Below, piece by piece: positions 1 to 41,197 of a DNA stretch of 41,197 bases. The notes beneath the pieces were generated by a model. It was not told the DNA's origin. It did no database searches and worked only from the letters and a program-made list of their open reading frames with translations. Numbering within the stretch: the stretch's first letter is position 1; the number at the start of each line of letters is the position of its first letter. The stretch spans positions 1 through 41,197 of the forward strand of contig JAPKCC010000016.1 of assembly GCA_028823105.1 (NCBI GenBank). Direction: 5' to 3'. This stretch comes from Phycisphaerales bacterium. GTDB lineage: Bacteria > Planctomycetota > Phycisphaerae > Phycisphaerales > SM1A02. The position numbers were made by a program, and so were the translations under genes.

Positions 1-434
1 TCAGTGCTCTTGAAGGTCATGTTCTTGAACTCCTTCGCGTTGAAGAAGTCTGGGCTCTTGAGGTGTCCGTCGAGCTTTGAGTTTCCGCTATCCACGCTCT
101 CGAGATCGATGTTGATGTCGAATGCGAAGTGTTCTTTCTTCTTCGGCGTGTAGTTCACGGTTCCCTTGACGTCGTTGAAGCGACCCCAGAATTGGCCGGC
201 GCCCATGTGCTGAACGCGAAACAGGGCGGTTGAGTGAACCGTGTCGATGTCATAAACACCAGCCGGCATGTCAGGGAGTGGTTCGGGGGTGGCAACCGCA
301 CCAGGGCTCGCCGCATCCTGAATCATCTGGGGAGCGGAATTTGTTTCGGCAGAGAATAAGAATGGCGAGGCGCTGGCGGCGAAGAGGAGTGCGGCACCAG
401 CGACGATGCAGAGTGGGCAGGGACGAAAGGCCAT
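1..434 (-). CDS. YceI-like family protein, 3' end cut by window edge
   Basis: The ATG is the complement of 432-434 and the frame stays open to base 1, so about 144 N-terminal residues are visible and the C-terminus lies outside the window. An N-terminal hydrophobic stretch (about residues 9-28, rich in Ala, Leu and Phe) reads as a signal peptide. After a Pro/Ala-rich linker comes a YceI-like beta-barrel start: AGVYDIDTVHSTALFRVQHM, then GRFNDVKGTVNY and, near the cut, LDGHLKSPDFFNAKEF. The HLKSxDFF segment is characteristic of this lipocalin-like family. YceI proteins are periplasmic and bind isoprenoid-like lipids; the ligand here cannot be told from the fragment. The upstream 281 bases to the next gene hold no clear promoter. 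Confidence 0.85.
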   Translation of the reverse strand, partial: MAFRPCPLCIVAGAALLFAASASPFLFSAETNSAPQMIQDAASPGAVATPEPLPDMPAGVYDIDTVHSTALFRVQHMGAGQFWGRFNDVKGTVNYTPKKKEHFAFDINIDLESVDSGNSKLDGHLKSPDFFNAKEFKNMTFKST

Positions 435-715
435 GAGCGATGACTCCGAGAAGAAAAATCTAAGAAACGGTCTGAAGAGGATACGCGAACCCCTTCTTAG
501 GGACGAGATTCCCCTCGGTTGCGGGTGAGATTGCGGATTTGGCAAGACGAGGGCGGGTTTTCAGAATCCTTGAAGAATCGACGCGAGGGGAACGCTTTCG
601 GGATGCGAGGAATCGTCGGTTCGATCACCAGTCGGGATCCGGCTAGCATCGGTTTCCAGAAGTGAGGTCGTCGTTCGTACCCACCTGAAACCGCCCCGCG
701 GGAACTGCCCCTTCC

Positions 716-1891
716 ATGTTCGAAGAGATCGCCAGTTACAGGTTTATCGGGCTTGCGATCATGGGTCTCGTGATCGCTTGGCTCGGCTGGCGAGGACGCC
801 GTGAGCGTGGCGAACGATGGTGTCCCGCCTGCCAGACGGATCTGTCAAAGGATCCGAGTCGCACGTGTTCTTCATGCGGATTTTCCTCTCCAGACGAAAC
901 GGCCTTCCACCTTCCTCGCCCACGTTGGGGAATCGTGATCATCGGACTGGTGGTCGTCTCCGTCGCATCGGTTCTCTCGATTCGTGATGACCTGTCCGGC
1001 TCGGTCCGGGAGTTCATCGGACCAATCTGGTCACTTGAAGAGCGGGTCGAACTGCCCGGAGGTTGGGTGGCGGAGATTCACCGATCCAATGACCTGGCCC
1101 TCACCAATCTGGATCGACGGGTGCGATTGATCGGCGACGGTGAGACCAGTTTTGAGTGGATGGGATGGTTCGCTCGATTCGGAACCGAGGATCCGGTCAC
1201 CGGAGAAACCGTCGGGATCGGTGAAGACATTGACCGCGACGGGACGCCCGACTTGGTCGTTCGAGCCAACGGAGACGGGGAGTCCGAAGCATCGAGGGTC
1301 CTCATACTTTCCCTCGCCACGCGATCGGGAATCCGTCGAATCGAAACCCGGACCATTCTCCCCGAGGGGTGGTTCATGGCGGTTGGGGACGATTCTCAAC
1401 GAAGATTTCAAGCGATCGATCGACTCATCGATAATCGATGGGGTCTTTCCGGATTCGTCTCGAAGCCGACGCTGGTGTTGGAGCCAGGGCGGGGATCGAC
1501 CTGGAACATCGATCTTGAAGCCACTCGAGCGCAGCCGATGCCTCCGAGCATGGTGGCGTTCGATGCGAGCACCATTATTGAAGCGGCATTCGAAGCTTGG
1601 TCCTCTGGAACAGATCCAAGACTCGGCGACCTTCTGGCATTCGCCACGCATCTTGCCTATCGGGGACGGATGGATGAGGCTCGCGCCGTGCTCGGTGCCG
1701 CGTGGCCGGGGGATGAGGATTCGGAGCGACTCAAGTTGTTCATGCCCGGGGCTCGCGATGCAGAGTTTCTCGATTACCGTCCCGATCCGGCGTGGCGCCT
1801 CGGCGCCTTCGAGTCGGCGATCGAGCGTTCGCCGCGTCGACTTGAGCTCGAAGCGATGTCGCGGATGGGGCCTCCGATTCTGGAGCCGTGA
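716..1891 (+). CDS. Membrane protein with N-terminal zinc ribbon, function unknown
   Basis: 391 residues that I do not recognise as a named family. Two hydrophobic segments (about residues 8-24 and 72-89) flank a short cytoplasmic-looking loop with two CxxC pairs (C36/C39 in CPAC and C51/C54 in CSSC), a typical zinc-ribbon arrangement. The remaining 300 residues are soluble, probably extracytoplasmic. They include an acidic segment near residues 170-180 (DIDRDGTPDLVV) that resembles the DxDxDGxxDL calcium loop of FG-GAP/VCBS-type repeats. The C-terminal third looks helical, with a possible TPR-like stretch (AFATHLAYRGRMDEARAVLG). No strong Shine-Dalgarno sequence precedes the ATG. The next gene starts 119 bp downstream on the same strand, so the two might be co-transcribed. 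Confidence 0.75.
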   Translation: MFEEIASYRFIGLAIMGLVIAWLGWRGRRERGERWCPACQTDLSKDPSRTCSSCGFSSPDETAFHLPRPRWGIVIIGLVVVSVASVLSIRDDLSGSVREFIGPIWSLEERVELPGGWVAEIHRSNDLALTNLDRRVRLIGDGETSFEWMGWFARFGTEDPVTGETVGIGEDIDRDGTPDLVVRANGDGESEASRVLILSLATRSGIRRIETRTILPEGWFMAVGDDSQRRFQAIDRLIDNRWGLSGFVSKPTLVLEPGRGSTWNIDLEATRAQPMPPSMVAFDASTIIEAAFEAWSSGTDPRLGDLLAFATHLAYRGRMDEARAVLGAAWPGDEDSERLKLFMPGARDAEFLDYRPDPAWRLGAFESAIERSPRRLELEAMSRMGPPILEP

Positions 1892-2010
1892 CGGCTTTGG
1901 TCGGGTATCGGTGCGGAAGAACCGTCTTCAATGCGATCTGCCCGGTATTCTCGACGTCGTTCGAGCATGTCCGGGTCAGGTTGACGTGATCCAGGAATTT
2001 CGGAGTCTCC

Positions 2011-2037
2011 ATGTTTTCCATGTTCTCAATGTTCTCA
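2011..2037 (+). repeat. Three 9-bp tandem repeats at the dehydrogenase start codon
   Basis: ATGTTTTCC, ATGTTCTCA and ATGTTCTCA follow each other and encode MFS three times, giving three in-frame ATG codons. Gain or loss of a unit would keep the frame and change the signal peptide by three residues. Confidence 0.85.
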
Positions 2038-5000
2038 CTGATCAATGTCGTCTCTCTGGTGCTGATTCAGATCTGGTCATTCGCCGTGATCCCTTCCACA
2101 GGAATCGACAAGGAAGCCCCCCCACCGTCGTCCGCGAAAGTTCCCGACGGCTTCAGCGCGGAGGTGATCGCGACCGAGCCGGAGATTCAGGATGCAGTCG
2201 CATTCTGGATCGACCCCGACGGAAGACTACTGGTCGCCGAGACCGAACGAACCGATCATGGCGCGATGGACAATCGGTCGAGCCCTTGGCAACTCGAAGA
2301 TGACCTGCAGTCCCTGACCGTCGAAGACCGCATCGCCTTCATGGAGAAGTGGAAAGACAAGCGGGCTAACGGGATGGACTTCTATACCGAGAAGCCGGAT
2401 CGAGTGCGTCGGTCCATCGATGCCGATGGGGACGGAATCTACGACACGTCCACGATCTTCGCGGGACCGTTCAATGATGTCCCGGATGGCATCGGTGCTG
2501 GTGTGATGACCGTCGGCGACGAGGTCTGGTACACGAACATCCCCAACCTCTGGCGACTCAAGGACGCGGATGGTGACGGCATCGCCGAAATCCAGGAGTC
2601 GATCCAACGCGGTTTCGGGGTTCGTTTCGCACTGTACGGCCACGACATGCATGGTCTCGCCCTCGGACCGGATGGTCGCGTGTACTGGTCGATCGGTGAT
2701 CGGGGTTACCACCTTGAGACGGCTGATGGCCGCGTACTCGCGGATCCGCGAGCCGGCGCGGTCTTCCGTTGTGAACGAGACGGTTCAAACCTCGAGGTCT
2801 TTGCGACTGGCCTGCGCAATCCGCAGGAGATCGCGTTCAACGAGGTGGGCGATCTGTTCACCGGCGACAATACGTCTGACTCGGGCGATCGGGCCAGAGT
2901 GGTCTTTGTCGCGGAGGAGGGCGAAACTGGTTGGACGATGGACTATCAGACGCTTGACGGCGCGAACCTTCGTGGCCCATGGGAACAGGAGCGGATCTGG
3001 GAAGTGGTGACCGAGGAGAACGTTCGGTTCCGTCCTGACTGGACACTTCCCCCGCTGGCGCATGTCGGCGCGGGTCCGTCGGGCTTGGCGCATCATCCCG
3101 GGCTCGGGCTTCCCGACGAGTATGCGAATCACTTCTTCATGTGCGACTTCACAGGCTCCGCGCCGAATAGCAAGGTGTGGGCATTCAAGGCAGTCCCAGA
3201 TGGGGCGGGATATCGGATCGAGAATCCCCGTCCTTTCGCGACGGGAATGCTCAACACCGATGTCGCCTTTGACTGGGATGGTCGAATCCTGGTTTCCGAA
3301 TGGGGCGGGGGTTGGGGCGCCACCGGCAAGGGTGCACTCCATGCCATTACCCATCCGGATTCAGCGAACGATCCACGGATTGCCGAAGCGAAGGCAATCG
3401 CGGTCGCCGGGGTTGGGGACCTCGGGGTCTTCCGGCTTGCGGAACTCCTTGCCAACGATGACGCCCGTGTCCGTCAGATGGCGCAATTCGAGTTGGCGGA
3501 TCGTCGTGCTGTCGCGGCGCTCGAGGATGTCGCTCGATATGACGCTCGAACGCAACCGAGGTTGAATGCGATCTGGGGTCTTGGCCAGGTCGGACGAAGC
3601 GAGGCCGCGAAGAATCGGAAGATGACCGCTGCGATGTCACCTCTGATCAGTCTTCTCAAGGACACCGATCCAGAAGTCCGAGCGCAGGCTGCTCGGACGC
3701 TTGGTGATCCGGCGTTCGCACCGGCCACCGAAGCACTGACCGAAGCACTCGTTGATCCATCACTTCGGGTTCGATATCACGCCGCAATGACTCTGGGCGC
3801 GATCGGTGATCCTTCGGTCACCCCCTACCTCGTCGCAATGCTCGCGGAGAATGACGATCGAGATCGCTGGTTGCGACATGCCGGCGTGGTGGCGCTCGCT
3901 CGGATCGGTCATCGACCCACGGTCGAAGAGCTCATCGTGAGCCCTTCGCCGGCGCTGCGACGGGTCGCGGTCCTCACCCTTCGTCGATGGGCGGACTCGA
4001 ATCTCGAACGACTGCTCTTCGACGAGGACATCTCGATTCGCACCGAAGCGGCTCGAGCGGTGCACGACCTCCCGGTACCGGACGCGATGCCGGCGCTCGC
4101 CTCGCTTGCCGCCGACTATCGCCCCACCCGTTCGTCGACCCCGAGCAGCAACCTCAAGGTTCGCCGTGAGATTCGCCGATCCGCGAAAAATCGATCCGAG
4201 CAGGACCTGATGAGCCTTGCAGAATTCGACGAACAGCCGGACATGGTCGAAGAGATCAACACCTTTGAAGGCATCGATGACGGCGGTAGTAACTACCTCA
4301 CTCTCCTGGAATCTCGCATGCCGATTCCGGAGACTGGCAGCTACCGATTCTCGATCTCGAGCGACGACTCATCGGTGCTTCGCATCGCCGAAGACGGAAA
4401 GTCGGATTCGCTTCGCGAGATCGCGCGGGTCGATGGATGGGTCGGTCCGAACCAGTGGCGTCAACAATCCTCTCAACAGAGCGAACCGATCGCGTTGGAG
4501 GCGGGCCAGATTGTGTTGCTCGAAGCACGACATGCGCAGGGCGGGGGTGGAAATCACCTCGCGGTTGGTTGGACGATGCCTGACGGCACGTTCGAAGGTC
4601 CGATTGGCGGGGGTGGATCCGAGCTGGATCCGATGGAGACGCCGTTGCTTCGGCGGATCATCGACGCGAATCTCCGGCTTGGTGAGGCATCGAATCTCGA
4701 GGCCATCGCGGGGATTGCGATGAACCCGGATCTTCCGCCAGTGATTCGAGACGAGGCGATGGCCGCCATGACCACCTTCGAGTCCCCCGGGCCGCGAGAC
4801 CGCGTGCTCGGATGGTGGCGTCCGGTTGAGAATGCGCCGCGTGATCCCGCGGTTCTCAAACCGATCTATGCCCGAACGCTCCCCGCTATGTCGGAGGACG
4901 CGCGGGGTTCGATCCGAACCGCGTCGCGAGCGCTCGCAGGACGCGTGGGCGTGGGCCTTGATCCCACCGCACTCTTCGACACGGTGATGAATGCGGCAGA

Positions 5001-5730
5001 ACTACCGGCGGACCGCGTGGCATGTTTGCAACAACTCGGACGAAGCAATGATGAACGAATCAACGAAGCGATCGCGATCAGTCTGGCCAGCGATGCTCCC
5101 ACACTTCGGGCGGAAGCTCGAGATCAGGCCACGGTCCGTGACCCTGCCGAAGGGCTCGCGCTCTATCTCGAAACGATGTCGACCGGCACTCGGTACGAGC
5201 GGCAGCGGGCGGTGATGGGTCTTTCGAAACTTGACGACGCACGTGCTTCACAACGAATTCGCGGTCTGGCTGTCGGAATGCTCGGATCCGGTGGATCGTC
5301 TTCGCCGATCGCGGTCGAGATCCACGAAGCGTCTCTTCGCTCGACTGATCCGGAGACCGCGGCGATCGGCCGAGCCTGGACCGATCGTGCCACGGAGTCT
5401 GCGGCCGAATGGTCCATCGCACTGGAAGGCGGCGACCCGGAGGCAGGTGCACTGGTCGCGAGATACCACGCTGGGGCGCAGTGCCTTCGCTGCCATGTCA
5501 TCGAAGGCCGCGGTGGTGACGCTGGACCAAAGCTCGACGGAATCGCCGCCCGAAGCGACCCGGCGACCATCCTGCAATCGGTCATCGATCCGCAGGCGGT
5601 GTTGGTTGAGGGGTACGGCAGCGCGAGCGCGATGCCGAATCTCCGTCAGGTCCTCACGCCTCGCGAAGTCCGAGATCTCGTGGCCTACCTGTCGACGTTG
5701 AGTGAGGTAGACGAGTCATCCAGTCATTGA
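2011..5730 (+). CDS. PVC-type membrane-bound dehydrogenase: propeller, HEAT repeats, PA14, cytochrome c
   Basis: A 1239-residue exported protein of the kind common in planctomycetes. Order of parts: a hydrophobic N-terminus (about 1-30) serving as signal or anchor; a glucose/sorbosone-dehydrogenase-like beta-propeller (about 45-450, with repeated blade motifs such as DPDGRLLVAET and GPDGRVYWSIGDRG); HEAT/PBS-lyase-like helical repeats (about 470-740); a PA14-like domain (about 745-870, PIPETGSYRFSISSDDSSVL); a second helical region; and a C-terminal haem-binding domain with CLRCH at residues 1158-1162 and a distal SAMPN methionine. The haem domain is short, lacking the middle segment usual in planctomycete versions. 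GGAG five bases before the ATG at 2011 supports this start, although ATGs also follow at 2020 and 2029. The likely role is periplasmic oxidation of a sugar or alcohol with electrons passed to the haem; the substrate is unknown. It converges on the next gene with a 7-bp overlap. Confidence 0.9.
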   Translation: MFSMFSMFSLINVVSLVLIQIWSFAVIPSTGIDKEAPPPSSAKVPDGFSAEVIATEPEIQDAVAFWIDPDGRLLVAETERTDHGAMDNRSSPWQLEDDLQSLTVEDRIAFMEKWKDKRANGMDFYTEKPDRVRRSIDADGDGIYDTSTIFAGPFNDVPDGIGAGVMTVGDEVWYTNIPNLWRLKDADGDGIAEIQESIQRGFGVRFALYGHDMHGLALGPDGRVYWSIGDRGYHLETADGRVLADPRAGAVFRCERDGSNLEVFATGLRNPQEIAFNEVGDLFTGDNTSDSGDRARVVFVAEEGETGWTMDYQTLDGANLRGPWEQERIWEVVTEENVRFRPDWTLPPLAHVGAGPSGLAHHPGLGLPDEYANHFFMCDFTGSAPNSKVWAFKAVPDGAGYRIENPRPFATGMLNTDVAFDWDGRILVSEWGGGWGATGKGALHAITHPDSANDPRIAEAKAIAVAGVGDLGVFRLAELLANDDARVRQMAQFELADRRAVAALEDVARYDARTQPRLNAIWGLGQVGRSEAAKNRKMTAAMSPLISLLKDTDPEVRAQAARTLGDPAFAPATEALTEALVDPSLRVRYHAAMTLGAIGDPSVTPYLVAMLAENDDRDRWLRHAGVVALARIGHRPTVEELIVSPSPALRRVAVLTLRRWADSNLERLLFDEDISIRTEAARAVHDLPVPDAMPALASLAADYRPTRSSTPSSNLKVRREIRRSAKNRSEQDLMSLAEFDEQPDMVEEINTFEGIDDGGSNYLTLLESRMPIPETGSYRFSISSDDSSVLRIAEDGKSDSLREIARVDGWVGPNQWRQQSSQQSEPIALEAGQIVLLEARHAQGGGGNHLAVGWTMPDGTFEGPIGGGGSELDPMETPLLRRIIDANLRLGEASNLEAIAGIAMNPDLPPVIRDEAMAAMTTFESPGPRDRVLGWWRPVENAPRDPAVLKPIYARTLPAMSEDARGSIRTASRALAGRVGVGLDPTALFDTVMNAAELPADRVACLQQLGRSNDERINEAIAISLASDAPTLRAEARDQATVRDPAEGLALYLETMSTGTRYERQRAVMGLSKLDDARASQRIRGLAVGMLGSGGSSSPIAVEIHEASLRSTDPETAAIGRAWTDRATESAAEWSIALEGGDPEAGALVARYHAGAQCLRCHVIEGRGGDAGPKLDGIAARSDPATILQSVIDPQAVLVEGYGSASAMPNLRQVLTPREVRDLVAYLSTLSEVDESSSH

Positions 5731-7910
5731 ACTTCCGCGGCCTGCGCGGTGCCTTCACTGTCCACTTGCCACTCGATTGATTCGTAGGTCGGGAGTAACC
5801 GGGCTCGTAGGAGTGCGACCGCCAGAAGGAGTTCACGATCGGTGGTGGTTGCGAGCGTGGGAGACGTGTTTTGGGCACCTCGGACATCGAGCCCTCGGCC
5901 GGAGTGCCAACGGCCGCGTTCGGACATGAGCTTCATGGTCTCCCCCATCGTCTCGCCGACGGGTAGGTCTGGTTCGATCCCCCAATCCTTCCCGGCGCGG
6001 TAGCGATCGATCAGACGACGCCCTCCATCACCATCGGGAACCGTGAACCATGATTCGGTCACGAAGGCGTATCCGTTGTTGAAGAGCGTGCGGACGGTCT
6101 GAACACTGCCCTTGCCATGGGTGCGCTCCCCCACCACCACCGCACCACCGACCGCCTGCAATGTTCCCGCGACGATCTCCGAGGCGCTGGCGGAGGAACG
6201 ATTCACCAGGACGACCACCGGGAGACCTTCGAGACGCGTGCGGAATGAGCTGGCGGATTGCGACTCGATCTTCGCGCGACGGCCTTCCGCGGAGAAAATG
6301 GTGCCCCTGGAGAGAAAAAGATCGAGCAGATCCTCCGCGACCCACCGAAGTCCGCCGGGATCATCGCGGAGATCGAGAATGAGACCGGCGACGCTGCGAT
6401 CGGGCCCGAGGGTGTCGGATGCTTCACGGAACGCCGATCGAAACCGATGAATGACGTCTTCGCGGAATTCCCGGATGGAGATGAAGGCGATCCCCGCGTC
6501 GGCATCGATGAGCCAGTCCCAGATCGGGCGACCATCGGCCTCCACCCCTTTCTGTCGCCAACCAAGTACTGCTTCACGTTCAACCTCTTCGCGGGTGACA
6601 TCGAGTTCGAACGGTTCGTCCACATCTTCTCGCGAAAGGGTGAGGCGGACGGCGGTATTCGTTGGTCCGGACACCAGTCCCACGATCGAGTCGAGTGATC
6701 GTCCCTTGACGTCCTTTCCGTCGACTGCGAGGAGTCGGTCGCCACCGCGAACTCCGGCGCGAGCGGCCGGGCTTCCGGAGATGGGTCGGAGAAACACACC
6801 TTCCGGCGTCTGTCGCAGCTCCGTGCCGATTCCGAAAAACGTCGCTTCCAGTTGACGACGAACCTGATCCGCCTGCGGTCCGAAGTAGGCGTTGGTTCGC
6901 AGATCGGTCGCGGCGATGGCGCCATCGAGAAAAAGACGAGCGACGACCGATGGTTCAAGTGGCGTGCGGACGGAGGCTGATCCCATCGCTTCGAGCGAGG
7001 ACTTGACCGCGCGTCGAACGCGAGATGGAAGGTTCCCCGGGCGGGCTTCGATTCCGGCGGTCGCCCGTTCGAAGGAGGATTGCGCATGGGCGATGGCCTC
7101 TTCCCCTTCGGCCCGGTCGGATGCTTCCATCAGCACGGGTATCGCTTCGGCGATCTGATCGAATCCGGCATCGCAGAGTTGCTTCCAGGTCGGGCTATCG
7201 ACATGGAACTTCAGAATGGCGCTGAATGCACGGAGCGCATCTTCGATGGTGGGTCGTTCGGTGCCGAAAGCATCCTTGGGAGCGGACGATCGCCCGCGGG
7301 GCTGCAGGCTGCTCAATCGCCGTTGTCGCCGCCGCGCCTCGACGAGGATCAAGGGCCGATCTGATCCAATCGCGATGCTGCCGACCGCGCTCCAAGCGTC
7401 GTTCGCCTCGTCGAAGCGAGATGCCGCCTCCGCGGCTTCTGCGGTTTTGATCCAGGCATCGATCGCCGATTCGATCGCATCTGCGGCGCGTTGATCCGTT
7501 TCCGGTGGCAAGCCAGTGGCGCGGAGATCCGCCAAGAGCGAGCGTTGATCGGCGGTGATCGCATCGAACTTCTCGGGGTCTGTTTCTAAGAGGAGGCGTT
7601 CCACTTCAAGCACCCGCCTCGCCACGGCGGCTTTTTCAAGAATCACAAAGCGATCAATGGCGGAGGCGATCGCGGGATCTTCGATCGGGGGCTCGAGCAG
7701 GGCGTCGATCGTGGCATCGAGCTCCCCCGCTTGCGCCGTGTGCCAAGTGCTTAGGCTCCACTTCGAAACGGCATCATCAGCAACGAAGGAGGCCGGGGTG
7801 CGATATCGATCGATCTCCGGACCGGAACCGATACACCCCGTGCTGATGAGCAGGAAGATCGAGAGGGTCACAAGCTGCGCGAACTGGAGGTTGCGGAGTC
7901 GAAGAAGCAT
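5724..7910 (-). CDS. S41 family C-terminal processing peptidase with PDZ domain, lipoprotein
   Basis: 728 residues from the ATG at 7908-7910. This start is chosen because it places a lipoprotein signal (hydrophobic 9-22, lipobox ISTGC with Cys26) at the N-terminus; an in-frame start 66 bp upstream would bury it. The first 370 residues are helical and family-unspecific. A PDZ domain follows (SPAARAGVRGGDRLLAVDG) and then the S41 protease core. In NRSSASASEIVAG and THGKGSVQTV, Ser575 and Lys600 are separated by 25 residues, the spacing of the Ser/Lys dyad in Prc/CtpA enzymes. It should be anchored to the outer or inner membrane and trim periplasmic proteins at their C-termini. The long N-terminal helical region is an unusual extension for a CtpA-type enzyme. 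Its stop overlaps the stop of the convergent dehydrogenase gene. Confidence 0.92.
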   Translation of the reverse strand: MLLRLRNLQFAQLVTLSIFLLISTGCIGSGPEIDRYRTPASFVADDAVSKWSLSTWHTAQAGELDATIDALLEPPIEDPAIASAIDRFVILEKAAVARRVLEVERLLLETDPEKFDAITADQRSLLADLRATGLPPETDQRAADAIESAIDAWIKTAEAAEAASRFDEANDAWSAVGSIAIGSDRPLILVEARRRQRRLSSLQPRGRSSAPKDAFGTERPTIEDALRAFSAILKFHVDSPTWKQLCDAGFDQIAEAIPVLMEASDRAEGEEAIAHAQSSFERATAGIEARPGNLPSRVRRAVKSSLEAMGSASVRTPLEPSVVARLFLDGAIAATDLRTNAYFGPQADQVRRQLEATFFGIGTELRQTPEGVFLRPISGSPAARAGVRGGDRLLAVDGKDVKGRSLDSIVGLVSGPTNTAVRLTLSREDVDEPFELDVTREEVEREAVLGWRQKGVEADGRPIWDWLIDADAGIAFISIREFREDVIHRFRSAFREASDTLGPDRSVAGLILDLRDDPGGLRWVAEDLLDLFLSRGTIFSAEGRRAKIESQSASSFRTRLEGLPVVVLVNRSSASASEIVAGTLQAVGGAVVVGERTHGKGSVQTVRTLFNNGYAFVTESWFTVPDGDGGRRLIDRYRAGKDWGIEPDLPVGETMGETMKLMSERGRWHSGRGLDVRGAQNTSPTLATTTDRELLLAVALLRARLLPTYESIEWQVDSEGTAQAAEVQ

Positions 7911-8057
7911 GCGGCGTTCCGGAAGGCATTGGATCCGAGGTGCCCGAGATCCTACCCCTATTTTCACAGAGAACATCAGGGCGCGCTGAAACGCCGCCGG
8001 CTTCGATTCCGTGAGGAAGCGAGCGCCGCAGCGGTTTCATCGGCATTGTTTGAACGA

Positions 8058-8624
8058 TCAGGGTTTGCGACGACGGCGAGAACCACACAAAGCAGGGATC
8101 GCGAGGGCGAGAGTCGCCGGTGCGGGGATCTGTGCCGGTGCGTCGGTGGTACCGAACACCCAACCGTCGGCAGCACCGTCGGTAAGGATGCGATCGCTGA
8201 AACCGACCATCGATTCGGTCCAGTTCGCATCACCCTCTTGTGTCCAGTAGTGCCAGTAGTCGATGTAGGGCGGTGACGAGCCGTCGCCGTAATCACCATC
8301 TCGGTCGAGGGCGATGCCGACGAGGAAATCACCGAAGGAGTAGGTGATGACGTCGTAGTTGAAATCAAATCCAGCTTCGTTCGAATCGGCGACGATCAGA
8401 TCGAGCGCCTCCTGCCCACTGATCGCGTCATCGAACGCCACTTCGACCATGTAGGTATTGCCGGCGAGAAAATCGAATTGGATCATCGCGGACGACTGAC
8501 CCTCGCCGATCTCCCAAGTCTGCACAAGATCAGCGTGCGCGGCGATTGTTGGGGATACAACGACAAGGAAGGCGCCGAGACGGGATCGGATGCCTTGATG
8601 AAAAGCTGATGAGAAGACTGCCAT
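8058..8624 (-). CDS. PEP-CTERM-like secreted protein
   Basis: 188 residues from the ATG at 8622-8624, preceded on the coding strand by a good GGAGTGA Shine-Dalgarno sequence. The frame stays open upstream through a 9-bp repeat array, but that extension (IAC repeats) is not credible as protein. A signal peptide spans about residues 1-31 (hydrophobic LGAFLVVVSPTIAAHA). The body is acidic, rich in Asp, Gly, Tyr and Phe, and looks like a beta-sandwich. It ends in PAPATLALAIPALCGSRRRRKP-like order: a Pro-Ala-Pro motif, a hydrophobic helix and a basic tail. That is the layout of PEP-CTERM sorting signals cleaved by exosortases, here with PAP in place of PEP. It is likely exported and processed at the membrane. 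No exosortase gene is in the window. Confidence 0.8.
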   Translation of the reverse strand: MAVFSSAFHQGIRSRLGAFLVVVSPTIAAHADLVQTWEIGEGQSSAMIQFDFLAGNTYMVEVAFDDAISGQEALDLIVADSNEAGFDFNYDVITYSFGDFLVGIALDRDGDYGDGSSPPYIDYWHYWTQEGDANWTESMVGFSDRILTDGAADGWVFGTTDAPAQIPAPATLALAIPALCGSRRRRKP

Positions 8625-9118
8625 GCGCTCACTCCAACCGGATTCGCGCCGGTTTCGCTGGGCCCTGCTCGCAGACAACATCATGGCGTGCTGCAATGAC
8701 CGCCACGGTGTGGTCCGACATGCGATACATGCGATACATGCGATGCGTGCGATGCATGCGATGCATGCGATGCATGCGATGCATGCGATGATGGATGAGC
8801 GATCCGATCGGAATGGCACATCGCCACTCCAAAGACAATCGGTCGCCCGACTCGCGCGGGCCCGAAGAACATGTCGTGTTTGACGACCCGACTCGTTCGA
8901 TGGAAGCCATGCGGGCGTCCAATGAACACACGGTGCCGCGTGCGTGGCGGATTCACACCGCCTTCCTCAAGCACGACGAACGGATCTTAGCAAGAACGCG
9001 CCAGAAATACTCTCGCGGTTTCGGAGGCGACGGGCGCGTGATGCGGTTGTCTTTGGCGGCTCTTCGAGTCAATCTTCGTAGGACTGTTCGCGCCTGTCTC
9101 GACTACACGATGTCGGAG
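8625..9118. other. Intergenic region without a convincing gene
   Basis: 494 bases between the PEP-CTERM-like gene and the chagasin-like gene. On the minus strand its left part is the leader of the PEP-CTERM-like gene and contains a small hairpin (AACCGG/CCGGTT at about 8634-8654) and the 9-bp array. Open frames through here have repeat-driven or arginine-rich translations and no family signature. Confidence 0.6.
8720..8791. repeat. Eight tandem copies of a 9-bp unit (ATGCGATGC type)
   Basis: Units start at 8720, 8729, 8738, 8747, 8756, 8765, 8774 and 8783. The first two read ATGCGATAC, the fourth starts with G, the last ends in A and the rest are ATGCGATGC. The array sits about 95 bp upstream of the PEP-CTERM-like start codon. 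Junctions create ATGCAT and GCATGC palindromes every 9 bp. Confidence 0.95.
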
Positions 9119-9571
9119 TCATTCGATGACGACATCGACCGAGAACCGCCGCGTTTCCGCTTGAGGTCCGACGCTCGGAATAACGTAGTTCAACTCCAGG
9201 GTCAGCTCCCCTGTTTCTTGGGCCACGAAACGGATGTACTGCGTCTCGATCTGGGATGCACTCGCCCGTGCCGCGTCGGACTGAAACTGCTTGGTCCCAT
9301 CCGGCAAGAGGTATTGGGCGCTCGGCGTCTGCACCAGTTGCCAGACGTATCCCGTCTCGGGGTTGCCAGACAGCTCAATGACCAGCATCTGCCCAGGCTT
9401 GACGCTGACGGCGCCGCCGTTCTGGGCGGCGGTGACGACTACGGCATTGGCGGGAATGCCCCCTGGGGTTGACTGACAGGCCGTTGTCGCGATCAGGACG
9501 AAACCGAGAAGGAGGCTCTTTCCAAACTGATGGACTCGAAGGAAAGAATCGAAGGCTGGGAGACGTCGCAT
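9119..9571 (-). CDS. Chagasin-like (I42) protease inhibitor lipoprotein
   Basis: 150 residues. A hydrophobic N-terminal segment (about 19-31) ends in LIATTAC, a lipobox with Cys32, so the mature protein should be lipid-anchored. The rest matches the chagasin/I42 fold of cysteine-protease inhibitors: PGQMLVIELSGNPETGYVWQ contains the family's NPxTGY-W loop that enters the protease cleft, followed by a Gly/Pro-containing loop and a C-terminal beta strand (TRRFSVDVVIE). Of the other two inhibitory loops, the usual RPW is not seen; NYVIPSVGP occupies about that place. Inhibition of papain-type proteases is known for the family. The target here, or a purely structural role, is undetermined. Confidence 0.8.
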   Translation of the reverse strand: MRRLPAFDSFLRVHQFGKSLLLGFVLIATTACQSTPGGIPANAVVVTAAQNGGAVSVKPGQMLVIELSGNPETGYVWQLVQTPSAQYLLPDGTKQFQSDAARASASQIETQYIRFVAQETGELTLELNYVIPSVGPQAETRRFSVDVVIE

Positions 9572-9812
9572 GAGCGTGATCCTTGGTGGGCGGGAGAAGA
9601 AGCCGCGAAGAGTAACTGATCCGACTCAGGGCCGAGATCCCCACTGGCGGGCCGAGCACCGCGGTGGCCTTTTCGGCCGTATGAGGCAGCGACGGCCGGA
9701 CCGCCAAACACACGCGAAAAACCGACAAGAGACGCGAAAAGACCTCGAAATGCATTGAACAGTCGCGAACGTGTTATTCGAAAAGATTATCGGACGGATG
9801 TGATCGGCTGGT

Positions 9813-9828
9813 TGTTCCACGTGGAACA
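9813..9828. promoter_or_regulatory. parS centromere site 1
   Basis: Perfect 16-bp palindrome TGTTCCACGTGGAACA, the form of the parS consensus used by pseudomonad chromosomes. It lies about 195 bp before the parB start and should be the loading site for the ParB clamp. Confidence 0.93.
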
Positions 9829-9874
9829 GCGATGCTCCCCTGCTCTGTGTCTGGTTGTTCGTCGAGATCTCAGA

Positions 9875-9890
9875 TGTTCCACGTGGAACA
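9875..9890. promoter_or_regulatory. parS centromere site 2
   Basis: Second identical copy of TGTTCCACGTGGAACA, 62 bp centre to centre from the first and about 130 bp before parB. Confidence 0.93.
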
Positions 9891-10021
9891 TGAGGTGCAT
9901 TGTGCTGGTGTGACCGTGGCCGAGTTTGTCGTGTGGAAAGCCGGCCTGATCCGGGCGAGAATGCCGTGCGCCCTGGAAAGCGGGTACGCTTCGATTTTCA
10001 TTTCCTGCATGGAGGCAGATC

Positions 10022-10972
10022 ATGGCAACAGAGAAGAAACCAGTAGGACGGCGGTTGGGTCGGGGGCTGGGAAGCCTCATCAATGCGCCTGTCACAATCA
10101 ACCAACCCGAAGTGTTCGAGCGACCACCAACCGCAGGACCAGCGGACCAGCTGGCGCCCTCGCAAGATGGCGTCGCGAGCGTGCCCGTTGATAAAATTGT
10201 GGCGAATCAACGACAGCCGCGACAGCGATTCAAGGACGACGCCATCGCCTCGCTCGCCGCATCCATCAAATCGGCCGGGCTGATGCAGCCAATCGTTGTT
10301 CGGCGTACCGGGACAGGCTTTGAACTCGTCGCTGGCGAGCGGCGTTGGAGAGCATTCCAAGAACTCAAAAAGACCCATATTCCTGCAATTATCCACGATA
10401 TTGATGATCAGACGGCTGCTGAATGGGCATTGATTGAGAACCTTCAGCGTGAAGATCTCGATGCCATCGAACGTGCAGATGGCATCTGGCAACTGATGGA
10501 AGAGTTCGGAGTCTCGCAAACGGAAGTCGCTGGTCAGTTAGGAATTGACCGTGCCACGGTGAGCAATCTCCTTCGACTTCGGGATGCAGATGTCGAGACT
10601 CGGGACGCCCTCCAGGAGGGGCTCATCTCCCAAGGCCATGCCAAGGCCTTGCTCTCTTGTCGCGATCTTGATCGTCGCCGAGGGTTGCTCGCGAAGTGTG
10701 TTCGAGAGGGGTGGAGCGTTCGCGAGATCGAACGTCGAGTGCAGCAGGTCGCCGTGACCGTAGGAGGTCCGTCAACCGGTGGCTTGGGTACCGAGGCATC
10801 GCCGCACGTCGCGGATCTCGAGAAGCGGCTTGCGGCCCACCTTGGAACGAAGGTCGCCATCTCCCTCGGGCGGAAGAAAGGGCAGGGGAAGGTCACCTTG
10901 GGCTTCTACTCCCTAGAACAGTTCGACGGCTTGCTTGAGAAGATGGGGTTCGATCCCAATCAAGATCTGTAG
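10022..10972 (+). CDS. parB: Chromosome-partitioning protein ParB
   Basis: 316 residues, the usual size for chromosomal ParB/Spo0J. GGAGG at 10013-10017 supports the ATG. The basic N-terminus RRLGRGLGSLI is the peptide that stimulates ParA. The CTP-binding N-domain includes QPRQRF (65-70), GERRWRA (105-111) and ENLQRED (139-145). The helix-turn-helix that reads parS is at about 163-187 (VSQTEVAGQLGIDRATVSNL). The C-terminal dimerisation domain closes the protein. ParB loads at parS, spreads as a sliding clamp and recruits SMC. The two parS sites directly upstream suggest local loading and perhaps autoregulation. No parA partner gene is adjacent; flagellar genes follow. Confidence 0.97.
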   Translation: MATEKKPVGRRLGRGLGSLINAPVTINQPEVFERPPTAGPADQLAPSQDGVASVPVDKIVANQRQPRQRFKDDAIASLAASIKSAGLMQPIVVRRTGTGFELVAGERRWRAFQELKKTHIPAIIHDIDDQTAAEWALIENLQREDLDAIERADGIWQLMEEFGVSQTEVAGQLGIDRATVSNLLRLRDADVETRDALQEGLISQGHAKALLSCRDLDRRRGLLAKCVREGWSVREIERRVQQVAVTVGGPSTGGLGTEASPHVADLEKRLAAHLGTKVAISLGRKKGQGKVTLGFYSLEQFDGLLEKMGFDPNQDL

Positions 10973-11244
10973 CTCCTAAGGCAATTAAAGCGTCCGATAA
11001 CCTTATAGGCTTGATGTGTTACTCGCTGCTTGCTTCGGAGGCAGCCGAGCAGTTTTCGCGTTGGCATGCATCAGAAGCGCGGTTTCTGCGCGATTTGGGG
11101 CCGCATGCTCGGAAATCCGAGGTGATCGCGACCATTCGGCTTCATTACCGGGTTTGTCCATCCGATCCACATGGCATAGAGGAATTGAGGCCGCCGACCG
11201 ATGTCGGTGGGTCCTCAACCCCTTGGTGACCCTTGGAGGCTGGT

Positions 11245-11445
11245 ATGGACACATTCTCTTCCACCGTTGGCGATTCAGATTCGCTGGATGAACTCGCTGT
11301 CGTGCGGGCAAAGGCCATGTTCGACCGAGTGCTGGCCAGCTGGGCATCCGATTTGCTTCTTCTTCGGCGGCAAGGTCTGTCTACCCCAGGTTGGCGGGAG
11401 TGCGTCGAAGGTGACGATGGCCCGATCTGGCGTCGTGCCGCGTGA
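11245..11445 (+). CDS. Small unknown protein upstream of fliD
   Basis: 66 residues, preceded by GGAGG at 11235-11239 with five-base spacing, and with codon use like its neighbours. The middle (about residues 17-45) is a predicted amphipathic helix, ELAVVRAKAMFDRVLASWAS, ending in leucines and arginines. The tail contains two tryptophans. It lies 54 bp before fliD on the same strand. Size and place recall small flagellar export chaperones or regulators, but I see no signature of FliT, FlaG or CsrA and leave it unnamed. Confidence 0.6.
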   Translation: MDTFSSTVGDSDSLDELAVVRAKAMFDRVLASWASDLLLLRRQGLSTPGWRECVEGDDGPIWRRAA

Positions 11446-11499
11446 TCGCCGGGACTCCCCGGTGGTCCGGGGCGAGTTGAAGTCCCAGGAGCGGCGAGC

Positions 11500-14400
11500 A
11501 TGTCGATCAGCAGCAGCATCGGGTTGATCAGTGGCATCGACTCCGGCTCCATCATCCAGCAGTTGCTCGCGCTGGATGCGCAGACCAAGATCCCGATCTA
11601 TCAGCGCATCGGTGGGCTCAACGCTTCCAAGGCCGCGTTGCTCGATGTCAATGCCCGGCTTCTTTCCCTCGAGAGCGCCTCTTCGGCGTTCCGGATGAAC
11701 GACATTTTTCGATCGACGAACGCCGTTAGTAGCAACGAAGGTGTTCTTCTTGCTCGGGCGTCCACGTCCGCGATTCCCGGACAGTATTCATTCCGCGTGA
11801 AGCAACTCGTTTCGACGAGCCAGGTCATGTCCCGCGGATTCACGAGCAGCACGCTCGAGCCGCTTGGCCTCGACTCTATGTCGTTCGAGTGGGGAAACGG
11901 TCGACTGACCCGTGACATTCTCCTTGAGGATGCGAACGGAGGATCGGGCGTCGAACGTGGGTCCATCAGAATTCAGGATCGAAATGGCGACGACGTGGTC
12001 ATCGATCTGTCGCTTGCGTCGACGTTGTCGGAAGTGGTCGACACCATCAACGAACAAACTGGAATCAGAGTCATTGCGTCGATCGAGAACGACGGAATCA
12101 CGTTGAACGATGAATCAACAGGCACCGGCAACTTCATCGTGCAGGACATCGGCGGAACGACCACCGCGAGTGATCTCGGGATCACTGGCAATGTCGACGA
12201 CGACACCATCGTGGGCGCCCGAATCAATCTGATCGGCGCGACGACGATGCTGGCTTCGCTCAACGATGACAACGGCGTCTTCATTCGGGACAACGTCACA
12301 GACTTTCGGATCCAGATCGGCGGTGCCGGCGGCGTGATTCATAACATCGATCTCGGCCGAAAGGATGCAGAGATCGACTTCGAGTCGCTTCTCTCGGATC
12401 TTAATGACGGTGACGGCATTCGCATCAACGGAACCGAGGGTCAGGCCGACTTCTCCATCGTCACCAGCGACGGAACGCAGGTCGATATCACACTTGGCGA
12501 GATTCTTGATGACGATGGCGAAGTCTTAGGCGAGACGGTGACCACGGTGCAGGAGATGCTCGCTCGTGTCAACGAAACCCTGGAGACCGAACTCGGTTCC
12601 GGCCAGGTGATCATGAGCATCCGTGATGACGGACAAGGATTTCAACTGGTCGACTCGATGGGCGGCGGTGGGGCGCTGGAGGTAATCGGTGCGGGGCCGT
12701 TTGACGACGAGACCGCAGAGGATCTCGGCATCTTCACCGGCGCCGGAGGTGGCTCCGGCAACACCATCGCTGGCGAGCGGATTCCGAACACCGTCGAGAT
12801 CGCTCGAGCGACCACGATTCAGGAAGTGATCGATCGAATCAACGAGCAGACCGCAGGCGCCGTCACCGCAAGCATCAGCGCCGACGAAAAAGGAGTCGGT
12901 CTCGCCGCCGCCGGCGAACTTGTGAAGGTTCTCGACGATGGCGTGGGCGGCGCCTACGCCGCTCAGACGTTGATCGATCTCGGATTCGATATCGACAGCG
13001 AATCGACCAGTCTGCAAGGGCAGCGAGTTCTCGGGGGGGTTGGCACCAGCCTGATCGCGAGCATCAATGGCGGCGCCGGTCTTGAGGGTCGAACAGACAT
13101 CACCTTCACCGATCGCCAAGGCGATTCGTTGACCGTCACCGGACTTGATCAGTTCGATACGCTCGAGGAACTGGTCACCAGTGTCGACAGCCAACTCAAA
13201 CTGGCAGGGGTTGAAATCGGCATGAGTTTGAATGCCGAACGCAACGGGCTGGCGCTGGAAGATATCAGCGGTGGCACCGGCAACCTGATGGTTTCGGGCG
13301 CGGCGGCCGAGGCCCTGGGTATCGCGACAGACACCGCCTCGGACACCGTCCGCGGCTTGAACATTCAACGAGAGTACGTCTCCGCATCGACCGACCTTGA
13401 TGAATTGAATTACGGCCGGGGTGTCGGACTGGGCAAGTTCAAAATCACCGATGCGAATGGATTCACGGCGACCGTGGATATCGGAAGCGATTCGACGAAT
13501 CTCTACGACGTCATGCGGGAGATCAACAGTCGCGGCCTCGATGTCGAAGCAAGACTCAATGACAATGGGGATGGCATGATCCTCATCGATACCGCGACGG
13601 ATGGTGTTTCGGCACTCAGAGTGGAGAGCGTGTCCGGCAGCACCGCACGTGACCTAGGGATCATTGGCGAAGCGACGGAGATCGGTGGTTCGATCGACGG
13701 GTCCTACGAGAAGATCCTTGACCTCGATGTCACGGACACGCTGGACGAAGTGATCGGCAAGGTCAACGACTCCGGATTTCAAGTCAGCGCGTCGCTTCTC
13801 GATACCAATACTGGTGGCAGTCCGCTGCGATTGGTGCTGAGCTCCGACATCTCCGGTCTCGACGGTGATCTGATCGTCGACACCGGCGGGATTGATCTGG
13901 GATTCAATGAGCTCACGAAGGCGAAGAATGCAAAGGTCTTCATCGGCGAGGGCGCCGGCGGAGTTCTTGTCGAGAGTACGAGCAACGTGATCAACGACAT
14001 CGTCGCCGGGGTCGAACTCGATCTCCAATCGGCTTCAGAAACTCCGGTCACCGTCACCGTCAGCCGTGACGAAGAAGGGATCATGACTGCTGTTCAGTTG
14101 TTCGTCGACAACTTCAATGAAGTGATCGGTCGCATCAACGAGTTTGACGTCTACGATGCGGAGAACGAAATCAGAGGTCCGCTCCTCGGCGATCCCACGG
14201 TCGCCAAGATCAAGCAGGACATGTATCGCACCCTGCAGCAGAGCGCCGTCGGCATCGAGACGCAGTTCCGGTTCCTCTCGGAAGTAGGCATCCGGATCGG
14301 TGGCGAGGGCAAAATCACCTTAGATACGGAACGGTTCGAGACGGCATATGCAGATGATCCGGAAGCCGTCGAGAATCTCTTTGCCGCCTATGAGAGCCAG

Positions 14401-14739
14401 GGTTCGAGCACGGAGACTATTGGGCCGGGAGTGACGGTGGACCGCGTCTCGACCGAGTACTCCGAGCTCGGTTTCGGCGATCTGTTCAAGCAGGCGGTGA
14501 GCAAACTCACAAACTCCATCGACGGCACGGTGACCTTGGCAAGCAAGAGTTTCGATGCATTGATCGAAGCTCAGAACAAACGGATTGAATTGATCGATGA
14601 GCGACTCGCCGCGAAGGAGGCTCGCCTCTTCCGCGAGTTCAACGCGATGGAAATTGCACTCGCCCGACTCCAGAGCCAGCAGGCCTCGATTGGATTGATC
14701 TCTCAGAACCTCTCGATTGCTGGTTCTCTCTTCGGCTGA
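11500..14739 (+). CDS. fliD: Flagellar filament cap protein FliD, enlarged
   Basis: 1079 residues, about twice the usual 450-650. AGGAG at 11487-11491 precedes the ATG. The N-terminus (GLISGIDSGSIIQQLLALDA) is the classic FliD_N start. The C-terminal FliD_C region runs from about residue 805 (AKNAKVFIGEGAGG, then VQLFVDNFNEVIGRINEF, GPLLGDP) to a coiled-coil end. Between them are about six hook-IN-like motifs with the pattern TxxEVxxxINxxxxxVxASI, starting near residues 172, 347, 439, 554, 667 and 747. FliD forms the cap at the filament tip, helping flagellin fold into place. The extra repeats would enlarge the outward-facing domains. fliS follows. Confidence 0.93.
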   Translation: MSISSSIGLISGIDSGSIIQQLLALDAQTKIPIYQRIGGLNASKAALLDVNARLLSLESASSAFRMNDIFRSTNAVSSNEGVLLARASTSAIPGQYSFRVKQLVSTSQVMSRGFTSSTLEPLGLDSMSFEWGNGRLTRDILLEDANGGSGVERGSIRIQDRNGDDVVIDLSLASTLSEVVDTINEQTGIRVIASIENDGITLNDESTGTGNFIVQDIGGTTTASDLGITGNVDDDTIVGARINLIGATTMLASLNDDNGVFIRDNVTDFRIQIGGAGGVIHNIDLGRKDAEIDFESLLSDLNDGDGIRINGTEGQADFSIVTSDGTQVDITLGEILDDDGEVLGETVTTVQEMLARVNETLETELGSGQVIMSIRDDGQGFQLVDSMGGGGALEVIGAGPFDDETAEDLGIFTGAGGGSGNTIAGERIPNTVEIARATTIQEVIDRINEQTAGAVTASISADEKGVGLAAAGELVKVLDDGVGGAYAAQTLIDLGFDIDSESTSLQGQRVLGGVGTSLIASINGGAGLEGRTDITFTDRQGDSLTVTGLDQFDTLEELVTSVDSQLKLAGVEIGMSLNAERNGLALEDISGGTGNLMVSGAAAEALGIATDTASDTVRGLNIQREYVSASTDLDELNYGRGVGLGKFKITDANGFTATVDIGSDSTNLYDVMREINSRGLDVEARLNDNGDGMILIDTATDGVSALRVESVSGSTARDLGIIGEATEIGGSIDGSYEKILDLDVTDTLDEVIGKVNDSGFQVSASLLDTNTGGSPLRLVLSSDISGLDGDLIVDTGGIDLGFNELTKAKNAKVFIGEGAGGVLVESTSNVINDIVAGVELDLQSASETPVTVTVSRDEEGIMTAVQLFVDNFNEVIGRINEFDVYDAENEIRGPLLGDPTVAKIKQDMYRTLQQSAVGIETQFRFLSEVGIRIGGEGKITLDTERFETAYADDPEAVENLFAAYESQGSSTETIGPGVTVDRVSTEYSELGFGDLFKQAVSKLTNSIDGTVTLASKSFDALIEAQNKRIELIDERLAAKEARLFREFNAMEIALARLQSQQASIGLISQNLSIAGSLFG

Positions 14740-14760
14740 GCGGCGCGGTATTTGCGCCGC
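14740..14760. other. Hairpin between fliD and fliS
   Basis: Perfect 7-bp stem GCGGCGC/GCGCCGC with a 7-base loop directly after the fliD stop. No T-tract follows, so it is more likely a message-end or processing hairpin than an intrinsic terminator. Confidence 0.5.
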
Positions 14761-14846
14761 GTGCAGGTTCGAATTATGTGGATTGTTCGGGTTCTGCCGC
14801 CGACGATCTCACTTCTCCAACGCAGATAGCCGATGAGTTCTATGCC

Positions 14847-15320
14847 ATGACGACCCACCGAGCCCAGGAATATCTCCGTACGAAGGTTTTGACGGCTTCG
14901 CCGGCGGAACTACGTCTGCTTCTGCTGGACGGGGCGATCCGGTTCGGCGAACAGGCCAGAGAGGGACTCGAACAGAAGAACCCGGAGCAGGCATACGACG
15001 GAAGCCGCCAGTGCCGGGCGATTCTCACCGAACTCACCTCCGGACTTCGCACAGAAATAGCGCCGGAACTCTGCGAACGACTGTCCAGTCTCTACCTCTT
15101 TCTCTACAAGAACCTGGTCGAGGCGATGAGCGAACGGGATTCGGAAGGCGTTCGGAAGGTCGTTGAGATCCTGACCTATGAGCGGGAGACATGGCGACTG
15201 GCCATGGAGAAGCTGGGCGAAGAGAACTCGGCGTCGAACGTCTCGCAGGTGCGAGAAACCGGGGGGCTGACCGGTAGTGGTGGGGAACCCATCGGCGGCC
15301 GCATTCATCTTGCCGGATGA
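14847..15320 (+). CDS. fliS: Flagellar export chaperone FliS
   Basis: 157 residues from the ATG at 14847. An in-frame ATG at 14778 would add 23 residues that do not resemble the family; MTTHRAQEYLRTKVLTASPA is the conserved FliS beginning (Y..Q....A.P..L). The fold is an all-helical bundle: LLLLDGAIRFGEQAREGLE, then a helix around SSLYLFLYKNLVEA, and RKVVEILTYERETWRLAMEK near the end. FliS binds the flagellin C-terminus in the cytoplasm and prevents early polymerisation. The last 25 residues are a Gly-rich tail outside the usual fold. It lies 107 bp after fliD, the common fliD-fliS pairing. Confidence 0.9.
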   Translation: MTTHRAQEYLRTKVLTASPAELRLLLLDGAIRFGEQAREGLEQKNPEQAYDGSRQCRAILTELTSGLRTEIAPELCERLSSLYLFLYKNLVEAMSERDSEGVRKVVEILTYERETWRLAMEKLGEENSASNVSQVRETGGLTGSGGEPIGGRIHLAG

Positions 15321-15422
15321 ACGTGCTCCCGGTCGATCTTCGGTCGATCTGTAGCATGGGCAATGCCCTCGTCCGAGGACTTCACGTCTATAGGACATTC
15401 GACCCTCACACCAGAGAATGTC

Positions 15423-16583
15423 ATGCGTATCGCTCACTACATGCAGGACATTGATTTCACCGGGGGTGGTCCGCCTCGCGCCGTGATCGATCAGGTCGCG
15501 ACCATGCATGCTCGCGGTCATCAGGCGGGTCTCCTCACCACGAATGTTCGTGATGTCCCTTCATCGTGGTTGGACGGGACGCCGGAGATGCCCGAGGTTG
15601 TCGAACTTCCCGCGGTACGAGGATCCTTCGGTCGACTCTCGCCCGAGGGTCTTGATCGGCTTCGTGAGACGATTGCCCGATTCGACATCCTTCATATGCA
15701 TGGCGTCTGGGAGCCGGCCAACCTGCAGGTCGCGGCCGCGTGCCGTCGTCAGAGCGTTCCGTACGTCGTGAGCCTTCGAGGAATGCTCGACGATTGGTCG
15801 ATGGAGCAGAGCCGTTCTCGGAAGCGGGTTTTCCTAGCGATCGGCGGCCGTAGATATCTGGAGCGGGCTGGAGCCGTTCATTGCACGGCGGACGCGGAAC
15901 TTGAACAATCGCGGAAGTGGTTCCCGCGTGGAACCGGCGTCGTCGTTCCAAATCTCATTGACCTAGAACCGTATGCCGACGCGCCCGACCCGGCCTCGGC
16001 GCTGAAGGCTTGGCCGGAGATCGCGGAGTCGTCGTTCACCGTGCTGTTTCTCAGTCGGATCCAGATCAAGAAGGGTCTCGAGCATCTCATCGACGCGGTC
16101 GCGATCCTTCGGGCCGATGGACGCGCGGACGTTCGGGTCATCGTCGCCGGCACCGGTGATGAGGATTACGTCACGGCCATGCGGGACAGGACCAAGACGG
16201 CGTGCGTCGCTGATCAATTCACCTGGGCGGGACATGTCGGGGGTGATCTCAAGAACTCGCTCTACGCCGCCTGCGACCTCTTCGCGCTTCCCACGAGCCA
16301 GGAGAACTTCGGCTTCGTCTTCTTCGAGTCGCTCGCGTCTGGTACGCCGGTCGTGACCACCGACCTTGTCGACACTTGCCACGAGATCGAGCGGTCGGGC
16401 GGCGGGGTGATCGTCCCGCAGAATGCCGAACGATTCGCAGAAGCGATCGCCTCGTTCGCGAGCGGCGAACGCGATGGCATCGCGATGGGTACGGCGGGCC
16501 GGAACTGGACGCTCGAGAATCTTGACACCAGCCGGGTCGCCGCTGAATTCGAAGCGGTCTATGAATCCCGGGTCGGAGGCTGA
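15423..16583 (+). CDS. GT4 family glycosyltransferase
   Basis: 386 residues from the ATG at 15423; a start 60 bp earlier would add an unlikely leader. Two Rossmann domains of the GT-B fold are visible. The N-terminal acceptor side opens with MRIAHYMQDIDFTGGGPPRA, where the Gly-rich loop after the first strand is typical. The C-terminal donor domain has VLFLSRIQIKKGLEHLIDAV and later LFALPTSQENFGFVFFESLA, the E-x7-E signature of retaining GT4 enzymes. It should transfer a sugar from a nucleotide donor to a growing glycan at the cytoplasmic face of the membrane. Donor and acceptor are unknown. It is the first gene of the polysaccharide locus and converges with the flippase gene (25-bp overlap at the stops). 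Confidence 0.9.
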   Translation: MRIAHYMQDIDFTGGGPPRAVIDQVATMHARGHQAGLLTTNVRDVPSSWLDGTPEMPEVVELPAVRGSFGRLSPEGLDRLRETIARFDILHMHGVWEPANLQVAAACRRQSVPYVVSLRGMLDDWSMEQSRSRKRVFLAIGGRRYLERAGAVHCTADAELEQSRKWFPRGTGVVVPNLIDLEPYADAPDPASALKAWPEIAESSFTVLFLSRIQIKKGLEHLIDAVAILRADGRADVRVIVAGTGDEDYVTAMRDRTKTACVADQFTWAGHVGGDLKNSLYAACDLFALPTSQENFGFVFFESLASGTPVVTTDLVDTCHEIERSGGGVIVPQNAERFAEAIASFASGERDGIAMGTAGRNWTLENLDTSRVAAEFEAVYESRVGG

Positions 16584-18070
16584 AGTAGCGATGCGGGAAT
16601 GAACCGTCGAATCTGAGCGGGGAGAAGGCGAAGCACTTCGCGGCGGGTGTCGGCGGGAATGATTGCCATTGAGAGAATCGAGAGCACTCCGTATGCGATG
16701 CCAGCAGAGATCAGCGCGATCGCGGCACTGACTCGGCCGGGTTCGAGCCATTCCATCATCTGGTGGCCGATGATCGCCGTGAGGATGGCGGCCAGGACGA
16801 GGGGCACGGTGGATCGAAACAGATGAACCAAGCCCGACAGGATCGGGATGCCATGCCAGTGAAGCACAAGCCCTGTCCCAATCGTCGCGGCAACCGTCAT
16901 TGCAATGGCCACCGAACCTGAAATCGCATTCACGCTGCCCCAGACGAAGCCGCCGAAAGCGGCCCCGCCGACGACCGCGAACGCGCGAAGACCGCTACAG
17001 ATCACATTCTCTCGATAACGACGCTCGGCGATCAACGGGGAGGTTCCGATTCCTAGAATCGTCGTGTAGGTCAGACCGACCGAGAGGACTTGGACGGTGA
17101 AGATGGTGTCCGACCATTTTTCGGCCCAGACGAGATGTTCGAGTGGTTCGATGATCGCCAGCATCGAGAGATTGACGGCGGCGATGGCGAAGCCGCCGGT
17201 GCTCAGAAGGCGACGGAGGACGGCGGCCAGTCGAACTTTGTCATGGGAGAGCCGCTTGACCACGGGCACGAGAATGTTGAGGACGGTGGTGGTGAAGAGT
17301 CGACCGGGTTGCACCGCCAACTGATAACCGAAGAAGTAGGTTCCAAGGACCGCGGTTTCGACGAGGAACTCGGCGACCATGTAGTCGCCTTGATTGAAGA
17401 GGCTAGTCATGATGGCGCCGGTAATCAGCCAACGAAACTGATGGAGCAGGGGCATCACGAATCGCCGTCGAGGGCGGAAGTCATCGATGTTTGGTTTCGA
17501 CCGAGTCCAGAGGTACACCACTTCTGCAACTGCGCCCAACAGGACTGGAAGCGCCAACGCCGTGGGATCACGCAAGACGATGGCGAGCACGATCGTCAGG
17601 GGGTAGGCGACGAGATTATTGAGCACCGTTCCCTTGGCGATTGCCCCGAATGCGAGCCTGGCGTTGATTCGCCCTCGGAGGACGAATCGAATTGGCGAGA
17701 GCATCATGGTCGCCGCGAGAATCCAGAAGAGGGTCACGAGACGCGGTTCGTCGAAGTGGGCGGCGATGGTCGGAGCGAAGATCAGCATCGGTACGACGCC
17801 GATCAGGTAGAAACCGTTGCAGAGGCCGAAGACCGTGCCGGTTCTGAAACGTCGTCGCGACGGCGGAAGGGTGACCAGGTAGGAAAGCGCGTCTCCACCT
17901 TGCAGAATCCCGGCGATCGCCTGGATACCGATCGCGATGGCGAAGACGCCAAAATCCTCATTGATCAAAACGAGCCCGGTAACCACCTGCGCGATCAAGG
18001 CGGCGATTCGCCCTAGAAGGCTGGCTGCAAGCATCAGACTGGCGCCGCGAGCGGCTTGGTGGGTGAGCAT
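16559..18070 (-). CDS. Wzx-type polysaccharide flippase (MATE/MOP superfamily)
   Basis: 503 residues from the ATG at 18068-18070; a TTG five codons upstream is a poorer choice. Twelve to fourteen hydrophobic segments are spread over the whole length. The N-terminus (HQAARGASLMLAASLLGRIA) and the loop FDEPRLVTLFWILAATMMLSPI resemble Wzx/MviN-like lipopolysaccharide exporters that flip lipid-linked oligosaccharides across the inner membrane. The family is recognised by topology and overall pattern; no residue motif is decisive. It stands alone on the minus strand between two plus-strand genes of the locus. Confidence 0.85.
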   Translation of the reverse strand: MLTHQAARGASLMLAASLLGRIAALIAQVVTGLVLINEDFGVFAIAIGIQAIAGILQGGDALSYLVTLPPSRRRFRTGTVFGLCNGFYLIGVVPMLIFAPTIAAHFDEPRLVTLFWILAATMMLSPIRFVLRGRINARLAFGAIAKGTVLNNLVAYPLTIVLAIVLRDPTALALPVLLGAVAEVVYLWTRSKPNIDDFRPRRRFVMPLLHQFRWLITGAIMTSLFNQGDYMVAEFLVETAVLGTYFFGYQLAVQPGRLFTTTVLNILVPVVKRLSHDKVRLAAVLRRLLSTGGFAIAAVNLSMLAIIEPLEHLVWAEKWSDTIFTVQVLSVGLTYTTILGIGTSPLIAERRYRENVICSGLRAFAVVGGAAFGGFVWGSVNAISGSVAIAMTVAATIGTGLVLHWHGIPILSGLVHLFRSTVPLVLAAILTAIIGHQMMEWLEPGRVSAAIALISAGIAYGVLSILSMAIIPADTRREVLRLLPAQIRRFIPASLLQPPTRDS

Positions 18071-18107
18071 GGTCGGCCTGTGCAATTTGGTCGAACGGGG
18101 ATCGGAT

Positions 18108-18136
18108 TTCGATGGTTGTCCCGGGCAGTTTAGAAT
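18108..18136 (+). promoter_or_regulatory. Possible sigma70-type promoter for the unknown exported protein
   Basis: TAGAAT (18131-18136) lies 17 bases after TTCGAT (18108-18113) in the divergent gap before the gene at 18198. The -10 is good and the -35 weak. Confidence 0.3.
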
Positions 18137-18197
18137 ACGAGAATAGAGCGCCTCGGGATTTCGAGGTGATCGACCGGAACATCCCTGGGGAACTTTT

Positions 18198-19433
18198 ATG
18201 AATTCGCGACGACAATGGCAGTTTATTTTGTGGGGGTCGGTTGCAAGCGTCCTGGGCGGGGCAACCTCGATCGCTCAAGCCACTCAAGAAAGGGCTATCC
18301 GACCTGCACGAGAGCGAATCATCGAGGGCTGGCTCATCGCGGGATCGTCCAACGATGATGGGCGGCGGAAGGTGGCGGTGCAACAGGTCGATTCCGGCGG
18401 CTGGCCGTCATTCGTCGACGATCGAGCAAAGGACGTCTATGACTGGGGCATCCGGCGGTTCTGGCTGCACAACCCATTCGGGACCCTCTCCGGCGAGGAC
18501 ATGCAATTTGATCAGTACCTGGATGCTCAAGAAGCAGGCCTCGACGTGCTCACTGAGAACTTTTCTGAGGCTTGGGGCCCCGTGGTTCGAGGCTCCTTCG
18601 GCGAACCCGTCGAACTTATTGCGTATATCGGTACTGCGGACCCCGAGGACAATCGTTTGAAGGCGACCTTCGAGTCCGAAGACTCAGCTCGCATCCTTGG
18701 GATGATGCTGGCTTCTGTGAAGCCAATTCTTCTGGCCGGCGCGTCACTTGGTGCCGACGCCGCGGTGAAACAGTCTGAAGATGGCCCTGCTTTTCACTTC
18801 TACAAGTACCTCGAGTCAATCGGAGTTCGGTCCTACGTCGAATCGCGACCGAGGCAGGCCAATCCAAAATGGTCCGAGTTTCCAGTGTTCGCCGTCGATA
18901 GCTGGTGGAAGCGATCCGATCCGGAGATTCATGAAGATTCCGCGGCCTGGGGGGCGCTCCCCAATTCCGAGATGCAGCGGGAGGTGGTTCGTTGGTTTAG
19001 TGGTTACCCGGGGAAAAGCACGGATCCTGTGGTTCTCAAAGCGCTCATTGCACGAACCCGAACAGCCCTTCTGAAAGGGGATACGGTCGTTCTCTCCACA
19101 GATGGCCTGCGAGCCGCCGGCGTTCCATTCGAGACACTCTTTGAGGGAATCGACGAGCAACTAGGCGTTGAATCCGAATCCTCCACCGAATCCTCTTCCA
19201 GATCGGGGATCGCCGGTACGTCTGTCAGTGCCTCCATCCGAAAGAAGAGATCTGCCGACCGGAGGTCAAATGCCGAGGACGGAGTTCCGAAGACCACCAA
19301 GCCATCTTCGACGACGAAAAGCGCCCGTTCCACCGAAGGCGTTCAGATCAAACCTACTTCTTCATCTCCGGTGAGGGGTGTGCAGAAGACGAAGTCCAAG
19401 GCAGGTTCGGTAGTGAAGCCTAAGGCGAAGTGA
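18198..19433 (+). CDS. Unknown exported protein with Ser/Lys-rich tail in the polysaccharide locus
   Basis: 411 residues, with GGGGAA shortly before the ATG. A signal peptide is clear (basic MNSRRQ, hydrophobic to about residue 27). Residues 40-310 alternate predicted strands and helices (RRFWLHNPFG, ELIAYIGT, PILLAGASLGAD, VRSYVESRPR, FPVFAVDSWW, TVVLSTDGL), which would suit a TIM-barrel-like fold such as a glycan-active enzyme. I recognise no catalytic motif and do not assign a function. From about residue 320 the sequence becomes low-complexity, rich in Ser, Thr, Lys and Arg, ending in VVKPKAK. Such a tail could bind an acidic polysaccharide or the cell wall. It converges with the Wzy-like gene. 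Confidence 0.75.
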   Translation: MNSRRQWQFILWGSVASVLGGATSIAQATQERAIRPARERIIEGWLIAGSSNDDGRRKVAVQQVDSGGWPSFVDDRAKDVYDWGIRRFWLHNPFGTLSGEDMQFDQYLDAQEAGLDVLTENFSEAWGPVVRGSFGEPVELIAYIGTADPEDNRLKATFESEDSARILGMMLASVKPILLAGASLGADAAVKQSEDGPAFHFYKYLESIGVRSYVESRPRQANPKWSEFPVFAVDSWWKRSDPEIHEDSAAWGALPNSEMQREVVRWFSGYPGKSTDPVVLKALIARTRTALLKGDTVVLSTDGLRAAGVPFETLFEGIDEQLGVESESSTESSSRSGIAGTSVSASIRKKRSADRRSNAEDGVPKTTKPSSTTKSARSTEGVQIKPTSSSPVRGVQKTKSKAGSVVKPKAK

Positions 19434-19486
19434 TCGAGAGAAACTTCGACTCGTGGGCTTCGATGCTCATGGATACCAAAACAACG

Positions 19487-19518
19487 ACGCCCCGCCGGAC
19501 CTGGATCCTGCGGGGCGT
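19487..19518. terminator. Likely bidirectional terminator hairpin
   Basis: Perfect 9-bp stem ACGCCCCGC (19487-19495) and GCGGGGCGT (19510-19518), located between two convergent stops. A short T run follows on the plus strand. On the minus strand the hairpin is followed by CGTTGTTTTGG. Confidence 0.55.
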
Positions 19519-19573
19519 TCTCATCTGCCATGCCAATCAGGATCGACGGCCGATGGCCGATCGATGTTCGAGG

Positions 19574-20920
19574 TCAGCCGTCCGTTTCCGGGGCGGAACC
19601 GAGGTCATCGTGGATTTGGAAATCCTCTTCGGAGGTCGCGCCGAATATCGGCTTGATCAAATTCATCATGAGTACGGTGATGACTGCGAGTCCGATGAGT
19701 TCGACGGTATAGAGGGCGACATCGCCGCGGCTGAATGCGAAGATCTTCGGGCTCATCGCGGCGAGCATCGCGATCGGCCAGGGGTTCAGCGGTTGTCGTC
19801 GCAGAATGTCGTCGAAGATCCGGAAGATGCCGCCCACGAGAAGTCCGTAGATTCCCGCGACCCACAATCCACCGTCATGGAATGCGTTTCCGATGATCCC
19901 AGGGCCCCAGTTCACATAGCCGTCGGAGAACTCGCCGAGGCTTTCAGGAAGGCTCTCGCCGAGTGCCTGCGGCTTGTTCGGCCAGAGTTCACGAGGGATT
20001 GGGTTGCTCAGGACGAATCGAAGGGTATGGAAGTAGTCCGGATCGCCGTTGCGATGGAATTCCTCGATGCACAGAAGTGACACGGTGATCGCATCCTCCT
20101 GAAGAAAGCCTGCGGCGTCTCCAGAGGTATCCAGTTGAAACTTCATCAACTGGCGAATTCGATCCATTGCAATACCACTGTCCGCATCACCCATGAAGTC
20201 GTGTCGGAATCCGCTGTACGCGAGAATCACGATTGAGGCTCCCACCCCGAGGGCGAGAATCCGACCGATGGTCGCGCTGGGGCGCTGGTACCGCCACCTT
20301 GCCCAGTACCAGGCGATTGGAATCGCGATCAGGGCGGCGAAGAGGGGATGCCGTCCGGCTCCGAAGAGGGCCACGAAGATCGCCAGCAGGAAGGCGGCTC
20401 CGGTTGCAGCGAGGTAGATCAGATTGGCGGTGTTTCGGAGCCAGCAGAAGAAGAACAATGCGACGCTGGCCGCGGGTAACAACTTGCCGAGGACGCTAAT
20501 GATCTGGCCGACCACAGGAATCTGGACCGGGAGCGCGGATGCCAGCACACCAAACAACATCGCGACAAAGCCCACCGCGAGGATCGATGCGGCGCTCACC
20601 GTCGGCGAGGTACGCCATCGCTTGACCGCAATCTTTGGCGGGAGCGACCATCGGTTGTAGGCGAACCAGAAAGTCCCGAAGAACAAAGCCGTCCCTGCAA
20701 ACAGAAGCAGAACGTCCGACATCGGGTGATTGCCGCGGTAGAGGCCGTTGACGCCGGTGGTCAACGCGGCGATTCCGAAGAAATTCGAACAGCCGAGGAA
20801 GAAGAGGTGCCGCGAGGTGATCAGGTCGTCACCGACCACGATGTAGTTGTACAGAATCGCGATCAGCGGCGCGAAGACCATGAGAACGCCGAAGATGGTG
20901 AGGGCGGTATCGATGGTCAT
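19574..20920 (-). CDS. Wzy-like oligosaccharide repeat-unit polymerase (putative)
   Basis: 448 residues with about ten to twelve transmembrane segments and one large loop around residues 250-345 (rich in Asp, Glu and Phe, including NPIPRELWPNKPQALGESLP). O-antigen/EPS polymerases share this layout and carry a periplasmic loop with conserved Arg and Pro residues; PIPRxLWPxKP is a motif I associate with that family. Polymerases are poorly conserved, so the call rests on topology, this motif and the neighbours. It starts 7 bp after the gmd stop on the same strand, so the two are probably co-transcribed and translationally coupled. Confidence 0.72.
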   Translation of the reverse strand: MTIDTALTIFGVLMVFAPLIAILYNYIVVGDDLITSRHLFFLGCSNFFGIAALTTGVNGLYRGNHPMSDVLLLFAGTALFFGTFWFAYNRWSLPPKIAVKRWRTSPTVSAASILAVGFVAMLFGVLASALPVQIPVVGQIISVLGKLLPAASVALFFFCWLRNTANLIYLAATGAAFLLAIFVALFGAGRHPLFAALIAIPIAWYWARWRYQRPSATIGRILALGVGASIVILAYSGFRHDFMGDADSGIAMDRIRQLMKFQLDTSGDAAGFLQEDAITVSLLCIEEFHRNGDPDYFHTLRFVLSNPIPRELWPNKPQALGESLPESLGEFSDGYVNWGPGIIGNAFHDGGLWVAGIYGLLVGGIFRIFDDILRRQPLNPWPIAMLAAMSPKIFAFSRGDVALYTVELIGLAVITVLMMNLIKPIFGATSEEDFQIHDDLGSAPETDG

Positions 20921-20927
20921 CCGGAGA

Positions 20928-21986
20928 TCAATCGTTCATCGGGGCGGCGACGGAGTGGCCGGCCTCTACCAGGGTCTTTTCACGTTTCGCGAGTTCGAGA
21001 TCGGTGGCCACCATCATTTTGGCGAGTTCCTCGACCTTGGTTTTTGGAGTCCAGTTGAGCTTCTCTTTCGCCTTAGAGGCATCGCCGAGCAGTTCAGCGA
21101 CTTCCGCAGGCCGGAAGTACCGAGGGTCGACTTCGATGAAGTCATCGGGGTCGAGCCCGACCTCGGCGAAGCAGAGTTCGCAGAATCGTCGCACGGAGAT
21201 CATCTCTCCTGTGGCGATGACGTAGTCGTCGGCCTCGGGCTGTTGGAGCATGAGCCACATTGCTTCCACGTAGTCTCCGGCGAATCCCCAGTCGCGCATG
21301 GAGTCGAGATTGCCAAGGAAAAGCTTCTTCTGGAGGCCGAGCTTGATGCGACCGACGGCTCGGGTGATTTTACGAGTGACGAACGTCTCGCCTCGTCTCG
21401 GGCTCTCGTGGTTGAAGAGAATGCCGCACGAGGCGTGCATGTCGTAGCTCTCGCGATAATTCACCGTCATCCAGTGTGCGCAGACCTTGGCACAGCCGTA
21501 GGGTGACCTCGGATGAAAAGGTGTGGTCTCTTTCTGCGGAACTTCGTGGACCTTTCCGAACATCTCCGAACTCGACGCCTGATAGAACCGGATCTTGTGA
21601 CCCGTCCGATCCTGCTGGTTCCGAATCGCTTCCAGAAGTCTCAAGGTGCCGGTGGCGACCACGTCGGTGGTGTACTCCGGTTGGTCGAAACTCACCCGAA
21701 CATGGCTCTGGGCGCCGAGGTTGTAGACCTCGCACGGATCGATGTCCTGCATCAGTCGCATCAGACTGGCGGAGTCGGAGAGATCGCCATAGTGAAGCTT
21801 GAGCCTGATTCCACCCTCGTGCGGATCCTGATAGATATGGTCGATCCGGCCGGTGTTGAAACTGGCGGAGCGCCGGATAATGCCGTGGACCTCATAGCCC
21901 TTCCCGAGGAGCAACTCCGCGAGGTAACTGCCGTCTTGCCCGGTGATACCGGTGAGGAGTGCTCGTGGGGGTGTCTGATCTGTCAT
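20928..21986 (-). CDS. gmd: GDP-mannose 4,6-dehydratase
   Basis: 352 residues from the ATG at 21984-21986, which has GGAG five bases before it; an earlier in-frame start adds only a poor leader. It is an extended short-chain dehydrogenase. The NADP-binding motif is [14 protein letters not shown] (Gly13, 16, 19); [15 protein letters not shown] is the signature that contacts the cofactor phosphate; SSSEMFG (138-144) and YGCAK (163-167) carry the Ser/Glu/Tyr/Lys active site. [17 protein letters not shown] is diagnostic for GMD. It converts GDP-mannose to GDP-4-keto-6-deoxymannose, precursor of GDP-fucose, GDP-rhamnose or GDP-perosamine. It is divergent from the fcl-type gene. Confidence 0.97.
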
Positions 21987-22239
21987 CTGGACTCCGAAAC
22001 TGCAGCGAGGGGAAGGACGCCAGCTCACGAGGAAACTGGGGTCTCGGGGTGACCGGGCAGGTTAGTATCGGTTCTTCGCGGCTCAGGCTTGCGGAGTTCC
22101 AGCATCCTCGCGTACCGAAATCATCTGAACCGCGATTCTTCATGCGAGCGATCGGTTTCGTCGATGCTGACGCGGCGGAAGGTCGATGACTACGGGGAAT
22201 CGAGCAGAGGCTACGAGCACGTCTTTTTTCGGAGAAACC

Positions 22240-23214
22240 ATGGATCTTCAGGGTAAGAAAGTCGTGGTGACGGGTGGAGCCGGTTTCCTCGGGCGGGCGG
22301 TGCAGCAGAGGCTGAAGGACCGCGGCGTGGGGGAGATCGTCATTCCTCGGAAGAAAGATTACGACCTGGTCCACGAAGAGGCTGCAATACGGCTCTATAA
22401 GGACCACGATCCCGATCTCGTCCTCCATCTGGCGGCTGAGGTGGGTGGGATCGGCGCGAATCAGGACAATCCAGGTCGGTACTTCTTCGCCAATATGGCC
22501 ATGTCGTTGCACCTGATCGAGCAGGCTCGCCTTCATGCCGAAGATCATCCGGACTTCAAGTTCGTTCAGGTCGGCACAATTTGCGCCTACCCCAAGTTCA
22601 CGCCGGTCCCCTTCAAAGAGGAGGATCTCTGGTCGGGATATCCGGAGGAGACCAACGCGCCGTACGGAATCGCCAAGAAGGCCGCGATGGTCATGCTTGA
22701 CGGGTATCACCGGCAATACGGCCTGAACTCCGCCTACGTTCTCCCGGTCAACTTGTACGGTCCGTTCGACAACTTTCATCCGCACACCAGCCATGTGATC
22801 CCGGCCTTGATTCGAAAGTGCATCTCGGCGGTCGACGATGGACGAGGTCACATCGAGTGCTGGGGAACTGGCTCGGCCAGTCGCGAGTTCCTCTATATAG
22901 ATGATTGTGCCGAGGGGCTCGTTCGCACCGCCGAACTGCTTGATGAGCCGACGCCGGTCAACTTGGGCACGTGCATGGAGATCACGATTCGTTCGCTGGT
23001 GGAATTGATTGCGCGTCTTTCTGGGTTTGATGGCGAGATCCGCTGGGATCCGAGCAAGCCGGATGGACAGCCGCGTCGGTGTCTTGACACGAGCCGGGCG
23101 GAGAAACTTCTCGATTGGAAGGCTGAAGTGGACTTCGAAACCGGATTGCGTCAGACGATCGAGTGGTATCGAGAGAACCAGTCGCGAATCGTCGCAGCAG
23201 AGTCAGTGATCTGA
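22240..23214 (+). CDS. fcl: GDP-L-fucose synthase-type epimerase/reductase
   Basis: 324 residues from the ATG at 22240, chosen because GGAGAAACC directly precedes it; an ATG 54 bp earlier has no such site. NADP motif [21 protein letters not shown] and [20 protein letters not shown] are strong signatures of GDP-4-keto-6-deoxymannose 3,5-epimerase/4-reductase. Tyr142 and Lys146 form the YxxxK pair. The E. coli Ser107/Cys109 positions are Thr113/Cys115 (GTICAYPK). A Thr in place of Ser can act in SDR enzymes. The usual product is GDP-L-fucose, made from the gmd product. It is the first gene of a five-gene operon. Confidence 0.88.
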
Positions 23215-23218
23215 ATCC

Positions 23219-24472
23219 ATGCGGGTCCTCCTGATCAACCAGGTCTTCTTTCCAGACGTTGCTGCGACGGCGCAGCACGGGCATGATCTTGCGCGCGATC
23301 TGGTGCGACATGGCCATGAGGTTTCCGCGATCGCGTCTCGCTCGCTCTACGGCCAGAAAGGTGCGGCGCTTCCTTCCCATGAGACGGTCGACGGGATCGA
23401 GATTCACCGGGTCGGCCGGTCCTTCTTTGGGAAGTCGAGCATCCTTGCTCGGGTGGCGGATTTCGCATTCTTCTATCTCGCCGCGATGATCCGGGCCCTG
23501 ACTCTTCCGAAGCACGACGTGGTGATCTGCTTCACGACACCGCCGTTCATCGCGATGCTGGGGCGGATCCTCCGTCTCGTAAAGGGAACGAAGTTCGTCT
23601 ACTGGGTCATGGACCTCTATCCCGATCTCCCCATCGCCTGTGGCGTGATGCGGCCGGGCTCGCTGGCGAGTCGCTTCTTCGAAAAAGTGAATCGTTCCTG
23701 TCTTCGTTCCGCCGATGCCGACGTAGTCCTCGGCCGGTGCATGGCCGATCTGGTTCGCAGCAAGGGCGTTCCTGAAGAACGAATCCGCATGATCGGTGTT
23801 TGGAGCGACCAAGAGGAAGTGAAGCCTGTTGCTCGCGAGTTGAATGCGTATCGTCGGGAATGGGAGATCGGCGAGCGGACTCTGATCATGTACTCGGGCA
23901 ATTTCGGTATTGGACATGATGTCGAGACCTTCTTAAAAGCCGCTCGGGAACTTCAAAACGATGATCGGATCCGATTCGCATTCGTCGGTGGTGGCAAGAA
24001 AAAGGAGCAGGTCGAACGGTTCGTTCACGAGCACGGCCTTGAGTCGACCTGCATCATCGCGCCGTATCAACCCCGCGAACGACTTGATGAGCTCCTCAGC
24101 GCGGCCGACGCACATCTCGTCAGTCTGCTCGAAGGAGTGGAGGGGATCATGGTTCCCTCCAAACTCTTCGGCATTCTTGCCGCCGGACGGCCGGCGATCT
24201 TCATCGGCGACGAACGAAGCGAGATCTCCCTGGTCATCGTGGAGAACCAGTGCGGCGCCTCCGTTCGGCAGGGGGACGTCGATGCGTTGATCTCGAGCAT
24301 TCGCGGCTACGCAGACGATCCCGGATCCTGCGTCGAGGCCGGCGGGCGAGCCAGGAACGCACTGGTCGAAGAGCACGGAGCGATCCATCGCCTCGCAGCG
24401 TGGCGAGAACTTCTCGAAGAACTGTCCGGCGACGCCGGCGATCCAAACCCCCGCGGGAGCCAAGACGCGTGA
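23219..24472 (+). CDS. GT4 family glycosyltransferase (WbuB-like)
   Basis: 417 residues, starting 4 bp after the fcl stop. It has a GT-B layout: an N-terminal domain MRVLLINQVFFPDVAATAQH and ICFTTPPFIAMLGRILRLVKG, then YWVMDLYPDLPIACGVM, which is typical of the WbuB/fucosamine transferase branch. The donor domain starts at about 220 with MYSGNFGIGHDVETFLKAA and continues to LLEGVEGIMVPSKLFGILAAGRPA, where the E..PSK..G..A pattern binds the nucleotide sugar. Adjacent GDP-deoxyhexose genes make a deoxyhexose donor plausible (inference). It overlaps the next start by the GTGA junction. Confidence 0.9.
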   Translation: MRVLLINQVFFPDVAATAQHGHDLARDLVRHGHEVSAIASRSLYGQKGAALPSHETVDGIEIHRVGRSFFGKSSILARVADFAFFYLAAMIRALTLPKHDVVICFTTPPFIAMLGRILRLVKGTKFVYWVMDLYPDLPIACGVMRPGSLASRFFEKVNRSCLRSADADVVLGRCMADLVRSKGVPEERIRMIGVWSDQEEVKPVARELNAYRREWEIGERTLIMYSGNFGIGHDVETFLKAARELQNDDRIRFAFVGGGKKKEQVERFVHEHGLESTCIIAPYQPRERLDELLSAADAHLVSLLEGVEGIMVPSKLFGILAAGRPAIFIGDERSEISLVIVENQCGASVRQGDVDALISSIRGYADDPGSCVEAGGRARNALVEEHGAIHRLAAWRELLEELSGDAGDPNPRGSQDA

Positions 24473-25257
24473 TCAAATACGTCTTCATCCAGAACGAACC
24501 GTTCCTTCTTCCGAAGGTCCTCGACAAGTACCTTCGTGACCACCATGACACCACGGCCGGGGTGAATATCCAGAGTGTCGCCCAAGGGAAGCGCACGGTG
24601 TTCCAGACGGCGATGGAGCTTCGACGCCTCTACGGTTTTGGCTACTTTCAGTGGAAGCTCCGAAAGTACCTGATCAAGAAGATCCTCGGCAAGATCGAAA
24701 ACGACTGGATCGGATCGACGAAGCGATGTCATTCGGTTCGGGCCGTCGCGAGGAAGTACGGCGTGGAAGTAACCGAAGCGATCGACGTCAACAGCGAGGC
24801 GTTTCTGGCGCATCTCCGAGAGAAGAAGGTTGAGTTCATTCTTTCCATCTCGGGGACCCAGCTCTACAAGAAGAAGCTTCGGGAACAGACGCCGAAGGGG
24901 ATCGTCAACTGCCACGGCGCGCTGTTGCCGAAGTATCGGGGACTGATGCCGAGTTTCTGGACACTGGCCAACGGCGAGAAGGAAGGTGGCGTCTCCGTGC
25001 ATTTTGTCGATGCGAAGCTCGACAACGGTCCGATCCTGGTGCAGAAGCGCTACCGTCTCAATCCGTGGGATTCGCTCGAGGAGGTCATGGCTCGATCCAA
25101 GGATCTGGCGGCAGAGGCCATTCTCGAATGTGTTCGACTGGTGGAAGCCGGCGATCCGCCGCTGATTCCGAATCTCGCAGAGGAATCGACTCACTTCTCG
25201 ATGCCCACCGCCGAGGACCTTCGGAGGCTACGGGCAGGAGGACATAGGCTCGTGTGA
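24469..25257 (+). CDS. Sugar N-formyltransferase-like protein (Fmt fold)
   Basis: 262 residues from a GTG at 24469 that overlaps the preceding TGA as GTGA. Longer upstream frames run inside the previous gene and read as Arg-rich nonsense. The catalytic signature of 10-formyl-tetrahydrofolate transferases is clear: GIVNCHGALLPKYRG with Asn147 and His149, then SVHFVDAKLDNGPIL with Asp185. It has no C-terminal tRNA-binding domain as in true methionyl-tRNA formyltransferase, and it lies in a polysaccharide operon. It therefore probably formylates an amino sugar or an amine on the glycan. No amino-sugar aminotransferase is in the window. The N-terminal 80 residues lack a neat Rossmann start and include a basic helical insert (WKLRKYLIKKILGK). 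Confidence 0.85.
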   Translation: MIKYVFIQNEPFLLPKVLDKYLRDHHDTTAGVNIQSVAQGKRTVFQTAMELRRLYGFGYFQWKLRKYLIKKILGKIENDWIGSTKRCHSVRAVARKYGVEVTEAIDVNSEAFLAHLREKKVEFILSISGTQLYKKKLREQTPKGIVNCHGALLPKYRGLMPSFWTLANGEKEGGVSVHFVDAKLDNGPILVQKRYRLNPWDSLEEVMARSKDLAAEAILECVRLVEAGDPPLIPNLAEESTHFSMPTAEDLRRLRAGGHRLV

Positions 25258-26201
25258 ATCTTCACCAGCCGATTTTGGATGCTCATGACCAGATGACTCG
25301 AGACCCGAACCAACCTTCCATCGACGCTCCGCTCCGTTCGGACGGTGAGGTGGTGAACGCGCTCAGTTTCGATATCGAGGACTGGTTCCATCTGGTCGAC
25401 ATCGAAGCCGTGTCTGACACCGATCGGTGGGGTTCCTTTCCATCGATCGTCGAGCATCGAACCGAAGAGATTCTCGAAATCTGTGCGCAGCATGATGCCA
25501 CGGCGACCTTCTACTTCCTCGGTTGGATCGCAGAACGGTATCCCGGGTTGGTGCGTCGCGTGGTGGAGGCGGGACACGAGATCGGAACGCACTCGTATTG
25601 GCATCGCAAGGTGTGCGATCTCGACGAGGCCACCTTTCGCGAAGATCTGTCCCGTTCGATCAAGGTGATTGAGGATGCGGGGGGGGCCGAAGTGACGTCC
25701 TTCCGCGCGCCGAGTTTTTCGATCACCCCGGGGACCGAGTGGGCCTTCGACGTGCTTCTGGATGCGGGGCTGCGATACGACGCGAGCCTCTTCCCGGTCG
25801 CTCGCGAGAACGGGGGCTATCCCTGTCCCGAGACTCCGCACCTGTTCACGTCCACACCGTCCGGTCGGGTCATGCCGGAACTTCCGATGAGCCTCATGCG
25901 ACTTGGTCCGAGACGAGTCGGATTCTCCGGAGGTGGGTATCTGCGACTCTTTCCGACCTGGCTCATTCATCGCGGCTTCAGAGCACTGAATCGTCGCGGG
26001 ATTCCCGGGGTGGTCTATCTTCATCCTCGCGACTTCGCGCCGGATTGCCCGATGGTTGAGATGTCTCGCGCCAGACGGTTCAAATGTTACGTCGGGCTCT
26101 CCAGCACAGCGGCGAAGCTGCACTCCGTTCTCTCGAGGTATCGGTTCGCCTCCTGCGGGACGGTGATGGCCCAACGATTCCCAGACCTGGAGATCGCTTG
26201 A
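25254..26201 (+). CDS. Polysaccharide deacetylase of the exosortase (XrtA)-associated type
   Basis: 315 residues from the GTG at 25254, overlapping the upstream TGA as GTGA; an ATG at 25293 is an alternative. The NodB-type metal site is visible: SFDIEDWFHL (Asp40/Asp43) and GHEIGTHSYWHRKV (His113/His117), followed by SFRAPSFSIT and, near the end, VVYLHPRDF. The DIEDWF start, the RAPSFSIT motif and the C-terminal segment YLHPRDFAPD are features of the DUF3473-containing deacetylases that accompany PEP-CTERM/exosortase polysaccharide loci. It should remove N- or O-acetyl groups from the glycan. Its stop overlaps the following ATG (TGATG). Confidence 0.9.
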   Translation: MNLHQPILDAHDQMTRDPNQPSIDAPLRSDGEVVNALSFDIEDWFHLVDIEAVSDTDRWGSFPSIVEHRTEEILEICAQHDATATFYFLGWIAERYPGLVRRVVEAGHEIGTHSYWHRKVCDLDEATFREDLSRSIKVIEDAGGAEVTSFRAPSFSITPGTEWAFDVLLDAGLRYDASLFPVARENGGYPCPETPHLFTSTPSGRVMPELPMSLMRLGPRRVGFSGGGYLRLFPTWLIHRGFRALNRRGIPGVVYLHPRDFAPDCPMVEMSRARRFKCYVGLSSTAAKLHSVLSRYRFASCGTVMAQRFPDLEIA

Positions 26202-27916
26202 TGGACGTCATGATAATCACCAAGAACGAGGAAGCCAACATCGGCATCTGCCTCGAAGCACTCCAGGGATGGACGCAGAAGATCTTTGTGGTCGACAGTG
26301 GTTCGACCGATCGAACTCGGGAGATCGTGGAGTCGTCTGGTGCGACGTTTGTTCACCATGACTGGGCGGGGTACGCGGCGCAGAAAAACTGGGCGCTGAA
26401 CAACCTTCCGTTCGAAGCCGACTGGACGCTGATCATCGATGCCGACGAAGTGGTGACGCCCGCACTTCGAAAAGAGATGGAGGCGGTCCTGGCAAAGGAC
26501 GTCGACGCGGTGTCCGAATCAGCGTTCTATCTGAATCGCCTGTTTTACTTCCTCAACCGCCCGATCCGGAACTGTGGGTATTTTCCGAGTTGGAACCTGA
26601 GGCTCTTCAAACGGGGGACCGCGCAGTACGAAGACCGAGCGGTCCATGAGCACATGGTCGTGGATGGCGAAGTGGCCTATCTCAAGGAACCGATGATCCA
26701 CGACGATCGTCGTGGGATGGAACACTCGATTGCGAAGCACAACAGCTACTCGACCCTTGAGGCGCAGGAGATCCTCCGCGGCCGTGATGAGGCGGACTCC
26801 CCGGCTTCGGGTCTGGAGTCGAGCCTCTTCGGCAATCCGCTGGAGCGGCGACGTTGGTTCAAACAGAAGATCTACCACGCTCTTCCGGCTCCGTGGATCT
26901 TTCGCTTCCTCTACATGTACGTCTGGCGACGCGGTTTTCTCGATGGGTCGACGGGGCTTCGGTTCAGTCTGTTCATCAGCGCCTACGAGTTTCTCATCTC
27001 GCTGAAGATTCGCGAACTTCGCCTTAACCGGGCACCGCGGCTACCGAAACCAATGGACCCCACAAGTCCTTGCAAGGACCTTCCGGTCACCGTTGTTGTG
27101 TCGGTGCTGAACGAGGAGAAGAACCTCTCCGCCTGCCTGAGTCGGCTCGGCCGGTTCGCAAAGGTTTTGGTGGTCGATTCGGGGAGTACCGACCAGACTT
27201 GCAGGATCGCCGCTGAATACGGGGCGGAGGTTGTCGACTACGGTTGGAACGGCCAAGTCCCCGAGAAGCGAAACTGGGTTCTGCAAAACCACAAGTTTGA
27301 TACTCCGTGGATCCTCTTCCTTGATGCGGACGAGTACGTCACGGAGGACTTCTGCGATGAATTGGCGACGCAACTTCCGGAGACCACCCACGACGGGATG
27401 TGGCTCTCGTATCGCAACTTTTTCATGGGCCGCCACCTTCGCCACGGACCTGCCTTCACGAAGTTGGCGTTGATTCGAACCGGTAGCGGCGAGCACGAGC
27501 GAATCGACGAGGAGCGATGGAGTCACCTCGGCATGGAGGTGCACGAGCATCCCGTGCGCCGGGGAAGTACCGGCAAGATCGCGGCGTCCATCGACCATGA
27601 AGACTTCAAGGGCCTCGAGTCCTACATCAACATGCACAACGAGCATTCGTCATGGGAAGCGAAGCGGTATGCCAAACTGGTCGAGGCCGGCCAGTCCGGC
27701 TTCACCCGACGAGAACGTCGCAAAAACGGCGCCATTCGTAAATGGTGGTTAGCTCCGGGCTATTTCCTCGTGAGCTACTTCTGTCGGTTCGGAATGCTCG
27801 ACGGCTTTCCGGGATTTGGTTTTGCGATGCTCAAGTGCATCTACTTCTTCCAGATCCGCCTGAAGATCATCGAGCTCGAGAGCACTGGGGATGAGATCTC
27901 CTCGGCTCGGAGTTGA
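26201..27916 (+). CDS. Two-domain GT2 family glycosyltransferase
   Basis: 571 residues from the ATG at 26201 (TGATG junction with the deacetylase). Two complete GT-A domains lie in tandem. Domain 1 (about 1-290) opens MIITKNEEANIGICLEAL, with VDSGSTDRT and IIDADE. Domain 2 (about 295-560) opens VVVSVLNEEKNLSACL, with VDSGSTDQT and FLDADE. Both resemble the WaaE/KdtX-type lipopolysaccharide core glucosyltransferases, and both keep the metal-binding DAD motif and the downstream HE (AVHEH, EVHEHP). Both halves may therefore be active, adding two sugars. A short C-terminal segment YFLVSYFCRFGMLDGFPGF may touch the membrane. It is the last gene of the operon; its stop abuts the stop of the acetyltransferase gene. 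Confidence 0.9.
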   Translation: MDVMIITKNEEANIGICLEALQGWTQKIFVVDSGSTDRTREIVESSGATFVHHDWAGYAAQKNWALNNLPFEADWTLIIDADEVVTPALRKEMEAVLAKDVDAVSESAFYLNRLFYFLNRPIRNCGYFPSWNLRLFKRGTAQYEDRAVHEHMVVDGEVAYLKEPMIHDDRRGMEHSIAKHNSYSTLEAQEILRGRDEADSPASGLESSLFGNPLERRRWFKQKIYHALPAPWIFRFLYMYVWRRGFLDGSTGLRFSLFISAYEFLISLKIRELRLNRAPRLPKPMDPTSPCKDLPVTVVVSVLNEEKNLSACLSRLGRFAKVLVVDSGSTDQTCRIAAEYGAEVVDYGWNGQVPEKRNWVLQNHKFDTPWILFLDADEYVTEDFCDELATQLPETTHDGMWLSYRNFFMGRHLRHGPAFTKLALIRTGSGEHERIDEERWSHLGMEVHEHPVRRGSTGKIAASIDHEDFKGLESYINMHNEHSSWEAKRYAKLVEAGQSGFTRRERRKNGAIRKWWLAPGYFLVSYFCRFGMLDGFPGFGFAMLKCIYFFQIRLKIIELESTGDEISSARS

Positions 27917-28525
27917 TCAATCATCAGAATCCGTCCCCGAGGGAGTTCGGTCGAATTTTCTCATGGCGATCTCTCTCCCGGGGTTGCCCACCGTCACCGT
28001 CCACGGCTTTGCGTCTCGAACCGCGACTGCGGCAGCACCGATCACCGCGCCTTCACCCACTGTGACGCCGGGCATGATGAACGCTCTGGCACCGATGAAC
28101 GCGTCCTCGCCGATGTCGATGGGACCCACGATGAGCGGCAGCGTAGAGACCGAGAGATCGTGGCTTCCACCGCAGAGGTAGGTGCCCTGGGCGATGGTGC
28201 ATCGCGATCGCAGAATGCACTCGCCGAGGTTGTAGACCTCGCTGTCGGGGCCGAGGCAGGCCCGGTGATGGAGTTCCAATTGCCAGGGAATGCGGATTCG
28301 GCACGTCGCGGCGACGTAAGGGCGTCCCTCAATTCGGCAACCGAAGAGACGAAGCACCAGCAGACGCCATTGATTGAGTGGGTTCGGCGTCCATCGGCAG
28401 GCCATCGTCCACACGATCTTGAAGACGATCACGCCGAGTCGCTCTCGGAACGACCAAGGGCTGGCATAGGCGCTGGCCTGATCATTTTGCTTTAGGTGCA
28501 GCCGATCCTTGGGGCGAGTACTCAC
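27917..28525 (-). CDS. WcaF-like O-acetyltransferase (left-handed beta-helix)
   Basis: 202 residues from a GTG whose bases overlap the preceding TGA on the minus strand (GTGA at 28525-28522). The N-terminus (SPWSFRERLGVIVFKIVW) and LNQWRLLVLRLFGCRI are typical of putative colanic-acid acetyltransferase WcaF. The rest is hexapeptide repeat, including IGEDAFIGARAFIMPGVTVG, with the catalytic His likely in GGSHDLS. It uses acetyl-CoA to O-acetylate a sugar of the glycan. It is translationally coupled to the glycosyltransferase before it. Confidence 0.9.
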   Translation of the reverse strand: MSTRPKDRLHLKQNDQASAYASPWSFRERLGVIVFKIVWTMACRWTPNPLNQWRLLVLRLFGCRIEGRPYVAATCRIRIPWQLELHHRACLGPDSEVYNLGECILRSRCTIAQGTYLCGGSHDLSVSTLPLIVGPIDIGEDAFIGARAFIMPGVTVGEGAVIGAAAVAVRDAKPWTVTVGNPGREIAMRKFDRTPSGTDSDD

Positions 28526-29688
28526 GGTCGGTGCCGTCCTTCCCGAAGTTCGTCGATGGACTCCTGAAAATCCGCAAGGTACGAGTCTGCGATCTTCTCG
28601 ATTCCGTATCGGCTGGCGGCGGTGATCGCCTCCGCGGAAAGTCGTTGACGCAGTTCAGGATCGTCGGAAAGCCGTTCCAACGCCTCGGTGAGAGAGTCAA
28701 TCTCCCCGTCGCCCCGGGTGAAGACGAGGCCGGTTCGATCATTTTGGATGTAGGCCGAATACTGGGGAAGATCCGCGACCACGGGAGGTAGGCCGCAGGC
28801 CATGGCCTCCAAGGGGGCCACCGGGGAGGCCTCGCCTTTCGCCGCGATCGATGGATAACAGTAGAGGTCGGCACTTCGGAGCTCGTCGGCCAACGCAGTG
28901 GGATCCGCGACCCCACCGGGAAGTTCCAAGGGAGCGTCGCCAGCAAGGTCCTTGAGCCGTCGAACGTAGTCTGGCCCACCGCCTCCATCGCCCTTTGCAG
29001 AGGGGCCGACCAGACGGAGTTCAAAGTTCCGTCCGCGGCTGAGAAGGCGTTGCCAGGCTTCAACGAGCAGATGCAGCCCCTTTTCGGGGTGAATGCGGCC
29101 TGTATAGAGGATGCGAATCGGGCGATCAGAGGGCGTTTCAGCTCGGGTCTCAATCGGGTGGAAGACCTCTAGATCCACAGGATTGCCGATCAGGGAGATC
29201 CGGTCGGCGAACGCCGGACGTTCCCCGGAGATGCCGTCGACGATGGCCTGTGAAACGGTCGAAATCCGATCGACGCCTCCGTAGAGGAACATCTGCCCCT
29301 TCGGAAATCGCTGCACATGCATGTTCAGGACCCCCACTCCAGCGCTGGCGCGGCGTTTTTTGGATCGGAGAATCCAGGGGAGCCAGAAGCAGTTGGTGAC
29401 CGTCACGTCTGCCCGGGGGAGGTGCCTTCGTGCGGATCTGGACCAACCGAAGTCCCGGATGATGTCCATCTTGACGTTCGATCCGCGGTCGAGAAGCGGG
29501 AGACGCAAAAATCGGATCCCATCGATCGAGTCGCCCCGAGGCAGATCGGGGTGATCGGGGCCGATGACCGTGGTGGGGTGTCCACGGCCGGCGAAGGTCG
29601 CGGCCAGACGCCACCACACCTTCTCGATCGCGCCACTGGGCGCGGGCGGCGGCGGCTTGAATGGGCCCAACACGATATTGATGTGCAT
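28522..29688 (-). CDS. GT4 family glycosyltransferase
   Basis: 388 residues from the ATG at 29686-29688, which is preceded by GGAGG nine bases upstream; an upstream extension of 114 residues would run against the cysS start. The N-domain begins MHINIVLGPFKPPPPAPSGA, with the Gly/Pro loop and an IEKVWWRLA helix; the donor domain has ILYTGRIHPEKGLHLLVEA and later CYPSIAAKGEASPVAPLEAMA, the E-x7-E motif of GT4. It is a retaining transferase in glycan assembly with unknown sugars. It is first in a two-gene minus-strand operon with the WcaF-like gene and divergent from cysS. Confidence 0.9.
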   Translation of the reverse strand: MHINIVLGPFKPPPPAPSGAIEKVWWRLAATFAGRGHPTTVIGPDHPDLPRGDSIDGIRFLRLPLLDRGSNVKMDIIRDFGWSRSARRHLPRADVTVTNCFWLPWILRSKKRRASAGVGVLNMHVQRFPKGQMFLYGGVDRISTVSQAIVDGISGERPAFADRISLIGNPVDLEVFHPIETRAETPSDRPIRILYTGRIHPEKGLHLLVEAWQRLLSRGRNFELRLVGPSAKGDGGGGPDYVRRLKDLAGDAPLELPGGVADPTALADELRSADLYCYPSIAAKGEASPVAPLEAMACGLPPVVADLPQYSAYIQNDRTGLVFTRGDGEIDSLTEALERLSDDPELRQRLSAEAITAASRYGIEKIADSYLADFQESIDELREGRHRP

Positions 29689-29808
29689 CGAGCGAATGCC
29701 TCCGGATCCGGAACTGGATCGCGAGGTCGTAGGATACGCTTCGGGACCCGCGGCCGTCGTTCCGGTCGTGACCCTTCCCCGACTCCTCGAACTGAACCGG
29801 AACGGTTG

Positions 29809-31365
29809 ATGCCCCTTCGACTCCACGACACTCTCGAGCGACGCGTGATCGACTTCACTCCCCTCGATCCGTCCGGCCCTGTGACGTTCTATACCTGCGG
29901 CCCAACGGTCTACGACTATGCACACATCGGCAACTTCCGGTCTTTCCTGAATGCCGATGTGCTCCGAAAGACCCTTGAATTCCTCGGTCACGACGTGCGG
30001 CACGTGATGAACATCACCGATGTGGGTCACATGACCGATGACACGGTCGCGGATGGCGGAGGCGAGGACAAGATGGCGGTCGCGGGCAAGCGACTCCAGG
30101 AGGCGAAGAAATCGGGATCCCTTCCCGATGGCGTCGAGCTTGATCCCAACGACCCGACCGCGATTGCCGACTTCTACGCCGCGGCGTTCGTGGAGGATGC
30201 ACGGATTCTCGGGCTCGGTGTCGTCGAGGATGCGGATGCCGATCCCGCCCTGATGCCGCGACCGTCACGGTGGGTGCCGCAGATGATCGCGTTGATCGAG
30301 CGTCTCATCGAGCGGGATAACGCCTACGTCGGCGGCGATGGCGCGGTGTATTTCTCGGTGCAGAGTTTCCCCGACTACGGTCGACTGAGCGGGAACACGA
30401 TCGATGCGCTTCGAGAAGGAGAAGGCGGCCGGATCAGTGCAAACAATCAGGCGGCGAAGCGACACCCCGCCGACTTCCTGCTTTGGAAGCCGGATCCGTC
30501 GCACCTCATGCGATGGGTCAGCCCTTGGGGAGAGGGATATCCGGGATGGCATCTCGAGTGCAGCGCTATGGCCCTCGGGCTTCTGGCACCGGAAAGCGGG
30601 GAATTCGCCGGGCAAATCGATCTTCACTCCGGCGGCGAGGACAACATTTTCCCGCACCACGAATGCGAGATCGCGCAGAGTTGCGCCGTCACGGGCAGTC
30701 CACGGTTTGCGCGGAACTGGTTCCACACGCGGCACCTCGTGGTCGAGGGCGAGAAGATGTCCAAGTCGAAGGGGAACTTTTTTACGGTGAGGGACATTCT
30801 TTCGAAGGGCGCGACGCCCGCGGCGCTCCGGCTCGAACTGGTTCGAACGCACTACCGGCAGAATGCGAATTTCACGTTCCAGGGCCTTCGAGACTGTGGT
30901 CGCATGGTCGATCGTTGGTGCCGACTGGAAGCTCAGCTCGAATCCGGACGGGTGGTCGCCGGCGACGGCGCCGGACCGCTGGAATCCGCCTTGCCGGGAT
31001 TCACCAACGCCATCAGTGACGACCTCAATCTTGCCCGCGCCATCGGAGTACTCAATGAGGCGGTCAATGCAAGTCGCATCGAAGCCGATGCCGCCGTCGG
31101 CGATTCGAGCCGCGCGACCTCGGAACTCGCGGCGCTGCGGCGGATGAACGAGGTGCTGGGAGTACTCGAGCGGAACGACACGTTCGCCGCCGCCGGTGAT
31201 GACGACTTGGCCGGGCAGGTAGAGGCCCGCATCGCCGCGCGGGCGGAAGCCAAGGCCGGCAAGGACTGGCCCACCGCGGATGCGATTCGAGACGAATTGA
31301 CCGCCCTTGGAGTCGCGATCAAGGATGGGCCTGAAGGCACCACCTGGTCGCGAATCGTCGAGTGA
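29809..31365 (+). CDS. cysS: Cysteinyl-tRNA synthetase
   Basis: 518 residues from the ATG at 29809, in front of MPLRLHDTLERRVIDF. The class I motifs are intact: YDYAHIGN (HIGN at 39-42) and EKMSKSKGN (KMSKS at 316-320). The zinc ligands of the family are present: Cys30, Cys251 (GWHLECSAMA), His283 and Glu287 (FPHHECE). The E. coli enzyme has 461 residues; much of the extra length is an Ala/Asp/Lys-rich insert around residues 78-125 after the MNITDVGHMTDD strand. The enzyme charges tRNA-Cys. Its stop overlaps the GTG of coaE (GTGA). Confidence 0.97.
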   Translation: MPLRLHDTLERRVIDFTPLDPSGPVTFYTCGPTVYDYAHIGNFRSFLNADVLRKTLEFLGHDVRHVMNITDVGHMTDDTVADGGGEDKMAVAGKRLQEAKKSGSLPDGVELDPNDPTAIADFYAAAFVEDARILGLGVVEDADADPALMPRPSRWVPQMIALIERLIERDNAYVGGDGAVYFSVQSFPDYGRLSGNTIDALREGEGGRISANNQAAKRHPADFLLWKPDPSHLMRWVSPWGEGYPGWHLECSAMALGLLAPESGEFAGQIDLHSGGEDNIFPHHECEIAQSCAVTGSPRFARNWFHTRHLVVEGEKMSKSKGNFFTVRDILSKGATPAALRLELVRTHYRQNANFTFQGLRDCGRMVDRWCRLEAQLESGRVVAGDGAGPLESALPGFTNAISDDLNLARAIGVLNEAVNASRIEADAAVGDSSRATSELAALRRMNEVLGVLERNDTFAAAGDDDLAGQVEARIAARAEAKAGKDWPTADAIRDELTALGVAIKDGPEGTTWSRIVE

Positions 31366-31985
31366 ATACCACCCCGACCGAGATCCAAGGTCGACCTCCG
31401 GTCATCGGATTGACCGGCGGGATCGGCGCCGGAAAGAGCGCCGTGGCAACGATCTTCGCGGAACTTGGTTGTGTGGTGAGCGACTCCGACCAGGATTCAA
31501 GAGTCATCCTCGCGGAGCCGGAAGTGCTGGAGACGATTCGCGGGTGGTGGGGTCCCGGGGTGATCACCAGTGATGGAAAGCCTGATCGTTCCGCGATTGC
31601 GGAACACATCTTTCGGAATTCGGAAGATCGTGCCCGACTTGAGCGTCTGATTCATCCGAGAGTTCATATGGCGCGGGAGCACGCGTTCTCCGCCGCGCCT
31701 CCCTTGACTCGGGCCTTGGTCATCGACGCGCCGCTGCTCTTCGAGGCCGGGATCGACGCGTCATGCGACGCCGTCATTTTCGTCGACACACCGGCAGAAG
31801 TCAGACTCGAACGCGTTCGTTCGAATCGTGGTTGGGACGAGTTTGAATGGTCTCGCCGCGAGTCGGCCCAGATGCCCCTCGCGGAGAAACGGTCGCGAGC
31901 CACGGTGGTGATCGACAATTCCGTGGGAATTGACCGTCTTCGGCCCAAGGTCGAAGCGGTCTTAAACGCCCTTGCTCCACGTTGA
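31362..31985 (+). CDS. coaE: Dephospho-CoA kinase
   Basis: 207 residues from a GTG overlapping the cysS stop. P-loop GLTGGIGAGKS at about 16-26, the CoaE helix ELGCVVSDSDQDSRVIL (usually D.D), HPRVHMARE and VIDAPLLFEAGID, which is the strongly conserved P-LLFE segment of the family. The protein catalyses ATP-dependent 3' phosphorylation of dephospho-CoA, the last step of coenzyme A synthesis. No terminator is obvious after the stop; a repeat-rich gap leads to rho. Confidence 0.95.
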   Translation: MNTTPTEIQGRPPVIGLTGGIGAGKSAVATIFAELGCVVSDSDQDSRVILAEPEVLETIRGWWGPGVITSDGKPDRSAIAEHIFRNSEDRARLERLIHPRVHMAREHAFSAAPPLTRALVIDAPLLFEAGIDASCDAVIFVDTPAEVRLERVRSNRGWDEFEWSRRESAQMPLAEKRSRATVVIDNSVGIDRLRPKVEAVLNALAPR

Positions 31986-32020
31986 GGGACCTTTGGTCGG
32001 ATTGCCAGCATCGCTAGACG

Positions 32021-32070
32021 TGATCATGCGTGATCATGCGTGATCATGCGTGATCAAGTCTGATCATCGG
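32021..32070. repeat. Five TGATCA palindromes at exact 10-bp spacing
   Basis: Units begin at 32021, 32031, 32041, 32051 and 32061. The first three are TGATCATGCG, the fourth TGATCAAGTC and the fifth TGATCATCGG. One GATC sits on each helical turn, on the same face. Confidence 0.97.
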
Positions 32071-32153
32071 ATCGCGGGGGTGTCCTGAGCTGATTCTGAT
32101 GCCGGATCGATCCAAAAAACCGGCTCTATCGTGATGAACCCTCCGGAAGAGGC

Positions 32154-32182
32154 TTGACCAGAGCCGAAAGTCGGTCCATCAT
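32154..32182 (+). promoter_or_regulatory. Possible rho promoter
   Basis: TTGACC (32154-32159), 17-base spacer, CATCAT (32177-32182). The -35 matches five of six positions and the -10 four of six. Confidence 0.35.
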
Positions 32183-32338
32183 GCACTTGCACGGGAACGC
32201 CCTGTCGCTTCCCCCCCTCACAACGTGTCGCCTGTCGAGCCGTGCTCGAAGATCCAACGGGTCATCCAGCGGATCCCCACGGCACCCCGGTCTCATCATC
32301 GACCGTCGCAGGCCACCCTCCATCAGGTTGTTCCAACC

Positions 32339-33787
32339 ATGACAAGCAAGTCCCGTCGTCGTCGCCGTAAACCCGGCGGTAGTTCCTCCTCTCACGGTGG
32401 CAATGCCGCCGCCTCGATCACGTTGGCACCAGGTTCGGTCCCGAGTGACGAGCAACTCGAGCTGGAGGCTGCCGAACTGGAGGAAGAACTGCAGGAGAGA
32501 TACAACCTCGCGAAGAAGAGCGATCTTGATCTCGCGAAACTCCAGAAGCTGAGCAATCCCGAGCTTCTGAAAATCGCGAAGAAGGAAAAAATCGAGGACG
32601 CCGGGACCCTGCCCAAGCAGAAGCTGGTGTTCGAGATCCTTCGGAAGCGAGCTGAGAAAGCTGGCCTGATGATGGCCGAGGGCACGCTCGAAGTGATGCC
32701 GGAGGGCTTCGGATTCCTTCGCAGCGCTGAGTACAGCTACCTCCCCTGTGCCGACGACGTCTACGTCAGCCCGAGTCAGATTCGGCGCTTCGGTCTTCGC
32801 CGTGGCATGGTCGTGAAGGGCCTGATCAGACCGCCGAAGGAAGCCGAGACCTACTTCGCGATGCTCCGAGTCGAGGAAGTCAACGGACGGGACCCCAAGG
32901 TTCTTCATGACCTTCCGATCTTTGAGAATCTGACACCGCTTCATCCGGACCGGCGAATCAAGCTGGAATTGCCCGATGAACCGACTCGGCTTGAGCCCCG
33001 GATCATCGACATGGTCACTCCGCTCGGCTTCGGGCAGCGGGCGCTGATCGTCGCACCGCCTCGGACCGGCAAGACGGTGATTCTCCAACAGGTCACCAAC
33101 GCCATTGCTCAGAATCACCCGGAAGCGAAGGTGATCGTGATGCTGATCGACGAACGTCCCGAAGAAGTCACTGACTTCAAGCGAAATACGCCCGACACCG
33201 TTGAGGTGGTCGCGAGTACGTTTGACGAAGAGGCCACCCGGCACATCGCCGTCGCCGAGATCGTCATGGAAAAGGCGCGACGCATGGTTGAATTCGGCGA
33301 CCACGTCGTGATTCTGCTCGACTCGATTACGCGGCTCGCACGTGGCTACAACAATGGCATGTCAGGATCTGGAAAAATCGGTTCCGGCGGCGTCGACAAC
33401 GCCGCACTCATCAAACCCAAGAAGTTCTTCGGTTCGGCTCGAAACATCGAAGACGGCGGATCACTGACAATCGTCGCGACGGCGCTGGTCGATACCGGAA
33501 GTCGGGCCGATGACGTGATCTTCGAGGAGTTCAAGGGAACGGGTAACGCGGAGCTTCATCTGGACCGGAAACTCGTCGAGAAGCGGGTTTATCCTGCGAT
33601 CGACATCGCGGCGAGCGGAACCCGACGGGAAGAGTTGCTGCTCGATCCAAAGGAACTCGAACTCATTACGCGGCTTCGCAAGGTCGTCTCGGACATGAAC
33701 GTCGTCGAGGCGATGGAACTGCTGCGGTCGAGACTCATCAAGACCAAGAGCAATGGCGAGTTCCTGATGACCATGAGCATGGGCTGA
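32339..33787 (+). CDS. rho: Transcription termination factor Rho
   Basis: 482 residues from the ATG at 32339. The E. coli protein has 419; the difference is a basic, then acidic, N-terminal extension ([10 protein letters not shown], later [17 protein letters not shown]). The Rho_N helices follow ([18 protein letters not shown]), then the cold-shock-like RNA-binding domain ([20 protein letters not shown]), then the RecA-type ATPase. Walker A is APPRTGKT (239-246), Walker [13 protein letters not shown], and the C-terminal part has [19 protein letters not shown]. As a hexameric helicase it releases RNA polymerase at factor-dependent terminators. A 7-bp hairpin (CCGATCG/CGATCGG, 33823-33839) follows the stop without a T-tract. 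Confidence 0.97.
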
Positions 33788-34073
33788 ACGGCCCGGAAGC
33801 CAACGGAGGCGGCCTGATCCGCCCGATCGTTCCGATCGGTCATGAGAGGAAAAGCGGTTTGCCGTGGCCGACCGGGACGAGAAGAACCTCCCGGAACCCC
33901 GGAACCGGGCCGGGTGGTCTGCGGATGACTGCAGGTCCTTCTCGGCGACCGGAATTCCGGACGTCGATCACTTTGGGGCCCTGTGGGATTGATGAGAGCG
34001 TCGGACTCGGATTCACGGCCTCTCTACGGCACAATGAACGACGTCGAGCGGTTCTGACGGGTATCGTCGATTG

Positions 34074-35057
34074 ATGAGACGACCCACCGACCCAGGCGAG
34101 AATTCGGAGATTCGCGTGCGAGTAATCAAGAATCATCAGAATCATCAGAATCATCGCGGTTTGACCCTCGTTGAGATTCTGACCGTGATCGGGATCATCG
34201 TCGTCCTGTTGGCGATTCTTCTTCCGGGCTTAGGCACGGTGAATCGAACGGCTCAGCAGGTGACCAGCGAGAACAACCTGCGTCAGATCTTCATGTTGAC
34301 GACGAACTACTCGACGGACAATCGCGAGTTCATCGTGCCGTCCAGTTTCGACTACCGGAACGCGAGCTACGCCGGGAAAATCCGCAGGGACAGTCCGGCG
34401 GGCGTCGCCCCGTTGATCGGGCCGAGTAACGGTGGAAACTTCCCTCTAGGAAGTTTCGAGAACGTCGGATCCTGGGCGGACATCCTCTGGACCTACACCG
34501 ATTTGAGCGCCAACGGCATTCTCATCCCGTTTGAGGCCGGTACGAATCCGGATGGATACAACTATCGCTACGACGCTCCGGACCGGGTCGTCTTCCAGTC
34601 GGACCGTAGTTTTAAGAATATCCTTCGAAGCACGGTCCCGATGACGAAGACCGCCAATGGTACGGAAGCAACCCCCTTCGGCGATGGTGCGAGAGCATCG
34701 GAAGTCGGCCAGCCGGGGTACTTCGCGGCTAACGACTGGTTCAGGATCAGTGGTCCCGACTCGCAGTGGTATTCGAGACCGCAGATCCGATTCCCCGCCA
34801 AGTCCGTGTACATGGTCGATTCCCTTGCCGGCGAGACGATCAACCCAACCACCGAAGGCTGGGGAGATCTGGGAGCGGGGTACCAAACCCAAGTCGACTT
34901 CCGATACATCGGTGATACAGCCCTCTTTCTCACGCTCGACGGTGCGCTCAAATCAGAGACCGCATTCGTCGACCTCGACGAGATCGAAGATCGCGGGTAT
35001 CTGATCCACGGGCTCGATGCGCGGCCGGTGGACGGACACGACCACCCGGATCCCTGA
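34074..35057 (+). CDS. Prepilin-like protein with N-terminal methylation motif
   Basis: 327 residues from the ATG at 34074 (the TTG just before it is less likely). A 29-residue leader ends in HRG, followed by LTLVEILTVIGIIVVLLAIL. That is the type IV prepilin/pseudopilin signal with Gly29 at -1 and Glu34 at +5, but Leu rather than Phe at +1. The hydrophobic helix continues with LPGLGTVNRTAQQVTSENNLRQI as in planctomycete H-x9-DG pseudopilins. The globular part is rich in Asn, Gly, Ser and Tyr and ends His/Asp-rich (GHDHPDP). Such proteins are numerous in this phylum and their roles are mostly unknown. The 286-base gap upstream holds only short GC-rich hairpins. The leader contains a 9-bp repeat. 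Confidence 0.85.
   Translation: MRRPTDPGENSEIRVRVIKNHQNHQNHRGLTLVEILTVIGIIVVLLAILLPGLGTVNRTAQQVTSENNLRQIFMLTTNYSTDNREFIVPSSFDYRNASYAGKIRRDSPAGVAPLIGPSNGGNFPLGSFENVGSWADILWTYTDLSANGILIPFEAGTNPDGYNYRYDAPDRVVFQSDRSFKNILRSTVPMTKTANGTEATPFGDGARASEVGQPGYFAANDWFRISGPDSQWYSRPQIRFPAKSVYMVDSLAGETINPTTEGWGDLGAGYQTQVDFRYIGDTALFLTLDGALKSETAFVDLDEIEDRGYLIHGLDARPVDGHDHPDP
34131..34157 (+). repeat. Three 9-bp tandem repeats in the prepilin leader
   Basis: AATCATCAG, AATCATCAG and AATCATCGC lie in frame and encode NHQ, NHQ, NHR just before the prepilin cleavage site. Confidence 0.85.
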
Positions 35058-35378
35058 TTCTTGATTTCGGTTTCCTGATGGTGGTGCCGCAGTGTTGTGA
35101 ACCTGGGCTCGGCCATTCTTGACGGGGGTTGACGATGGCATCTTCTGGATGTTTCGTGGAGAAGCAGCCCCACTCGATGACTTTCGCATTCGCGACGACG
35201 TCGAGGTCTGATCAGGTCCTTGGCAACCCACGCACGAATCCGAACGGAAATTCCGCTTGAAGTGCCATTTTTGGGCCATGAAGGCTGATTTATTCGGACG
35301 TGATATCGTACCGGCGATCGGAGGCATGGCTTCGTGGTCAGGGCCCCACGTTCAAGGTTGGATGGCGTCTGCAAAGTC

Positions 35379-35406
35379 TTGCCTTCCCGCCGGTATCCGC
35401 TACACT
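35379..35406 (+). promoter_or_regulatory. Sigma70-type promoter before the tRNA-Thr/tuf cluster
   Basis: TTGCCT (35379-35384), 16-base spacer, TACACT (35401-35406). It is a good match in both hexamers and the best promoter candidate before tRNA-Thr. Confidence 0.5.
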
Positions 35407-35416
35407 CTGCGATCAG

Positions 35417-35439
35417 CCGTCCCCCATGGGACGGTTTTT
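35417..35439 (+). terminator. Intrinsic terminator directly after a promoter
   Basis: Perfect 7-bp stem CCGTCCC/GGGACGG with a four-base loop, followed by TTTTTCTT. It starts only 11 bases after the -10 hexamer. It may end transcripts from upstream or act as an attenuator in the tRNA-Thr/tuf leader. Confidence 0.75.
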
Positions 35440-35540
35440 CTTCAGCGGTCGTCGAGCTCTACCGACAATCGCCTAGATCGCGTGGGTGGTCCGTCCGCCC
35501 GACAAGTTGATGATTGGCGGTGCTTCGGCACCCGTTCCAT

Positions 35541-35612
35541 GCCGCCGTAGCTCAGTGGTAGAGCACACCCTTGGTAAGGGTGAGGTCACGGGTTCGAGTC
35601 CCGTTGGCGGCT
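35541..35612 (+). tRNA. tRNA-Thr (anticodon GGT)
   Basis: Complete cloverleaf. Acceptor GCCGCCG pairs with TGGCGGC (one G-T), D-arm GCTC/GAGC, anticodon stem CACCC/GGGTG with loop TTGGTAA (anticodon GGT, reading ACC), T-arm ACGGG/CCCGT with TTCGAGT. CCA is not encoded. The position just before tuf is the classical one for tRNA-Thr. Confidence 0.96.
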
Positions 35613-35794
35613 TCAAGAATCTACGGGAATGGCCATGTGATTCATGTGGTGCATTCCTAATCGGAACCCGACTGAAGGTGGTCGGGCAAAACCCCTCCGG
35701 AGGAATGGTCCACGAACGGACCGGAACTCCAACCGTCGATCGCCGTCCGGTCACACACTGACTCTGATGGCGCGAATTCAGGAGATGCCCGCAG

Positions 35795-37006
35795 ATGGCA
35801 AAGGAAGTCTTCAAGCGGACCAAGCCGCACGTCAACGTGGGCACCATCGGTCACGTCGATCATGGCAAGACCACGCTCACCGCAGCAATCACCACGGTTC
35901 AAGCGGCGAAGGGCCTTGCAAAGCCGATTGCCTACGACGAAGTCGCGAAAGCGTCCGAGTCGGAAGGTCGTCGAGACCCCACCAAGATCCTCACGATCGC
36001 GACCAGTCACGTCGAGTACGAGTCGGAAAACCGGCACTATGCGCACGTTGACTGCCCCGGTCACGCCGATTACGTAAAGAACATGATCACCGGCGCCGCC
36101 CAGATGGACGGCGCGATTCTGGTGGTCTCAGCTTCCGACGGCCCGATGCCTCAGACTCGCGAGCACATCCTGCTCGCTCGTCAGGTCGGTGTCCCGAGAA
36201 TGGTCGTGTTCCTCAACAAGTGCGACCTCGTCGATGACGAGGAACTCCTCGAGCTCATCGAGCTTGAGGTTCGCGAACTGATGACCAAGTACGACTTCCC
36301 CGGCGACGACGGCCCGGTCATTCGTGGTGCGGCTTTCCCCGCACTCTCGAACCCCGAAGATGCCGAGAAGAGCGCGTGTATCGGAGAGCTTCTTGAAGCC
36401 CTCGATACCTACATCGAAGAGCCGGTGCGGGAAACCGACAAGCCCTTCCTGATGTCCATCGAAGACGTCTTCTCGATCAAGGGTCGCGGTACCGTCGCGA
36501 CCGGCCGAATCGAGCGTGGCATCATCAAGGTCGGAGACGACGCCGAGATCGTCGGCCTCTCCGCCGAGACACTCAAGACGACCGTTACCGGCGTCGAGAT
36601 GTTCCAGAAGACCCTTGACGAGGGACGAGCCGGCGATAACGTCGGTTGCCTTCTTCGTGGTGTCGAAAAGGAGCAGATCCAGCGTGGTCAGGTGCTGGGC
36701 AAGCCCGGCAGCATCAAGCCTCACACCAAGTTCCAGGGTCAGGTCTATGTCCTGACCAAGGAAGAGGGTGGTCGCCACACGCCGTTCTTCTCCGGCTACA
36801 AGCCCCAGTTCTACTTCCGTACCACGGACATCACCGGCAAGCTCACCCTCTTGGGTGGTGCTGAAATGTGCATGCCCGGCGATAACGTTGAACTCGAGGT
36901 CGACCTCGAGGGCAAGGGCGTCGCGATGGAAGTAGGCGTTCGTTTCGCAGTTCGCGAAGGTGGCCGAACCGTCGGCTCCGGCGTGGTTACCGCGATCGTC
37001 GAGTGA
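35795..37006 (+). CDS. tuf: Elongation factor Tu with altered switch I
   Basis: 403 residues; AGGAG at 35780-35784 precedes the ATG. GTPase motifs: GHVDHGKT (19-26), DCPGH (86-90) and NKCD (about 141-144); domains 2 and 3 are standard ([32 protein letters not shown]). The effector loop is not standard. Where other bacteria have the signature ending RGITI before NTSHVEY, this protein has a longer stretch with [10 protein letters not shown] before ATSHVEY. The Thr that binds magnesium (here Thr67) is kept, but the Arg-Gly before it is replaced and extra residues are inserted. I recall similar loops in other planctomycete EF-Tu proteins. It delivers aminoacyl-tRNA to the ribosome. Confidence 0.98.
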
Positions 37007-37026
37007 TACCGAATTGATCGGTGTTT

Positions 37027-37050
37027 GGAGCCCGGCTTCGGCCGGGCTCC
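37027..37050. other. Ultra-stable C(UUCG)G hairpin between tuf and rpmG
   Basis: Perfect 10-bp stem GGAGCCCGGC/GCCGGGCTCC closed by a TTCG tetraloop, 20 bases after the tuf stop. No T-tract follows. It probably stabilises or delimits the tuf message rather than ending transcription. Confidence 0.7.
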
Positions 37051-37125
37051 GACCCCGACTCGACGGTTCGATGAGGCCATCCGGCCTTGCAGTCAATTGA
37101 GAGACCCCAGAAGGGTGATGCGGCA

Positions 37126-37305
37126 ATGGCCAAGAGAGCACAGAATCGTGAGTTCGTCTGGCTTCAGTGCACCGAGACCGGTGAGCTGAACTATCGAACC
37201 AATATTCGCGTTAAGGGCGGTATCGACGAGAAGGTCAAGGAGGGCTTCAAGAAGTACTCCCCCTCTCTTCGAAAGCACACTCTGCACAAGATCAAGCGGA
37301 AGTGA
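37126..37305 (+). CDS. rpmG: 50S ribosomal protein L33
   Basis: 59 residues from the ATG at 37126, with AAGGGTG upstream. An in-frame ATG 39 bp earlier would add a non-homologous leader. The sequence MAKRAQNREFVWLQCTETGE, the NYRT segment and the basic C-terminus (LRKHTLHKIKRK) fit L33. Only one cysteine is present, so this is the zinc-free form rather than the four-cysteine form. It stands between tuf and tRNA-Trp, as in many bacteria. Confidence 0.95.
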   Translation: MAKRAQNREFVWLQCTETGELNYRTNIRVKGGIDEKVKEGFKKYSPSLRKHTLHKIKRK

Positions 37306-37357
37306 TCGGCGATTCTGGTCGCGGCCTCGGCCCCGGCTTCTGCCGCATCAACCTCCT

Positions 37358-37430
<73 letters not shown>

Positions 37431-37508
37431 TTTCCAGACCGAATGCGGATCCACCTGACGGATTCGAATGGTCCGCTCCAGTCTTTGTTCATAGTTGGAA
37501 TGTACGCA

Positions 37509-37922
37509 ATGTCAACGGCGATCTACAAAAAGGGCCAGGGCCACTGGACTCGGCAAATGTCCACGATCGCCGGCGGGCTCATTGTCCTGCTTGGCGCGAT
37601 GTGGTTCGCCGACTTTTTTAAGAACTCCGGTTGGTTCGAACTGGATCCAATCTACTTCCGAGCGATTGCTGGCGTCCTCTGGGTCGGTGTCTTCGGATTC
37701 TTCCTGTACTACTTCATCTGGCTCAAGCCACGGTCGGTCGATTTTCTCGTGGCCACCGAGTCCGAGATGAAGAAAGTGAACTGGTCCTCCCGCCGCGAGG
37801 TGGTCGGATCGACGATCGTGGTGATCGCGCTTTCAGCCGGTATCGCCGGATTCTGCAAGGTGTGGGACCTGATCTTTGTCACGTTCTTCAGCGCCATCAA
37901 GGTGCTTGATACCCCGGCCTGA
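37509..37922 (+). CDS. secE: Protein translocase subunit SecE
   Basis: 137 residues from the ATG at 37509. An ATG at 37500 is possible, but then the only Shine-Dalgarno-like GGA would be too close. Three hydrophobic segments are seen: about 19-37, 52-75 and 101-130. The conserved SecE core is the amphipathic VDFLVATESEMKKVNWSSRR followed by EVVGSTIVVIALSAGI. SecE clamps SecY in the plasma-membrane translocon. The two N-terminal helices make it a three-helix form like that of E. coli. nusG follows. Confidence 0.93.
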   Translation: MSTAIYKKGQGHWTRQMSTIAGGLIVLLGAMWFADFFKNSGWFELDPIYFRAIAGVLWVGVFGFFLYYFIWLKPRSVDFLVATESEMKKVNWSSRREVVGSTIVVIALSAGIAGFCKVWDLIFVTFFSAIKVLDTPA

Positions 37923-37972
37923 TCACGACGGAGTTCATTCCGTCCCGGTCAATCGGGATTCGAGGTGCATTC

Positions 37973-38893
37973 ATGATCGTTTCCGATGAAAAGCCCATCG
38001 AGGGTGACCAGCAGAATCCAGTAGAGACTTCGGCGAACGACATGCCGGAGAAAGCCGACGTGTCGACCAAGCCGACCAAGCCGACGAAGTCGACGAAGTC
38101 GACGGCGACGAAGCCGGAGGTCAAGAAGCCCGAGGTCAAGAAGCGCACGCTCGCTTCTGGCCGCGAGGCGACGACGATCGTCGGTGGTCCGACGCTTGAG
38201 AACTTCGGCGGCGTCGCCACCCATCGCATCGTCAACGAGGCCCCTGATCGCCCGGCGACGGAATCAGGCGACAGCACGGACAGCGGTGAAGAGGTCCAAG
38301 GCGAATTCGATCCCGCGTCCGACCTGCCGATGTACCGACCCGGTTTCGACTGGTTCGTGCTGCGTGTCGCGAGCAACAAGGAATCGGGCGTTCGAGAGAC
38401 GCTGCTTCGCAAGGTCCAGATCGAAGGCATGGAGCATCTCGTCGGCCGAATCATGGTGCCGACCGAGAAGACCCAGTCGATCAAGGGCGGCGTGAGTCGC
38501 GTCTCTGAGACCAAGCTCTATCCCGGCTATGTGTTCGTCGAGATGTCGCTGGAATCCGACGGTCGAATCCCGCAGGACGTGTTCTTCCTCATCAAGGAGA
38601 CCACGGGCGTCGGTGATTTCGTCGGCACGGCCGGACGACCCACGCCGATGGCGGGCCACGAAGTCGAGAAAATGCTTTTCGACTCCCGGAAGCCCGACGA
38701 AGCACCGCAGGTCAAGATGGAATTCCAGCCCGGCGATCCGGTCACGATCAAGGAAGGCCCCTTCGAGAACTACGAAGGAACGGTCGACGAGGTCATGCCC
38801 GACAAGGGACTGGTTCGCATCCTGGTCACGATCTTTGGTCGCCAGGCTCCGATCGAACTCGAATACTGGCAGATCGCCAAGGCGGACGAATAG
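37973..38893 (+). CDS. nusG: Transcription antitermination factor NusG with long N-terminal extension
   Basis: 306 residues; GAGGTG precedes the ATG. The E. coli protein has 181. The NGN domain starts at about 124 (DWFVLRVASNKESGVRETLL), with KLYPGYVFVEM and a loop GVGDFVGTAGRPTPM. The KOW domain is at about 250-280 (FQPGDPVTIKEGPFENYEGT). Before the NGN domain lies an extension of about 120 residues of low complexity: Lys/Thr/Ser/Pro repeats, then an acidic Asp/Glu stretch. NusG binds the RNA polymerase clamp and links it to Rho or ribosomal S10. The extension may modify those contacts (inference). rplK, which normally follows, is absent. Confidence 0.96.
   Translation: MIVSDEKPIEGDQQNPVETSANDMPEKADVSTKPTKPTKSTKSTATKPEVKKPEVKKRTLASGREATTIVGGPTLENFGGVATHRIVNEAPDRPATESGDSTDSGEEVQGEFDPASDLPMYRPGFDWFVLRVASNKESGVRETLLRKVQIEGMEHLVGRIMVPTEKTQSIKGGVSRVSETKLYPGYVFVEMSLESDGRIPQDVFFLIKETTGVGDFVGTAGRPTPMAGHEVEKMLFDSRKPDEAPQVKMEFQPGDPVTIKEGPFENYEGTVDEVMPDKGLVRILVTIFGRQAPIELEYWQIAKADE
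38066..38146 (+). repeat. 9-bp and 15-bp tandem repeats in the nusG extension
   Basis: Four 9-bp units (ACCAAGCCG twice, ACGAAGTCG twice; 38066-38101) encode TKP, TKP, TKS, TKS. Two 15-bp units (38117-38131 and 38132-38146) encode EVKKP and EVKKR. Confidence 0.85.
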
Positions 38894-38940
38894 GTCGGAA
38901 GCGACGGGTTGTTTCCCTCGCCTCTCTTGAATCGATGCCG

Positions 38941-38963
38941 CCCGAGAGGCGTCTCTCGACGGG
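38941..38963. other. Hairpin after nusG
   Basis: CGAGAG/CTCTCG stem with a GCGT loop, extended by CC/GG pairs across a two-base bulge, 48 bases after the nusG stop. No T-tract follows, so if it ends transcription it would need Rho. Confidence 0.45.
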
Positions 38964-38987
38964 TGGCCCTTGGGCCTTCGGGAGCTC

Positions 38988-39017
38988 TTGGGGGAGGATG
39001 ATCCTCGCCGGTACACT
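38988..39017 (+). promoter_or_regulatory. Promoter with a palindrome in its spacer, before the lipoprotein gene
   Basis: TTGGGG (38988-38993), 18-base spacer, TACACT (39012-39017). The spacer holds GAGGATGATCCTC (38994-39006), a perfect 13-base palindrome with a central G, which is a candidate operator. Confidence 0.45.
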
Positions 39018-39043
39018 GGTGGCGCCTTCAGGGAGGCCTCTTC

Positions 39044-39850
39044 ATGCACAACACGCTTCACAGATTCCTCTGCCCCGTCCTCTTCCTCGCCCTCGGATTG
39101 TCGAGCGTCGGGTGCACGCCGCACGCCACATTCCCTTCCGACGGCGGCACCGAGTTTCTGGCTCCCGGGATGTATCCCGCCCCGCAGTTGATGGGCATGG
39201 GACTCAAGGCCACCTATGAGAAGACGGTTGGGGATCTTTCTCTGGTTCCCGCATCGGTCGAAGGTGAAGCAGCGGCCCTGCCGGCATTGGTGTACGCGCT
39301 CCCCGAAGGCGTCAGTAGTGGCGATTGGAAGCAGGTCGGAATCCAGACCGACATCGACAGTGCACGCGAAGCCACGCGGGCTGATGTCACGAATGGCACG
39401 CCGATCTGGGCGGTGAAACAACTTCGAATTCGTTCCAACCGAGCGGAAGTGGACGTCGTCTATCCGAGCGGTGGCGATCTGTACCAACTGGCGACCGTGA
39501 TCTTCAAGTCCGAGCCGTTCAGGCCGTTCAAGTTCGAGGCGTTCCAGCGTTGGTTGATTCCTGAAGACGCACCCGTCTGCCATCATCCCGTTGAAGTCGC
39601 GAATGCGAAGGCTGAAGCTGAAGCCGAGGCTGCTCGCAAGGCTGCGGAAGCGAAAGCGACCGCGGACGCTGAAGCCGAGGCTGCTCGCAAGGCCGCGGAA
39701 GCGAAAGCGACCGCGGATGCTGAAGCCGAGGCTGCCCGCAAGGCTGCGGAAGCGAAAGCGACCGCGGATGCTGAAGCCGAGGCTGCTCGCAAGGCCGCGG
39801 AAGAGAAAGCCACTGCAGATGCGGAAGCCGAAACCTCGGCCGCGGAATAA
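39044..39850 (+). CDS. Lipoprotein with repeated Ala/Glu/Lys helical tail, function unknown
   Basis: 268 residues; GGGAGG shortly before the ATG. Signal peptide and lipobox LSSVGC place Cys24 as the lipid-bearing residue. Residues 25-185 form a globular domain I do not recognise (start TPHATFPSDGG, strands IWAVKQLRIRSNRAEVDVVY). From about residue 190 the chain is a continuous charged helix of 17-residue repeats, AEAEAARKAAEAKATAD. This resembles the helical spacer of TolA and similar cell-envelope proteins and probably spans part of the periplasm. It lies where rplK would be expected, with its own promoter. Confidence 0.85.
   Translation: MHNTLHRFLCPVLFLALGLSSVGCTPHATFPSDGGTEFLAPGMYPAPQLMGMGLKATYEKTVGDLSLVPASVEGEAAALPALVYALPEGVSSGDWKQVGIQTDIDSAREATRADVTNGTPIWAVKQLRIRSNRAEVDVVYPSGGDLYQLATVIFKSEPFRPFKFEAFQRWLIPEDAPVCHHPVEVANAKAEAEAEAARKAAEAKATADAEAEAARKAAEAKATADAEAEAARKAAEAKATADAEAEAARKAAEEKATADAEAETSAAE
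39617..39833 (+). repeat. 51-bp tandem repeat, four copies plus a partial
   Basis: Copies begin at 39617, 39668, 39719 and 39770, with a degenerate fifth at 39821. Copies differ at a few third-codon positions, so the array is not brand new. Confidence 0.93.
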
Positions 39851-39940
39851 TCCCCGTCGTTCTCATGACGGCATCTTCCGCCGAGACATGGGAATCCGAT
39901 GACCAAGGCCGGTCGAATTCAGCAGGACCCGTCACATCAA

Positions 39941-39956
39941 TTCATGGATTCATGGA
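39941..39956. repeat. 8-bp direct repeat TTCATGGA, two copies
   Basis: Two adjacent perfect copies, with a third partial match (TTCGACGG) following, in the gap between the lipoprotein gene and ubiX. Confidence 0.6.
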
Positions 39957-39981
39957 TTCGACGGTAAGACCGCTCGGACAC

Positions 39982-40014
39982 CCCGTGTTCGGGTTCCCTG
40001 AGCACGGGTGCTCA
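39982..40014. other. Long imperfect hairpin upstream of ubiX
   Basis: CACCCCGTG pairs with CACGGGTG (one bulge), continued by TCGGG/CCTGA around a TTC loop. No T-tract follows. It may be the end of the lipoprotein message. Confidence 0.4.
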
Positions 40015-40032
40015 TCGAGGAACTGATCGACG

Positions 40033-40692
40033 ATGAATGACTCCACGAATCCTCCGTCTGGAAATAATGCTCCCGCTTCGAAGACACCACGTCGCATCAT
40101 CGTGGGAATTACCGGAGCGAGCGGCGCGTGCTACGCGGTTCGGGTGATCGAACTCCTCGCCGCGTGTGGAATCGAGACGCACATCGCGTGTTCCAGCCTC
40201 GGGAGACGACTTCTGGCCGAAGAGATGGGAATCACCCAGTTGGATCCGGATGCCCTGAGCGGGGGTCTTGGTGAACGACTCGTGATTCATCCGGGGAACG
40301 ACGTCGGGGCGGCCTGCGCCAGCGGCTCGTTCAAGCACGATGGAATGATTGTGGTTCCCGCGTCGAGCAATACGCTGGCGAAGATCGCGTACGGCATCAG
40401 CGATAACTTGGTGCAGCGAGCGGCCCAGGTGACGCTCAAGGAGCGTCGTCCATTGGTGATCGCTCATCGGGAGTCCCCGATCGGCATGGCGGAGATCGAA
40501 GCCATGCGGAAAGCCACACAGGCTGGAGCGATCGTGGCGCCGCTTTCCCCAGGTTTCTACCTCGAGCCGAACTCGATACAGGATCTCGTGGACTTCATGG
40601 CTGGCCGCCTTCTCGACCTCGTGGGGGTTGATCATGGCCTGCAGATCAGGTGGGACAAGCACCTCGAGTCGCGTCGTGTTCGTCCGGAGTGA
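40033..40692 (+). CDS. ubiX: Flavin prenyltransferase UbiX
   Basis: 219 residues, slightly longer than typical because of a 20-residue Ser/Asn/Pro N-terminus before RRIIVGITGASGACYAVRVI, the FMN-binding start. VVPASSNTLAKIAYGISDNL and LKERRPLVIAHRESP are the family's most conserved segments. UbiX joins dimethylallyl phosphate to reduced FMN to make the prenylated cofactor for UbiD decarboxylases. In this phylum that would most likely serve quinone synthesis. No ubiD lies in the window. Confidence 0.95.
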   Translation: MNDSTNPPSGNNAPASKTPRRIIVGITGASGACYAVRVIELLAACGIETHIACSSLGRRLLAEEMGITQLDPDALSGGLGERLVIHPGNDVGAACASGSFKHDGMIVVPASSNTLAKIAYGISDNLVQRAAQVTLKERRPLVIAHRESPIGMAEIEAMRKATQAGAIVAPLSPGFYLEPNSIQDLVDFMAGRLLDLVGVDHGLQIRWDKHLESRRVRPE

Positions 40693-41035
40693 AGCGTCCG
40701 GATAACGGCTGGATGATTCCTAGAATTTGAATAATTGTGACAGACTCACTTGCCCCTCGGCGGTCTGGTGTCACATTCCCAGAGTCCTGATTTTAGTTCG
40801 GGTGGCTCTTGAGACACCACGTAATTTCAGGGACGACATTTGGGAACGTAGAGGGAAAGGGACTCCACTACGACATCCTGAAGAGTTTTTCGCTCAGGCA
40901 TTGTGCACGATGCACTCTTGATGCTTGGCGATATCTGGCGAGGTTATCCCTCGTTGTGACGCTGTTCCAATGGTCTCCTCCGGGAAACTCGTTGGTGTCA
41001 CGATGAGTACGAGGGAAGAAGATTCCCTCTGCCCC
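40693..41035 (+). ncRNA. Candidate structured RNA ending at a strong terminator
   Basis: No believable protein is encoded here. Inverted repeats are dense. Hairpin A pairs TTGTGACAGAC (40735-40745) with GTCTGGTGTCAC (40763-40774). Hairpin B pairs CCCTCGTTGTGAC (40948-40960) with GTCACG and ACGAGGG (40999-41002 and 41009-41015) across a bulge. Hairpin C is GAGGGAA/TTCCCTC (41011-41029). A and B share the same end motifs (TTGTGAC and TGGTGTCAC). B and C compete for the same GAGGG. The segment leads straight into an intrinsic terminator. The 5' end is unknown; an AT-rich stretch at 40721-40736 could hold a -10. It could also be a long ubiX 3' untranslated region. Confidence 0.45.
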
Positions 41036-41082
41036 GGCCGCTCTGATCATGAGCAATCTTGATCAGGGCGGCCTCTTTTTTT
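41036..41082 (+). terminator. Very strong intrinsic terminator
   Basis: 14-bp stem (41036-41049 with 41060-41073, one G-T pair) containing TGATCA on both sides, a 10-base loop, then TCTTTTTTT. It is the strongest terminator in the window and points rightward. Confidence 0.93.
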
Positions 41083-41197
41083 GCGCTGCGGGGGCGGCTG
41101 CGCCTCCTCCTCGCTTTCTTGAATCGTTGCCCTCCTTCCTCGTGCGCTGCGGGGGCGGCTGCGCCTCCTCCTCGCTTTCTTGAATCGTTGCCCTCCT
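41082..41197. repeat. 61-bp tandem repeat, cut by the window end
   Basis: The segment beginning TGCGCTGCGGGGGCGGCTG at 41082 recurs identically at 41143, and the second copy is cut at 41197. The array therefore has at least 1.9 copies and may continue. A tandem array at a sequence end is what breaks short-read assemblies. Confidence 0.93.

What the first reader, a model, noticed from the sequence alone, without database searches (positions are those of the whole stretch)
40693..41082. Possible new structured RNA with duplicated hairpin motif and competing stems
Seen: two hairpins sharing the end motifs TTGTGAC and TGGTGTCAC (40735-40774 and 40954-41001). A 13-bp bulged stem (CCCTCGTTGTGAC) shares the segment GAGGG with an alternative perfect hairpin GAGGGAA/TTCCCTC. 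The strongest terminator in the window follows directly. No protein frame is convincing. Mutually exclusive stems before a terminator are typical of regulatory RNAs. I see no signature of RNase P RNA, tmRNA or SRP RNA; 6S RNA cannot be excluded by eye.
Basis: partly seen in the sequence, partly recalled or inferred. Interest (0 to 1): 0.65.

Follow-up and report, generated by a model that had tools for sequence, protein, structure and literature searches.

The report
Conserved small RNA gene after ubiX
Right after the ubiX gene, two related groups of uncultured planctomycete bacteria carry a conserved, folded RNA of about 300 bases that matches no catalogued RNA family and looks like an independent small regulatory RNA gene; what it regulates is not known.

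Summary
Homologs lie directly after ubiX in 8 genomes: 5 of the window's genus, 3 of a second genus. A covariance model finds these 8 among 181 family genomes and among 400 order genomes; 12 weak family hits look like chance. No Rfam family matches.

ubiX four-fold sites are saturated (0 of 63 invariant), while the RNA keeps a 15-base block identical in 8 of 8. Helix B (40950-41007) and the terminator covary.

It overlaps a conserved promoter-like box, TTGCCC-16 nt-extended -10, which recurs in a ninth, held-out genome. The RNA thus probably runs from about 40784 to 41082. The 'mutually exclusive' stems can coexist.

Best reading: an independently transcribed regulatory RNA, in genomes without detectable Hfq, sharing the ubiX terminator. 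Function is inferred only; target pairing through UUCCCUCUGCCCC and CsrA binding remain open. It matches neither 6S nor RNase P, tmRNA or SRP models. New RNA family, known kind.

The parts
40033..40692 (+). ubiX, UbiX-family flavin prenyltransferase; the conserved upstream neighbour
   Evidence: NCBIfam NF004685 195.2 bits over cut-off 188, TIGR00421 170 bits over 108.9; next to the RNA in 8 of 8 genomes
40749..40777 (+). Promoter-like box: TTGCCC (40750-40755), 16-nt spacer, extended -10 TG (40769-40770) and CACATT (40772-40777)
   Evidence: 7 of 29 columns invariant in 8 homologs against 0 of 84 flanking columns when anchored on TTG; the same 7 columns are invariant in an unanchored MAFFT alignment; strict box in 8 of 9 homologs including held-out L012, once in the window, 0 in 220,498 background bases. 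The stock sigma-70 scan does not call it
40784..41082 (+). Proposed small RNA, about 299 nt; start inferred from the -10 box (plus or minus about 3 nt), end from the terminator
   Evidence: Start inferred; covariance-model match to its core at 40836-41081, 219.2 bits (the window is one of the 8 sequences the model was built from). Model R2, built without the window, gives 57.8 bits
40847..40872 (+). Hairpin A, CGUAG-AGGGAAAGGGACUCCA-CUACG, with a conserved purine-rich loop
   Evidence: GUAG/CUAC in the genus becomes GUCG/CGAC (or GUCG/CGGC) in the second genus: one of four pairs changed on both sides (strands typed from the loci)
40950..41007 (+). Hairpin B, closing helix CUCGUUGUGAC / GUCACGAUGAG (11 bp)
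   Evidence: 82 of 88 cells paired in hand-registered rows; of 40320 permutations of the 3' strands 2 reach this, the true one included; 2 of 11 pairs with change on both sides in the genus alone
41011..41029 (+). Hairpin C, GAGGGAA-GAAGA-UUCCCUC
   Evidence: 92.9% of cells paired on the MAFFT alignment, which does not allow for one extra loop base in the second genus; no pair with change on both sides because the 3' arm is invariant
41022..41036 (+). Invariant block AUUCCCUCUGCCCCG; candidate interaction strand
   Evidence: 15 of 15 bases identical in 8 of 8 homologs of two genera
41036..41082 (+). Intrinsic terminator: 14-bp stem, 10-nt loop, U-tract
   Evidence: 3 of 14 pairs with change on both sides; strongest in the window in my scan

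Best explanation
The segment holds an independent small-RNA gene. Transcription starts near 40784 from an extended -10 promoter whose -35 element begins 58 nt after the ubiX stop, and ends at the intrinsic terminator near 41082, which ubiX read-through transcripts would share. The roughly 300-nt RNA folds into hairpins in series: a variable 5' domain, hairpin A with a purine-rich loop, hairpin B, hairpin C and the terminator. Most likely it works in trans as a regulatory RNA without Hfq: the invariant 3' strand UUCCCUCUGCCCC would pair with purine-rich (ribosome-binding-site-like) stretches of target mRNAs once hairpin C opens. Shown: conservation, place after ubiX, structure, terminator, promoter-like box, no Hfq detected. 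Inferred: transcription start, promoter activity, action in trans, the interaction strand and its targets.
For: Homologs after ubiX in 8 genomes of two genera. Model R2, built only from the three second-genus sequences, finds the RNA in all 5 genus genomes as their one match at E<=0.1 (E 8.7e-13 to 1.2e-16). ubiX four-fold sites near saturation (pairwise identity 0.30-0.62, random 0.32; 0 of 63 columns invariant) against RNA-core identity 0.71-0.87 within the genus and a 15-nt invariant block. Covariation in helix B, the terminator and one pair of hairpin A. Conserved promoter-like box, including a held-out ninth genome. Little coding signal: upstream in-frame stops in 4 of 8, no start in the second genus at the place where the genus has ATG, and the stretch between hairpins A and C changes length by numbers not divisible by 3. 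Hfq in 0 of 11 genomes while 5 of 14 control genomes ring.
Against: No expression data. The promoter box is weak by E. coli standards: the sigma-70 scan finds none. UUCCC is buried in hairpin C in 8 of 8 folds; GCCCC is mostly paired in 5 of 8, partly in the window, and open in 2. The exact 12-mer complement of the strand occurs nowhere else in the window's genome, so any trans targets would use shorter or imperfect pairing. Only 8 sequences; the helix B rows of the second genus were registered by hand for pairability, and within the genus alone 23 to 200 of 500 shuffles reach the observed values, depending on the measure, leaving out the uninformative count of pair types. Four of 8 sequences are open upstream in the block's frame.
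Confidence: 0.6

Rival explanations
1. It is a structured 3' untranslated region of ubiX with no transcript of its own: the fold protects the mRNA end or binds a protein that sets ubiX mRNA stability.
For: Directly after ubiX in 8 of 8 genomes. No terminator between the ubiX stop at 40692 and the box at 40749 is listed or among the eight best. The two genus members in which no ubiX was found (G001, G007) also show no RNA, though gaps in the assemblies could explain this.
Against: A constant-length box with the promoter signature lies between ubiX and the RNA in 9 genomes (8 of 9 by the strict pattern), while its distance from ubiX varies.
Confidence: 0.22
2. It is a CsrA-binding (titrating) RNA: GGA motifs in hairpin A and in the 5' arm of hairpin C sequester CsrA.
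For: CsrA in 11 of 11 genomes, two copies in 8 of these, and no Hfq detected. ANGGA occurs 4, 4, 4, 4 and 3 times in the five genus members against 0.8-0.9 expected from base composition and 1.2-1.6 from dinucleotide shuffles.
Against: In the second genus ANGGA is at background (1, 2 and 1), and plain GGA is not above dinucleotide shuffles in 7 of 8 sequences. Most ANGGA of the genus lie in one purine-rich block that may be conserved for another reason. The invariant pyrimidine strand is unexplained by this.
Confidence: 0.1
3. It is a divergent member of a housekeeping RNA family, 6S above all.
For: No 6S hit at E<=0.001 in any of 8 genomes of this genus, while 15 of the 61 genomes searched have one, 4 of them over the family's cut-off, so the genus's own 6S is unaccounted for.
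Against: No 6S match at E up to 10 in 40400-41197, nor at E up to 1 in seven homologous loci. Hairpins in series with a terminator at the 3' end do not make the closed rod of 6S (recalled). RNase P RNA sits elsewhere in the genome (260.6 bits).
Confidence: 0.03
4. It encodes a small protein or a leader peptide (MSTREEDSLCPGR... in the window's genus).
For: The ATG and the following frame are kept in 5 of 5 genus members, and 4 of 8 sequences have no stop upstream in that frame.
Against: No ATG at that place in 3 of 3 second-genus members; third codon positions of the block are as invariant as the others; a G to A change just after the block turns Gly into Asp; upstream stops in 4 of 8; no ribosome-binding site seen by eye before the ATG in the window.
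Confidence: 0.03

Closest known systems
EsrE, small RNA at the 3' end of ubiJ (yigP locus), Escherichia coli (PMC5581919, abstract and outline seen)
   Same: By its abstract: a small RNA in the 3' UTR of a ubiquinone-pathway gene, an independent transcript from an internal promoter, acting on several mRNAs.
   Different: Neighbour is ubiJ, not ubiX; no sequence relation was tested; EsrE's promoter is inside the locus, here the box lies after the stop codon.
3'-end-derived and gene-adjacent small RNAs in general (review PMC9438474, four passages seen)
   Same: Some, such as MicX, have their own promoter (passage seen); sharing the gene's terminator is recalled.
   Different: The well-studied cases are largely Hfq-bound RNAs of enterobacteria and Vibrio (recalled); here no Hfq gene was found.
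CsrB/RsmZ-type CsrA-titrating RNAs (recalled)
   Same: Several ANGGA motifs in a structured RNA in the window's genus; CsrA present.
   Different: Motif enrichment is absent in the second genus.
Rhodopirellula-1 candidate RNA (PMC2864571, one table row seen)
   Same: A candidate structured RNA listed for Proteobacteria and Planctomycetes.
   Different: Its sequence was not seen and could not be compared; the row shows no Rfam accession, so the Rfam scans may not cover it.

Membership tests
Independent intergenic small RNA (kind) | Own promoter | tested here: inconclusive
   Promoter-like box at 40749-40777 conserved in 9 genomes; stock scan negative; no transcript data
Independent intergenic small RNA (kind) | Rho-independent terminator | tested here: met
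   41036-41082, covarying stem
Independent intergenic small RNA (kind) | Conserved structure, not coding | tested here: met
Independent intergenic small RNA (kind) | Discrete transcript | not testable with these tools
   needs RNA-seq
6S RNA (RF00013) | Match to the family model | tested here: not met
   no 6S hit at E up to 10 in 40400-41197; no hit at E<=0.001 in 8 genus genomes
RNase P RNA (RF00010) | Match to the family model | tested here: not met
   no hit here; the gene is at G000:C25:6137-6549
tmRNA and SRP RNA (Rfam) | Match to the family model | tested here: not met
   all 4227 Rfam families scanned; the only gathering-level hits in the window are two tRNAs, and three unrelated sub-threshold hits in 40400-41197
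CsrA-titrating RNA | Repeated ANGGA motifs conserved across homologs | tested here: not met
   above expectation in 5 of 5 genus members, at background in 3 of 3 of the second genus
CsrA-titrating RNA | CsrA binding | not testable with these tools
   csrA genes present in 11 of 11 genomes
Hfq-dependent small RNA | Hfq in the genome | tested here: not met
   0 of 11 genomes at E<=0.001, 5 of 14 controls positive

The most novel reading that the evidence does not exclude
A new regulatory RNA family restricted to two planctomycete genera and linked to ubiX, working without Hfq. An invariant 15-nt, mostly pyrimidine strand held in hairpin C is released to act on mRNAs, or is read by a dedicated RNA-binding protein (one of the CsrA paralogs for the purine-rich parts), tying flavin or quinone-type cofactor supply to other pathways, as EsrE does next to ubiJ in E. 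coli.
Probability: 0.15. Interest if true: 0.65.

Novelty: new member of a known kind. Interest (0 to 1): 0.42.

Why it matters
Few small RNA families are catalogued for the planctomycete supergroup: a table in a 2022 survey lists 8 for the whole PVC group against 345 for Proteobacteria (PMC9029176, passages seen). A conserved, covarying RNA with a candidate start box and a terminator, in bacteria without detectable Hfq, gives a concrete gene on which to test how such bacteria use small RNAs. It is lineage-restricted, so it does not change general understanding by itself.

Tried and rejected
Rfam: no family at gathering score in the segment; three unrelated sub-threshold hits at E 4-9 in 40400-41197; one sub-threshold hit in seven homologous loci, flavi_FSE in L015:2201-2275 (21.8 bits against a gathering score of 43, E 0.52), which overlaps the 5' domain of that RNA; taken as chance.

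Wider homologs: model R1 gives 12 further weak hits in 181 family genomes (E 4.4e-4 to 0.74; stricter filters, so weak homologs can be lost). R2 gives 5 other weak hits (G190, G159, G055, G168, G152; E 0.008-0.06), which I did not read. The DNA search of 101 genomes also lists many chance-level matches up to E 1 (60 of 101 genomes have some match).

Downstream of ubiX: the ubiX search hit 94 of 181 genomes, and only the best 30 loci were fetched and read. RNA motifs appear in 8, none in 22, of which two stretches are under 160 nt (L012, L034). Sixteen of those without motifs were printed; they hold other sequence there.

Competing-stem switch: rejected as the main reading. Duplicated hairpin: rejected. 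Coding: rejected, though 4 of 8 sequences are open upstream. Perfect 12-mer complement of the invariant strand: in G000 only the RNA's own antisense; in the 8 genomes one further site, G133:C29, not followed. RNAalifold's long-range GGGGC/GCCCC pairing is broken in the window itself; not adopted.

Literature: search listings (library of open papers only); no paper on an RNA after ubiX in planctomycetes was seen in these listings, which is no proof that none exists. Passages or an abstract were seen of PMC2864571, PMC9438474, PMC9029176 and PMC5581919; no paper was read whole.

Full report
What is there. Of the 8 named loci that carry the RNA, 6 are labelled Phycisphaera, Phycisphaerae or Phycisphaerales, one Planctomycetaceae and one Hyphomonas. 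ubiX ends at 40692. The 390 nt after it end in the strongest intrinsic terminator of the window by my scan.

Conservation. A DNA search of 101 genomes finds the segment strongly in the window's genome and 4 others of its genus, and its 3' end in one genome of another genus (G044, E 3.6e-5); everything below that is at or near chance level (best 0.00127). These six lie directly after ubiX. A ubiX search over 181 family genomes hit 94; the best 30 loci were fetched, and the downstream motifs appear in 8: five of the genus (G000, G003, G004, G005, G006) and three of genus g38 (G044, G133, G134). In a sixth genus member with ubiX (G002, L012) the locus ends 125 nt after the ubiX match. In the other two (G001, G007) neither ubiX nor the RNA was found; G007 is given as 97% complete. 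The covariance model R1 (225 positions, from all 8) hits 8 of 181 family genomes at 144 bits or more, with 12 weak hits treated as chance, and 8 of 400 order genomes, drawn from a larger group, at E<=0.01. R2, built from the three g38 sequences alone, recovers the five genus RNAs (57.8-71.9 bits), which guards against circularity.

Selection. In ubiX the four-fold degenerate sites are near saturation: pairwise identity 0.30-0.62 over 28 pairs against 0.32 at random, and 0 of 63 columns invariant across the eight. The RNA core is 0.71-0.87 identical within the genus and 0.45-0.56 between genera on a MAFFT alignment, and AUUCCCUCUGCCCCG is identical in 8 of 8.

Structure. Helix B (CUCGUUGUGAC/GUCACGAUGAG) pairs in 82 of 88 cells; of the 40320 permutations of the 3' strands only 2, the true one included, do as well. 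The rows of g38 were placed by hand where they pair, which favours the result. Within the genus alone, on a MAFFT alignment without that choice, 96.4% of cells pair and 2 of 11 pairs change on both sides; 23 of 500 shuffles reach that percentage and 200 of 500 that number of pairs, and slid versions pair in 26-69% of cells. Hairpin C plus terminator: 95.8% of cells paired (0 of 500 shuffles), 6 cells with change on both sides (0 of 500), 3 pairs with such a change (72 of 500). All double changes there are in the terminator. Hairpin A: one of four pairs changes A-U to C-G between genera. Folding is more stable than shuffles in 8 of 8, much of this from the terminator.

In register it forms 9 of 9 pairs in the window and 3 to 7 of 9 in the homologs. 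The same stretch holds a box of conserved columns: TTG, then G.CA...T at fixed distance, 7 invariant columns of 29 against 0 of 84 in the flanks when anchored on TTG, and the same 7 among 13 invariant columns of an unanchored alignment. Read as TTGCCC - 16 nt - TGt CACATT this is a -35 and an extended -10 element (consensus recalled). The strict pattern occurs once in the window, in 8 of 9 homologs (L016 departs by one base), including L012, which was not used to define it, and 0 times in 220,498 background bases. The stock promoter scan does not call it.

Competing stems. The longer stem CCCUCGU/ACGAGGG would take GAGGG from hairpin C, but the 11-bp helix B uses GAUGAG instead, so B and C can coexist. 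UUCCC is paired with the hairpin C arm at 0.68-0.98 probability in 8 of 8 and with the hairpin A loop at 0-0.30. No switch is needed to explain the sequence. In the genus the bases of the longer stem do not vary, so it is not excluded there.

Not coding, not a known family. In the frame of the invariant block there are stops upstream in 4 of 8 sequences (L009, L011, L015, L016) and none in the other 4; there is no start in g38 at the place where the genus has ATG. The distance from hairpin A to the invariant block, as matched, is 174, 153, 157, 150, 151, 137, 149 and 145 nt, so no frame is kept through it. Rfam gives no family. RNase P RNA lies elsewhere. 6S was not found in any of the 8 genus genomes although 15 of 61 genomes searched have a hit, 4 over the cut-off; the genus's 6S remains unlocated, but the segment does not match the 6S model.

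How it may work. CsrA is in 11 of 11 genomes and Hfq in 0 of 11. ANGGA is above expectation in the genus and not in g38, so a CsrA sponge is possible but not favoured. The invariant pyrimidine strand suggests a constraint beyond hairpin C, since the 5' arm of C varies while the 3' arm does not. Base pairing to purine-rich mRNA sites is my inference; the exact 12-nt complement exists nowhere else in the window's genome, and the strand is largely paired in most folds. EsrE, next to E. coli ubiJ, is a functional precedent for a small RNA at the 3' end of a quinone-pathway gene (PMC5581919, abstract).

Verdict. A real, lineage-restricted structured RNA that matches no catalogued family, most likely an independent small RNA of about 300 nt; function unproven.

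Noticed in passing
window 41082-41197: A perfect 61-bp tandem repeat (1.9 copies) runs into the contig end; an 87% identical copy lies at the start of contig C113 of the same genome (24-130), so the assembly may have broken in a repeat array just after the RNA. Similar sequence follows the terminator in G006.
   Followed up: partly
window 39599-39831: The gene before ubiX (39044-39850) has a 51-bp tandem repeat, 4.6 copies, coding an alanine-rich charged repeat; no Pfam or NCBIfam match. By eye a relative precedes ubiX in the 5 RNA-bearing loci (L002-L006).
   Followed up: partly
L006:1654-3075 (-), also in L002 and L003: A secreted-looking protein with a dockerin-like tail (by eye) lies convergent to the RNA in three genomes; no Pfam match for the L006 copy.
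   Followed up: no
genomes G000-G007: No 6S RNA was found in any of the 8 genus members, while some relatives have it; either lost or too diverged for the model.
   Followed up: no
L060 (G029:C9:167627-167848): Weak R1 hit (16.3 bits) with a sigma-70-like promoter (by eye), a GGGAAGGGA stretch and a T-run; lacks the invariant block; may be chance.
   Followed up: partly
window 38893-40033: After nusG the usual rplK does not appear in the ORF list; the repeat-bearing gene and ubiX follow instead (gene names recalled from the translations, not tested).
   Followed up: no
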